From contig JAGGAC010000054.1 of the NCBI GenBank assembly GCA_017889635.1, positions 1-47,501 of the forward strand: a stretch of 47,501 bases of DNA, in the 5' to 3' direction. Below, one piece after another: positions 1 to 47,501 of the stretch (its first letter is position 1; each line of letters begins with the position of its first letter). The stretch comes from Bacillota bacterium. Its GTDB lineage: Bacteria > Bacillota > Negativicutes > Sporomusales > CTSoil-080. The notes beneath the pieces are model-generated. The model made no database searches. It was given only the letters and a program-made list of their open reading frames with translations, and had not been told where the DNA came from. Both the position numbers and the translations under genes were made by a program.

Positions 1-1
1 C

Positions 2-220
2 TCTAATGCCATGAATCACCAGGCCGCCCTAAGCCAACAGGTATTTAGCGCGATGCAGCAAGTGAACACAATTAGCCATGACATCGCCGGTCAAACCCAG
101 ACTATTTCGGCAGCAACTGAAGAACAATCAGCTTCAATGGAAGAAATCGCTTCTTTCAGCCAACATCTGGCTACCCTGGCTGAACAACTTAATGTTGCGG
201 TCACCAAATTCAAAATGTAA
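2..220 (+). CDS. Methyl-accepting chemotaxis protein, C-terminal end (partial)
   Basis: The reading frame is open from the left edge and ends at 220, so only about 72 C-terminal residues are present. The stretch contains TISAATEEQSASMEEIA followed by heptad-like leucines, typical of the cytoplasmic coiled coil of chemoreceptors, where such segments signal to CheA/CheW. The ligand-binding part and the hairpin tip lie outside the window. A terminator follows at once. The family assignment rests on the EEQSASMEEI-type motif; the ligand cannot be inferred. Confidence 0.85.
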   Translation, partial: SNAMNHQAALSQQVFSAMQQVNTISHDIAGQTQTISAATEEQSASMEEIASFSQHLATLAEQLNVAVTKFKM

Positions 221-222
221 TA

Positions 223-250
223 AAAACGGTCCTCTTGGGGACCGTTTTTT
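223..250 (+). terminator. Intrinsic terminator of the chemoreceptor gene
   Basis: Inverted repeat AAACGGTCC / GGACCGTTT around a short loop, with a run of six T at the 3' side, directly after the chemoreceptor stop codon. Confidence 0.9.
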
Positions 251-353
251 ATTACATTTACCTTTTACTTATCATTCTCGCCAACCTTTGGAAGGTATCT
301 TTCATACTATTCGAGGATACTCTAAAAAAAACATCAAAAGGAGCAATGCCATA

Positions 354-710
354 ATGACTGAGATTGAATATGTAAATAACGGTGTTACAATAAGTCCGGC
401 GATTCCCTCTCCTTATGATGATGTTGAACTTTCCTATTCTGGTCTGTTAATCCAAAGCGGCGCTACAGAAGTTTATGCCCATATCGGATTTGGCGACACA
501 TGGGCAAATTCTAGCGAGTATAAACTAGAAAAGTCAGGCCATCAATACAAAACAAAGATTTATATTCCATCAAACGCCGAAAATCTTAATGTATGTTTCA
601 AAGATGCGGCCGACAACTGGGATAATAACTCCGGCACCAATTACTCATTTGTACTTAGTGTCGGTGAGCGGAAAGATTACATGTTAAGTAATACTTTTGA
701 ACGGTTATAA
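354..710 (+). CDS. Stand-alone carbohydrate-binding protein, CBM25/starch-binding-like
   Basis: A 118-residue protein with no signal peptide and no catalytic domain. The sequence is one beta-rich module: an early PSPYDDVELSYSGLL strand region, GATEVYAHIGFGDTW, and near the C-terminus the diagnostic VCFKDAADNWDNNSG segment. Family 25 and related starch-binding modules carry the same F-x-D-x-x-x-NWDNN ending, so binding of alpha-glucan is likely by family; the cellular role is not known. The start at 354 is supported by AAAAGGAG at 336-343; the frame runs further upstream but without a good ribosome site. It is separated from the upstream receptor by a terminator and ends at a copy of a dispersed repeat. 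Confidence 0.72.
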   Translation: MTEIEYVNNGVTISPAIPSPYDDVELSYSGLLIQSGATEVYAHIGFGDTWANSSEYKLEKSGHQYKTKIYIPSNAENLNVCFKDAADNWDNNSGTNYSFVLSVGERKDYMLSNTFERL

Positions 711-776
711 ATAAGACCTAATTCAGGTGGGGTTTTAACCCCATCAGAATTTAGTCGAATTATTCATCGGATAAAT
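711..776. repeat. Dispersed hairpin repeat, short (deleted) copy
   Basis: Begins right after the preceding stop codon. It has a GGTGGGGTTTTAACCCCATC hairpin, then AGTCGAATTATTCATCGGATAAAT. Compared with the copy at 4184-4316 it lacks about 50 bases between AGTCGAATTA and TTCATCGGATAAAT, which carry the second hairpin. It may also serve as a transcript end for the upstream gene. Confidence 0.75.
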
Positions 777-805
777 AAGCTTACTTAGGAGGTTTGACAA
801 CGCCT

Positions 806-1528
806 ATGGATCTCTTGAGCATTGGAAACATAATACTAAGAACATCATTTGCTTTCTTTGTCATGCTGCTGTTAATCAGGCTAATTGGCAGAAAACAGAT
901 AGCACAGTTAACCTTTTTCGACTATGTCACAGGCATAACAGTTGGTTCAATTGCTGCGGTTATAGCAGTAGACACTGCCATTCCATTGCTGACTGGAATG
1001 GCTACTTTAGTAATATGGTTTGCTTGGATTATGGCGATAAACGCCATCACTTTAAAAAGCGTTCCTGCAAGGAAATTCATCGATGGAGTGCCAATAATGG
1101 TAGTATATGACGGAAAAATCCTTGAAAAAAACCTTGGTCTAAAATACTACAATGTACATGATTTATTAATGCAGCTTAGAGAAAATGGCGTCTTTGATCC
1201 TGGTGAAGTTCAAGTGGCAATCGCTGAAGCGAATGGTAATCTAAGCATACTAAAAAAGTCTGACTACCAACCAGCAACCGTAAAAGACCTAAATCTTCCG
1301 CCAAGCACCCAGGCTGCCAGTTGGTTCATCGGCAAAGAATTAATTATTGATGGGAAAATAATCGAAGAAAATCTTACTGCGTTTGGTATCCAAAAAAACT
1401 GGCTCCACGAAAAATTAGAAAGCCAAGGCATATGCGATGTATCGCAAGTACTCTTGGCCACAATAACGCCACAAGGAACCTTGTATCTAGATAAAAAGAA
1501 AGATACTATACCGCTAAATATTCACTAG
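806..1528 (+). CDS. DUF421 (YetF/YdfS-type) membrane protein
   Basis: A 240-residue protein with about three N-terminal membrane helices (residues 8-80) followed by a soluble alpha/beta region. Motifs typical of DUF421 are visible: RLIGRKQIAQLTFFDYVTGI near residue 30 and a DGKILEKNL/DGKIIEENL pair in the C-terminal half. In Bacillus, YetF-type proteins are spore or envelope membrane proteins, and some relatives take part in germination; the precise role here is unknown. The start is set at ATG 806 because AGGAGG at 787-792 is 13 bases away, whereas the upstream in-frame TTG at 794 lies only one base from it. Confidence 0.85.
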   Translation: MDLLSIGNIILRTSFAFFVMLLLIRLIGRKQIAQLTFFDYVTGITVGSIAAVIAVDTAIPLLTGMATLVIWFAWIMAINAITLKSVPARKFIDGVPIMVVYDGKILEKNLGLKYYNVHDLLMQLRENGVFDPGEVQVAIAEANGNLSILKKSDYQPATVKDLNLPPSTQAASWFIGKELIIDGKIIEENLTAFGIQKNWLHEKLESQGICDVSQVLLATITPQGTLYLDKKKDTIPLNIH

Positions 1529-1596
1529 CCAACTGCTTACAAAATAAAAATCCCCGGTCAACTCGACCGAGGTACAATAAACGCAACCAGCTTCAA

Positions 1597-1746
1597 CTAT
1601 GCAGCTTTTTTCCGGTTCACAGTATCCATTTTCTCTGCTGACATCAGCTGCGCATACTCCATTGCCCGCAGATACAGTGCATATGACATAATATCCATAA
1701 AGTTTTTAGGATTACTAAAAACAGAGTTCAGAAATTTTTTAATCAT
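1597..1746 (-). CDS. Small hypothetical protein, 49 residues
   Basis: The minus-strand frame starts MIKKFLNSVFSNPKNF and ends NRKKAA. A strong GGGAGGTGG ribosome site lies about six bases before the ATG. The protein is amphipathic and Met-rich, with repeated Met-Tyr-Ala segments (DIMSYALYLRAMEYAQLM), and is probably helical. It has no recognised domain. The coding call rests on the ribosome site, the complete frame and placement in a gap convergent with DUF421. Function unknown. Confidence 0.6.
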   Translation of the reverse strand: MIKKFLNSVFSNPKNFMDIMSYALYLRAMEYAQLMSAEKMDTVNRKKAA

Positions 1747-2079
1747 CTTTCCACCTCCCTGATTCCTTGGTATTGCTATATTATCAAAGGTTAATTATCA
1801 CGTCAATTTAATCGTTTATTCACAATTGCCGGAATATGCGCATTGTTCAAGCATCGCCCACCAAAGAGAGATATTGGCTCGTCAGACGATGCAACAATCA
1901 AGCGGCCATCCAAAAAGTAAAATAAAACAATAAAAAAGCTGACCGAAAAGGGTTTTAAATTATCCTTGATGGTCGCTTTTTTTATTCTCTCCCTATTTTT
2001 GTATCAGGATATTCTTTTTCAATATTACTTTATTTTGGTATAATAGCATGGCATATCTTTTATTCACCGGAGGTACAAC
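1747..2079. other. Intergenic region with a possible terminator and the CPBP promoter
   Basis: It holds the ribosome site of the small minus-strand gene at its left end. Near 1934-1983 an imperfect hairpin (AAAAAGCTGACC pairing with GGTCGCTTTTTT) ends in a T run. An AT-rich promoter-like stretch with TATAAT at 2039-2044 precedes the CPBP gene. No other gene was seen. Confidence 0.45.
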
Positions 2080-2961
2080 ATGATAAATTTAGAGCTGTTA
2101 CCGTTGGCAACAATTTATTGTTATAGCGCCCTATATATTTCCGTGCTTTCTTTATGGCTGCCACTTAAGTTAAAATTGCCGGCTTGGAGCATAACAGGTA
2201 TCATTGCTTGCATTTTTGCTTTAATAAACAATCAAATGGACATATATGCTGTATTGCCGATTGTAGCCCTAGCGTGTGCGGTGTACTTTTCCGGAAAAAA
2301 TAATATTCCTTCCACAGGGCGCATTATTGCTGGAATAACTGTTATCTTCATTGCTATTCCATTGGGGGCCCATTTAATTCCCTACTTTCATAATCTTAAA
2401 ATATTGTCCAATGTCTATATCAGCACAGACGGTATACCATTTACCATGTACCTTAATTTTGATAAAACAATAGTAGGATTATGTATTTTGGGACTGACCC
2501 AACATTTAATATCCAATAAAAACACATGGCTAAGTATGATCAAAGAAACAATTCCCCCAGCAAGTGTCCTTATTTTTATCAGTATTTTACTTGCCATACT
2601 TGTCGGGAATGTTCATTTTGATCCTAAGCTTCCGGAATGCTTATGGATCTGGAGCATAACCAATTTACTTTTTGTTTGCACAGCAGAGGAAGGCTTTTTC
2701 CGCGGATTTATTCAAAAAAATCTGGCGATGATTTTTGCAAACCATCAGTGGGGAAAACCTATCGCCTTAATAATTACTTCTTTGTTTTATGGACTTATCC
2801 ATTTCTCAGGCGGAATAATCTACGTTGGATTGGTCGTGGTTGCTGGAATAGGCTACGGATGGATTTATCAAAAAACCAACCATATTGAAGCAAGCATATT
2901 AACGCATTTTGCTCTTAATCTTATCCATATCCTATTTTTCACCTATCCGGCTTTGCCTTAA
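2080..2961 (+). CDS. CPBP-family intramembrane metalloprotease
   Basis: A 293-residue, very hydrophobic protein with about eight membrane segments. The C-terminal third carries the CPBP (CAAX protease/bacteriocin-processing) motifs: EEGFFRG near residue 205, the FYGLIHFSGG segment with the second conserved His near 240, and a final HFALNLIHI motif. These Glu and His residues form the metal site in Rce1-like proteases. CGGAGG at 2068-2073 fixes the ATG. It stands alone; bacterial family members often give self-immunity or process peptides, but no partner is nearby. Base composition is more AT-rich than the housekeeping block. Confidence 0.85.
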   Translation: MINLELLPLATIYCYSALYISVLSLWLPLKLKLPAWSITGIIACIFALINNQMDIYAVLPIVALACAVYFSGKNNIPSTGRIIAGITVIFIAIPLGAHLIPYFHNLKILSNVYISTDGIPFTMYLNFDKTIVGLCILGLTQHLISNKNTWLSMIKETIPPASVLIFISILLAILVGNVHFDPKLPECLWIWSITNLLFVCTAEEGFFRGFIQKNLAMIFANHQWGKPIALIITSLFYGLIHFSGGIIYVGLVVVAGIGYGWIYQKTNHIEASILTHFALNLIHILFFTYPALP

Positions 2962-2965
2962 CATA

Positions 2966-3073
2966 TTAATACAGCCGCTTGGCTAATTTCCACATGAAAT
3001 CAAAAGCCCGAGCATGGCCTATAGCATCCAAATGATCACGCAATGCCTTGCCAGTAATGTTACGTAGCGGACC
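2966..3073 (-). pseudogene. Unidentified C-terminal gene fragment (35 codons)
   Basis: On the minus strand a frame reads GPLRNITGKALRDHLDAIG...AFDFMWKLAKRLY and stops at 2966; immediately upstream are in-frame stops and no start. Composition looks protein-like (amphipathic helix with LRDHLDAIGHARAFD), so it is probably the tail of a lost gene. The family is not recognised. Confidence 0.35.
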
Positions 3074-3182
3074 CTATTAAGACATGGCATGCTTATTACA
3101 ATCAACAACCATATTCCAAAAACAACACTTTTATAACAACCAGTCCTGTATTATAACGCCGCTCACCATAGCACTATAGTAA

Positions 3183-3197
3183 GCATATTATGTAATA
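3183..3197 (+). promoter_or_regulatory. Possible sporulation promoter -10 region
   Basis: GCATATTATGTAATA lies 34 bases before the coat-like start codon. Nearly the same sequence occurs at 35113-35130, before another Cys-containing unknown protein. CATATTA resembles the CATA-type -10 elements of late sporulation sigma factors, and an AC pair lies about 17 bases upstream. This is inference from resemblance. Confidence 0.4.
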
Positions 3198-3230
3198 GAC
3201 CTCCACTATGCTATGAAAGGTGGTGCTTCA

Positions 3231-3617
3231 ATGTCTACGTATCGTGAATGGGAAGATCCCAACATAGAAGATTACGATTACGATTACGATTATGCTGAAG
3301 AGTATATAGAAGGCGATGACCGCCAATGTTCACCACAACGTCAATGCTCTCCACGACAATGCCCTCCACGGCCGTGTTCTCCACGAGAGTGTTCTCCGCA
3401 ACAGTGTTCTCCACAACAGCAATGTTATCCTCGCCAGTGTTATCCTCGGCCATGTTCTCCAAGGCAATGTTCCCCAAGACCTTGCTCACCAAGACAATGT
3501 AGTCCTCGCATTTGTTTACCAAATATTTGTGCTCCGTTTAGTTGCTATCCAAGACCTTGCCAACCTAACCAATGTTATCCTCGCCAATGCTACCCTCGTA
3601 GAGAAGAATCATATTAA
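3231..3617 (+). CDS. Cys-Pro-Arg repeat protein, spore-coat-like
   Basis: A 128-residue low-complexity protein. Residues 1-35 are acidic with repeated Asp-Tyr pairs (DYDYDYDYAEEY); residues 36-123 are about eighteen C-[SYP]-P-[RQ]-[QPE] repeats such as QCSPRQCPPRPCSPREC, giving a basic, disulfide-capable rod. There is no signal peptide. Such Cys/Tyr-rich proteins are typical of spore coat or exosporium layers that cross-link by disulfides and dityrosine; this is inference, since no named family was recognised. The start at 3231 is chosen over 3213 because AAAGGTGG (3216-3223) is then a proper ribosome site. The Dps-like gene follows 26 bases later and is probably co-transcribed. Confidence 0.7.
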   Translation: MSTYREWEDPNIEDYDYDYDYAEEYIEGDDRQCSPQRQCSPRQCPPRPCSPRECSPQQCSPQQQCYPRQCYPRPCSPRQCSPRPCSPRQCSPRICLPNICAPFSCYPRPCQPNQCYPRQCYPRREESY

Positions 3618-3643
3618 ACTTACAAAATTCAAAAGGAGGTAAC

Positions 3644-4129
3644 ATGAGTAACCAATCTTGCCCTAGTAGTTTTGACAAAGATAAAATATGTGAGGTCGTA
3701 GAAGGCTTAAACATCTATCTTGCCAATTTAAACATTTTATTTGTCAAACTTCATAATTTACACTGGAATGTTGTTGGCGTAGGCTTCTTCGATTTACACA
3801 CCAAAACTCAAGAATTGTATGAAAAAATAGCCGAAGAGCTAGATCAAGTCGCTGAAAGAATTAAAGCACTAGGATTTTTGCCCCTTGCTTCAATGCAAGA
3901 ATACCTGTCGGTCGCTACTATCTGCGAGCTTCCTAGTAAAGCATTTGCTACACCGGAAGTGCCAAAAATAATTATTGATGATTTCTGTTGCACTTTAAAC
4001 TTGTTACGGAAAATCGATGCGGCTGCAAAAAAAGCATCTGATGACTGTACTGTTGGTTTGCTTACTGAAGCAATGTGTTTCCTCCAAAAAAATATTTGGA
4101 TGATGGATGCTTATTTAAGCCGTTGCTAG
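3644..4129 (+). CDS. Dps/ferritin-like protein
   Basis: A 161-residue protein with the Dps fold signature: LHNLHWNVVGVGFFDLHTKT near residues 38-57, then YEKIAEELDQVAERI. The His, Asp and Glu positions correspond to the inter-subunit ferroxidase centre. Dps proteins form 12-subunit shells that oxidise and store iron and protect DNA. This copy has an unusual number of Cys (near the N-terminus, in a CC pair at FCCTLN, and at the C-terminal SRC), which fits the Cys-rich coat-like partner upstream. AAAGGAGG lies just before the ATG. The pairing suggests a spore-associated ferritin, but this is not shown by sequence alone. Confidence 0.83.
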   Translation: MSNQSCPSSFDKDKICEVVEGLNIYLANLNILFVKLHNLHWNVVGVGFFDLHTKTQELYEKIAEELDQVAERIKALGFLPLASMQEYLSVATICELPSKAFATPEVPKIIIDDFCCTLNLLRKIDAAAKKASDDCTVGLLTEAMCFLQKNIWMMDAYLSRC

Positions 4130-4183
4130 TAACTATGTGTCCTTTGTATTTTACATTATAGCCAGAACGAGCGCGCACTGTAT

Positions 4184-4316
4184 TGATAAATGAGACTTAA
4201 TTCAGATGGGGTTTTAACCCCATCTGAATTTTAGTCGAATTATCCAGGGAATTAGCCGTTCTTTACTCCAGCCTGTAGCGGATGGAGTATTAGAACGGGT
4301 TATTCATCGGATAAAT
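4184..4316. repeat. Dispersed two-hairpin repeat, full copy
   Basis: Two stem-loops in tandem. The first is a perfect TTCAGATGGGGTT / AACCCCATCTGAA stem (4201-4228). The second pairs CCGTTCTTTACTCCA (4256-4270) with TGGAGTATTAGAACGG (4283-4298). The element closes with TTATTCATCGGATAAAT. Related copies lie at 711-776 (deleted), 46805-46901 (5' part only) and 11458-11476 (tail only). It has no coding capacity. It could be a non-autonomous transposable element, for example of the IS200/IS605 type whose ends are hairpins, but no transposase is present here. Confidence 0.78.
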
Positions 4317-4589
4317 GCTCGTCCTGGTTTTTTATTATCTTGACAGTAGGCTTCACTTAAACGTCCTCATTCGGCTTGCCTTCCATTTACCGCCTTGCTT
4401 ATGACCTCGTGAATCAACAGGCTCATGCACAACAGACCGAGGCATTGGCTCATAGCATTCGACCTGACCCACGCCATCTTTTCCATTTCCTGTTCCCATT
4501 CTCATAGTACTATTTTATCATGTCAAGCCCCCTCGAAAGTCTAAACTTTGTCTAATTTATTACGCCCATCTCTTTAGCTATTATAAATA
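4317..4589. other. Intergenic region without a recognisable gene
   Basis: No frame with a start and ribosome site was found. A plus-strand open stretch of roughly 50 codons ending near 4506 has protein-like content (LVNQQAHAQQTEALAHSI) but no start, so it may be further gene debris. Confidence 0.4.
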
Positions 4590-4739
4590 ATGGCAAAAGC
4601 TGGAGTAGGTCTTGAAGAAATAATGGAACGGCTAGGACATTCTGACGACGACACAACTAGACAAGTTTACCTGCACGTTACAAAAGACATGAAAAAAGAG
4701 GCCGCCCATAAGTTTGATGCACTTATGGACAACCTCTAA
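4590..4739 (+). pseudogene. Tyrosine recombinase (phage integrase) C-terminal remnant
   Basis: A 49-codon frame reads GVGLEEIMERLGHSDDDTTR then QVYLHVT. This is the end of the tyrosine-recombinase catalytic domain, with the conserved LGH and the Tyr nucleophile in xxxYxH form. The N-terminal DNA-binding domains and the first catalytic Arg are missing, so it is inactive. It marks an old integration event between the Dps gene and groEL. Confidence 0.72.
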
Positions 4740-4754
4740 TTTTTAGACTAATTC

Positions 4755-4784
4755 GGGTACTAAAATGGTACTAATGGGCACTTA
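4755..4784. repeat. Phased short direct repeats beside the integrase remnant
   Basis: GGTACTAA occurs at 4756 and 4767, with a degenerate GGCACTTA at 4777, so the units are 10-11 bases apart. Short direct repeats just after an integrase gene are usual for recombinase arm-binding sites or attachment regions. No matching second attachment site was found in this window. Confidence 0.45.
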
Positions 4785-4826
4785 TAAAACCCTAGGCCCT
4801 TGATTTTACTGGGCTCGTTGGGCTTA

Positions 4827-6453
<1,627 letters not shown>

Positions 6454-6457
6454 TTAA

Positions 6458-6742
6458 TTATTCAACAATAGCCAAAACGTCTCTCTCGCTGAGAATGAGA
6501 TAGTCTTGACCGTCAATTTTTACTTCAGTACCAGCATATTTCGAGAAAATAACCTTGTCGCCTTCTTTGACATCAACCGCAATGCGCTGACCATTGTCAA
6601 GCACCTTTCCGGTTCCTATGGCAATAACTTTGCCTTCTTGGGGCTTTTCTTTAGCAGTGTCAGGAAGAACAATGCCACTTTTTGTAATTTCTTCTCTTGC
6701 CAGGGGTTGAATAACCACCCTGTCGCCTAATGGCTTAATCAT
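6458..6742 (-). CDS. groES: Co-chaperonin GroES
   Basis: A 94-residue protein, the standard length. It begins [18 protein letters not shown] and contains the mobile loop [19 protein letters not shown] (about residues 20-38) that binds GroEL, then [18 protein letters not shown]. It caps the GroEL ring during ATP-driven folding. AAAGGAGG precedes the ATG; the frame is open further upstream, but 6742 is the family start. It is the first gene of the groESL operon, 19 bases before groEL, and lies directly after a CIRCE operator. It is intact although groEL is broken. Confidence 0.98.
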
Positions 6743-6789
6743 GGTGAAAAAACCTCCTTTTATTTGGTACTTAAATGATTTAACTGTTG

Positions 6790-6816
6790 TTAGCACTCAC
6801 CATCGTCGAGTGCTAA
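6790..6816 (-). promoter_or_regulatory. CIRCE operator (HrcA site)
   Basis: Perfect TTAGCACTC-N9-GAGTGCTAA inverted repeat, the classical heat-shock operator bound by the HrcA repressor, located between the groESL promoter and groES. Confidence 0.98.
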
Positions 6817-6827
6817 TTCCATAATTT

Positions 6828-6856
6828 ATAATATATAATTCACCGCAAAAAATCAA
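6828..6856 (-). promoter_or_regulatory. groESL sigma-A-type promoter
   Basis: On the minus strand TTGATT (6856-6851), a 17-base spacer and TATTAT (6833-6828), just upstream of CIRCE, as expected for HrcA-repressed vegetative transcription. Confidence 0.75.
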
Positions 6857-6971
6857 GAGCATTAATGATTAAATTATAATTTTTTATTTATTTTTTCCTA
6901 AAATTATTGGTAGCTGGCCATTTTTTATATTACATTTTCCGAACTAAGTTCTATTTAAAAACAGACAGGAG

Positions 6972-7568
6972 CTAGTCTCCTGCCTGTCTCGCTTGCCCCT
7001 TAAGCAACCTGCCGGTCAGCACAGCTGCAATAACTGTTAACGAAACATTTACATTTGCCGCTACAATCACCTGATCAGGCTGCGGCAAATGTGGATGAGT
7101 AAAAAAACGGTAATCAACAAAATCGTTTAACCCTAGCCAAAAAACCGCCAGCAATGCCGGGAAACTGCGCCGTGGTAAAAGTCCCATGTAAATAAGACCC
7201 TCTAACGCCATGCCGCCATGACTGACCAAAAGTAAAAAGTCTTCAGGCCCAGGAAACATACCTTGACTCAAAAAATACTGGCTTAAAATCACAGTAGTCC
7301 AAAGCCCATACTTAATGACCCCCAGCACCGCCGCCCAGGCAAAAGCTAAGAGCCAATCCGGCAAAGCCCCCAGCCTGCCGGAAACAATCCAGTAAAGATA
7401 GACGCCGAATAGTGCAGCATGCAGCGGTGAATCAGGAACAACCCACCACAGATACCAGGGAGTACTTTGAAGCTGATCAGCATACCAATAAACGCCATAT
7501 AACGTCCCTAAAGCATTAACAACGATAAGCAAAATTAACAGCCAAGGTTGGTACAACAAACCTCTCAC
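6972..7568 (-). CDS. DUF1405 membrane protein
   Basis: A 198-residue protein with about six membrane helices. NALGTLYGVYWYADQL near residue 19 and WWVVPDSPLHAALFGVYLYW at 42-61 are the DUF1405 signature. The molecular function of the family is unknown. The GTG start follows the acetyltransferase stop by one base and has GGAG upstream, so the two genes are translationally coupled. Confidence 0.85.
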   Translation of the reverse strand: MRGLLYQPWLLILLIVVNALGTLYGVYWYADQLQSTPWYLWWVVPDSPLHAALFGVYLYWIVSGRLGALPDWLLAFAWAAVLGVIKYGLWTTVILSQYFLSQGMFPGPEDFLLLVSHGGMALEGLIYMGLLPRRSFPALLAVFWLGLNDFVDYRFFTHPHLPQPDQVIVAANVNVSLTVIAAVLTGRLLKGQARQAGD

Positions 7569-7569
7569 A

Positions 7570-8055
7570 TTACTTAGCTCCTAAATCCCGGACCGGAACG
7601 CCACCATAAAACGAATACGGCGGAATATCACAGTTAACAAGTGACATCGCCGACACCACTGCTCCCTCACCGATTACTACCCCTGGCAGTACAGTGCAAT
7701 TAGCGCCGATCATAACATCTTTTTCGATAACTACTTTGCCTTTACGCCACTCATGGCACAAAAACTCATGCCCCAGGATAGTTGTATTATAGCCGATAAT
7801 GACATTCTCACCAATTATGATCTCTTCCGGGAAAAATATGTCCAACATAACCATAAATCCTACAGAAGCATTCTTTCCAACTTTCACTCCAATAATACGA
7901 TATAAAAAATTTTTTACATCAAAAGACGGTGACAAACGACATAAAGAAATAATAAAGAAGTTCCAAAATACCCTGAGCGGACTAACTGTAACAGGCCAAA
8001 ATCTAAGAGAATTCTTCCCTGTGACAGAACAACTTTGATATTGGCGTTTAGACAT
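7570..8055 (-). CDS. Hexapeptide-repeat acyltransferase (LbH superfamily)
   Basis: A 161-residue protein. The middle and C-terminal part show the left-handed beta-helix hexapeptide pattern, e.g. VGKNASVGFMV, IIIGENVIIGYNTTILGH, DVMIGANCTVLPGVVIGEGA, ending in PPYSFYGGVPVRDLG, which is typical of acetyl-CoA-dependent O-acetyltransferases of the maltose/chloramphenicol acetyltransferase group. The conserved catalytic-type His is in LGHEF near residue 95. The acceptor is unknown. It is coupled to DUF1405 and follows the ANTAR regulator gene. Confidence 0.85.
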   Translation of the reverse strand: MSKRQYQSCSVTGKNSLRFWPVTVSPLRVFWNFFIISLCRLSPSFDVKNFLYRIIGVKVGKNASVGFMVMLDIFFPEEIIIGENVIIGYNTTILGHEFLCHEWRKGKVVIEKDVMIGANCTVLPGVVIGEGAVVSAMSLVNCDIPPYSFYGGVPVRDLGAK

Positions 8056-8079
8056 CAGGCCACCTCGTAAATCTAAAGG

Positions 8080-8661
8080 TTACTTTTTCTTAACCGCCGC
8101 ATTAACAATCGCTTCAGCAACCTCTTTGATTGATTTCCGCTTTGCCATGCTGTATTGCTGAATACGGCGATAAGCTTCATTCTCGGTTAGGCTATACGCA
8201 TCCATTAGTATACCCTTTGCCCGATCCAATAATTTACGAGTTTCCAGAGAATTTTTCACCTGGTCGAGTTCCCGTTCAAGCTCGGCAAACTCCTGAAACC
8301 GTGACAAGGCAATTTCCATAGCCGGAAAAAGGTTGGCCTCTTTAACCGGTTTGACCAAATACGCGAGAACACCCGAATCCTTGGCCTTTTCCACAATTTC
8401 TTTTTGGCTGAACGCCGTTAAGAGCAGCACCGGCGATATTTTTTCCGCCGAAATAACTTTCGCTGCAGCTATGCCATCCATCTCCGGCATCTTAATATCC
8501 ATTATCACCAAATCAGGCTTATGTTTTCGGACAAGTTCAATCGCTCTAATTCCGTCAGATGCCTCACCAACAACACTATGACCGGCTTCTTCTAGTAGCT
8601 CCCTTAAATCCATGCGAATAATAGATTCATTGTCGGCAATAACAATCCTCAATGCTTGCAT
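8080..8661 (-). CDS. pdtaR: ANTAR-domain response regulator (PdtaR/AmiR-NasT type)
   Basis: A 193-residue protein. The receiver domain has the phospho-acceptor Asp in LVIMDIKMPEMDGIAAA (near residue 54), the Thr in LLLTAF and the Lys in VKPVKEAN. A coiled linker (ELERELDQVKNSLETRKLLD) leads to the ANTAR domain (AKGILMDAYSLTENEAYRRI...). Phosphorylated ANTAR regulators bind paired-loop RNA hairpins and prevent termination. The ribosome site lies inside the end of the kinase gene, so kinase and regulator form one unit. RNA targets are not evident in the window. Confidence 0.92.
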   Translation of the reverse strand: MQALRIVIADNESIIRMDLRELLEEAGHSVVGEASDGIRAIELVRKHKPDLVIMDIKMPEMDGIAAAKVISAEKISPVLLLTAFSQKEIVEKAKDSGVLAYLVKPVKEANLFPAMEIALSRFQEFAELERELDQVKNSLETRKLLDRAKGILMDAYSLTENEAYRRIQQYSMAKRKSIKEVAEAIVNAAVKKK

Positions 8662-8663
8662 AA

Positions 8664-10085
8664 TTATCCTTCCTCCTTGCTGCAGGGAACGGTAATACAG
8701 GCGTGAGTTCCGCCATCAGAATATAACCGGAACTTACCGCCAAGATCATTTTCAATAAGAGTCCTTATTATTTGCAACCCCAGGCTGCTTGACTTTTTTT
8801 GTCCGAAATCATGTGGCAATCCAATGCCATTGTCCCAAATTTCAATCTCGTAGCCATCTTTAATAATAGTCATATCGACACCGATTACCCCTTCGCGCCG
8901 GCCAACAAAACCATGCTCAATCGAATTCTGAATTAACTCATTTATCACCAAAGCTAAACTAATGGCGGCATCCGACGGCAAAACCATCACTTGTCCATTA
9001 AAAACAGTTTGGATATTAAAATCAGGCTCCAACATATTCTGAATAACCAAATCTAGAATGTTTTTCGCGACTTCGGCCACATCTATGTATTCCGCGTCCT
9101 GCTGCGACAGAAACTCATGCACCACCGAAATACTAAGTATCCGATTGACGCTTTCCCGCAGCGCCGCCTTAACCTCGGCTGATTCGGTGCGTCGTGCTTG
9201 CAGGCGCAGCAAGCTGGCGATTGTTTGCAAATTATTTTTAACCCGGTGATGAATCTCTTGGATCACCGCCGATTTAATTAATAATTCCTTTTCCTTTTTC
9301 CTAATAGCGGTGATATCAGCAACAATAACAATGGTACGAAAAGTTTGATTGCCTTGAATAATAGGTATCGCTCGCTGGGTCAGCATAATATTGCCGACCT
9401 CCAATTCCGACTCCTGCGGTTGCCTGGTATTAGCCGCCTTTTGTGCCAGCCTAATATTTATCTGCCGGTCATACACCCTCCGTCCGACGATTCTTCCCAG
9501 GCCAAAAACCTTGTATAAGCTGCTGGCAGCAGCGTTGGCGTAAATAATTTCGCCCCGTTCATCAACAATAATGACCCCTTCTTGAGCCGACAACGGTCGA
9601 TAAACCGCCCCGCCTAAACCAGATCGAAAAGACGTCAATAAGAGATAAGCGGTTTCAATCACAATCTTGTGGGCTCCTTCAGCTGCTTCCTCTGGACTAA
9701 ATTCGAAACTCACAGCAGCAATAACTTCGCCGCTGGTATCACGAAAAGGAAAGGTATGCATCGACAGCACTTCCATTCCCAAAGCCCATTCCCGCTGACC
9801 ACAGATGTGTTCACCCGAAGTTATTGTTCGCCACACCAAAGGCTCTTCAGCAGCACTAACTGTAGTCCCCAACAGATTGGGTTTATACTGGAGCATACTG
9901 GTGTTAGGCTTAGCCTGAGCCACATTTACCAGGAAATGTCCCTCTCTTGCCCTGGCATATATCGTTACCTGAGCATGAGCCAAATCAGCTACCATTTCTA
10001 AAATGCTGGTATTGGCTTCAAGTTCATTAATCTGTGCCAAAGTCAATACCGTTATTCTCTGGCATATGTCACCAACAATCCCCAT
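8664..10085 (-). CDS. pdtaS: Sensor histidine kinase of the PdtaS (HisKA_2) type
   Basis: A 473-residue protein without membrane helices. The order is an N-terminal GAF-like domain (residues 1-155), a PAS domain (about 165-280, GVIIVDERGEIIYANAAASS), a HisKA_2 dimerisation helix with the phospho-accepting His in EIHHRVKNNLQTIASLLRLQ (near 290), and an ATPase domain with the N box ALVINELIQNSIEHG and the G box EIWDNGIGLP. It is a cytoplasmic sensor that phosphorylates the adjacent ANTAR regulator. The ligand is unknown. GAGGAA precedes the ATG. Confidence 0.93.
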   Translation of the reverse strand: MGIVGDICQRITVLTLAQINELEANTSILEMVADLAHAQVTIYARAREGHFLVNVAQAKPNTSMLQYKPNLLGTTVSAAEEPLVWRTITSGEHICGQREWALGMEVLSMHTFPFRDTSGEVIAAVSFEFSPEEAAEGAHKIVIETAYLLLTSFRSGLGGAVYRPLSAQEGVIIVDERGEIIYANAAASSLYKVFGLGRIVGRRVYDRQINIRLAQKAANTRQPQESELEVGNIMLTQRAIPIIQGNQTFRTIVIVADITAIRKKEKELLIKSAVIQEIHHRVKNNLQTIASLLRLQARRTESAEVKAALRESVNRILSISVVHEFLSQQDAEYIDVAEVAKNILDLVIQNMLEPDFNIQTVFNGQVMVLPSDAAISLALVINELIQNSIEHGFVGRREGVIGVDMTIIKDGYEIEIWDNGIGLPHDFGQKKSSSLGLQIIRTLIENDLGGKFRLYSDGGTHACITVPCSKEEG

Positions 10086-10162
10086 ATATTCCTCCGCAGC
10101 CCATTATAAGTATGCTATTATTCAACCTTGCGGAGTAGAACTCATTTTTTTATTTCCACTCC

Positions 10163-10256
10163 TTATCAACCGGTTATCAACACAATCCACAAGCTTATCC
10201 ACAGAAAATGCCCTGTATTTTAGTCTTTTCAGGCAGTTTAGTTCACACTATCCACA
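10163..10256 (+). promoter_or_regulatory. Cluster of DnaA-box-like sites
   Basis: Same-strand matches to TTATNCACA: TTATCAACC (10163), TTATCAACA (10174), CAATCCACA (10183), an exact TTATCCACA (10195) and CTATCCACA (10248). The first four are 9-12 bases apart, about one helical turn. The cluster lies between tsaD and the kinase gene. Confidence 0.6.
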
Positions 10257-10264
10257 ATTGTCGG

Positions 10265-11296
10265 CTATTTCTTTTCCACAAAATACTTTTTTTCGCCCAA
10301 TTTTAACGACGGTATCGCATTAAGTCTAAGGTCAGCCCACTCTCCGGCCTGATATTTATAATAGGCACGGCAGGCTATCATAGCGGCGTTATCAGTGCAA
10401 AGCTCAAGCGGTGGATAATATAGCCCCAGCCCTGCTTTGTTGCAAGAGGCGGCAAGTTCTGTCCTTAAAAATGAATTAGCAGCCACACCGCCGGCCAATA
10501 CTATTTTATCAACAGCAGATGCTAAAGCTGCTTTAACCGTTTTAGCAACCAGCACATCGACAACCGCCTTCTGAAAACTGGCTGCAACATCAGGGCCATT
10601 AATTGTCTCACCTTTCTGCTTAGCACTGTTTAAATGATTAAGTACCGCTGATTTTAAGCCGCTAAAACTAAACTCGTAATTTTCGCCGGTCCTGGCCCTG
10701 GGAAAACTAATTGCTTCCGGGTTGCCTTCGGCAGCTAGCCGTTCAATATAAGGACCGCCAGGATACGGCAGCTGCATCACCCTGGCAACTTTGTCAAACG
10801 CCTCACCGGCAGCATCATCACGGGTCTGACCTAATAGTTCAAACTCATTATAGTCTCTCTGATACACCAGCGAAGTATGACCGCCGGAAACAACAAGCGC
10901 TACGAAAGGTGGTTCAAGATCCCGATGAGCAAGGAAGTTGGCAAAAATATGCCCTTCCAAGTGATTAACCCCCACCAACTTTCGATCAGCAGCAAACGCT
11001 AATGCCTTTGCTGCTGACACCCCCACCAGGAGCGCCCCCACCAACCCAGGTCCATAAGTTACACCAATCGCAGCAATGTCACGAATATCGGCCCCGGCGG
11101 TTTTAAGAGCCTGATCAACCACCGGGATTACTGTTTCAATATGTTTGCGTGAAGCAATTTCCGGCACTACTCCGCCATATTTTTGATGAATATCTATCTG
11201 GGATGAAATAATATTGGAAAAAATAGTCCGGCCATCAGCTATAATTGCCGCTGAAGTTTCATCGCAACTAGTTTCCAATCCAAGAATCAGCGACAA
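10265..11296 (-). CDS. tsaD: tRNA N6-adenosine threonylcarbamoyltransferase TsaD
   Basis: A 343-residue protein of the ASKHA kinase-like fold. It begins [16 protein letters not shown]; the metal-binding [10 protein letters not shown] (His-x3-His) lies near residue 112, with [14 protein letters not shown] and the [14 protein letters not shown] nucleotide motif near the C-terminus. With TsaB and TsaE it transfers the threonylcarbamoyl group to A37 of ANN-decoding tRNAs. The TTG start is supported by AAAGGAGAG upstream. It is separated from rimI by 163 bases rather than being tightly coupled to it. Confidence 0.97.
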
Positions 11297-11401
11297 AACA
11301 GAATCTCTCCTTTTCCTTCAGTTAATGCTTATTTAAAGCTCGCAGCTCGCAAAGTAACATATTAAACACTTTACGCATATCGTAATAATGCAATCACCCC
11401 T

Positions 11402-11427
11402 ATGCCACGCCAGTGGCATTTTTTTTG
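11402..11427 (+). terminator. Orphan plus-strand intrinsic terminator
   Basis: ATGCCAC-GCCA-GTGGCAT followed by eight or more T. Both neighbours (rimI, tsaD) are on the minus strand, so it ends no known gene. It may close an unannotated plus-strand RNA or stop antisense transcription. Confidence 0.6.
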
Positions 11428-11457
11428 TCTATGCGATAACAAGTGCTAACCGCCACT

Positions 11458-11476
11458 GGTTATTCATCGGATAAAT
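11458..11476. repeat. Tail fragment of the dispersed repeat at the rimI 3' end
   Basis: GGTTATTCATCGGATAAAT has the same 17-base end as the repeat copies at 711-776 and 4184-4316. It supplies the last codons and stop codon of rimI. Confidence 0.55.
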
Positions 11477-11918
11477 TATCCTTCCACATTATAAGTGCGT
11501 CTTCCTGCGTATCGGTATAGTATTGCCGCCTTCGCCCCCGCACGGCAAACCCCAGGTCTTGATAGAGACGCCTGGCAGGCAAATTAGACTCTCTGACCTC
11601 CAGGGTCATACAAACTGCCCTAAACTCCCTGGCATAGCTTACCAGGGCCTCTAATAACTTATGTCCCAACCCCTGACTGCGATACTCCGGTAAAACAGCT
11701 ACATTAGTCACATGGGCCTCATCTAAAATTATCCACATTCCGGCATATGCGACTACCAGACCGGCAACTTCCATTACCAGATAACGCGCCAAATCATTAT
11801 CAATGATTTCCGCTTCAAACGCCGCGCGCGACCAAGGCACAGCAAAAGATTTATTTTCTATATTCGTTACTGCATCAATATCATCAAAGCACATCGGCCT
11901 TATAACCGCTTCACTCAT
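11460..11918 (-). CDS. rimI: Ribosomal-protein-S18-alanine N-acetyltransferase RimI
   Basis: A 152-residue GNAT protein. The acetyl-CoA loop is seen in AVLPEYRSQGLGHKLLEAL (about residues 75-93), followed by MTLEVRESNLPARRLYQDLG, the RimI-type C-terminal signature. It acetylates the N-terminal Ala of ribosomal protein S18. The start overlaps the tsaB stop (ATGA), so ATG 11918 is preferred over the longer frame to 11945. The last residues (NLSDE) and the stop are encoded by a tail-like fragment of the dispersed repeat. Confidence 0.94.
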   Translation of the reverse strand: MSEAVIRPMCFDDIDAVTNIENKSFAVPWSRAAFEAEIIDNDLARYLVMEVAGLVVAYAGMWIILDEAHVTNVAVLPEYRSQGLGHKLLEALVSYAREFRAVCMTLEVRESNLPARRLYQDLGFAVRGRRRQYYTDTQEDALIMWKDNLSDE

Positions 11919-12619
11919 CCTAAGCAGCTCCGCCGCTTGTCCCACAGTTCCTCAGCTTCCGATCGCCTGATATACATCGGCTCAAGCGTCATAACATCAT
12001 GCTTCTCACCAGCGGCAAGCATACTCAGGCCAAGAAACGCGACATTTGCGGCACGCGGCATGGCAATATGCGGCCCCGCAATATAAAGACGCGGCTCGGA
12101 AGCCAACTGACTAGAATAAAGTTTTACAGCTTCCCCCAGCACCACCACCGGCTCGTCCATCTTTGCCAGTTCAGCAAAAGCGTCAGAGTGGTTGACTACT
12201 CGCGGTTTGCCGATCGGTGTTACTGCACCGCCTTGCCCGCTGTATAACGCCAGATAAAGATTCCCCTTCTGCGCATCCAGAGTTGGAGCCAAAATTGCTC
12301 CCGGCACCGGGCAGCCAAACGCCATCGCAGCCAGAGTCGGCACACCTACAACCGGCACCTTCCAGGCATACGCCAAAGCCTTTGCAGTTGCCAAACCAAT
12401 CCGCAGGCCAGTGAAAGACCCCGGCCCGATGCTTACCGCCACAGCCTCAACTTCACTTTTGGACACCTCTGCTAAAGCAAGAAGCTGTTCGATATGCGGC
12501 ATTAATTGTTCAGAATGATTTTTTTTAGTCTCAAGCGTCATTTCAGCCAACAACGTATCAGCAGTAGCCAGCGCAACGCTAGATACCAGTGTCGCGGTAT
12601 CTAAAGCAAGAATCGGCAA
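11915..12619 (-). CDS. tsaB: tRNA threonylcarbamoyladenosine biosynthesis protein TsaB
   Basis: A 234-residue protein. ILALDTATLVSSVAL is at the N-terminus, then SEQLMPHIEQLL and the diagnostic SIGPGSFTGLRIGLATAKAL near residue 65. It is a catalytically inactive TsaD paralogue that forms the TsaBDE complex. It lies between tsaE and rimI with immediate coupling at both ends, the usual Firmicute order. Confidence 0.96.
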   Translation of the reverse strand: MPILALDTATLVSSVALATADTLLAEMTLETKKNHSEQLMPHIEQLLALAEVSKSEVEAVAVSIGPGSFTGLRIGLATAKALAYAWKVPVVGVPTLAAMAFGCPVPGAILAPTLDAQKGNLYLALYSGQGGAVTPIGKPRVVNHSDAFAELAKMDEPVVVLGEAVKLYSSQLASEPRLYIAGPHIAMPRAANVAFLGLSMLAAGEKHDVMTLEPMYIRRSEAEELWDKRRSCLG

Positions 12620-13078
12620 TTATCTCAACTCCTCACATAACCTTCCGAACCTTTCGCCCTCCGGTTTAACATAAATAATCCTTTCATTTTCTCCCTGGCC
12701 CAAATTAATTTCAATCCATAAGCAGTTTTCAGGCATGGCTTCAACAAACTTATCGGCCCATTCAATAACCGCCACTCCATCTGTACCGACATACTCTTCA
12801 AAACCGATATTTTCTAACTCACGAGAAGTATCCAGCCGGTATAAATCGAAATGATAAAACGGTATCCGACCGTTGTCATAAACCTGCAAAATAGTAAAAG
12901 TCGGGCTGGTAACATCGTCAGTTATACCCATCCCGGCGGCCATCCCCTGTACCAACAGCGTTTTTCCTGCTCCCAAGTCACCTGAAAGACAAATGACATC
13001 GCCAGCCTGAAGCCGCGCCGCCAGTTCTTTTCCAAATCTTTGCGTAGCTTCAGGTTCATTTGTACTAAATTGTAACAT
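12620..13078 (-). CDS. tsaE: tRNA threonylcarbamoyladenosine biosynthesis ATPase TsaE
   Basis: A 152-residue protein. The P-loop is [17 protein letters not shown] (near residue 33), followed by [17 protein letters not shown] and a Walker-B-like FYHFDLYRL. TsaE drives turnover of the TsaBD complex by ATP hydrolysis. It sits directly after thiL and before tsaB (stop and start adjacent), so all are probably one transcript. Confidence 0.96.
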
Positions 13079-13087
13079 ACTTTCCTC

Positions 13088-14074
13088 CTACCGGAAATGG
13101 TTATAGCCTTTCGGCTTCAGTTTTACGGCCTTCCCGGCCTGATAAGCCAGTGTCGCACCTTCGCCTTCAGTTACCTCACCAACCGCAGTAAACCGCCCCG
13201 CATCTTGCGGCAAACCGGCAAACCGTTCAGGCCCAATGGTAAACACCAACTGATAATCCTCACCGCCAAAAAGCGCATAATCAAGCGCTCGTTTACCAAG
13301 CATTTGAGCCGCCTGTTCCAGTTCAGGTGCCAGCGGGATTTTTTCAGCATACAGCCGGACTCTAACTCCGCTAGCTTTAGCCAGCTCATTAGCTTCACTT
13401 GCCAAGCCATCACTTATATCATCAGCGCTAGTTGCCCCCAATGCTGCCAGCTTTTGTCCAATGCTAACCTGAGGCCGTGGCGTCAGATGAGCCATAACCA
13501 GCGGCCAGGCAAAATCATAATCTTCCCAGCCTCGCCGACTTAACAACTCAAGACCGCAAGCCGAGCCGCCCAGTGTTCCGGTAACAACCACTACATCGCC
13601 CGGCTTAGCACCTGAACGCTTGACTATCGCTGTTGGTTCAACTTCTCCTGTCACCGCGACATTAATCACTAATCCATGGGGACTGGCTACCGTATCGCCG
13701 CCAACTATATTAACCCCAAACTCGCGGCATATTTCCTTCATGCCATTATACAAATTAACAACAAACTCCACTGCAACATCAGCCGGGAGACCAAGAGACA
13801 CAATAATATGCCGCGGCCTGCCTCCCATGGCGGCAATATCGCTTAAATTAACAGCAACCGCCTTATACCCCAGCTGCCACGGCGAAGTTGTCGTCAGATC
13901 GAAATGAACTTTTTCCACCAGCATGTCGGTTGTCAAAAGTTCTAACTTCCCTGGGCTGGGAATATAGGCAGCTGCATCGTCGCCAATTCCGGCCACCAAA
14001 CTGGCTGGATCAACCACAGCCCCTTCTTTAATAAGGTCAATAAGACCAAATTCACCGACTTCATTAAGCTTCAT
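13088..14074 (-). CDS. thiL: Thiamine-monophosphate kinase ThiL
   Basis: A 328-residue protein. It starts MKLNEVGEFGLIDLI, with GIGDDAAAY near residue 30 for metal and ATP binding, LLTTDMLVEKVHFD, the NLSDIAAMGGRP motif, VGGDTVASP and SADDISDGLASE. It phosphorylates thiamine monophosphate to the active diphosphate. ATG 14074 matches the family start; the in-frame GTG at 14083 is less likely. ThiL next to tsaE is a conserved Firmicute arrangement. It complements ThiC encoded about 8 kb away. Confidence 0.96.
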   Translation of the reverse strand: MKLNEVGEFGLIDLIKEGAVVDPASLVAGIGDDAAAYIPSPGKLELLTTDMLVEKVHFDLTTTSPWQLGYKAVAVNLSDIAAMGGRPRHIIVSLGLPADVAVEFVVNLYNGMKEICREFGVNIVGGDTVASPHGLVINVAVTGEVEPTAIVKRSGAKPGDVVVVTGTLGGSACGLELLSRRGWEDYDFAWPLVMAHLTPRPQVSIGQKLAALGATSADDISDGLASEANELAKASGVRVRLYAEKIPLAPELEQAAQMLGKRALDYALFGGEDYQLVFTIGPERFAGLPQDAGRFTAVGEVTEGEGATLAYQAGKAVKLKPKGYNHFR

Positions 14075-14290
14075 AGGCACCACCGTATAAGAATTCTTTT
14101 TTTCTATTTCTGTCCGATACTGGCATTTCCTGCCTTATTAGTATGCCACCACCGTAAAAAATGTTGTATCAACAAAGGATTTCGAGGCAAGAATGTAAAA
14201 ACATGTAGAGATTAACTGTTAATAGGGAAAGCCTATTTTAACCTGCTTTGCCGTAAACGGCATAATATTCAAAAGACAGAAGGTAATAAT

Positions 14291-15394
14291 ATGCGTCCAA
14301 CCAGAGCTGAAATCGATTTAGCTGCCATTCGCCATAATGTACAGCAAATTAAAGCCGCAACCAACCCGGCCAACAAAGTATTTGCCGTTGTCAAAGCTAA
14401 CGCCTACGGCCACGGTGCAGTAAAGATAAGTCAGGCTGCACTAAGTTCCGGAGCCGACGGTCTGGCGGTAGCCCTGCCGGAGGAAGGTGCCGAACTGCGC
14501 GCCGCAGCTCTCGCCGCTCCCATCTTCGTTCTTGGCCTGACCTTACCGGAAGATGTAGACACTTTAATCCGCCATAAGCTGATTGCCACCGTCTCTACCA
14601 AAGAAAGTCTCGTGGCGCTGGACGAAGGAGCTCGAAAAGCAGGCACTACAGCCGAAGTTATGCTGAAAATTGACACCGGCATGGGCCGAATCGGCATAAC
14701 ACCAGACCAGTTTGATGAATTCTTGCACGAAATCGTAAATCTGCCTAACATTCGCCTCAAAGGCGCCTTCACCCATCTTGCCAGCGCCGATGCGGCCGAC
14801 AAAACCTACGCCCTTAGTCAGCTAAAAGCATTTAAACCACTTGCCGACAAACTGCCGCCAGCAAGTATTAGCTCTGCCGCCAACAGTGCAACAATCATCG
14901 ACCTCCCGGACGGACACTTCAATACCGTCCGTCCGGGCATCATTCTCTATGGTCTTCCTCCCTCTGGCGAAATGCATAGCAGTCTGGACCTTCGTCCGGC
15001 AATGGAACTTAAAACCCGTATCGTATATATAAAAAAGGTCGGCCCCGGCACTGCCGTCAGCTACGGCTGTACCCATCACACCAAAACACAAACTTATCTG
15101 GCAACCTTACCAATAGGCTATGCTGATGGTTATAGCCGTCTCTTGTCCAACAAAGCCTCGGTCCTCATTGGCGGGCGGCGGAGGCCGATTGTTGGCCGTG
15201 TCTGCATGGACCAGCTAATCGTCGACCTTGGTCCAATATGCGACGCGGAAATAGGCGACGAAGCTGTCCTCTTTGGCCGCCAAGGCGACGCCGAAATCAC
15301 CGTAACCGAACTGGCCGACCTTATCGGCACCATTAACTACGAACTCGTCTGCGCCGTTAGCTCAAGAGTGCCTCGCGTATATTTAAACGAATAA
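14291..15394 (+). CDS. alr: Alanine racemase
   Basis: A 367-residue PLP enzyme of standard length. The Lys that binds PLP is in AVVKANAYGHGAVKI (near residue 37), and the second catalytic Tyr is in AVSYGCTHHT (near residue 257). The C-terminal domain has VGRVCMDQLIVDLG. It makes D-alanine for peptidoglycan; in spore formers a paralogue can act on the spore surface. AGAAGGTAA precedes the ATG, and a TGCCGT-AA-ACGGCA palindrome at 14249-14262 lies just upstream. It is monocistronic, ending in a tandem repeat and a strong terminator. Confidence 0.97.
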   Translation: MRPTRAEIDLAAIRHNVQQIKAATNPANKVFAVVKANAYGHGAVKISQAALSSGADGLAVALPEEGAELRAAALAAPIFVLGLTLPEDVDTLIRHKLIATVSTKESLVALDEGARKAGTTAEVMLKIDTGMGRIGITPDQFDEFLHEIVNLPNIRLKGAFTHLASADAADKTYALSQLKAFKPLADKLPPASISSAANSATIIDLPDGHFNTVRPGIILYGLPPSGEMHSSLDLRPAMELKTRIVYIKKVGPGTAVSYGCTHHTKTQTYLATLPIGYADGYSRLLSNKASVLIGGRRRPIVGRVCMDQLIVDLGPICDAEIGDEAVLFGRQGDAEITVTELADLIGTINYELVCAVSSRVPRVYLNE

Positions 15395-15421
15395 TTATAT
15401 GCGAAATTCCCGCCTCCCATA

Positions 15422-15578
15422 AAGCTATGTCCTATTATAAGCTTATGTTTTACTATAAGCTATGTTTTACTATAAGCTATGTTTTACTATAAGCTATGTT
15501 TTACTACAAGCTATATTCTACTTATAAGCTATGTTTTACTACAAGCTATATTCTACTTATAAGCTATATTCTACTTAT
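15422..15578. repeat. Tandem repeat, nine units of 17-18 bases
   Basis: Units of AAGCTATGTTTTACTAT and the variant AAGCTATATTCTACTTAT follow one another without spacers between the alr stop and the terminator. Variant units alternate in the right half, which suggests expansion in blocks. No reading frame is conserved. Confidence 0.95.
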
Positions 15579-15580
15579 AA

Positions 15581-15624
15581 AAAGAGCAAGTTGTTGCATC
15601 TATAACCGCAACAACTTGCTCTTT
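15581..15624. terminator. Bidirectional terminator between alr and azlD
   Basis: Perfect 17-base stem AAAGAGCAAGTTGTTGC / GCAACAACTTGCTCTTT with a 10-base loop; T-rich on both exits. It can end alr (plus) and azlCD (minus). Confidence 0.92.
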
Positions 15625-15636
15625 TAACCATCTTTA

Positions 15637-15948
15637 TTAACTCAAATACAGTAAACTTCTCACCACTATTGTAACCATTATTGAGCCGAATACCACATAA
15701 ATAATACTTAAATTGAGATACGAAATTATAATAGCTGCCACACCACCAATAACCCCAATAAGCGGCAAATTCTTATCAACAGTAAGAATCCCTGGAAAAA
15801 TCAAAGCCCCCAAAACAGCATATGGTATACTCTTTAACCACCTATTTAACCATCGCGGAATAACAACCCACTCAATCATAAATACCGGTAAACACCGTGG
15901 AATATAAGTAACAATCATCATACCAACAATAATATAAAATACATTCAT
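15637..15948 (-). CDS. azlD: AzlD-like branched-chain amino acid exporter subunit
   Basis: A 103-residue protein with four membrane helices. MMIVTYIPRCLPVFMI near the N-terminus and WLKSIPYAVLGALIFPGIL are typical of AzlD. With AzlC it forms an exporter for branched-chain amino acids. The start at 15948 follows the azlC stop by one base, and GAGGAGG in the azlC end serves as ribosome site. Confidence 0.9.
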   Translation of the reverse strand: MNVFYIIVGMMIVTYIPRCLPVFMIEWVVIPRWLNRWLKSIPYAVLGALIFPGILTVDKNLPLIGVIGGVAAIIISYLNLSIIYVVFGSIMVTIVVRSLLYLS

Positions 15949-15949
15949 A

Positions 15950-16693
15950 TTACTCCTCCTCCAAAACAAATACCCCGATCACGGCACCTACAATTGTTCC
16001 CCCGATTATTGACCAGCCTGAACTAAGCATTTTACTAATAATCAAACATGAAACAGCACCAGTAACAGCAATCATTATTAACCGCCAATTTGCTCTTACA
16101 GCCGGAACCAATAGCCCAATAAACATTGCATAAATTGCAACCGCCATACCGCTGCTAATAGTTTCAGGTATCACACTTGCAAGGCTTCCCCCCACAAAAG
16201 TACCTAAAACCCACGAGAGATAAGCAGTAAAATTCAATCCCAGGATATAATATTGGTTAACTTTGGTTTCCTGGGCTCTAACAGCTAATAAAGAAAAAGT
16301 TTCATCAGTCAGCCCAAATGAAAGTATTGTCTTCCAAAATTTCAGGATATGCTTAAGCTCATTCATTATCGACATGCTCATAATAAAATGACGTAAATTT
16401 AAGACAAAGGTTGCCGACACTATCTCTACAGCACCGGCTCCCATCATCAACATATTAACCGCCATCAACTGGCTAGCCCCAGCAAAAACCAAACCAGACA
16501 TTAGAACAGTATTGACCAAAGAAATTCCGGACTGAACTGAAACCATCCCAAAAGTAATAGAGACCGGTATGAAGCCAATTACTATCGGAATAGCCGCCTT
16601 CATACCAAAAAACAGTTGTCCTTTGTCCTGACTTACATCATAATCAACTGCCGGCTGATGATAACCAGCCTGTAAACCTCTTTCACGCTCCAT
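15950..16693 (-). CDS. azlC: AzlC-like branched-chain amino acid exporter
   Basis: A 247-residue membrane protein. It contains AAIPIVIGFIPVSITFGMV (about residues 30-50), MSGLVFAGASQLMAVNML and FVLNLRHFIMSMSI, all AzlC signatures. The chosen start (MERERGL) has GGGGAAGG upstream; the frame extends 22 codons further without a ribosome site. It is coupled to azlD and diverges from a MocR-type regulator, with an inverted-repeat operator between them. Confidence 0.93.
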   Translation of the reverse strand: MERERGLQAGYHQPAVDYDVSQDKGQLFFGMKAAIPIVIGFIPVSITFGMVSVQSGISLVNTVLMSGLVFAGASQLMAVNMLMMGAGAVEIVSATFVLNLRHFIMSMSIMNELKHILKFWKTILSFGLTDETFSLLAVRAQETKVNQYYILGLNFTAYLSWVLGTFVGGSLASVIPETISSGMAVAIYAMFIGLLVPAVRANWRLIMIAVTGAVSCLIISKMLSSGWSIIGGTIVGAVIGVFVLEEE

Positions 16694-16751
16694 CCATCCT
16701 TCCCCATTTCCTTTTTTGTTCCTATTATAGGAAAAAGGAAAAACATTATAA

Positions 16752-16788
16752 ATATCCAATTTACTATTTCAAGCAATAAATTGGATAT
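16752..16788. promoter_or_regulatory. Inverted-repeat operator between azlCD and the MocR regulator
   Basis: Perfect 12-base arms ATATCCAATTTA and TAAATTGGATAT separated by 13 bases, placed upstream of both divergent genes. GntR/MocR proteins commonly bind such repeats and control a neighbouring transporter. Confidence 0.8.
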
Positions 16789-16808
16789 CAACGGAGGATA
16801 ATAACCAA

Positions 16809-18320
16809 ATGGATACCTTCTATTTTTTTAATTCACAGATATTGGATCAAAACTTAACAACTCCGCTTTACCTACAGATCGCCGAATTAATCACCGGCAA
16901 AATAGAGACCGGCGAAATTCCCGCAGGTACCAAATTACCGCCTGAGCGAGAGCTTTCCACCCTTCTCGGCGTAAGCAGAACAACCACAATCAACGCCTAT
17001 CGCTATCTTGAAAAACAAGGTATTGTTAATATCAAAATCGGCAGCGGCACCTATGTAATCCGGCATACCTTCCAAACCAACCCACCACTACTTTGGAACC
17101 AGCTCTTTACAGCCCATGCTCAGACACCGGCAGCCTCTATTCTGAAAGAACTCGTTTCCGCTAAACAACTGCCAGAAAATATCTCCCTCGCTGCCGGAAT
17201 GCCAAACCCCACACTATATCCAATTGAATTATTCAGCCAACTATATACCGAAAATATCGGAGCTGCAGAGCCCTCAGAATTCGGTCTTATTGCTACCGAA
17301 GGCTATATGCCATTACGCACTTCAGTTAGCGACATGTTAACGAAAAAAGCCATTACCGTCACCCCCGATAATGTACTTATTCTTTCCGGCTCTCAACAAG
17401 GTTTGTACTTAGTTGGCAAAGCCTTCTTAGAACCAGGCGATTATGTAATTGTTGAATCACCGACATACATTGGTGCTATACAAACTTTCCAGTCCCTGGG
17501 AGCACGCCTATTAACCGTACCAGCATCCAAAAACTTAGACTTAGCACAAATCGAAGATTATATAATACGCTACCGGCCAAAGCTTTTTTACATACTACCA
17601 ACTTTTCAAAATCCAAGCGGCCAAGTACTCTCCCTGCAAAACCGTCAGCAATTAATTCAGCTAGCAGCCCGTCATCGCCTTGTAATCATCGAAGATGACA
17701 CTTATGGCGACTTATATTACGATAGCGAACCCCCACCGCCCATAAAAGCGCTTGACTCTTACGAAGGCGTTTTATATTTGGGCACCGCTTCGAAAATACT
17801 TTTTCCGGGCCTGCGCATCGGCTGGATTGTTGGACCGCAAGAAGTAATTCAGCGGTTAGCATTTGAGAAACAATACATTGACCTTCATAGCAACAACATA
17901 ACCCAATGGCTATTACATAAATTTTTAGCGAAAAATCTGCTTGATAACCATCTCACAAAAGTTCGTACCACATACCTAAAAAACCGCAACATCGCAATCG
18001 ATGCCCTCCGCCATTACGCTAAAGGCAATTTCAAGTTCTCCATTCCTGATGGAGGATTGTATCTTTGGGGCACAGTTCAAGGTAACTGCAGTACTAAGAC
18101 ACTGCTTCACGAAGCCGCCCGGCACGGCGTATCATTCGTTCCCGGAGAAGTCTTCTACGCAACGCCGCCAGACCTCTGCCAAGCCCGTCTTTGCTTTACA
18201 ACTACCGATAGTGAACTATTAGCCGAAGGCATTCGTCGTTTTGCTGCCGCCATAAATTCAGCCATTAAAACCACCCCCCAGAAAAAAACTACTGTTTCCG
18301 CATCTATGCCGATCATCTAA
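16809..18320 (+). CDS. MocR-type regulator (GntR HTH plus aminotransferase domain)
   Basis: A 503-residue protein. Residues 15-85 form a GntR winged helix (PLYLQIAELITGKIETGEI, LPPERELSTLLGVSRTTT). Residues 120-490 are a fold-type I aminotransferase with LPTFQNPSGQVLS, EDDTYGDLYYD and the PLP Lys in GTASKILFPGLRIGW. MocR regulators sense an amine or PLP adduct. It diverges from azlCD with a shared operator, so control of amino acid export is likely. GGAGG at 16793-16797 sets the start. Confidence 0.93.
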   Translation: MDTFYFFNSQILDQNLTTPLYLQIAELITGKIETGEIPAGTKLPPERELSTLLGVSRTTTINAYRYLEKQGIVNIKIGSGTYVIRHTFQTNPPLLWNQLFTAHAQTPAASILKELVSAKQLPENISLAAGMPNPTLYPIELFSQLYTENIGAAEPSEFGLIATEGYMPLRTSVSDMLTKKAITVTPDNVLILSGSQQGLYLVGKAFLEPGDYVIVESPTYIGAIQTFQSLGARLLTVPASKNLDLAQIEDYIIRYRPKLFYILPTFQNPSGQVLSLQNRQQLIQLAARHRLVIIEDDTYGDLYYDSEPPPPIKALDSYEGVLYLGTASKILFPGLRIGWIVGPQEVIQRLAFEKQYIDLHSNNITQWLLHKFLAKNLLDNHLTKVRTTYLKNRNIAIDALRHYAKGNFKFSIPDGGLYLWGTVQGNCSTKTLLHEAARHGVSFVPGEVFYATPPDLCQARLCFTTTDSELLAEGIRRFAAAINSAIKTTPQKKTTVSASMPII

Positions 18321-18355
18321 GTAACATCAGATGTTAAGCTACGATCACAACTGAA

Positions 18356-18395
18356 ACAGCCAGAACCCTTTCTTAAAATAAAGAGTTCTGGCTGT
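18356..18395. terminator. Stem-loop after the MocR gene
   Basis: ACAGCCAGAAC pairs with GTTCTGGCTGT across an AT-rich loop. The T tract is short (TTCGAC), so termination strength is uncertain; it separates the MocR gene from convergent rpoZ. Confidence 0.65.
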
Positions 18396-18436
18396 TCGAC
18401 AATCACCATGGACTTACCGGTAAGATAAGTCACGCC

Positions 18437-18643
18437 TTATTTAACACCACTCTTAGTCCGTTGATAACCAATCTTGCCCTTAGCTATTTCTTCTAAAGCA
18501 ACTGTTACAGGTTTATTAGACTTACTTTCGACTAAAGCACTTTCCCCACACAAAATCTCGCGGGCACGTTTCGCAGCAAATACCGCCAAGGTATATTTGC
18601 AATCAACTTTTTCTAGTAAACTATCCAACGGTGGATTAATCAT
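18437..18643 (-). CDS. rpoZ: RNA polymerase omega subunit
   Basis: A 68-residue protein: [27 protein letters not shown] and [16 protein letters not shown], matching the omega subunit that stabilises the beta' subunit. GGAAGGGG precedes ATG 18643. It stands alone here, without the gmk and coaBC neighbours found in many Firmicutes. Confidence 0.93.
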
Positions 18644-18917
18644 ACAAATCCCCTTCCACATTATCCGCAGTGATAACCGCAGAACTTAGTCGCCGCTCGA
18701 GCGCTCGAAACCGGCGTCTCAATTTTTGTATATTAATTTTTTTAAATATATTCTTGTGTTTATTTTATACTATTAAACGCTTTTCGGCAATGCATTAATT
18801 TGATTAACGAGACTGCTTCATTTAAAATAGTATTTCTACACCGGTAAAATGAATTACATACTACCATTTATGAGTGGCGATACTATTTGCCGACAACTAT
18901 TAAAGGAGGCAATAAAC

Positions 18918-20318
18918 TTGGAGAAATTTAAGACACTAGGAATTTGCGATAAAATTATAAAGGCCCTAAACGAAATGGGGTTTGAAGAGCCTACCCCAAT
19001 ACAACTTCAAGTCATACCGCTCCTCCTGGATGGGAAAGACCTTATCGGCCAAGCCCAGACAGGCACCGGAAAAACTGCAGCATTCGGCATTCCCTTGATC
19101 GAAAAAGCCCAGCAAAGTTCCGAAACTACCCAAGGAATTGTTTTAACCCCTACGCGTGAATTAGCCATCCAAGTAGCCGAAGAAATCAATAGAATTGGCC
19201 AGTTCACAGACGTTCATGCATTACCTATTTATGGCGGTCAAGACATCCAACGCCAACTCAAAGCATTAAAAAAAGGTCCCAAAATCATTGTGGCTACACC
19301 CGGGCGACTGATGGATCATATGAAACGCCGAACCATTAGTCTTCAGAATATCAAGTTACTCGTTCTAGATGAAGCCGACGAAATGCTCAACATGGGGTTC
19401 GTAGAAGATATCGAGGAAATTCTGAGCGCTACTCCTGCCGAACGCCAGACTCTCTTCTTCTCAGCCACCATGCCCAAACAAATTCAATCGCTTGCCCAGC
19501 GATACCTTCGCACCCCAGCAATAATCCAAATCAAAGCCAAAGAAATGACAATTCCTTTAGTTGAGCAACACTATATCGAACTCCACGACCGCGAAAAGTT
19601 TGACACCCTATGCCGCTTGTTAGACATCCAATCCCCCGAGTCTGTAATAATTTTTGCTAGAACAAAACGTCGAGTTGATGAACTATCTGAAGCACTAAAA
19701 AAACGCGGCTATTCTGCCGAAGGTATTCACGGAGACCTAACCCAAGCGAAAAGGGATGCGGTTCTCAGACAATTCAAAGAAAGTGTTGTTGACATTCTTG
19801 TCGCTACCGACGTAGCAGCCCGTGGACTAGATATCAGCGGCGTCACCCATGTTTACAATTTCGATATCCCCCAAGACACCGAAAGCTATGTCCATCGAAT
19901 TGGCCGTACCGGTCGGGCTGGACAACCCGGGTTAGCTCTGACTTTTGTAATCCCTCGTGAATTAGGCAATCTACGGTCCATAGAACACACCACAAGACGA
20001 AAAATCTCCCGGATGCTTGTTCCAACAATGACCGAAGCGCTAGAAGGGCAACAACGTATTGCGGTAGAAAACTTACTACAGCAAATAGAAAAAGGAGACT
20101 TTGATCACTACAAAGGCCGGGCAGAAGAACTTCTTGCCGAAATCGATTCTGTCTCCTTACTTTCAGCGGCACTAAAATTACTAACCAAAGAACCCGATTA
20201 CACGCCAGTAAAACTCTCTGAAGAGCCGCCGCCAAGAACTCGAAGAGGGTATAACGGCGGCAAAAGAAAGCCCTCTACATCAAGAACTAAACCTCGCCAA
20301 AAACCTGGTAAGTTTTAG
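18918..20318 (+). CDS. cshA: DEAD-box RNA helicase (CshA/DeaD type)
   Basis: A 466-residue protein. Motifs in order: Q motif [14 protein letters not shown], motif I AQTGTGKT, Ia [46 protein letters not shown] and [12 protein letters not shown], then a basic tail ([17 protein letters not shown]). It unwinds RNA in ribosome assembly and mRNA decay. TTG 18918 has AAAGGAGG eight bases upstream and matches the family start; the ATG at 18849 would add a non-homologous 23-residue leader. Confidence 0.94.
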
Positions 20319-20393
20319 AACGCAGGCTTTAGTAGCGCACCTGCTCTCTTCGGCTTTTTATTGCTAATAGAAAAACAAAAAATAAAACTAAAC

Positions 20394-20436
20394 TATTCGC
20401 CGTAGACCATATACCAAGCGTTATAGTCTGCGGCGA
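20394..20436 (-). terminator. Terminator of the small minus-strand gene
   Basis: TTCGCCGtAGAC and GTCTgCGGCGAA form a stem; on the minus strand it is followed by TAGTTTAGTTTTATTTTTTTG. Confidence 0.7.
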
Positions 20437-20441
20437 ATAAT

Positions 20442-20615
20442 TTAAAATTTAGTTTTCTTCAGGTCATGACTATAGCTGGCCCGTTTTTGGTTCTGCCGTG
20501 CTAGCGAGATAGCGTTAACTGCCATAAGTTTCTCACCATACTTGGCAAGCAATAGCTTCTCAACATCTTCAGGTATCAGCCTATATATCGTTAGTCCGCT
20601 TGCATCTGTGGACAT
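20442..20615 (-). CDS. Small hypothetical protein, 57 residues
   Basis: A complete minus-strand frame starting MSTDASGLTIYRLIPEDVEK and ending DLKKTKF. AAAGGAGG lies just before the ATG and a terminator follows the stop, which strongly supports a real gene. The sequence is charged and helical, with no Cys and no membrane segment; no family recognised. Confidence 0.7.
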   Translation of the reverse strand: MSTDASGLTIYRLIPEDVEKLLLAKYGEKLMAVNAISLARQNQKRASYSHDLKKTKF

Positions 20616-20834
20616 CAACAAAAACCTCCTTTGCGGATTTCGGCGTATTCTAAAGCCGATATGGATAAAAACCGAACAACAGTCTCAGATAAGACTATAT
20701 CCTTATTCCATTTTACACTTTTAAACATTTTTCCGCAATAGCCAAATAAAATTAAGGTTAAATAATCAATCGTATTATAAGTTTAATACCAATTTTAGCA
20801 TCTACTCTTAGCATATTGAAACATAGTCCACACC

Positions 20835-20858
20835 CGTTATTAATTATAATTAATAACG
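20835..20858. repeat. 24-base perfect palindrome
   Basis: CGTTATTAATTA and its exact complement TAATTAATAACG meet without a spacer. All but the end bases are AT. It could be a regulator site or part of an AT-rich cruciform. Confidence 0.6.
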
Positions 20859-20865
20859 TTACATA

Positions 20866-20914
20866 AAAGCGCAAGTTAACACCACTTTCATGGCATTAAC
20901 TTGCGCTTTTATCT
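20866..20914 (-). terminator. thiC terminator
   Basis: AAAAGCGCAAGTTAA and TTAACTTGCGCTTTT stem with a loop of about 16 bases and T-rich exit on the minus strand. Confidence 0.85.
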
Positions 20915-20960
20915 TCTAGCTCTACAATTCAAAATATTACCTTGAGGAAGACACTTTCAC

Positions 20961-22262
20961 TCAACAGCTTTCCACAGGCTTGCCTAAGTACTGGCTGACA
21001 ATCTTCATTGCACAATAATCACCACACATCGAGCAGGCCTCAGCTCCTCCAGGATTGCGATCTTGGCGGTATTTAGCTGCCTTAACCGGGTCTATCGACA
21101 ACTGGATTTGTTTCTCCCAGTCCAAACCTTTTCTGGCTTTTGCCATTGCCAGATCCCACTCCCAAGCACCCTTGACTCCTTTAACAATATCGGCGGCATG
21201 ACCAGCGATCCTTGAGGCGATGACTCCTTCACGGACATCATCCAGCGTCGGCAACCCCAAATGTTCCGCCGGAGTAACATAGCATAAAAAGTCAGCGCCC
21301 GCAGCAGCAGCCAATGTCCCCCCGATAGCGGCGGTAATATGGTCATACCCCGGAGCCACGTCAGTTACCAGTGGCCCCAATACATAGAATGGCGCCCCCT
21401 TACAAATCTGCTTCTCCAGCGTCACGTTAGCCTCAATCTGATTGTACGGAACATGGCCCGGTCCCTCTACCATCACCTGCACACCCTTCGCCCAAGCGCG
21501 ATCCACTAATTCACCAAGAGTTAAAAGCTCTTCAATCTGAGTTCGGTCAGTGGCATCAGCCAGACACCCTGGCCTCATTCCATCCCCAAGACTAACCGTA
21601 ACATCATAATGAGCACAAATCTCTAAAAGTTCATCAAACCGTTCAAAAAGCGGATTCTCCTTGTCATTATGAAGCATCCAGCCAGTTATAAAAGATCCGC
21701 CGCGACTAACGACATCGGCAACCCGTCCCTGGCGGCGCAGCCGTGCAATACCCGCCTGAGTAATGCCACAATGCACCGTCATAAAATCAGCGCCATCCTG
21801 AGCCTGTTTCTCAATAACCCTAAATATATCATCGCCAGTCATGCCCACAATTGAACCTCGGTTCTTAATTGCATCCACAGTAGCCTGATAAATTGGAACA
21901 GTGCCTACCGGAATAGGGGAATGCTTGATAATCTCCCGCCGGGAATAGTCAATATTATCACCGGTACTCAAATCCATCACCGCATCGGCGCCTGCCTCCA
22001 CCGCTACTTTCAGCTTTTCCAGTTCAGGCTCCACCGCCGGAAAGGCGCTGGATGTGCCGATATTGGCATTCACCTTAGTCTTAAGACCAAAACCAAATCC
22101 ACGCGCCTTAAGACTGGTATGGTTTACATTGGCACATATTGCCACCGTCCCTTTAGCCACTCGTTCACAGATAACCTCGGCCGGTAACCCTTCATATTCA
22201 GCAACCGCTTCGATTTCCGGAGTAACTTTACCGGCAAGAGCTGCCTGCATTTGCGTTGCCAT
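20961..22262 (-). CDS. thiC: Phosphomethylpyrimidine synthase ThiC
   Basis: A 433-residue radical-SAM enzyme. The C-terminal [12 protein letters not shown] motif carries the CX2CX4C cluster ligands. [24 protein letters not shown] and [15 protein letters not shown] are further ThiC signatures. It converts aminoimidazole ribotide to the thiamine pyrimidine. TTAAAGGAGGG precedes the ATG. The leader carries a TPP riboswitch with its own terminator, so expression falls when thiamine diphosphate is high. ThiL, which makes that ligand, is encoded nearby. Confidence 0.98.
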
Positions 22263-22297
22263 ATTAACCCTCCTTTATCACTTATATCATTCATTTA

Positions 22298-22340
22298 AAT
22301 AAAATAAAAGCAGCCATCCAACATATAGTTAAATGGCTGC
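22298..22340 (-). terminator. Riboswitch-controlled terminator of thiC
   Basis: GCAGCCAT and ATGGCTGC stem with a 15-base loop, followed on the minus strand by TTTTATTTTATT. It lies between the TPP aptamer and the thiC start and is the likely expression platform. Confidence 0.85.
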
Positions 22341-22370
22341 GCAGGACTAAATGCCTGTCGACTTAAACCA

Positions 22371-22452
22371 CTTCCCTACGCTGGTATTATCCAGAAAAAT
22401 CAGGTTCCAAGGGTCGGCTTTCGCCTCTCAGCACAATTGTGCCCCCCTAGTG
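22371..22452 (-). ncRNA. TPP riboswitch aptamer (THI element)
   Basis: On the minus strand GCTGAGAGG, GACCCTTGGAACCTGAT, CTGGATAATACCAGCGTAGG and GAAG appear in the order and spacing of the thi-box consensus, including the conserved AACCTGAT and CCAGCGTAGGGAA cores. Confidence 0.98.
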
Positions 22453-22511
22453 GTAAATATTTAATTTCCAACTTTTTACTCTTGATTTATATTACCAAAA
22501 TCACAGCAGAA

Positions 22512-23090
22512 TTACAATGACTTTTTGATAATTCTCTCAGACCGGCTCAAAGGTTCACTGACATCCAAGTGCCCGGTCAAAGTATCAACCTTTTTGCCTT
22601 CGACCATTATTTGAACCTTTTCAATATCAGGAAACTCAGTCAACGTATCAACAATAGCCGCCACAATCAAAATTTCATCAGCCGAACCGCCGCCGGAGTT
22701 TTTGGTCAGCTTATCATTAAAATCAACATAAGCAATACCATCCTTGACGCTAAGGCCCTTGAGCTTAGTTCCAACCGGCAGCACCGAAAACGCATCCGTG
22801 GTTTTTGAATCAGTTAGCAACAATTCAACCGCATCCTTAGCAGGATGATTTGTTTTGGGCACCACATGCGTCTCAGGCACCAAGTTTTTGGCGTCTTTAG
22901 TAGCACGATACACAATAATCTTCTGAGTCTCACCAACCGGGGCACCAGCTTTTTGCTGCTGTTCTTGTACAACACCAGCTGTATCTGCCGGTTGCGCCAC
23001 AGGCTGATCAGCGGGTTTATCACACCCGGCTACAGCAACCAGTACCAGCAGTAAAATTATCAGGAGCAGCGCTTTTACTTTGCTTTTCAT
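22512..23090 (-). CDS. GerMN-domain lipoprotein
   Basis: A 192-residue protein with a lipoprotein signal: basic start, hydrophobic LLLIILLLVLVAVAGC lipobox near residue 23, then a Pro/Gln-rich linker. The GerMN domain spans residues 60-185 (KIIVYRATKDAKNLVPE, KAVELLL-like segment, LPVGTKLKGLSVKDGIAYVD). GerM-type proteins function in sporulation and germination at the engulfing membranes or in envelope assembly. It starts one base into the amidase stop (TGATG), so the two are coupled. Confidence 0.9.
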   Translation of the reverse strand: MKSKVKALLLIILLLVLVAVAGCDKPADQPVAQPADTAGVVQEQQQKAGAPVGETQKIIVYRATKDAKNLVPETHVVPKTNHPAKDAVELLLTDSKTTDAFSVLPVGTKLKGLSVKDGIAYVDFNDKLTKNSGGGSADEILIVAAIVDTLTEFPDIEKVQIMVEGKKVDTLTGHLDVSEPLSRSERIIKKSL

Positions 23091-24211
23091 CAACGCTCAC
23101 CCCCCTGCTTTGCTGCCTTAGCAAAAAAGTCTTCCAGTCCATCAACAATTCCTCGAGCCATTCTTTGCTCAAACTGGGGATCAGCCAACCGCTTTTCTTC
23201 ATCCGGATTAGACACGAAACCCAATTCAACTAATGACGCCGGCATAACTGTCCGCTTTATAACATAGAAGTTAGCGGACGCTGTCCCCCGGTCGTCCAAA
23301 TTTCCCTTTTCAATCATTCCAGCTTGCAGACTTTGCGCCAACAACGCATCATAACGCGTTTTCTGATAATAGAAGGTCTCAGTACCGCCAGCCGCGCGAC
23401 TAACCGATGAATTCGAATGAATACTGACAAAAACATCGGCTTTTCGAACATTAGCGATAGTGGTCCGAGCCTTAAGCTCGTCCACCGCTGAAGCATCAGG
23501 AGCAAAAACATCCCGATCGTCCCTACGCGTCATAATAACCTCTGCGCCAGCTCTTTCTAATAACTCACGAACCTTCAGCGCTACCGCCAGATTAACGTCC
23601 TTCTCCTGAATTCTGGTTGGCCCTATCGCTCCAGGGTCGCTTCCGCCATGACCAGGATCAATCACAATAACCTTATCTTTGAGCCCCGGTGTAAAATGAA
23701 ACTCCATCGGCGGCACAGGCTTTTCAACATCAACCACAATACGGTTCGGCTTATTATTGGCCAGATCTTTTTTCAGTGTAAATACCCGACAATTACTTTC
23801 TTCAACCATCGTCGGCATATCAATCACTATTTTCGTATTCTGCCCATCAACTGTCGAAATACTCACACCATCGACAATTTTGCCGTCCATATCCAATGAC
23901 TTAACATTTTTCCCCGGAACAGCCCCTTTGACAGTGACAACAAACCGCGGAGTCGGCGTTGCGACCACCTTGCCTGCGGCCTCAACCGCATCCGACACAT
24001 CAAAAACAAGGCGAAGTTTAGTGGCTCCGGAAACGGCGTCGGTATGTAAAGCCCAACGCAACTGAGTCAGCTCTGTCGGCCCATCAGCACCAGCCTGAGC
24101 CGCTGAAGGAGCTACTCTAGCAGTTGCCGCCAGCACTAAACCACCTTGACACAAAGACGCCATAAATACTGCCGTTATACATAAAACGGAAAATATTGTG
24201 CGACGCACCAA
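23090..24211 (-). CDS. N-acetylmuramoyl-L-alanine amidase with AMIN domain
   Basis: A 373-residue exported protein. A signal peptide covers the first 30 residues (RRTIFSVLCITAVFMASL...). An AMIN-like beta domain (about 45-165) precedes an Amidase_3 domain from about 180: VIVIDPGHGGSDPGAIG holds the first Zn His, EKDVNLAVALKVRELLERAG the Glu, DVFVSIHSNSS the second Zn His, and SLVELGFVSNPDEE the catalytic Glu. It cleaves stem peptides from peptidoglycan. TTG 24211 has AAGGAGG eight bases upstream. Confidence 0.94.
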   Translation of the reverse strand: MVRRTIFSVLCITAVFMASLCQGGLVLAATARVAPSAAQAGADGPTELTQLRWALHTDAVSGATKLRLVFDVSDAVEAAGKVVATPTPRFVVTVKGAVPGKNVKSLDMDGKIVDGVSISTVDGQNTKIVIDMPTMVEESNCRVFTLKKDLANNKPNRIVVDVEKPVPPMEFHFTPGLKDKVIVIDPGHGGSDPGAIGPTRIQEKDVNLAVALKVRELLERAGAEVIMTRRDDRDVFAPDASAVDELKARTTIANVRKADVFVSIHSNSSVSRAAGGTETFYYQKTRYDALLAQSLQAGMIEKGNLDDRGTASANFYVIKRTVMPASLVELGFVSNPDEEKRLADPQFEQRMARGIVDGLEDFFAKAAKQGGER

Positions 24212-24431
24212 ACTACCAACCTCCTTATTACGACGTGTTTTGATACATTTCGCGCAATATACCAAAACTCCTCTAGGACGTTAGTCCCAATTTATCTTGT
24301 TAACAGCCTGTAAACCTCTGAACACAAGACTAACTTAATATGTACCTTTCGGTAGTTGCACCGTCAATAAACTAATATAATTTCAGCGGTTTAGGGAGAA
24401 ATTAAAAAATAGGCAGTAGCCCGCCTATCAA

Positions 24432-24782
24432 TCATACTTGCACCAATCCTAAACTGATTCTTATTGCTTCATCAACTTTTCCCATTATTTCTTCACTCAA
24501 GTGAGTAACTTTTTCTTTTAAGCGGCGTTTATCAATTGTCCGCATTTGCTCCAATAGTACAACCGAGTCTTTATCCAAATTAAATATTTTTGCACTAACT
24601 TCCACATGAGTCGGCAGCTTTGCCTTCGATATCTGGGAAGTTATGGCCGCAACAATCACTGTTGGACTGTATTTATTACCGACATCATTTTGTACCACCA
24701 GCACCGGCCGGTGTCCTCCCTGCTCCGAACCCACTACAGGGCTTAGATTAGCGTAATAAATATCGCCTCGCTTAACGACCAT
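24432..24782 (-). CDS. mazF: MazF/EndoA-type mRNA interferase toxin
   Basis: A 116-residue protein. [20 protein letters not shown] is the MazF start; [12 protein letters not shown] and [10 protein letters not shown] follow, with [13 protein letters not shown] near residue 78, all characteristic of the EndoA group that cleaves UACAU-type sites in Firmicutes. The ATG follows the antitoxin stop by one base; GGAG in the antitoxin end is the ribosome site. It is a chromosomal pair, not linked here to a mobile element. Confidence 0.96.
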
Positions 24783-24783
24783 T

Positions 24784-25059
24784 CTATTCACGCTCCACTA
24801 ACAGGGTAGGCATCATATCATACACTTCAACATCAGCGTTCAAGCCTTCTTCTGCCAGCGTTAAATTGATGATGGCCATCTCCTGATACCCCTTACGCAT
24901 CATATCCCGCACAGCTTTGCGTTTCCGATCCTCAATGTAGAGACGCATAGCCTCCCGTACAAACTGACTGCGGCTTAGTTTTTCCATGGCTATAATGCCA
25001 TCCACTTCCTGCAGTAGGCTGTTCGGGATGCTAATCATGATACGTCTTAATTCGGCCAC
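24784..25059 (-). CDS. mazE: EndoAI/MazE-type ribbon-helix-helix antitoxin
   Basis: A 91-residue protein. The N-terminal ribbon-helix-helix ([36 protein letters not shown]) binds operator DNA; the acidic C-terminus ([14 protein letters not shown]) is the toxin-binding tail. The start is GTG with GGGGG upstream. The antitoxin precedes the toxin, as in B. subtilis ndoAI-ndoA, and probably autoregulates the pair. Confidence 0.94.
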
Positions 25060-25322
25060 ATCATCACCCCCGCTAATTAGAGCCGCTAACTATACACTAA
25101 TTATATCGATATATATATATTAATGTCAACAATATTTATATACAAAATTCCCTAATACACCTATCATATTACCCTGCAATTTACTCTATCATGCTTAAGT
25201 ATGCTTGATCAAGGCACAATTTATGCCAAAGCTTTCAGCATTTTACATCGGCCTAGCGAAGACCTCTTGTTTCAGCAATAGGAAAAAAACGATCCCAAAA
25301 CTATAACCAACTAGAGAACCTC

Positions 25323-25868
25323 TTAAAACCATAATTTATAGCTGATCATCACCGTCATACCTATTGCCACAGCCAATTTAATAAGCATACCTAACAGTTG
25401 TCCTTTTAACACGCCTTTTGCAACTTGCTGGGCCTTAATCTTATCGCTGGTATATATATATTCTGCACAATAACTGGCCGCAAAGCCACCTAACACCGCT
25501 CCAATTACAGTTCCAATAATAGGCAGTATACCTGTGCCTATTATGCCTCCCGCTATCGATCCGACAACGGCAGCAATCGTCGCCCACTTGGAAGCCCGTG
25601 CCTTCTTCGCTCCCCTAACACCGGCGAAAAACTCCAACAACTCACCACTGAGCCACATTCCGGCCAGAATTAACAACCACGAGTATGTTAATTGTGAAAA
25701 ACCCTCCTGCCAACCATATACAACTGCCAGCAACAATATAAATAAATTACCAGGCAAACCCACTGAAGTAAGAATAATCCCAATGACAATCATTGCTATC
25801 ATTGTAGCGTTTACTAATACAGGAATATACTCCACTATGTCACTTAAACCTACCTTCTCATTCGACAA
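25323..25868 (-). CDS. DUF456 membrane protein
   Basis: A 181-residue protein of about five membrane helices with Gly-rich glycine-zipper stretches: TSVGLPGNLFILLLAVVYGW near residue 35 and VVGSIAGGIIGTGILPIIG at about 100-120 are the DUF456 signature. Function unknown. The TTG start is weakly supported since no strong ribosome site is seen; Met codons further in are alternatives. Confidence 0.82.
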   Translation of the reverse strand: MSNEKVGLSDIVEYIPVLVNATMIAMIVIGIILTSVGLPGNLFILLLAVVYGWQEGFSQLTYSWLLILAGMWLSGELLEFFAGVRGAKKARASKWATIAAVVGSIAGGIIGTGILPIIGTVIGAVLGGFAASYCAEYIYTSDKIKAQQVAKGVLKGQLLGMLIKLAVAIGMTVMISYKLWF

Positions 25869-25983
25869 AATATATATTTAAAGCAATTTATAGTATAATC
25901 AAGCTATGTAAAATAGAAATATTTACCAAATACACCTTCATATATACTTCATTTTTCTGTTTTAGTGGGAGGGTATTACAAAG

Positions 25984-26928
25984 ATGAATTTTTTCAAAAC
26001 TGAATACGGAAAATTTTTCAGTCTTACGTTTTTATGTTCATGGGGTTTTTGGGGGTTGCCCTATATATTGGGAATTGGGTCAAATTATCTTCAAATACTA
26101 GGCGGTTTGGGATTGCTTGTTCCGTCATTGCTGGGAATTATCTTAGCTTACTTACAAGGCGATAAAATCTATTGGGAAGACTTTTTGCGTAGGATAGTCA
26201 ACTTCCGTCAGATCAAATGCGAATGGTATTGGGTAATATTATTTATTATTCCCTTTAGTACACTAATAGCTTTGGTTATCCATTTTCTCATTTCTGGTAC
26301 AGTGCCTAAACTAACAGTATTAAGTAATTACCTGGAAAATCCACTACGTCTAATCCCCCAGGCAGCATTTAGTATTATCTATGGCCCTTTGGCAGAAGAA
26401 ATTGGCTGGCGTGGATTTGCCCTAGATCATTTGCAAAAACAATATAGCTGGTTTATTTCTAGTGTTATACTGGGATTATTTTGGGCACTATGGCATATCC
26501 CTACTTTTTTTATCAAGGATACTTATCAATATGAATTATTAAACGATTCCTTTATTTATGTGCTAGATTTCATCATTGCCTTTGTTCCGGCCAGTATCAT
26601 TATGGGCTGGATTTACAATAACAATAGCCGGAGTATTTTCTCAGGCATCTTATTTCATTTCAGTATCAATTTTTTCGGTGAAGTGATCAATATTCCAAAT
26701 TACATTAAACCATATCGTACATTAGTACAATTACTAATAGTCCTAGTCATTTTTATTTTCTGGCGAAAAAAACCTCAGCAACAATATCACCAGCCAAGCC
26801 ATGGATATACACCCCTGCAACAGCTGCATCATGGCTGGAAAGTCCTTGAGCAACAAAACCGGCAATTATACCGGTCAAGACGTCGCCAGTGCCTCCGGTG
26901 GCCATACCGGCGTTGCCGGAAGTATTAA
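25984..26928 (+). CDS. CPBP-family intramembrane metalloprotease with aberrant C-terminus
   Basis: A 314-residue reading frame. Residues 1-255 are a normal CPBP membrane protease with the GPLAEEIGWRGFALDHL motif (near 140), FWALWHIPTFF (near 175) and a later HFSINFFGE motif. After FIFWRKKP (about residue 260) the last 55 residues are Gln/Arg/His-rich and lie antisense to nnrD coding sequence. The natural stop was therefore probably lost when this gene was joined to the nnrD 3' end. GGGAGGG lies before the ATG. It is AT-rich like the CPBP gene at 2080. Confidence 0.82.
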   Translation: MNFFKTEYGKFFSLTFLCSWGFWGLPYILGIGSNYLQILGGLGLLVPSLLGIILAYLQGDKIYWEDFLRRIVNFRQIKCEWYWVILFIIPFSTLIALVIHFLISGTVPKLTVLSNYLENPLRLIPQAAFSIIYGPLAEEIGWRGFALDHLQKQYSWFISSVILGLFWALWHIPTFFIKDTYQYELLNDSFIYVLDFIIAFVPASIIMGWIYNNNSRSIFSGILFHFSINFFGEVINIPNYIKPYRTLVQLLIVLVIFIFWRKKPQQQYHQPSHGYTPLQQLHHGWKVLEQQNRQLYRSRRRQCLRWPYRRCRKY

Positions 26929-28246
26929 TAAACACCTCTCCATCCGGAAAAGCCACTACCGTTCCCGGACCTTTCAGCACCACGATCGCCCCCCATTTAG
27001 CAGCCGACGCCCTGGCTACATTCAGGCGATCAGCATTAATCCTTTCTATCGTCACCCCGGTCAGCCGGCTCATTTCACCAGGATGAGGCGTAAGCACTGC
27101 CAAAGCCTCTGAATTCAGCAAAACATCAGTATAACCGGCCAGAGCGTTCAATCCATCGGCATCAATTATCAAAGGACACTTAGCATTAATAACTACTTCC
27201 CTCATCGCCAGTGCCGTTTCTTCTTCTCTGCCGATTCCAGGGCCAATTGCCAATACATCGCTTGCAGCAGCTAACTCACTGATATAAGGAATAGCCTCTC
27301 CTCCAATAGAACCGCTCTCAGTCTGCGGCAGCGCTCTTGTCATCACCTCAGTCAGTTTACTTGCCAAAATAACTTGAAGACCTTCAGCGGTTGCAAGTGT
27401 CACTAACCCTGCACCGGAGCGCACAGCGGCGAATGAAGTCAGCGCCGCAGCGCCGGTAAGTCCCGGTGAACCAGCCACAACAAGCACCCTGCCGCAAGCA
27501 CCCTTGTGCAGCCAAGGCTTGCGCTCAGGCAATATCCGCCTTACCTCATCGGCAGTAATAACATTTTGTCTGGGAGCAAGAGCCATTACCACTTCCTGAG
27601 GTATCCCAATATCGGCTACTGTAATTTCTCCAGCATAAGCGGCTCCAGGCTGAAACAATAGACCAGGTTTCGGCAAGACAAACGTGACGGTATGATCAGC
27701 CTTTACAGCCACACCGCGAACCGCGCCGTTATCAGCATCAATTCCTGACGGAATATCCACCGCCACTACCGGTGCGCCTGCTGCACTGATAATCCCAACC
27801 ACTTCAGCTAACTTATCCTTAATTTCGCCCCTGAAGCCGGTGCCAAACAAAGCATCCACCAGACAATCAGCTAACGCGGCTACGACTTTCACTTTATCCA
27901 GATCACGCACACCGTTTATTTCCACTATATCGGCACCGGTTTTTAGCAAGATATCAAGATTTACCTTGGCGTCACCAGCTACCGCCTCTTTAGACCCATA
28001 AAGCAACACCTTTACCTTTGCGCCGCGAGTTTCAAGATGGCGGGCAACAACAAACCCGTCACCGCCGTTATTTCCTTTACCAGCGAAAATACAAATCGTT
28101 TTGCCTTGAACACCGCCAAGAATTTCTTCAACTTTTCTTGCCACTTTACATCCGGCATTTTCCATAAGTACAATCCTCGGAATACCAAAATCATTTATGG
28201 CCCGGTTATCGATTCCCCTCATCTCAGCAGCTGTAGCAACCTTCAT
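26753..28246 (-). CDS. nnr: Bifunctional NAD(P)H-hydrate repair enzyme (epimerase and dehydratase), truncated end
   Basis: A 497-residue protein. Residues 1-210 are the YjeF_N epimerase domain (MKVATAAEMRGIDN, VLMENAG, FAGKGNNGGDGFVVARHL). Residues 225-495 are the ADP/ATP-dependent NAD(P)HX dehydratase domain (KGACGRVLVVAGSPGLTGA, LTPHPGEMSRLTG, NTSGNAGMATGGTGDVLTG). It repairs hydrated NADH. The family normally continues some 20-25 residues past HGLAGDIVAE; here it ends in VFFARK, encoded by sequence antisense to the neighbouring CPBP gene. GGGAGG sets ATG 28246. It overlaps the acpS end by 23 bases. Confidence 0.95.
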   Translation of the reverse strand: MKVATAAEMRGIDNRAINDFGIPRIVLMENAGCKVARKVEEILGGVQGKTICIFAGKGNNGGDGFVVARHLETRGAKVKVLLYGSKEAVAGDAKVNLDILLKTGADIVEINGVRDLDKVKVVAALADCLVDALFGTGFRGEIKDKLAEVVGIISAAGAPVVAVDIPSGIDADNGAVRGVAVKADHTVTFVLPKPGLLFQPGAAYAGEITVADIGIPQEVVMALAPRQNVITADEVRRILPERKPWLHKGACGRVLVVAGSPGLTGAAALTSFAAVRSGAGLVTLATAEGLQVILASKLTEVMTRALPQTESGSIGGEAIPYISELAAASDVLAIGPGIGREEETALAMREVVINAKCPLIIDADGLNALAGYTDVLLNSEALAVLTPHPGEMSRLTGVTIERINADRLNVARASAAKWGAIVVLKGPGTVVAFPDGEVFINTSGNAGMATGGTGDVLTGIIAGFVAQGLSSHDAAVAGVYIHGLAGDIVAEVFFARK

Positions 28247-28625
28247 CCGCCCTACCTCCCCACAAAACCACATGCGCAGCGGCATACTTTTGCGCATGAG
28301 TCAGCGAAATATGGATATCACTGACACCCTTTTGCTTGGCAATTTCGCTGTAGTATCCAGAAAGCGCTACCACCGGCCGCCCTGCCTTATCCGGCAGTAT
28401 CTCAACCTCGAGCCACTTGCCGCCAGTCATCCCCGTCCCCAGCGCTTTCAGCACCGCCTCTTTAGCAGCAAACCGAGCGGCATAAGAAGCATAGCATTGA
28501 CTTTTCCGGCTATCACAATAAGAGCGCTCATTCTCGGTAAATACCCGGATCATAAATCGCCGCCGCTCGAGAGCGGCCTTAATCCGGTCTATCTCAACAA
28601 TATCCATTCCCACACCAATAATCAT
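28224..28625 (-). CDS. acpS: Holo-[acyl-carrier-protein] synthase AcpS
   Basis: A 133-residue protein. IIGVGMDIVEIDRIKAALE holds the metal-binding Asp, and ARFAAKEAVLKALGTGM holds the Glu and Lys of the active site. DIHISLTHAQKYAAAHVV closes the fold. It attaches the phosphopantetheine arm to acyl carrier protein. It is first in the acpS-nnr pair, an arrangement common in Firmicutes. Confidence 0.96.
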   Translation of the reverse strand: MIIGVGMDIVEIDRIKAALERRRFMIRVFTENERSYCDSRKSQCYASYAARFAAKEAVLKALGTGMTGGKWLEVEILPDKAGRPVVALSGYYSEIAKQKGVSDIHISLTHAQKYAAAHVVLWGGRADEGCYSC

Positions 28626-28807
28626 GGCCTACCCTCTTCCGGCTCCCATACTACCTTGCTCTTGCGCAGTATATTCAGATACATTTACTTTCAGCAAACA
28701 AATTAATTTTTCCTTCTGAAATTGGTTCACATTTATTTCACATTTACGACATACTTGTGCCAAAATTACCGTTTATACTAAACTCAAATACCAAAGGAGG
28801 AATAACC

Positions 28808-29185
28808 ATGAAAAAACCAATCATTTGCGCAACCGTTGCGATACTAATTCTTATAGCCGGCATAGCCTTAGTTTACGCCGGAAATCCGCCAGCGCCGCCC
28901 CAAAACCAACCACCTCAGAAAATTACCCTAACTGACCAGCAAAAACAGGATCTAGCACCTTTGTACAGCCAAATGCTGGAAACAAAAAAGCAAATCATCC
29001 AAAAATATGTTGAGTTTGGCTATCTTACCCAAGAACAAGCCGACCAGCGAATTGCCCGGATGACGGAACGCATGAACAGAATGCAGGAACATGGTTTAAT
29101 GATGGGCGGCGACTTCGGCGGCAAAGGCCGCGGCCACCATGGTCATGGCCAACAGCCACCCTGCCCGCCGCCTGCCGATAAATAG
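28808..29185 (+). CDS. YckD-like (DUF2680) exported small protein
   Basis: A 125-residue protein with a signal peptide (KKPIICATVAILILIAGIAL, cleavage probably near VYAG-N). The mature part is Pro-rich, then a DUF2680 helix (LTDQQKQDLAPLYSQMLETK) with the YGYLTQEQADQR-type pattern, and a Gly/His-rich tail (GGKGRGHHGHGQQPP) that may bind metal. AAAGGAGGA precedes ATG 28808, so the upstream frame extension is discarded. Function unknown. Confidence 0.85.
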   Translation: MKKPIICATVAILILIAGIALVYAGNPPAPPQNQPPQKITLTDQQKQDLAPLYSQMLETKKQIIQKYVEFGYLTQEQADQRIARMTERMNRMQEHGLMMGGDFGGKGRGHHGHGQQPPCPPPADK

Positions 29186-29205
29186 TACAACTAAAGCCTA
29201 AGATA

Positions 29206-29241
29206 AAGGGGACTGACATTCTAATAAAAGTCAGTCCCCTT
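29206..29241 (+). terminator. Terminator after the YckD-like gene
   Basis: AAGGGGACTGAC / GTCAGTCCCCTT, 12-base perfect stem followed by TCTTTTTAT; it also faces convergent splB. Confidence 0.92.
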
Positions 29242-29251
29242 CTTTTTATAT

Positions 29252-30277
29252 TCAAACGAAATACTCCACCTTCGCCGCCGGAAAATATTCACTAAGTCGT
29301 TCAATCATAAACGCCTTTATCTCAGCCATTCTTTCAGCGTCATAAACATACTTGCCATAACCGAACTGACCGAACTTATATTTTCGGTCTTCCTCGGTCA
29401 TTGGCAGCATTGTTTTTGGAAAAACATCAGTAATATTGGCCTTTGCCCGTTTAGTAAAGCGGTGAGTAATCAATTCAAAAGTCAAATCCCGTTTTGCCGT
29501 TTCCGGCAGTTTAACCGCCAGTTCACTGAAAAGGTGGCTGTAATCATCCTGCCAGCCGGAAGAAAAAAAGATCGGCGCAATAATAAACCCCAGTGGATAT
29601 CCGGCTTCAGCAACCTTAACCGCTGCTTGCACCCGTTCGGCTAAAGCCGGAGTCGCATGTTCATAGCGGGAAATCACCGTCTCGGTATTCAAACTGAACC
29701 TAAACCTGGTATGTCCATTATGTTTGGCAATTAGCAGCGAATCTATATCATTGTATTTAGTCACAAAACGAAACTTAGCGTACGGCTCGCGGCCAAAAAA
29801 TTCGATTGCCGTAAACAATAGACCAGTTAAATATTCTGTCGGTACTGGATCAGAAGTTGCGGCTCCCTCGAAAACAGTAATTTCCGGCGCTCGCTCATCA
29901 ATATACTTTTTCGCCTTGGCCAGAATCTCATCAATATTTACATACACCCTAAGATATGGCCGTTTGCCAAGAGTCGTTGCGAGATAGCAATACTCGCACA
30001 TTCCCGAACAACTGGTATTAAGCGGCAACTGATAATTGGCGGAAGGTTTGCAAGTAGAAAAGTCACTGCTTTTCCGCACTCCCACCACCAAAGTTTTCTT
30101 GGCCTCGCGATACCCTTCAGCAGTTGTTTTACCAGGCAACCCGGTTACACGGTTATGAGAGCTGGTCATCCTCACCGGTATATTCAGCGCTTCCAACTGG
30201 TCGTAAAGTTTTTTCCCAAGCAGGTAATCCAAAGCCTGCGGCTCAAAATAAGCACGAGAAGGTACAAAACGCTGCAC
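29252..30277 (-). CDS. splB: Spore photoproduct lyase
   Basis: A 341-residue radical-SAM protein of normal length. The cluster motif is SCSGMCEYCYL (CX3CX2C, near residue 93). FVPSRAYFEPQALDY at the N-terminus and FVTKYNDID and FELITHRFTKRAK further on are SplB signatures. It reverses the UV lesion 5-thyminyl-5,6-dihydrothymine as spores germinate, which supports an endospore-forming host. The GTG start has AAAGGA about ten bases upstream. Confidence 0.96.
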   Translation of the reverse strand: MQRFVPSRAYFEPQALDYLLGKKLYDQLEALNIPVRMTSSHNRVTGLPGKTTAEGYREAKKTLVVGVRKSSDFSTCKPSANYQLPLNTSCSGMCEYCYLATTLGKRPYLRVYVNIDEILAKAKKYIDERAPEITVFEGAATSDPVPTEYLTGLLFTAIEFFGREPYAKFRFVTKYNDIDSLLIAKHNGHTRFRFSLNTETVISRYEHATPALAERVQAAVKVAEAGYPLGFIIAPIFFSSGWQDDYSHLFSELAVKLPETAKRDLTFELITHRFTKRAKANITDVFPKTMLPMTEEDRKYKFGQFGYGKYVYDAERMAEIKAFMIERLSEYFPAAKVEYFV

Positions 30278-30454
30278 TGCACTTCATCCTTTGCGAAATC
30301 CTTTAGTCAATAGTATTTCCGCTCAAAAACTTTCCAAACCCAGAGAAGTATGCCAGTCAAAACGCTCTGGCTGAGCACCTACCCCTGCTGGTATTCGCGA
30401 ATAAAGTTCCCCTATACCGGAAATTATATTCAAAACACTAAAGGAGATGGCATT

Positions 30455-30922
30455 ATGCTGCAAAGATTGCCGTCCTGGCTGGCAGCCGGGTTGACCAGCG
30501 GCCTGGTTATATTGGCCGGATTTTGGCTTATTGCCGTTATTTTTCTAAACACCAATATTCGGGAACAGCATTCGGCAGTTGATCAAAAACTGACCGCTGC
30601 CATCATTGAAGCCAGCATTAATAACCCCCAAGCTCAAACCGCTCTAAAAACCCTGCTAATAAATTATCTTAAATCCCCGGAAGGCAAAGCCCAAATGACT
30701 GAGATCATCAAAGCACCGGAAATGACAAGCGCGCTAGCCGAAACTATGCAGTCACCGGAAATGCAGTCCGCCATAATTAATTTGCTCAGCAAACCAGAAT
30801 TTAAAAATGCCGTCCTTAAAACCATCAGAGATACTCCCGAAATGCAAAAACTGCTTTTACTATCTTCAGCAATCACCGTCAATCCGCCTGAACAAAGCCA
30901 AAGCGCCGCCGCAAAACGCTAG
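30455..30922 (+). CDS. Membrane-anchored protein with SPEM/KPEF repeats, possibly GerD-like
   Basis: A 155-residue protein with one N-terminal membrane helix (AAGLTSGLVILAGFWLIAVI) and then a helical, repeated region. A P-E-[MFG]-x-x-A unit recurs every 15-17 residues: KSPEGKAQM, KAPEMTSAL, QSPEMQSAI, SKPEFKNAV, DTPEMQKLL. The repeat style recalls the germination protein GerD, which scaffolds germinant receptors, but the match is by pattern only and it lacks a lipobox. AAAGGAGA precedes the ATG. Confidence 0.65.
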   Translation: MLQRLPSWLAAGLTSGLVILAGFWLIAVIFLNTNIREQHSAVDQKLTAAIIEASINNPQAQTALKTLLINYLKSPEGKAQMTEIIKAPEMTSALAETMQSPEMQSAIINLLSKPEFKNAVLKTIRDTPEMQKLLLLSSAITVNPPEQSQSAAAKR

Positions 30923-30955
30923 TCGGATCCAATTTGGGAACTCCTTGGCCGATCA

Positions 30956-32173
30956 TCACAATAGCTCCCCAAGCAGAATAACCTCTACCTCACTGCCAAC
31001 AGCAAGTGGCGGACTATTCTCCGGAATAACAATTAAAGCATTAGCAACAAGCGCCGATTTTTGCATGCCATTGCCTTGCAACGATAGCGGCTCCGCAGTC
31101 AGCCCCTCGCTTTGACTCTTAATTCTCGCCCAGACAAACCTCACCGTACCAGAACTTTTACCAAAAGGAGCAGTCAGAACAGCCCGCGCTTTAGTCCGTT
31201 CTAGAAAGTTATTGCCGCCCATTTTTAATAGAAGTGGTCGCACCAACTGCTCGAAAGCATTAGCTGCTGCCGCCGGGTTGCCGGAAAGCCCAATATAAAG
31301 TTTGCCGTTCTTTATTCCCGCCACCACCGGCATTCCAGGCTTCATACCTACCCGTTCGAAGAGTACCTCTATGCCAAGTTTTTGATATACCGCACCAATC
31401 AGGTCATAATCCCCTACTGACGCGCCACCTGTTGTCACCACCAAATCATAGCCGGTAGCCGTTTCTATTTTTGCCGCAATTTCCGAAATACTGTCTTGAG
31501 CGATTCCGCCAAGCACAGGTTCCGCTCCAGCACTCTGGGCTTGGGCGGCCAACATATAACTATTCGAATTGCGAATATGCCCCGGTACAAGCGGACTTTC
31601 AACATCAATTACCTCACTGCCGGTTGCCAGAAAAAATACCTGGGGCTTTTTATATACCCATGGCCTGGCATAACCTAGAAGCGCCAGAACGCCCATTGCC
31701 CCAAAATTAATAACCGTCCCCGGCTTAATTACTTCCTCAGAGCGGCGGATTTCCTCCCCCTGGCTGCAGATATTTTTATCCGCCCCGGCACCGGCAAATA
31801 TCGCTACCTCGTCGCCATCAGCCGCAGTATCTTCCAACCGTACTACGCCCGTAGCACCCGGCGGAAGCGGTGCCCCGGTCATTATCCTAGCTGCAGTTCC
31901 AGGCCCAATTGCCACCTCTGACGTAGTGCCGGCCGGAATATTTGCCACCACCTTAAGCTTTACAGGTTTATCCATTGTCGCCTGACTTACCTCTGCGGCA
32001 ATAAGCGCATACCCGTCCAACGGCGAACGGTCAAACGGCGGAAAGTCAGTAGCCGCAATAACTTTCTCAGCCAATACCCTCTTATGACATGCCCTCAGCT
32101 CTACTTGCTCTTTAGGCATCACTGCCGCCGCTTTTAATAGAATATCCTTTGCCACCTCAAGCTTTACTGCCAA
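30956..32173 (-). CDS. moeA: Molybdopterin molybdenumtransferase MoeA
   Basis: A 405-residue protein. FPPFDRSPLDGYAL near residue 43, GTAARIMTGAPLPPGAT near 94, the MPT-binding TGSEVID and VTTGGASVGDYDLIG, and GLSGNPAAAANAFEQLVRP are MoeA hallmarks. It inserts molybdate into molybdopterin. TTG start with GGAGGG upstream. No other moa/mob gene is in the window. Confidence 0.96.
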   Translation of the reverse strand: MAVKLEVAKDILLKAAAVMPKEQVELRACHKRVLAEKVIAATDFPPFDRSPLDGYALIAAEVSQATMDKPVKLKVVANIPAGTTSEVAIGPGTAARIMTGAPLPPGATGVVRLEDTAADGDEVAIFAGAGADKNICSQGEEIRRSEEVIKPGTVINFGAMGVLALLGYARPWVYKKPQVFFLATGSEVIDVESPLVPGHIRNSNSYMLAAQAQSAGAEPVLGGIAQDSISEIAAKIETATGYDLVVTTGGASVGDYDLIGAVYQKLGIEVLFERVGMKPGMPVVAGIKNGKLYIGLSGNPAAAANAFEQLVRPLLLKMGGNNFLERTKARAVLTAPFGKSSGTVRFVWARIKSQSEGLTAEPLSLQGNGMQKSALVANALIVIPENSPPLAVGSEVEVILLGELL

Positions 32174-32570
32174 AAAAATCCCTCCTTACAGCCTCACTGC
32201 TAATCTTCCTTATACTACTATCGCGCCATTCCTCGCGATTAGATATAACTTTCACCGCCAAACTAATCCCTTTTACTATATAGGCATTCTAATATTAGCA
32301 TACAATGCCTATATTTTTCCATATATACTTCACAGTCTTTACCACTTTTGTGTGAATTTTTAGTTAAATTCACAAACACAGCTTGCCACCTTTAGCGCTT
32401 TCCAAATATCCATAATCACCGATAGCCTATGAATTTTTTTATTCATAGGCTATCGGTGATTATATTATCCATTCAATTCTAGTCCCTACCCCAGCTCCTT
32501 CCGTATACTATGTAACATAATCATCAGAAGAAGAAGCTTTACACCGCTGCCCATATAGAAGCTCATAAAG
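32174..32570. other. Intergenic region with two hairpins
   Basis: Contains the moeA leader, a hairpin ATATAGGCATT / AATGCCTATAT near 32278-32313 with a short T run, and a 23-base perfect stem at 32412-32463. It also holds a copy of the GTATACTATGTAACATAA motif at 32503-32520. No frame with a start was seen. Confidence 0.5.
32412..32463. repeat. Orphan 23-base perfect stem-loop
   Basis: ATAATCACCGATAGCCTATGAAT is followed after six T by its exact complement. No T tract follows on either strand and it is not next to a stop codon, so an ordinary terminator role is doubtful. Confidence 0.8.
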
Positions 32571-33623
32571 TTAATCAAATAACCGCATACCTCGTACTGC
32601 AAACAAAGTGTTATTAAGCAAAATACCCATAGAGTTAGAGTTTTCTACAGCTAAGTCAATTTTACCGTCACCGTCAAAGTCAGCCGCTGCTATTCCCACC
32701 GGCGAACCACCGACAGTAAACGAGCTGCTGGACCCAAAGCTGCCTGTTCCATCGCCCGGCGCCACACTGATACTGCCAGAAGAGTAGTTCGTCACAGCTA
32801 AATCAATTTTACCGTCACCATCAAAGTCAGCCGCTGCTATTCTCGCGGGCTGAGAGCCGACGTCAAACGAACTACTGACCTCAAAAGTGCCTGATCCATC
32901 GCCTAATGCCACGCTAACACTACTGGTACTCCAGTTTGCTACAGCTAAATCTATGTTCCCATCGCCATTAAAATCCGCCGCTACTATTCCTTCAGCAGTA
33001 GAACCGGTAGAAAAAGTACTGCTAACCTCAAAGCTGCCTGATCCATCGCCCAACGCCACGCTCATGTTACTGGAAGACTGACTTGTTAAAACTAAGTCTA
33101 TATTACCATCGCCATCAAAATCAGCCGCTGCTACTCCAAAAACTCCGTTGCTGACGGTGAAAGAATTCGTCACAAAGCCACCATCCCCATTACCTAATGC
33201 TATAGTGACAGTTCCGGATCCGGAATTTGCTATAGCTAAGTCTATGTTACCGCCGCCATTAAAATAAGCCGCCGCTATTCCCACAGGATTAGAGCCGACG
33301 ACAAATGAACTTGTCACAAAGGTACCGTCCCCACTACCTAATGCTATAGTAACGGTCCCAGCTCCGTAGTTTGTTACAGCTAGGTCTATGTTACCGTCAC
33401 CATTAAAGTCAGCCGCCACTATTTCCGCTGGCCTAGTGCCAACTGTCAACGAACTGATCGAAAAGGTACCATCACCATTACCTAAAGCTATTCTAACAAT
33501 ATTCGAAGATATATCTGTTACAGCTAGGTCTATATTCCCGTCATTATTAAAATCCGCCGCCACTATTCCATATGGGCGTCCTCCAGCAGAATAAGACACC
33601 ATCGGTAGAAAAGATACTGTCAT
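32571..33623 (-). CDS. FG-GAP/VCBS-like repeat protein, seven-bladed propeller
   Basis: A 350-residue protein made of seven repeats of about 48 residues with the signature AADF[ND]GDGNIDLAV, whose Asp/Asn loops bind calcium, each followed by a [SG]-x-VALGDG[TS]GSF segment. Repeat 3 has a decayed loop (AAYFNGGGNID). Seven repeats suggest a closed beta-propeller. It has no signal peptide or cell-wall anchor, so it may be cytosolic, spore-located or exported by another route. AGGAGG precedes the ATG. Function unknown. Confidence 0.85.
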   Translation of the reverse strand: MTVSFLPMVSYSAGGRPYGIVAADFNNDGNIDLAVTDISSNIVRIALGNGDGTFSISSLTVGTRPAEIVAADFNGDGNIDLAVTNYGAGTVTIALGSGDGTFVTSSFVVGSNPVGIAAAYFNGGGNIDLAIANSGSGTVTIALGNGDGGFVTNSFTVSNGVFGVAAADFDGDGNIDLVLTSQSSSNMSVALGDGSGSFEVSSTFSTGSTAEGIVAADFNGDGNIDLAVANWSTSSVSVALGDGSGTFEVSSSFDVGSQPARIAAADFDGDGKIDLAVTNYSSGSISVAPGDGTGSFGSSSSFTVGGSPVGIAAADFDGDGKIDLAVENSNSMGILLNNTLFAVRGMRLFD

Positions 33624-33865
33624 TAGAGCGAACCTCCTTCTACAGCCACATTAATTCGCTTATATTATTCTATGCTCCATTTCATGCAGTGTTCCCCCCA
33701 CCGCTCTGACCGCCATTACGCAAGTAAGTTCGAGTGTTATCGCCCTCTTTTATTTTCATATTTGAACAAATTTGAACAAATCCTTTTCTACCCATGTAAC
33801 TATTTGCTTTTACTTTCGTAAAATACTATATAAAAATTTTAAGATCATAAAAGTACCCAAAAGAG

Positions 33866-35080
33866 GTGAAAAACCTGCAGCAACAAAAAAAATGGACTAT
33901 ATTAATCTACGCCAATGGCAACAATGAGCTTCAACCAGAAATTTGGCAATCAAAAATAGCGGCTGAGAACACCGGCTCCCACCAGAACGTTAACGTGGTA
34001 CTACAAATTAGCCGGGAAAAAGATACGCTGGTTAGTATTCTTCGTCCATCTATATCCTTCCCATCGCGCGTAGCAAAATGGATCGGCACAAGACGTTACC
34101 TTATTGATAATGGTAAATCTACTCTATTAAAAGATTTAGGTAAAATCAATATGTCCAGCCCTGCCACCCTCTATGAGTTCACCAAATGGGCAATTCCCCT
34201 CTACCCAGCCCAAAATTACATGCTCATCCTGAGTGGTCACGGCTATCAATTTGTCGGAGCCATAACAGATTATAGCCAACACGCTCCCTTTATTATGGGT
34301 ATTTCAGAAATGTGTACCGCAATCGAACGCGCTTGTAGCGAGTTAAATTGCAAAATCGATCTCTTAGTGTGTGATATATGTTATTTCAACAGCATTGAGG
34401 TAATGTACGAATTTGGAAAAAAAGAAGCTCCTGCCGTAAAAAATGTCCTTACCTATTTTTTAACCGGGCCTATCGCCGGACTTCCTTTAAATAGAATTAT
34501 CCATACCGTCCAAACCAATTGTTTTGCCGACTTAAAAAATCAAATCGTAAACTTAACCCAAATCCTCCAAAATCCTGGCCATTTAGTCGCTTTCGAAATC
34601 AATTCAACTAAACTAGCTTACCTCAAAAATCTGTATAATAACTTGGCTGAACGCTACCTAGAAACAAACTCCGTTTTAAATCTTACTGCCTTACTTTATC
34701 ACTCCAACCCCACTGATCATTGGCTTTCTACTTTTGTATCAGAAATAAAGTCCCATACCCTTTCCCTCGTAATCTCCCGTCCCCCGAATCTGGTTACCAA
34801 CATCAACTTGCTCTTTGTCGCCAACTCTCCAACGCCCCATCAAGACAAGCTTGCTTTATACTCCAAACTAGCCTTTACTCAGAATAATGCTTGGCTAAAC
34901 CTATTAAACAAAACTAAAGACTATTCGCCACCTAAGACAAATTACAATCATGAGTTGATTCCAACAAAGCTAGCCTTTGATGAAGTATTAACCTATATAT
35001 CCATTATGAATCCAACTCTATCAAATGATCAAAAAAAAGTCATTTTGAGAAATTTAATCAATTATAAACAGTGGCTATGA
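33866..35080 (+). CDS. Clostripain-like cysteine protease (family C11)
   Basis: A protein of about 404 residues. WTILIYANGNNELQPE at the start, the catalytic His in YMLILSGHGYQF (near residue 125) and the catalytic Cys region IDLLVCDICYFNSIEVMYE (near 172) are the C11 motifs. It has no signal peptide. Family members cleave after Arg or Lys. The start is uncertain: GTG 33866 overlaps the AAGAGGTGA ribosome site, and a non-standard CTG nine bases on would be spaced better. It may be a sporulation gene by context, but this is inference. Confidence 0.8.
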   Translation: MKNLQQQKKWTILIYANGNNELQPEIWQSKIAAENTGSHQNVNVVLQISREKDTLVSILRPSISFPSRVAKWIGTRRYLIDNGKSTLLKDLGKINMSSPATLYEFTKWAIPLYPAQNYMLILSGHGYQFVGAITDYSQHAPFIMGISEMCTAIERACSELNCKIDLLVCDICYFNSIEVMYEFGKKEAPAVKNVLTYFLTGPIAGLPLNRIIHTVQTNCFADLKNQIVNLTQILQNPGHLVAFEINSTKLAYLKNLYNNLAERYLETNSVLNLTALLYHSNPTDHWLSTFVSEIKSHTLSLVISRPPNLVTNINLLFVANSPTPHQDKLALYSKLAFTQNNAWLNLLNKTKDYSPPKTNYNHELIPTKLAFDEVLTYISIMNPTLSNDQKKVILRNLINYKQWL

Positions 35081-35112
35081 TAAATCAATATGTGCCATCA
35101 GCATTCCCATTC

Positions 35113-35130
35113 GCATATTATGTAACATAA
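35113..35130 (+). promoter_or_regulatory. Possible sporulation promoter -10 region
   Basis: GCATATTATGTAACATAA lies 38 bases before the start of the following gene and matches the motif upstream of the Cys-Pro-Arg repeat protein (3183). The TATGT-ACATA part is nearly palindromic. Confidence 0.4.
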
Positions 35131-35150
35131 TAGCTATGGGAGGAAATCTA

Positions 35151-35768
35151 ATGAGTAATTTTCACCAAAATAACCCTTGCTGTTGGGACTATGACGTCTG
35201 TGAATATAATGAGCTTGGATCAATCAGTAAAGAGGAAGAACATTTAAGAAATCAACTTCGTCTTTTATGGGAACAGCATATATACTGGACAAGATTAACT
35301 ATCATCGGCATTGCCGATGATTCTCCGGATTTAGCCTTTACTACAAAGCGCCTTCTTCGCAACGCTAATGATTTCGCATTAGCCTTTAAGCCTTTCTATG
35401 GCACCAAAGCTGCCGGGGAGTTCGGAGAGTTGATAAAAGACCATCTGGTTATTGCCGCCAACCTTGTCAAAGCAGCTAAAGCCGGAAATAAAAAAGCAGC
35501 GGCTGATGCGGAAAAACTCTGGTATGAAAACGCTGATCAAATCGCCTATTTTCTAAATCGCATAAATTGTTACTGGGATTTAAAAGAGATGACGGCTATG
35601 TGGCACAAACATTTAGCCCTTACCAAAAATGAAGCTGTCGCGACGCTTTCCGGAAAATATGCAGAAAGCATCGCGCTATTTGACGAAATTGAGAACCAAG
35701 CTCTAATGATGGCCGATATGTTTACCAATGGAATTATAGCCCAGTTCCCTGCTATGTTTGCCTGCTAA
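35151..35768 (+). CDS. Unrecognised helical protein with Cys-rich N-terminus
   Basis: A 205-residue protein. The first 15 residues include NPCCWDYDVC; the rest is alpha-helical with LRNQLRLLWEQHIYWTRLTI at about 30-50, HLVIAANLVKAAKAGNKKAA near 104 and a later LFDEIENQALMMADMF. The W-E-x-H-x-x-W-T-R pattern and regularly placed acidic and His residues suggest a four-helix bundle, possibly metal-binding, but no family is recognised. GGGAGG at 35136-35141 fixes ATG 35151. The shared upstream motif suggests co-regulation with the coat-like gene at 3231. Confidence 0.75.
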   Translation: MSNFHQNNPCCWDYDVCEYNELGSISKEEEHLRNQLRLLWEQHIYWTRLTIIGIADDSPDLAFTTKRLLRNANDFALAFKPFYGTKAAGEFGELIKDHLVIAANLVKAAKAGNKKAAADAEKLWYENADQIAYFLNRINCYWDLKEMTAMWHKHLALTKNEAVATLSGKYAESIALFDEIENQALMMADMFTNGIIAQFPAMFAC

Positions 35769-35806
35769 ATATAAGTTCGTTCTAAGTGTTATATAAACCT
35801 TAAACA

Positions 35807-35839
35807 AACGCGAAGTTGACCTTCAGGCCAGCTCCGCGT
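35807..35839 (+). terminator. Probable terminator after the unknown helical gene
   Basis: AAACGCG pairs with CGCGTTT across an 18-base loop containing a second short pairing; the following TATTC is only weakly T-rich. Confidence 0.5.
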
Positions 35840-36039
35840 TTATTCACCTCCAGCCCCTTATTCCCCTTATCATCCCCATTTACAGTCATAACTTCTTCGC
35901 AATATTCCGCCTCCCGATTACGGTTTAAGATTTAACAAAAATACAACATTGAATTAACAAATTTCCCCGTAAACTGGAGCTATACTAAATACATAATTTG
36001 GAATTACCAAACCATTAACTTACAAAGGAGAATGAAAGC

Positions 36040-37197
36040 ATGACAACCCTAATAAAGCCCTGTAAATCCATTCTTCTCGGAGGGATAGTGACATTTATGT
36101 TAACTTCAGCCCTTAACCTTTGGACAATGCCAGAAGTCTATGCTCAAATACCAATTAAAAACTTTGACTTAGAAGCCCATCGCGGCGGCAGAGATGCCCG
36201 CCCGGAAAATACGCTGATTTCATTTGCTTATGCTCTTGAATTAGGAGTAACAACCCTTGAAATGGATATGCAGCTGACCAGAGACGGACATATTGTCATA
36301 AGTCATAACCCAATCATGAGTCCAAATTTAACTAAAAGCCCGGATGGCAAATATGTCAAAGAAGGTCAATACGATATTCGGACAATGACCCTAGCCCAAA
36401 TTAAACAATTTGATGTCGGTACCATGAATCCGGCCGCCGGCGACTACTTCGACAGCCATGGCAAAACCCAGGTGTCTGTACCGGGAACAACAATCCCTAC
36501 TTTAGAAGAAGTATTTGACCTAGTCAATTCTTATGGCAACAATACCATAATGTTTAACATTGAAACAAAATCCTACCCTGATCCGATTGACGCCGCTTAT
36601 AAAAACAATCCTGATCCTGCCGTTTTCGCCAAGAAAGTGTACGAAATCATAAAAAAATATCATATGGAAAATCGTGTAGCACTTCAGTCCTTCGACTGGA
36701 GAACACTGAAAGAAATGCATAAATTAGACCCTAATATCACACTGGTAGCTTTAAGCAACGAACAACCGTCCTGGGGACCCGGAGGCTGCTCCCTTAAAAT
36801 CGGTGACAAAAAACCATCGCCTTGGTTAGCCGGACTAAACATAAACGACTTTAAAGGAGACTATGTCAAAGCAGCCAAAGCAATCGGGGCTGATGTCGTG
36901 TCGCCGTACTATGAAGAATTATCGCCAACACTGGTTAATGAAGCCCACGCTTTGGGTATGAAAGTAATACCTTGGACAGTAAACAACCTGCAAGATATGA
37001 ATAACTTAATCGCTATGGGTGTTGACGGTCTTATAACTGACAAACCCTGGCAGCTTCGCGAACTCCTTATTAAGCGCGGCATCAAAGTAGCTACACCAAC
37101 CATAAATCCTAGCAGCCCGTACCATACCGGAATCTCCCTGTCAACCACTGCTGGCGAAGCCCGACAATTGGCTGGCGGAGGCGATGCGGCTCACTGA
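36040..37197 (+). CDS. glpQ: Secreted glycerophosphodiester phosphodiesterase
   Basis: A 385-residue protein with a signal peptide ending near VYA-Q. The GDPD domain starts DLEAHRGGRDARPENTLISF (catalytic His, Arg, Glu near residues 47-60); LEMDMQLTRDGHIVISHNP holds the metal Glu/Asp and the second catalytic His, and NIETKS the third acidic ligand. It hydrolyses glycerophosphodiesters to glycerol 3-phosphate. AAAGGAG lies before the ATG. It is monocistronic with its own terminator. Confidence 0.93.
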   Translation: MTTLIKPCKSILLGGIVTFMLTSALNLWTMPEVYAQIPIKNFDLEAHRGGRDARPENTLISFAYALELGVTTLEMDMQLTRDGHIVISHNPIMSPNLTKSPDGKYVKEGQYDIRTMTLAQIKQFDVGTMNPAAGDYFDSHGKTQVSVPGTTIPTLEEVFDLVNSYGNNTIMFNIETKSYPDPIDAAYKNNPDPAVFAKKVYEIIKKYHMENRVALQSFDWRTLKEMHKLDPNITLVALSNEQPSWGPGGCSLKIGDKKPSPWLAGLNINDFKGDYVKAAKAIGADVVSPYYEELSPTLVNEAHALGMKVIPWTVNNLQDMNNLIAMGVDGLITDKPWQLRELLIKRGIKVATPTINPSSPYHTGISLSTTAGEARQLAGGGDAAH

Positions 37198-37235
37198 CAA
37201 CTACATTCCAAAATCCCCGGCAAAAAGTAATAGAT

Positions 37236-37287
37236 AAAAAGTATGGCGGCATAACAAACAGGCTATTGTTATGCCGCCATACTTTTT
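37236..37287 (+). terminator. Terminator after the GDPD gene
   Basis: 22-base perfect stem AAAAAGTATGGCGGCATAAC... with its complement ending ACTTTTT and an eight-base loop. Confidence 0.93.
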
Positions 37288-37408
37288 CATAAACTTAAAT
37301 TAACATCAGACTTTTCATCTAATTAGTTTAGTGCTAAAATACAATTAACGGTAACACGAATTACCAAATTAGTAGCACGAATAAAATTAAGAAAGGTGGT
37401 TATGCAAT

Positions 37409-38104
37409 ATGCATATTCCCGATGGGTATTTAAGTCCTTCCACTTGTGCCACATTAGGTGTCGTCATGGTACCAATATGGTATCGAGCTTCCGCCAAACT
37501 AAAAAAAACTCTTGATGTATCCCGTATTCCCTTACTTGCAATGGGTGCTGTTTTTTCCTTTTTGATAATGATGTTTAATGTACCTATTCCTGATGGAACT
37601 ACAGCCCATGCTATCGGTGCCACTTTAATCGCAATTGTTCTCGGACCATGGGCCGCAGCTATTTCCATGAGTGTCGCTTTAATTATTCAGGCACTTATTT
37701 TTGGCGACGGCGGAATATTGGCTATTGGTGCCAATACATTTAATATGGCATTTATCGCTCCTTTCACAGGCTACTATATATACCAGCTTATTTGCCGCAA
37801 CACATCGCCTGGTTCAAAACGGCAAATAATTGCCGGAGCTGTTGCCGGATATATAGCCATTAATCTTGCTGCATTAGCGGCTTCAATTGAATTTGGCATC
37901 CAACCCCTCTTTTTCACAACAGCTGACGGTACACCTTTATATTGTCCCTATGGCCTTAATGTAGCGATACCGGCTATGATGATAACTCACCTTACCATTG
38001 CTGGAATTGTCGAAGGAATCGTAACCGCGGCAGCATTAAAATTTATTGCCCACCACTCATCAGATATGATGCTTACCCAAACCAAAATCGGCGAGGAGGC
38101 CTAA
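37409..38104 (+). CDS. cbiM: Cobalt/nickel ECF transporter S component CbiM
   Basis: A 231-residue protein with about seven membrane helices. MHIPDGYLSPSTC at the very N-terminus contains the His-2 metal ligand; PIPDGTTAHAIGATLIAIVLG and LGPWAAAISM are typical CbiM/NikM motifs. It takes up Co2+ (or Ni2+) for cobalamin synthesis with the energising subunits CbiQ and CbiO, which are absent here. GAAAGGTGG lies before the ATG. Confidence 0.93.
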   Translation: MHIPDGYLSPSTCATLGVVMVPIWYRASAKLKKTLDVSRIPLLAMGAVFSFLIMMFNVPIPDGTTAHAIGATLIAIVLGPWAAAISMSVALIIQALIFGDGGILAIGANTFNMAFIAPFTGYYIYQLICRNTSPGSKRQIIAGAVAGYIAINLAALAASIEFGIQPLFFTTADGTPLYCPYGLNVAIPAMMITHLTIAGIVEGIVTAAALKFIAHHSSDMMLTQTKIGEEA

Positions 38105-38110
38105 CACAAA

Positions 38111-38443
38111 ATGTATAAACACTATTGGCTTGTCCTATTAGTTCTTGTAATCCTTTCGCCGCTAGGTCTCTTAGCTGACGGTACTGCCTGGGGAGAATGG
38201 GATGCCGACGGCTTAAAAGAAACACTAGGCTATGTTCCTCAAGGCATGGAACAATTGGGAGACTTTTGGCAATCGTTATTTCCAGACTACAGCATGAATT
38301 TTTTAGGTCAAAGTACAATTAGTCAATATGCAGGATATATTTTATCGGCCATTATTGGTTCCGCTATTATATATGCGGCTATGATACTTATTACCAGATT
38401 GCTTGTCCGGCAAAAAAATAAACTTGTCTGTCAAAACAAATAG
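38111..38443 (+). CDS. PDGLE-domain (CbiN-like) transporter subunit
   Basis: A 110-residue protein with two membrane helices, at each end, and an external loop. DADGLKETLGY near residue 32 is the D-x-DGLE motif. PDGLE proteins are small partners of CbiM-type S components. It begins six bases after the cbiM stop with GAGGAGG in the cbiM end, so both are one unit. Confidence 0.85.
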   Translation: MYKHYWLVLLVLVILSPLGLLADGTAWGEWDADGLKETLGYVPQGMEQLGDFWQSLFPDYSMNFLGQSTISQYAGYILSAIIGSAIIYAAMILITRLLVRQKNKLVCQNK

Positions 38444-38476
38444 TAAATGCACTAATTGATGGAGGCGTCGTATTTT

Positions 38477-38674
38477 ATGTCTTGGCCTAACGTTAAATAT
38501 GATGTAGCCGGAAAATACGCCATAATCAGCGGCGGAACTTCTGGAATTGGTTTATCAACTGCCAAGCTATTGTTAGAAAACGGTGCCTATGTAATTTGTT
38601 TTCTTGCCTCCTCATGCGCTTCATACGTTACAGGAGCCATATGGTCAGTTGATGGCGGCCTGACGGCGCGTTAA
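38477..38674 (+). pseudogene. Short-chain dehydrogenase with internal deletion
   Basis: A 65-codon frame joins an SDR N-terminus (GKYAIISGGTSGIGLSTAKL with the cofactor Gly motif) in frame to an SDR C-terminus (SYVTGAIWSVDGGLTAR). About 170 residues, including the catalytic Ser-Tyr-Lys, are missing; the join is near 38595. GATGGAGG precedes ATG 38477, so it may still be translated, but it cannot be an active SDR. Confidence 0.82.
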
Positions 38675-38852
38675 AAAAAACAGTGCGTGACTAATTCTAC
38701 CAAGACTCTGTCCAACCAATGCAATTACCGAAAAATATGGAACCCTAATCCGCAATAACGATTGCAAGCTATACGGTACAAATTTTAGTATGCTATAATA
38801 TTTTTATCTCTCACATCTATCAAGATATTATCAGGCAGGAGGTAAAACAATA

Positions 38853-39476
38853 GTGTTCTTTGAAATTTTTCTTATTGGGATACTGGCAGGAATATCCCCA
38901 GGTCCTGACTTTTTTATTGTTATGAAAAATAGTCTTGAATACGGAAAGAAAATTGGTATTGCATCTGCTATCGGTATAGCAACCGCACTACTTATTCATG
39001 CATCCTATACCATATTCGGACTTGCCTTGGTTTTACAAAAATACATTTATATCTTTAAAGCTATCCAAATCTTGGGGGCTTGTTATTTGGCATACTTAGG
39101 AATACAGGCCATTAAAGCTACTTTTTCAAACAAAAAAATGGATTTTGACTATTCGCCAAATATCCACGACAATAAAACCGTCCTCCAAGGCTTTAATAAT
39201 GGCTTTTTATGCAACATATTAAATCCAAAGGCTTTTTTGTTTTTCTTAAGTATCTTCTCGCAATTTATTACTCCAGCCACTCCGGGTTGGGTAGAATGGA
39301 TATATGGCTTGGAAGTTGTATTAGCCGTCGGAGGGTGGTTTGTTATTCTATCAATAATGATTTCATCCGATTTTTTTCGGCAAATCTATCAAAAATCCCG
39401 TAAGTGGCTTGATAGGTTTTTGGGAGGCCTCCTACTATATTTTGCCTATAAAATCTCTAAATCTGTTTTTAACTAA
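38853..39476 (+). CDS. LysE/RhtB-family amino acid exporter
   Basis: A 207-residue protein with six membrane helices. GILAGISPGPDFFIVMKNSL near the N-terminus is the LysE/RhtB signature; GFNNGFLCNILNPKAFLFFL near residue 115 is the second conserved block. The GTG start has AGGAGG upstream. The substrate cannot be told. AT-rich, no linked regulator. Confidence 0.9.
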   Translation: MFFEIFLIGILAGISPGPDFFIVMKNSLEYGKKIGIASAIGIATALLIHASYTIFGLALVLQKYIYIFKAIQILGACYLAYLGIQAIKATFSNKKMDFDYSPNIHDNKTVLQGFNNGFLCNILNPKAFLFFLSIFSQFITPATPGWVEWIYGLEVVLAVGGWFVILSIMISSDFFRQIYQKSRKWLDRFLGGLLLYFAYKISKSVFN

Positions 39477-39521
39477 TAGAATACGGTAAATAATATCATC
39501 AACGGAAGGAGTTGTTATTTT

Positions 39522-39581
39522 ATGTTTAACAATAATATATCGGATATTGTAACAATGCGGGAGGTGTGTACAAAAAATTAA
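39522..39581 (+). CDS. Possible leader peptide of rsgA, 19 residues
   Basis: MFNNNISDIVTMREVCTKN follows a good GGAAGGAG ribosome site with ten-base spacing and ends ten bases before the 5' arm of a hairpin that covers the rsgA ribosome site. The arrangement resembles translational attenuators; the coding call is inference. Confidence 0.45.
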   Translation: MFNNNISDIVTMREVCTKN

Positions 39582-39587
39582 CTAGTA

Positions 39588-39629
39588 TAAACCTCCCAAA
39601 AGTCACTATCTAACACTTTTGGAGGATTA
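39588..39629 (+). promoter_or_regulatory. Hairpin sequestering the rsgA ribosome-binding site
   Basis: CCTCCcAAAAG (39592-39602) pairs with CTTTTGGAGG (39616-39625) over a 13-base loop, and TAA/TTA pairs extend the stem. GGAGG at 39621-39625 is the only ribosome site for the TTG start at 39634. No T run follows, so it is not a terminator. Confidence 0.6.
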
Positions 39630-39633
39630 AAAA

Positions 39634-40719
39634 TTGCGCAAAATAGACATGAAAAATTGGGGACTCAGCCAAAAATTCGCTGCCGAGTCTGCTTATTATA
39701 CCAACCTTTATATCGGGCGGGTAATTTCCCAATCCAAAGACCTCTACAAGGTCATAACAGCAAACGGTGAATTGACAGCCGAGATCTCCGGAAAATATCG
39801 TTTTGCTGTAAAAACTTTGTCTGATTACCCCGCAGTCGGCGACTTCGTTATGCTTGACCGCAATAATGATACCGGTGGAAATGCAATTATCCACCACGTC
39901 CTGACAAGAAAAAGCGCCTTTATCAGAAAAGCCGCCGGAACATCGAATAATGACCAGATTGTAGCGTCAAACATTGATACAGTATTTATCTGTATGTCGC
40001 TTAATAACGATTTTAACCTTCGCCGAATAGAACGCTACCTTGGAGTCGCCTGGGATAGCCGGGCAATTCCGGTCATCGTGCTTACTAAAGCTGACTTATG
40101 CGACGATCTCCCCCAAAAGATGGCAGAGCTTGCTACTGTCGCTTGCGGTGTTGATGTGCTGGTTACTTCAAGCATGAGTGAGGACGGCTACCTATCTGTC
40201 AAAAGTTACCTTGGCACAGGCAAAACCATTGCCTTCATCGGCTCGTCTGGTGTTGGTAAATCAACCTTGATCAATCGACTTATTGGCGAAACTGCACTTG
40301 AAACCAAAGAGACAAGAAACGATGATAAAGGACGGCATACCACCACCCGACGGGAACTCATTGTTCTTCCAAGCGGCGGCATCGTTATCGACACCCCCGG
40401 AATGCGGGAACTTGGTATTGAAAGCGCCGACCTATCAAAAACCTTTGCCGATATTGATGAGCTTTCAACAAAGTGCAAATTTCATGATTGCACTCATACT
40501 TGTGAGCCAAACTGTGCGGTACAAACGGCTATAAACGCCGGTTTGTTATCTTCAGATAGACTCGAAAATTATTTTAAACTAAAAAAAGAAGCAAAGTATG
40601 AGGGCTTAAGTTCTAAGCAGATTGAAACTGAAAAATTTTCCACAATGTTCGCCGAAGTAGGTGGAATAAAAAACGCCCGCAAGCTTATCAAAGAAAATAA
40701 AAAAAGGCGGGGTTTCTAA
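39634..40719 (+). CDS. rsgA: RsgA-type ribosome-associated GTPase, long form
   Basis: A 361-residue protein. An OB-like domain (residues 30-100) precedes a circularly permuted GTPase: VLTKADL (G4), IAFIGSSGVGKSTLINRL (G1, near residue 197) and VIDTPGMRELG (G3). The Zn-binding domain has KCKFHDCTHTCEPNC. A basic 40-residue tail (IKENKKRRGF) makes it longer than the usual ~300 residue RsgA, as in the accessory paralogues of Firmicutes. It assists maturation of the 30S subunit. The TTG start is inferred from GGAGG at 39621-39625. Confidence 0.93.
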   Translation: MRKIDMKNWGLSQKFAAESAYYTNLYIGRVISQSKDLYKVITANGELTAEISGKYRFAVKTLSDYPAVGDFVMLDRNNDTGGNAIIHHVLTRKSAFIRKAAGTSNNDQIVASNIDTVFICMSLNNDFNLRRIERYLGVAWDSRAIPVIVLTKADLCDDLPQKMAELATVACGVDVLVTSSMSEDGYLSVKSYLGTGKTIAFIGSSGVGKSTLINRLIGETALETKETRNDDKGRHTTTRRELIVLPSGGIVIDTPGMRELGIESADLSKTFADIDELSTKCKFHDCTHTCEPNCAVQTAINAGLLSSDRLENYFKLKKEAKYEGLSSKQIETEKFSTMFAEVGGIKNARKLIKENKKRRGF

Positions 40720-40721
40720 TA

Positions 40722-40877
40722 TATTATCCGCGCTTTGGTTACGTTCTGGCAAGCCGTCTTGGCATAATTGCCCACTTTGATGTTCCTGACGAAGTATTTA
40801 TGGCGTATGAACTCACCCCAAATGCCTTATCCAAAGTAGAAGGTATTTTTGTAAATTCCAAAGAATTTCCTAATTAA
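40722..40877 (+). pseudogene. GNAT acetyltransferase C-terminal remnant
   Basis: An open frame without a start reads YYPRFGYVLASRLGIIAHFD, VPDEVFMAYELTPNAL and KVEGIF to the stop at 40877. PRFGF and VPDEAFMALEL-type motifs mark the end of a GNAT N-acetyltransferase; the CoA-binding core is missing. It begins directly after the rsgA stop. Confidence 0.75.
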
Positions 40878-40885
40878 TTTCATCA

Positions 40886-40927
40886 ATGCGACTGTCTCAC
40901 TGAAATACCTGAGACAGTCGCATTTTC
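40886..40927 (+). terminator. Terminator after rsgA and the GNAT remnant
   Basis: ATGCGACTGTCTCA / TGAGACAGTCGCAT perfect stem with a T run. Confidence 0.88.
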
Positions 40928-41067
40928 TGCTTACCATTCACCCCTTGTATCAAGGTTTAACCTTCTTAGTTAACATAATTTTTGAAGGAAATTACAGTTT
41001 TAGCAAGAATTATTATTTATAGTAGATACTAACCATTATTATTGATAAGTCGAAGGAGTTGTTTTTT

Positions 41068-41502
41068 TTGATATCTATCACTGAAATACAAGATATACTT
41101 GCCCATAGATATCCTTTTCTACTAGTTGACCGCATTACCGAACTCGAGCCAATGAAACGTGCAGTAGGCATAAAAAATGTTAATATTAATGAATCCTTTT
41201 TTCGGGGACATTTCCCCGGCAATCCTATAATGCCTGGAGCACTTATTTTAGAAGCAATCTCTCAGGTTGGCGGAGTCGCCATGCTTTATCCTGCTAACAA
41301 TCGAGGTACACTGGCATATACTGTTGCAATTAATAGGACAAAATTCAGACATCCCGTAACACCAGGCGATCAACTACGCCTGGTAGCTGAAGTAATTCAG
41401 GCTCGCAGTAAAATGGTAAAAATATGGGGCGAAGCTTTTGTTGATGATAGAAAGGTTGTTGACGGAGAGCTTATGTTCCATTTTGACTCCAATATTAAGT
41501 AA
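41068..41502 (+). CDS. fabZ: 3-hydroxyacyl-ACP dehydratase FabZ
   Basis: A 144-residue hot-dog fold protein. HRYPFLLVDRI near residue 13, the catalytic His in FFRGHFPGNPIMPGALILEA, and the catalytic Glu in that motif (near residue 62) are present. It dehydrates 3-hydroxyacyl-ACP in fatty acid elongation. TTG 41068 has GAAGGAG upstream with nine bases between; the TTG at 41059 is too close. It stands alone, outside a fab cluster, so it could be a second copy. Confidence 0.95.
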   Translation: MISITEIQDILAHRYPFLLVDRITELEPMKRAVGIKNVNINESFFRGHFPGNPIMPGALILEAISQVGGVAMLYPANNRGTLAYTVAINRTKFRHPVTPGDQLRLVAEVIQARSKMVKIWGEAFVDDRKVVDGELMFHFDSNIK

Positions 41503-41559
41503 CTAAAAAAATACCCTTGCTCAATATTAGCAAGGGCCTGATTGGAAAAATATATCATC

Positions 41560-41610
41560 GGCGGACATTGCAGCATACTCAGCTAAAATATATGTCCGCC
41601 GTTGTTTTAT
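41560..41610 (+). terminator. Terminators after fabZ
   Basis: CGGCGGACAT and ATGTCCGCCG stem followed by TTGTTTTAT. A shorter CCCTTGCT / AGCAAGGG hairpin lies just upstream at 41513-41537. Confidence 0.75.
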
Positions 41611-41678
41611 GTGCTTATTATACTATCCATTTTTGGCAGAAATGTGACATTCGTGTGAAGGTTTTGCAACAAATAAAA

Positions 41679-41732
41679 GTGAGTATAAGTATTCGGAGGG
41701 GGTTATTACCCCCTCCGAATACTTATACTCAC
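41679..41732 (-). terminator. 24-base perfect stem, terminator of the minus-strand FMN-binding gene
   Basis: GTGAGTATAAGTATTCGGAG... and its exact 24-base complement with a six-base loop. On the minus strand it is followed by TTTTATTTG, as for a terminator of the gene ending at 41768. Confidence 0.85.
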
Positions 41733-41767
41733 AAAACGCCTTTACTTCATACAACTATCGCCTATGC

Positions 41768-42301
41768 TTACCGCGTTTCCAAATTCAGCAGTTTGTCAGA
41801 TTCCACCGAGTTTTCTTTGGCCGTCATTTCCTGCGGCGTTACCCGATAAACCGAAACCGCATTCCCGTCAAGCGACGAGCGATACTTCTCAATCAAAGTG
41901 CTGGTTAAAAGTTGACTGTAATACTTCGGCATATATTTATCCAGAAATTTCTGTAGAACCGTGGCAGCCTCTTCGAGGTCAGTCACCTTCTCAGCCTTGC
42001 CGAAAAGCATTACGCTCAGGTAAGCCGTATCAGCATGGCAGGGCACCGGATCAGTCACGGTGCCCTGTTCCTCATATATCGTAAAACAGACGGGCGGATT
42101 TTGGGAAAGGATATTCTCCTTTTTACCTGAACCCATGCCATGAAAATAAACAGAACCGTTGTGCCATATATAGTTCACCGGAACAGCGTACGGGAAAATA
42201 CCACCTGCCATTCCAACCACACCAGTTCTCGCCCGCAAAAGAAACGTTTCGATTTTCTTCTGATCGGTACAGTTTCTCTTCGTATAACGAACCTGTTCCA
42301 T
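41768..42301 (-). CDS. Pyridoxamine 5'-phosphate oxidase-like FMN-binding protein (NimA-like)
   Basis: A 177-residue protein with the split beta-barrel pattern: MEQVRYTKRNCTDQKKIETF, GIFPYAVPVNYIWHNGSVYF and HGMGSGKKENILSQNPPVCF. This is typical of the NimA/PNPOx-like flavoproteins that reduce nitro compounds or bind heme and FMN. The substrate is unknown. The start at 42301 overlaps the amidotransferase stop (TGATG) and has GGGGGAG upstream, so the two genes are coupled. Confidence 0.87.
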   Translation of the reverse strand: MEQVRYTKRNCTDQKKIETFLLRARTGVVGMAGGIFPYAVPVNYIWHNGSVYFHGMGSGKKENILSQNPPVCFTIYEEQGTVTDPVPCHADTAYLSVMLFGKAEKVTDLEEAATVLQKFLDKYMPKYYSQLLTSTLIEKYRSSLDGNAVSVYRVTPQEMTAKENSVESDKLLNLETR

Positions 42302-43014
42302 CAAAGCTCCCCCTGCCGATACATTTTTTCCAGTTGCGTCAAAAACATATTCATCCACGCATTGTTCTGGGCAATATATTCAGGGTGCTCCAGCAGTTCT
42401 TCCGGCGTCTGCACATAAACGTCGGGAACCATCTCATCCCGGCAGTTTTCCACCAGACCCTCGATGATCGCCGGCGTGTTTTCCATATGATACTGAAACC
42501 CAAATACCCGGTCCTTATAAATAAAGGCCTGATGCTTGCAGGCATCGTTTTCGGCGATGCATTTCACTTCTTCCGGCAAAACACTGAAGGTATCCCCATG
42601 CCACTGGAATACTACCGGCTGGTGCGGGAAAAAAGAAAATAACGGTGATGACCTTGCTTCCTCGCTCAATCGAACTGGAAACCAGCCAATTTCCTTATAA
42701 GGATTTTGGGTCACCTTGCCGCCTATCACATCGGCAATCAATTGCCCGCCGAGACATAGGCCGATAATTACTTTCCCTGCAGCAATAGCTTCCCTGATGA
42801 ACACCTTTTCATCAGCTAGCCATGGATAAATTTCTTCGTCATAGATATTCATTGGCCCCCCCATAACCACAAGCCAATCAAAATCATGCTGTTTTGGGAA
42901 TGGGTCATTTTTGTATAACTGAGTATTTGTTATAACACAATCGTTTTCCTTTGCCCATATTAAAATACTTCCGGGATCTTCAAATGGAACATGTTGCAAA
43001 TAGTGGAGTCTCAT
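42301..43014 (-). CDS. Class I glutamine amidotransferase
   Basis: A 237-residue stand-alone GATase. The Cys nucleophile is in VIIGLCLGGQLIADVIGG (near residue 85); VFQWHGDTFSVLP and FGFQYHMENTP provide the later conserved regions with the catalytic His. It resembles GMP-synthase-type GATases but has no synthetase domain. The start at MRLHYLQHVPFEDPGS matches the family; AAAGGA lies upstream. It precedes and is coupled to the FMN-binding gene. The amination substrate is not known. Confidence 0.9.
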   Translation of the reverse strand: MRLHYLQHVPFEDPGSILIWAKENDCVITNTQLYKNDPFPKQHDFDWLVVMGGPMNIYDEEIYPWLADEKVFIREAIAAGKVIIGLCLGGQLIADVIGGKVTQNPYKEIGWFPVRLSEEARSSPLFSFFPHQPVVFQWHGDTFSVLPEEVKCIAENDACKHQAFIYKDRVFGFQYHMENTPAIIEGLVENCRDEMVPDVYVQTPEELLEHPEYIAQNNAWMNMFLTQLEKMYRQGEL

Positions 43015-43131
43015 CGCTTTTTTCGTTCCTTTCATAACTGATCTGAAAAATAGAAAAAGTCAACCCATAGCGCGAGCTTGCACTCTGCTTAGTCGACACT
43101 TCATTGTACTAGCTATTTTATTATTCTTCCA

Positions 43132-43956
43132 TCATCTTTGGCAAAAATGATCCGCTTCAACATGGCACGCCTTAGCCACCAATTTGGTTAGAACAGGCAG
43201 CATATTTCTGTCGATACCGGTGTCATGCCCATGGAGATCTGTCAATACAGCAAAAACTTGCTCTAGCGTCGCATTGCCAGCTCGCTCTCCAATCCCGCCT
43301 ACTGTGACACTTACCATCTGCACACCAGCCTGAATGGCAGCTACCGTATTGGCAGTAGCCAGCCCGAAATCATTATGAACATGAATCTCCAAGGGAAGAG
43401 CACATTTCTTCCTAAGACTCTGCATGACTTCATAGGTCTCCAGCGGTTCCAATCGCCCTACCGTATCAGCATAACGAATATATTCCGCCCCCGTCCGGGC
43501 AGCAGCCTCAGCCACTTGCAAAAAGAATTTCTCATCAGCTCGCGACGCATCTTCCGCTCCCACCGATATACTGCAGCCAAAACTGCGGGCATAGATTATC
43601 GAATCAACCATTTGCTGCAGAACGGCTTCCCTGGTTGTTTTCAATTTATATTGAAGATGCAAATCCGACACCGGCACCGAAATGTGGATAAAGGAAAACC
43701 CACACTTAACCGATGTCAGAATGTCTTGCTTGACAGCCCTGTTCCAGGCGATCACTCTTGCCGATAGGTCGGCGTCTACAATTGCCTGCAGTGCACTTTG
43801 TTCTTCTACTCCCATCGCCGGAGTTCCTGCTTCAATGGCAAATACACCAGCCTGGTCAAGCGCCTCAGCAATGGTCAGTTTTTCCGTCTGGGAAAACACC
43901 ACACCAGCCGCTTGTTCACCATCACGCAAGGTTGTATCAACAATTTTTATCTTCAT
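43132..43956 (-). CDS. nifVA: Homocitrate synthase alpha subunit NifV-alpha
   Basis: A 274-residue protein, about two thirds of a full NifV. It contains the catalytic TIM barrel: IVDTTLRDGEQAAGV at the start, IHISVPVSDLHLQYKL, EDASRAD, YADTVGRLEP, EIHVHNDFGLATANT and GERAGNATLEQ. It lacks the C-terminal accessory region, which is in the upstream gene. The start overlaps the nifV-omega stop (ATGA). The pair matches the split nifV-omega/nifV-alpha of Clostridium pasteurianum. Homocitrate is the organic ligand of the nitrogenase cofactor. Confidence 0.92.
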   Translation of the reverse strand: MKIKIVDTTLRDGEQAAGVVFSQTEKLTIAEALDQAGVFAIEAGTPAMGVEEQSALQAIVDADLSARVIAWNRAVKQDILTSVKCGFSFIHISVPVSDLHLQYKLKTTREAVLQQMVDSIIYARSFGCSISVGAEDASRADEKFFLQVAEAAARTGAEYIRYADTVGRLEPLETYEVMQSLRKKCALPLEIHVHNDFGLATANTVAAIQAGVQMVSVTVGGIGERAGNATLEQVFAVLTDLHGHDTGIDRNMLPVLTKLVAKACHVEADHFCQR

Positions 43957-45008
43957 GACGCTGCTTCGTGCGCCAGGCTTTGTAATTGCCTATCCGAAAC
44001 CGGCGCTTTCTGCCGGATTGCCAGCCCCCGGACTTTTTCCAGCACCTCTGAAACTGCCGTGGGCTGAAGGGAAATATTCATTTCTTTAATTTTAAACTCA
44101 ATCGCCGCTTTCCCTGAATGTTTGCCAATAATAATTTTCCGCGACAACCCCACAGTCTCCGGCGTAAAGGGTTCATATAAATCACTTCTTTTATTCACGC
44201 CATCCACATGAATACCCGATTCATGAGCGAAAATATGCGCTCCGATAATTGGTTTTGTAAAATTCACCGTCTGACCAGCATAGCTGAGTATCTCTCCACA
44301 GCATTCTGCCATATTCCCCGGTATATCTAGCGGAAACTTCAGCAAGTACCGCGCACTCATCAGCACTTCTTCAAACGCAGGATATCCGCCAACCCCGCCA
44401 ACAGCAACTGCGATATGACGCACGCCGCTTTTTATAGCGCCCAGAGCATTTCCCGTTGCCAGCCCCTTCCCATTGCTTCCATAGTACTCCACACCACAGG
44501 GTATTTCCTGCTGCAAATCAAGCAGCCGCCAATAAGTAGCGACCGAATCAAGTTCACTTTTACTATCATCAAAAACAATACTGGTTATACCGTACTCCTT
44601 CACAATCCGGCAAATATGGCGCACCTTGCTTGCCGGATATTCGCAGTTGCCTATAATATGAAGCGCGACATTCATTTCCCACTCACGTGCTTGCCTTAGC
44701 GCTTCTCCTGTCAAAGCAGGCATTTCGTGTATAGCGTTATCGTCCAGGCTTACTTTGATGTTACAACAACCCAATTGATGAGCCGCAGCAACCTCTTTGG
44801 CAGTAGGCTGAATACCGATTCGGATATCCTCTGCCCTCACCGCCGCATAGCGCAAAACAGCCAAAAAAGACTGCAAGGTCAAATCGAAAATAACTGGTGA
44901 CATGGTTGCGATTTTCCGTTTTATAGCTATGAATTCAGCAATATCCAAGGATTGGGTTTCTAATGCATAGCCCAGGGTTTGGTCAATAAACATAAACTCC
45001 TCTTTCAT
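43953..45008 (-). CDS. nifVO: Homocitrate synthase omega subunit NifV-omega
   Basis: A 351-residue protein. The N-terminal half is a barrel-like region without the VDTTLRDGEQ motif; the C-terminal half has IGAHIFAHESGIHVDGV near residue 260 and IIIGKHSGKAAIEFKIKE near 295, the accessory elements that in full-length NifV/LeuA lie after the barrel. It complements NifV-alpha. It lies 35 bases after nifB and is coupled to nifV-alpha. The start is ATG 45008 with AGAGGGGGG upstream. Confidence 0.9.
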   Translation of the reverse strand: MKEEFMFIDQTLGYALETQSLDIAEFIAIKRKIATMSPVIFDLTLQSFLAVLRYAAVRAEDIRIGIQPTAKEVAAAHQLGCCNIKVSLDDNAIHEMPALTGEALRQAREWEMNVALHIIGNCEYPASKVRHICRIVKEYGITSIVFDDSKSELDSVATYWRLLDLQQEIPCGVEYYGSNGKGLATGNALGAIKSGVRHIAVAVGGVGGYPAFEEVLMSARYLLKFPLDIPGNMAECCGEILSYAGQTVNFTKPIIGAHIFAHESGIHVDGVNKRSDLYEPFTPETVGLSRKIIIGKHSGKAAIEFKIKEMNISLQPTAVSEVLEKVRGLAIRQKAPVSDRQLQSLAHEAAS

Positions 45009-45043
45009 CCTACCCCCCTCTTTCCTTTACATTTTATCGCACC

Positions 45044-46306
45044 CTAGATGGCTTTTAATCTAGCCCCCGGCTGATCCGCCGCACGGCGCAATTGATGAAA
45101 GGCATAGAGTAAGCCTTCTTCGACGCTGGCACAAGATTCTACCACAAAGACACCCTGTTCCTTTAACCGCTGTTGTGCATCATGACCTATCCGCATAGTC
45201 AATACAGCATCACAATCTGCAATCCCTTTAATAACTGTCTCCTTTAGCTCTTCAGTCTCAGCACAACTTGCCATCCCTAGACAATATTTTGGAGTAAGTC
45301 TAGTCTCAATGAACTTAACATCCATACCATCTGTTTCATAAATATGAAATTCTTCGGCATGACCATAATGCAAATCAACCAAGTTCTTATATTTGGAAGT
45401 CACAGCCACTTTATACGCCTTGGCCCGCTGGTTACATTTTTTTATAACATCCGGCTTGGTATTACGGAACTTGTGCGACTGATCTTCCGCTAAAAGCCCG
45501 ATGGCATCGGCCCGGCATTGCTGGCAGTGACGCATTTGTGGCAGCTCGCTCTGGCACAAATCCCTCATGCCAGTCACTTCCTGCATACTGGTCTGGGGAA
45601 AATTCTGAAATACGCTGCCGGGAGCCGGAATTAACGGCATAATATTTGTCATCAAAGCTCCCAGGCTCTTTACCTTTTTTACTACTTCCGGTATATGTTC
45701 ACCATTAATATCATTAATCATAACAATATTGACCTTTACCAGGATGCCGTTATCAGCCAAAAACTTAATCCCGGTCAGCTGGTTGTGAATTAAGATTTTA
45801 ACGCCAGCTTCCCCCTCATAATACTTACCCTGGTAATGAATATGATGATAAATTTTTACCCCTATAGCTGGCTCCAAACAGTTTACAGTTACTGTTACAT
45901 GCTTAATTCCCAAGTTAATAATATCTTGACCGTATTGAGGAAGCATCAAGCCATTAGTCGATAAACAAAATATCATTTCCGGCGATTTTGCCTTGATTAA
46001 CTCAATACTTTTTTTTACAGTCTCCCAATTCGCCAAGGCATCACCAGGACCGGCAATTCCGACAACACTCAAATGAGGGATTGCTTCTTTTACCCGTATA
46101 AACTTTGCCAGACTCATTTCAGGAGTCAATACTTCACTTGTCACACCAGGACGGCTTTCATTCACACAGTCATACTTTCGATTACAGTAGTTGCAGCTAA
46201 TATTGCAAATCGGCGCCACCGGCAGATGCATTCTGGCAAATTTATGCTGGGCTTCAAAAGAATAGCAAGGATGTTTGGCAGTAATTTTTGCTAATTCTTC
46301 TTCCAT
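45044..46306 (-). CDS. nifB: Nitrogenase cofactor biosynthesis protein NifB
   Basis: A 420-residue fusion. The radical-SAM domain has PICNISCNYCNRKYDC (CX3CX2C, near residue 38), RPGVTSEVLTPEM, VGIAGPGDALAN and FCLSTNGLMLP. The end is a NifX/NafY-like cofactor-binding domain from about residue 310 (LHYGHAEEFHIYETDG). It makes the NifB cofactor, precursor of every nitrogenase type. GGGGGGAGCG precedes ATG 46306. It heads nifB-nifV-omega-nifV-alpha. Confidence 0.97.
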   Translation of the reverse strand: MEEELAKITAKHPCYSFEAQHKFARMHLPVAPICNISCNYCNRKYDCVNESRPGVTSEVLTPEMSLAKFIRVKEAIPHLSVVGIAGPGDALANWETVKKSIELIKAKSPEMIFCLSTNGLMLPQYGQDIINLGIKHVTVTVNCLEPAIGVKIYHHIHYQGKYYEGEAGVKILIHNQLTGIKFLADNGILVKVNIVMINDINGEHIPEVVKKVKSLGALMTNIMPLIPAPGSVFQNFPQTSMQEVTGMRDLCQSELPQMRHCQQCRADAIGLLAEDQSHKFRNTKPDVIKKCNQRAKAYKVAVTSKYKNLVDLHYGHAEEFHIYETDGMDVKFIETRLTPKYCLGMASCAETEELKETVIKGIADCDAVLTMRIGHDAQQRLKEQGVFVVESCASVEEGLLYAFHQLRRAADQPGARLKAI

Positions 46307-46338
46307 ATTTCGCTCCCCCCTTTCATTCCGGTATAAAC

Positions 46339-46779
46339 TCACCCTTCTTTTTTAGCGTTGTTATAAGCAGCTCTAATTGATGAAATTCTTGTTTCATCAA
46401 ACAGTTGCCGCACTTCATTACACATGGAAAGAACTCGATTCGTATCAGAGGTTTCCGGCATCCCGTGATAATAATTTTCAAGCGAACAAATACCAAATAT
46501 TTGATCCAGCGATCTTATTTCCTTATTTAATAGCGGAGGAACGTCAATAATGGTTTCTACTTCGTCCATCAGGCAAGTATAATTGTGATTTCCCGGCTCT
46601 GCACCATATAACTCACACAAAGCAATAAGATAGTTTTCAAGCGCAACGGAAGCTACATTGAAAACCACACTGGAACACTGCCCTTCACCCAAAAATTGCT
46701 CCGCTCGGTAATGGTACATCTTTGCACTCCGATAATTTGCTTCAAATGCCTCTAAATCGATTTCATTCCTATCCTTCAT
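46339..46779 (-). CDS. HEPN-like small protein in the nitrogenase cluster
   Basis: A 146-residue, all-helical protein. FEANYRSAKMYHYRAEQFL, SSVVFNVASVALENYLIALC and LYGAEPGNHNYTCLMDEVE fit the HEPN fold (conserved helix, then R/H region late in the protein, here RISSIRAAYNNAK). HEPN proteins are often RNases or substrate-binding partners; the exact R-x4-6-H RNase motif is not seen, so catalysis is doubtful. It lies between vnfK and nifB, 32 bases before nifB, and AGAGGAT precedes the ATG. Confidence 0.68.
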   Translation of the reverse strand: MKDRNEIDLEAFEANYRSAKMYHYRAEQFLGEGQCSSVVFNVASVALENYLIALCELYGAEPGNHNYTCLMDEVETIIDVPPLLNKEIRSLDQIFGICSLENYYHGMPETSDTNRVLSMCNEVRQLFDETRISSIRAAYNNAKKEG

Positions 46780-46804
46780 TGTTCTATCCTCTTTTAATAT
46801 GATT

Positions 46805-46901
46805 CTGCCAGAACCTGATAAATGAGACTTAATTCAGGTGGGGTTTTAACCCCATCTGAATTTCAGTCGAATTAGCCAGGGAATTAGCCGTTCTTTACTC
46901 C
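46805..46901. repeat. Dispersed hairpin repeat, 5' part
   Basis: GCCAGAAC...GATAAATGAGACTTAATTCAG, the first hairpin (TTCAGGTGGGGTTTTAACCC and complement) and AGTCGAATTAGCCAGGGAATTAGCCGTTCTTTACTCC match the copy at 4184-4316 up to the 5' arm of its second hairpin and then diverge. It lies between vnfK and the HEPN gene. Confidence 0.75.
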
Positions 46902-46916
46902 TAGACTAAATACGCC

Positions 46917-47501
<585 letters not shown>

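Follow-up and report, generated by a model that had tools for sequence, protein, structure and literature searches.

A conserved leader open reading frame with competing hairpins, a putative translational switch, upstream of an RsgA paralogue and other genes in bacteria

The rsgA2 locus and its leader

The window analysed here is contig JAGGAC010000054.1 (GCA_017889635.1), positions 1 to 47,501 of the forward strand, from a Bacillota bacterium (Sporomusales; CTSoil-080). It harbors rsgA2, which encodes a paralogue of the 30S assembly GTPase RsgA (Table 1). The rsgA2 product belongs to the RsgA GTPase family (Pfam RsgA_GTPase PF03193, 174.7 bits with a cut-off of 30; TIGR00157, 165.3 bits with a cut-off of 100); a function of it at the 30S subunit is putative. 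A second rsgA, 33% identical to rsgA2, is found elsewhere in the same genome and was taken as the housekeeping (canonical) copy; the leader element described below is absent there, the best covariance-model score being 13.3 bits (E 0.25). Directly behind rsgA2 lies the C-terminal remnant of a GNAT acetyltransferase gene, for which Pfam by itself gives no match; along 43 aa it shares 44% identity with a GNAT under leader control at another locus (L165). At 38456-38671, a 72-aa ORF retains both ends of a short-chain dehydrogenase domain with the middle missing, and is apparently an internally deleted gene.

Upstream of rsgA2, we read in the sequence what the initial annotation had described, namely a 19-codon leader ORF with a strong ribosome site of its own, whose stop codon lies ten bases before a stem with the rsgA2 GGAGG as its 3' arm. 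That annotation missed a competing GGGAGGT inside the leader, as well as the presence of the element outside rsgA. Segment 2 can pair either with segment 1, forming hairpin P1, or with the rsgA2 Shine-Dalgarno (SD) sequence, forming hairpin P2, and the two hairpins therefore compete: P1 can leave the rsgA2 SD free, while P2 hides it. The first base of the D-I-V codons of the leader is located 16 nt from segment 1. When the window was folded as a single sequence, the result was unremarkable (z -1.42; 17 of 200 shuffles folded equally well), so that the evidence for the element is comparative.

Table 1. Leader element, rsgA2 and GNAT remnant in the window
Feature	Position	Strand	Description
Leader-ORF SD	39504-39511	+	GGAAGGAG, read in the sequence; purine-rich SD kept in alignment A1
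Leader ORF	39522-39581	+	MFNNNISDIVTMREVCTKN; 19 codons; ATG 39522-39524, TAA 39579-39581
D-I-V codons	39543-39551	+	Codons 8-10 (GAT ATT GTA); E-I-V counterpart; proposed arrest site
Segment 1	39559-39565	+	GGGAGGT; P1 5' arm, antisequestor; within leader codons 13-15
Further P1 pairs	39567-39571 with 39585-39589	+	Overall P1: 39559-39571 with 39585-39597
Segment 2	39591-39597	+	ACCTCCC; arm common to P1 and P2
Hairpin P2	39592-39625	+	CCTCC(C)AAAAGT 39592-39603 with ACTTTTGGAGG 39615-39625; sequesters rsgA2 SD
Segment 3	39621-39625	+	rsgA2 SD GGAGG; P2 3' arm
rsgA2	39634-40719	+	RsgA paralogue (30S assembly GTPase), 361 aa; TTG start 39634
GNAT remnant	40722-40874	+	GNAT acetyltransferase C-terminal remnant, directly 3' of rsgA2

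Distribution of the element and the genes behind it

Counting its own genome, the rsgA2 paralogue was present in 20 of the 28 genomes of the order at E 1e-60 and the leader DNA was matched in 7 of the 28; the matches in the other genomes (6 of 27) were 81 to 85% identical. After removal of repeats (L002, L009, and L032 to L037), we obtained 47 non-duplicate stretches upstream of rsgA2 relatives. Leader and stem were present in 38 of them, in keeping with the expectation that both would be conserved in relatives carrying the same paralogue, and nine had no recognised leader or were impossible to judge. Left out of alignment A1 were L052 (contig end), L061, L053, L020, L060, L063, L028, L029, and L030. 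The 38 leader-bearing loci include records labelled Pelosinus, Sporomusa, Lucifera, Anaerovirgula, Alkalibacterium, Domibacillus, and Paenibacillus, as well as MAGs labelled Synergistales or Synergistaceae. By eye, two Propionispira loci show neither leader nor P1 upstream of rsgA2; GATCTTGTA (L053) or GATATTGTG (L061) remains together with AACTTTTGGAGG, which looks as if a deletion had taken out the switch. In L052, an rsgA2 with 72% identity lies on a contig labelled Candidatus Micrarchaeota, perhaps through a binning error.

A covariance model of the 38 rsgA2 leaders (R1) was run on 398 genomes of the phylum; with the limit set at E 1.5e-9, it matched 24 times, in 23 genomes. The genes behind these matches were rsgA2 (18), RNHCP (2), and GNAT (2), with no intact rsgA2 in one case (L087) and no gene in another (L102). 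R1 was trained only on leaders of rsgA2 and thus recovered those of RNHCP and GNAT independently. At E 0.01 the tally rises to 74 of 398 genomes, which overstates the distribution, weak matches being mostly not leaders: upon inspection of 18 weak-match stretches, L102, L107, and L109 were taken as leaders and 15 were not, and L093 and L095 to L097 were judged non-leaders. We thus relied on the 24 stronger matches.

Searches with a further model (R2) gave the 99 copies of alignment A4, in which exact repeats were avoided and near-identical rows remain. Behind these copies we found rsgA2 in 70 cases, GNAT type 1 in 16, type 2 in 3 and type 3 in 1, RNHCP in 5, CD3324 in 2, and no gene in 2, the classes being assigned by likeness to one query each and the family names by Pfam and NCBIfam on examples. 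The initial annotation had tied the device to rsgA, but the same leader also stands before GNAT, RNHCP, and CD3324 genes and before one methyltransferase gene. Among 12 named genomes, the element was matched in nine. Three of them harbor a second copy. In Lucifera butyrica it precedes a GNAT gene (L200, which seems to be the L165 locus again); in Anaerovirgula multivorans it precedes the methyltransferase gene and has the leader MFKHIKNESV; and in Anaerospora hongkongensis a CD3324-like gene comes behind it, with a methyltransferase-like gene next in line.

In L017 (2583-2992), L171, L175, and L202, a CD3324-family gene lies behind a related leader or match whose P1 sequence is completely different, and in L017 and L202 this gene is followed by a methyltransferase-like gene. 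Read by eye, P1 and P2 share hardly any bases in the CD3324 copies. Copies of the leader that lack an intact downstream gene were seen in L102 (1453-1577), L174, and L087. No relatives were found in viral contigs, and the phage (28) and plasmid (176) records held only RsgA relatives less than 60% identical. A leader match accompanies one such relative, located on an 808-kb replicon of Peptoclostridium acidaminophilum; no further sign of mobility was seen.

RNHCP was found in 13 of the 398 phylum genomes, five times in open frames of 431 to 521 aa. The three long frames examined (L181, L183, and L186) all encode fusions of an RsgA GTPase with a C-terminal RNHCP, and RsgA2 shares 42% identity with one of the fusions along 306 positions. 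The leader stands before three of the 13 RNHCP genes. Among the loci examined, rsgA2 is immediately followed by a GNAT gene in L048 and L133 and by a GNAT remnant in the window; in L084, a GNAT gene stands before the leader. Fusion, neighbourhood, and common leader thus tie RsgA2, RNHCP, and GNAT together, and we infer that they may form a ribosome-stress or drug-response module. PDB and NCBIfam name no substrate for the GNAT or RNHCP proteins.

Pairing and leader peptide across copies

Compensatory changes in relatives, for which the initial annotation had proposed to look, were found, and the pairing covaries. For P1 and distal P2, alignment A3 (64 model-aligned copies; L102 and the second L017 match excluded), which was fitted to the tested structure and so favours it, had 83.2% of cells paired, compared to 71.0% when shuffled. 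Double-sided changes occurred in 15 of the 18 pairs (shuffle mean, 11.8; 0 of 500 as high), and covariation reached 0.360, compared to 0.172 in shuffled alignments and at most 0.164 with the partners slid. In the MAFFT alignment A1, covariation was 0.248 versus 0.175 shuffled (0 of 500), while the number of double-change pairs was not unusual (139 of 500). The full P2 was weak on A1 (13 of 500), with a version slid by +1 equally high (0.172 versus 0.168). RNAalifold retained only five pairs on the MAFFT alignment, in part because some distant rows are out of register by a base; model-based alignments were used from there on. Compensated forms of P1 include GAGAGG:CCTCTC in L088 and L089 and those of the TTTTCCCTCC group (L024 to L027).

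We also compared the fit of each helix within a sequence to its fit between sequences, and the within-sequence fit was the better one. In this swap test, whose statistics, like those of the shuffles, are inflated by the relatedness of the sequences, 69 long leaders (L099 and L092 left out) gave z values of 5.6 for P0, 6.3 for P1, and 4.9 for P2, and 22 short leaders gave 4.3, 2.7, and 2.3, respectively. For 39 sequences of the main rsgA2 group, z was 3.8 for P0 and 3.5 for P2, and P1 was not significant (z 0.9; 180 of 1,000).

P0 is a third helix, between the E-I-V codons and the P1 loop. In the 24 short leaders it comprises 6 to 11 bp, for instance GAGATTGTA:TACAATCTC and GAGATTGTGGC:GCCATAATCTC, with a mean score of 18.2 compared to 11.7 for shuffled loops and p<=0.05 in 71%. 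Among the 73 long leaders, 11% reached p<=0.05, including L024 to L027, where P0 is compensated (GTTCGTC:GACGAAC in L025 and L027 versus GTCCGTC:GACGGAC in L026). In the window, P0 would amount at most to TTGTA:TACAA, which is no better than shuffled loops (p 0.44). P0 and P1 interlace and would thus presumably exclude each other.

A leader ORF is present in 97 of the 99 copies, none being found by script in L150 and L174. The 73 long leaders, mostly of 17 to 20 codons and including most rsgA2 copies, run through GGGAGGT. The 24 short leaders, of 9 to 12 codons, end two bases before it and precede GNAT type 1 and 2 (19) or RNHCP (5) genes. A core of E/D, I/S/L, and V/A was found in 80 of 97 leaders (EIV, 32; DIV, 16; EIA, 13; ESV, 13; ELV, 4; DLV, 1; DLA, 1). 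The core triplet starts anywhere from codon 6 to codon 12 of the ORF, while its first base lies 16 nt from GGGAGGT in 68, 17 nt in 26, and at another distance in 3 of the 97 leaders, a count that leans towards constancy because the script picked the most E-I-V-like in-frame triplet within 13 to 20 nt of P1 and the model prefers similar spacing.

On the minus strand of L020, about 230 bases upstream of an rsgA2 relative, a five-codon ORF with a good SD encodes MEIVL. By eye, a 14-bp hairpin lies 15 nt from its E codon, and the covariance model gives no match there; this could be a minimal version of the element, unrelated in sequence.

The leader pN/pS was 0.96 for codons 2 to 7, 0.72 for codon 8, 1.13 for codon 9, 0.42 for codon 10, and about 1 beyond. 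The +2 control frame (12 sequences) was also low over codons 8 to 10 (0.47), indicating that the low values there are not specific to the reading frame. Amino acid selection on the leader peptide is therefore weak, the pN/pS result being mostly negative, and the conservation at the E-I-V codons may be of the RNA, the peptide, or both.

Ribosome position and control of rsgA2

To place a ribosome on the leader, we kept the bases beneath it unpaired (footprint, -14 to +11 from the first P-site base) and folded 97 copies. In the window, freeing the rsgA2 SD cost 2.6 kcal/mol in the naked RNA, 2.5 with the P site at I, 6.3 at V, and 8.4 beyond. The corresponding medians were 2.2, 1.2, 4.2, and 7.0 kcal/mol for the 73 long leaders and 4.0, 0.85, 1.7, and 4.1 kcal/mol for the 24 short ones. 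Moving the ribosome from I to the last codon abolished P1 in 70 of 73 long and 23 of 24 short leaders. Measured against the naked RNA, a ribosome at I lowered the cost of freeing the SD by more than 0.5 kcal/mol in 23 of the 73 long leaders and raised it in 12; for the 24 short leaders, these numbers were 18 and 2. P1 increased by more than 0.2 in 14 of 73 long leaders, with a decrease in 5, and in 12 of 24 short ones. According to these foldings, late positions would close the SD strongly, and opening by a stopped ribosome is predicted most clearly for the short leaders.

For the window as for the long leaders, P1 is favoured both in naked RNA and with a ribosome on the start codon (median, 0.99). 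As most long leaders already favour P1 when naked, they would rely on leader translation for their resting state, which may leak; in the model, passage of a ribosome would close a mostly-P1 empty RNA. In the folding of the window, a leader ribosome past codon 10 covers GGGAGGT, upon which P2 forms and the SD closes, and P1 is favoured only by a ribosome at or before codon 9 or by none. With the footprint extended to +15 (38 copies), closing begins at codon 9 in most cases, compared to codon 10 or 11 with the footprint to +11. The initial annotation had proposed that translation of the leader, or stalling on it, could open the stem. The folding agrees as regards a stop at or before codon 9, while passage through the leader has the reverse effect and closes it.

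From what was computed, that is, the element, its conservation, competing pairings, spacing, and gene associations, we infer a cis-acting leader-peptide switch that controls rsgA2 translation with arrest at E-I-V as the signal, and as a whole we give this reading a probability of roughly 0.55. The position of the leader ribosome would decide between P1 and P2. With the P site at or before the E/D-I codons, P1 would form just ahead of the ribosome and rsgA2 would be translated; a ribosome past V would cover GGGAGGT, P2 would form, and rsgA2 would be shut. Leaders of about 18 codons, the window type, would be closed by translation across GGGAGGT. On leaders of 9 to 12 codons, the ribosome would stop before GGGAGGT, and P0 would compete with P1 when no ribosome is present. 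For both kinds, the ribosome arrested at E-I-V would represent the open state, in vivo as in the model. A ribosome inhibitor or a related translation stress would probably cause the arrest, and RsgA2, RNHCP, GNAT, and perhaps the methyltransferase may then act as a ribosome-stress or resistance module. An answer to antibiotics would be compatible with this scheme.

Alternatively, the leader could sense initiation without any arrest peptide. Less initiation on the leader, brought about by scarce or drug-blocked 30S subunits or by start-codon inhibitors, would then give P1 and open rsgA2, with E-I-V mattering only as RNA or spacing. Such a sensor would explain why the naked RNA and the start-codon ribosome favour P1 in the window and long leaders and why pN/pS is near 1 over most of the leader, and for other uORF switches the trigger is a stall on the start codon caused by tetracycline, retapamulin, or further drugs (PMC12121999). 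It accords poorly with the short leaders, in which the median cost is 4.0 kcal/mol naked or with a start-codon ribosome versus 0.85 to 0.95 at E or I, and with the distance from E-I-V to P1, which is fixed at 16 to 17 nt while the start distance varies and thereby points to a ribosome stopped at E-I-V. We regard an initiation sensor as possible but doubtful. Much further down the scale, and in our view highly improbable, comes autogenous control, in which RsgA2 or another ribosome factor would bind the hairpin and repress, the leader ORF being incidental. Segment 2 does contain ACCTCC, which resembles the 16S 3' end (ACCUCC), but its ability to pair with each of two GGAGG segments accounts for this. 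Solved complexes exist of RsgA bound to the 30S subunit, yet the leader ORF accompanies the element in 97 of 99 copies, and in 27 of 99 the element stands before GNAT, RNHCP, and CD3324 genes, by which an RsgA-specific control loses weight.

Control might also be exerted on the transcript itself, with P2, or the loss of translation, ending or destabilising it. In this locus, however, P2 is followed by ATTAAAAATTG, with no T run, its 3' arm is the SD itself, and a consensus scan of the + strand from leader to gene revealed nothing resembling an intrinsic terminator. Precedents exist in HflXr, a close parallel controlled by transcription attenuation (PMC6310831), and in toiL, where Rho-dependent termination is added (PMC12121999). 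All in all, transcription attenuation or an effect on RNA stability appears unlikely. An rsgA transcript starting inside the stem, which would have spoken against the initial annotation, is not suggested either by a consensus scan, the only means used, which gave no promoter-like + strand site between leader and gene. Overall, the conserved leader switch is real and its anatomy well supported, and the direction and signal given for it above are putative.

The ermC-type attenuator, with its ErmCL leader, is organised in a scheme of segments. Its principle is translational attenuation by a leader (PMC10219788), and the element resembles it in having a short leader ORF, alternative hairpins, the SD of the gene in the last arm, and a leader ribosome whose stop is proposed to set the fold. 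The erm-type layout asserted by the initial annotation thus stands as regards the leader ORF with its own ribosome site, seen in the sequence, and the exclusive hairpins, one of which hides the SD. In contrast, covering segment 1 frees the SD in ermC and closes it in our foldings. Unlike in ermC, moreover, the stopped ribosome has segment 1 in front of it, short copies carry a P0 interlaced with P1, and both the controlled genes and the peptide are different. Because of this anatomy, we consider that the element may work like an erm/toiL-type switch and do not class it as an erm attenuator.

At the toiL uORF of Escherichia coli topAI, a stalled ribosome is similarly proposed to free the ribosome site of the next gene; there, the uORF itself pairs with that site and a stall anywhere is expected to open it (PMC12121999), whereas only early or E-I positions open our element in the foldings and later ones close it. 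In Listeria monocytogenes, hflXr likewise encodes an additional copy of a ribosome-associated GTPase, and it too comes with a short leader ORF and alternative RNA folds, but it relies on transcription attenuation and a 14-residue peptide with RLR, and resistance has been shown (PMC6310831). Here, it is the SD that would be controlled, the core is E/D-I/S/L-V/A, and a role in resistance is conjectural.

Rfam (release 15) gave no family at gathering score at the element, either in window positions 39300-39900 or at 11 element loci, and near-matches for the window fell far below the gathering scores. Literature on RsgA, RNHCP, HflXr, CD3324, and anti-sequestors, surveyed by title and with subscription papers partly uncovered, yielded no such leader among the titles listed, in line with the initial annotation, which knew of no description of such a device for rsgA. 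As far as literature and Rfam show, this suggests that the leader switch, with its own anatomy and a principle of the erm/toiL type, is undescribed.

Leader switches often guard genes for resistance or translation stress, and from the arrest peptide one can learn to which inhibitor the switch responds. Tentatively, and with less confidence than for the switch as such, the element may be the sensor of an undescribed ribosome-protection module, in which RsgA2 and RNHCP would clear a ribosome-bound inhibitor, most likely from the 30S subunit, GNAT and methyltransferase would modify drug or target, and a new arrest peptide with an E-I/S-V core would recognise the inhibitor class and thereby turn on all of these genes. 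A widespread leader with a core of its own and a fixed distance to a hairpin provides a handle on several genes without known roles. It raises the direct question of which condition arrests ribosomes on E-I-V and whether RsgA2 protects, and it could carry over to the small subunit the HflXr idea that a ribosome GTPase has become a resistance factor.
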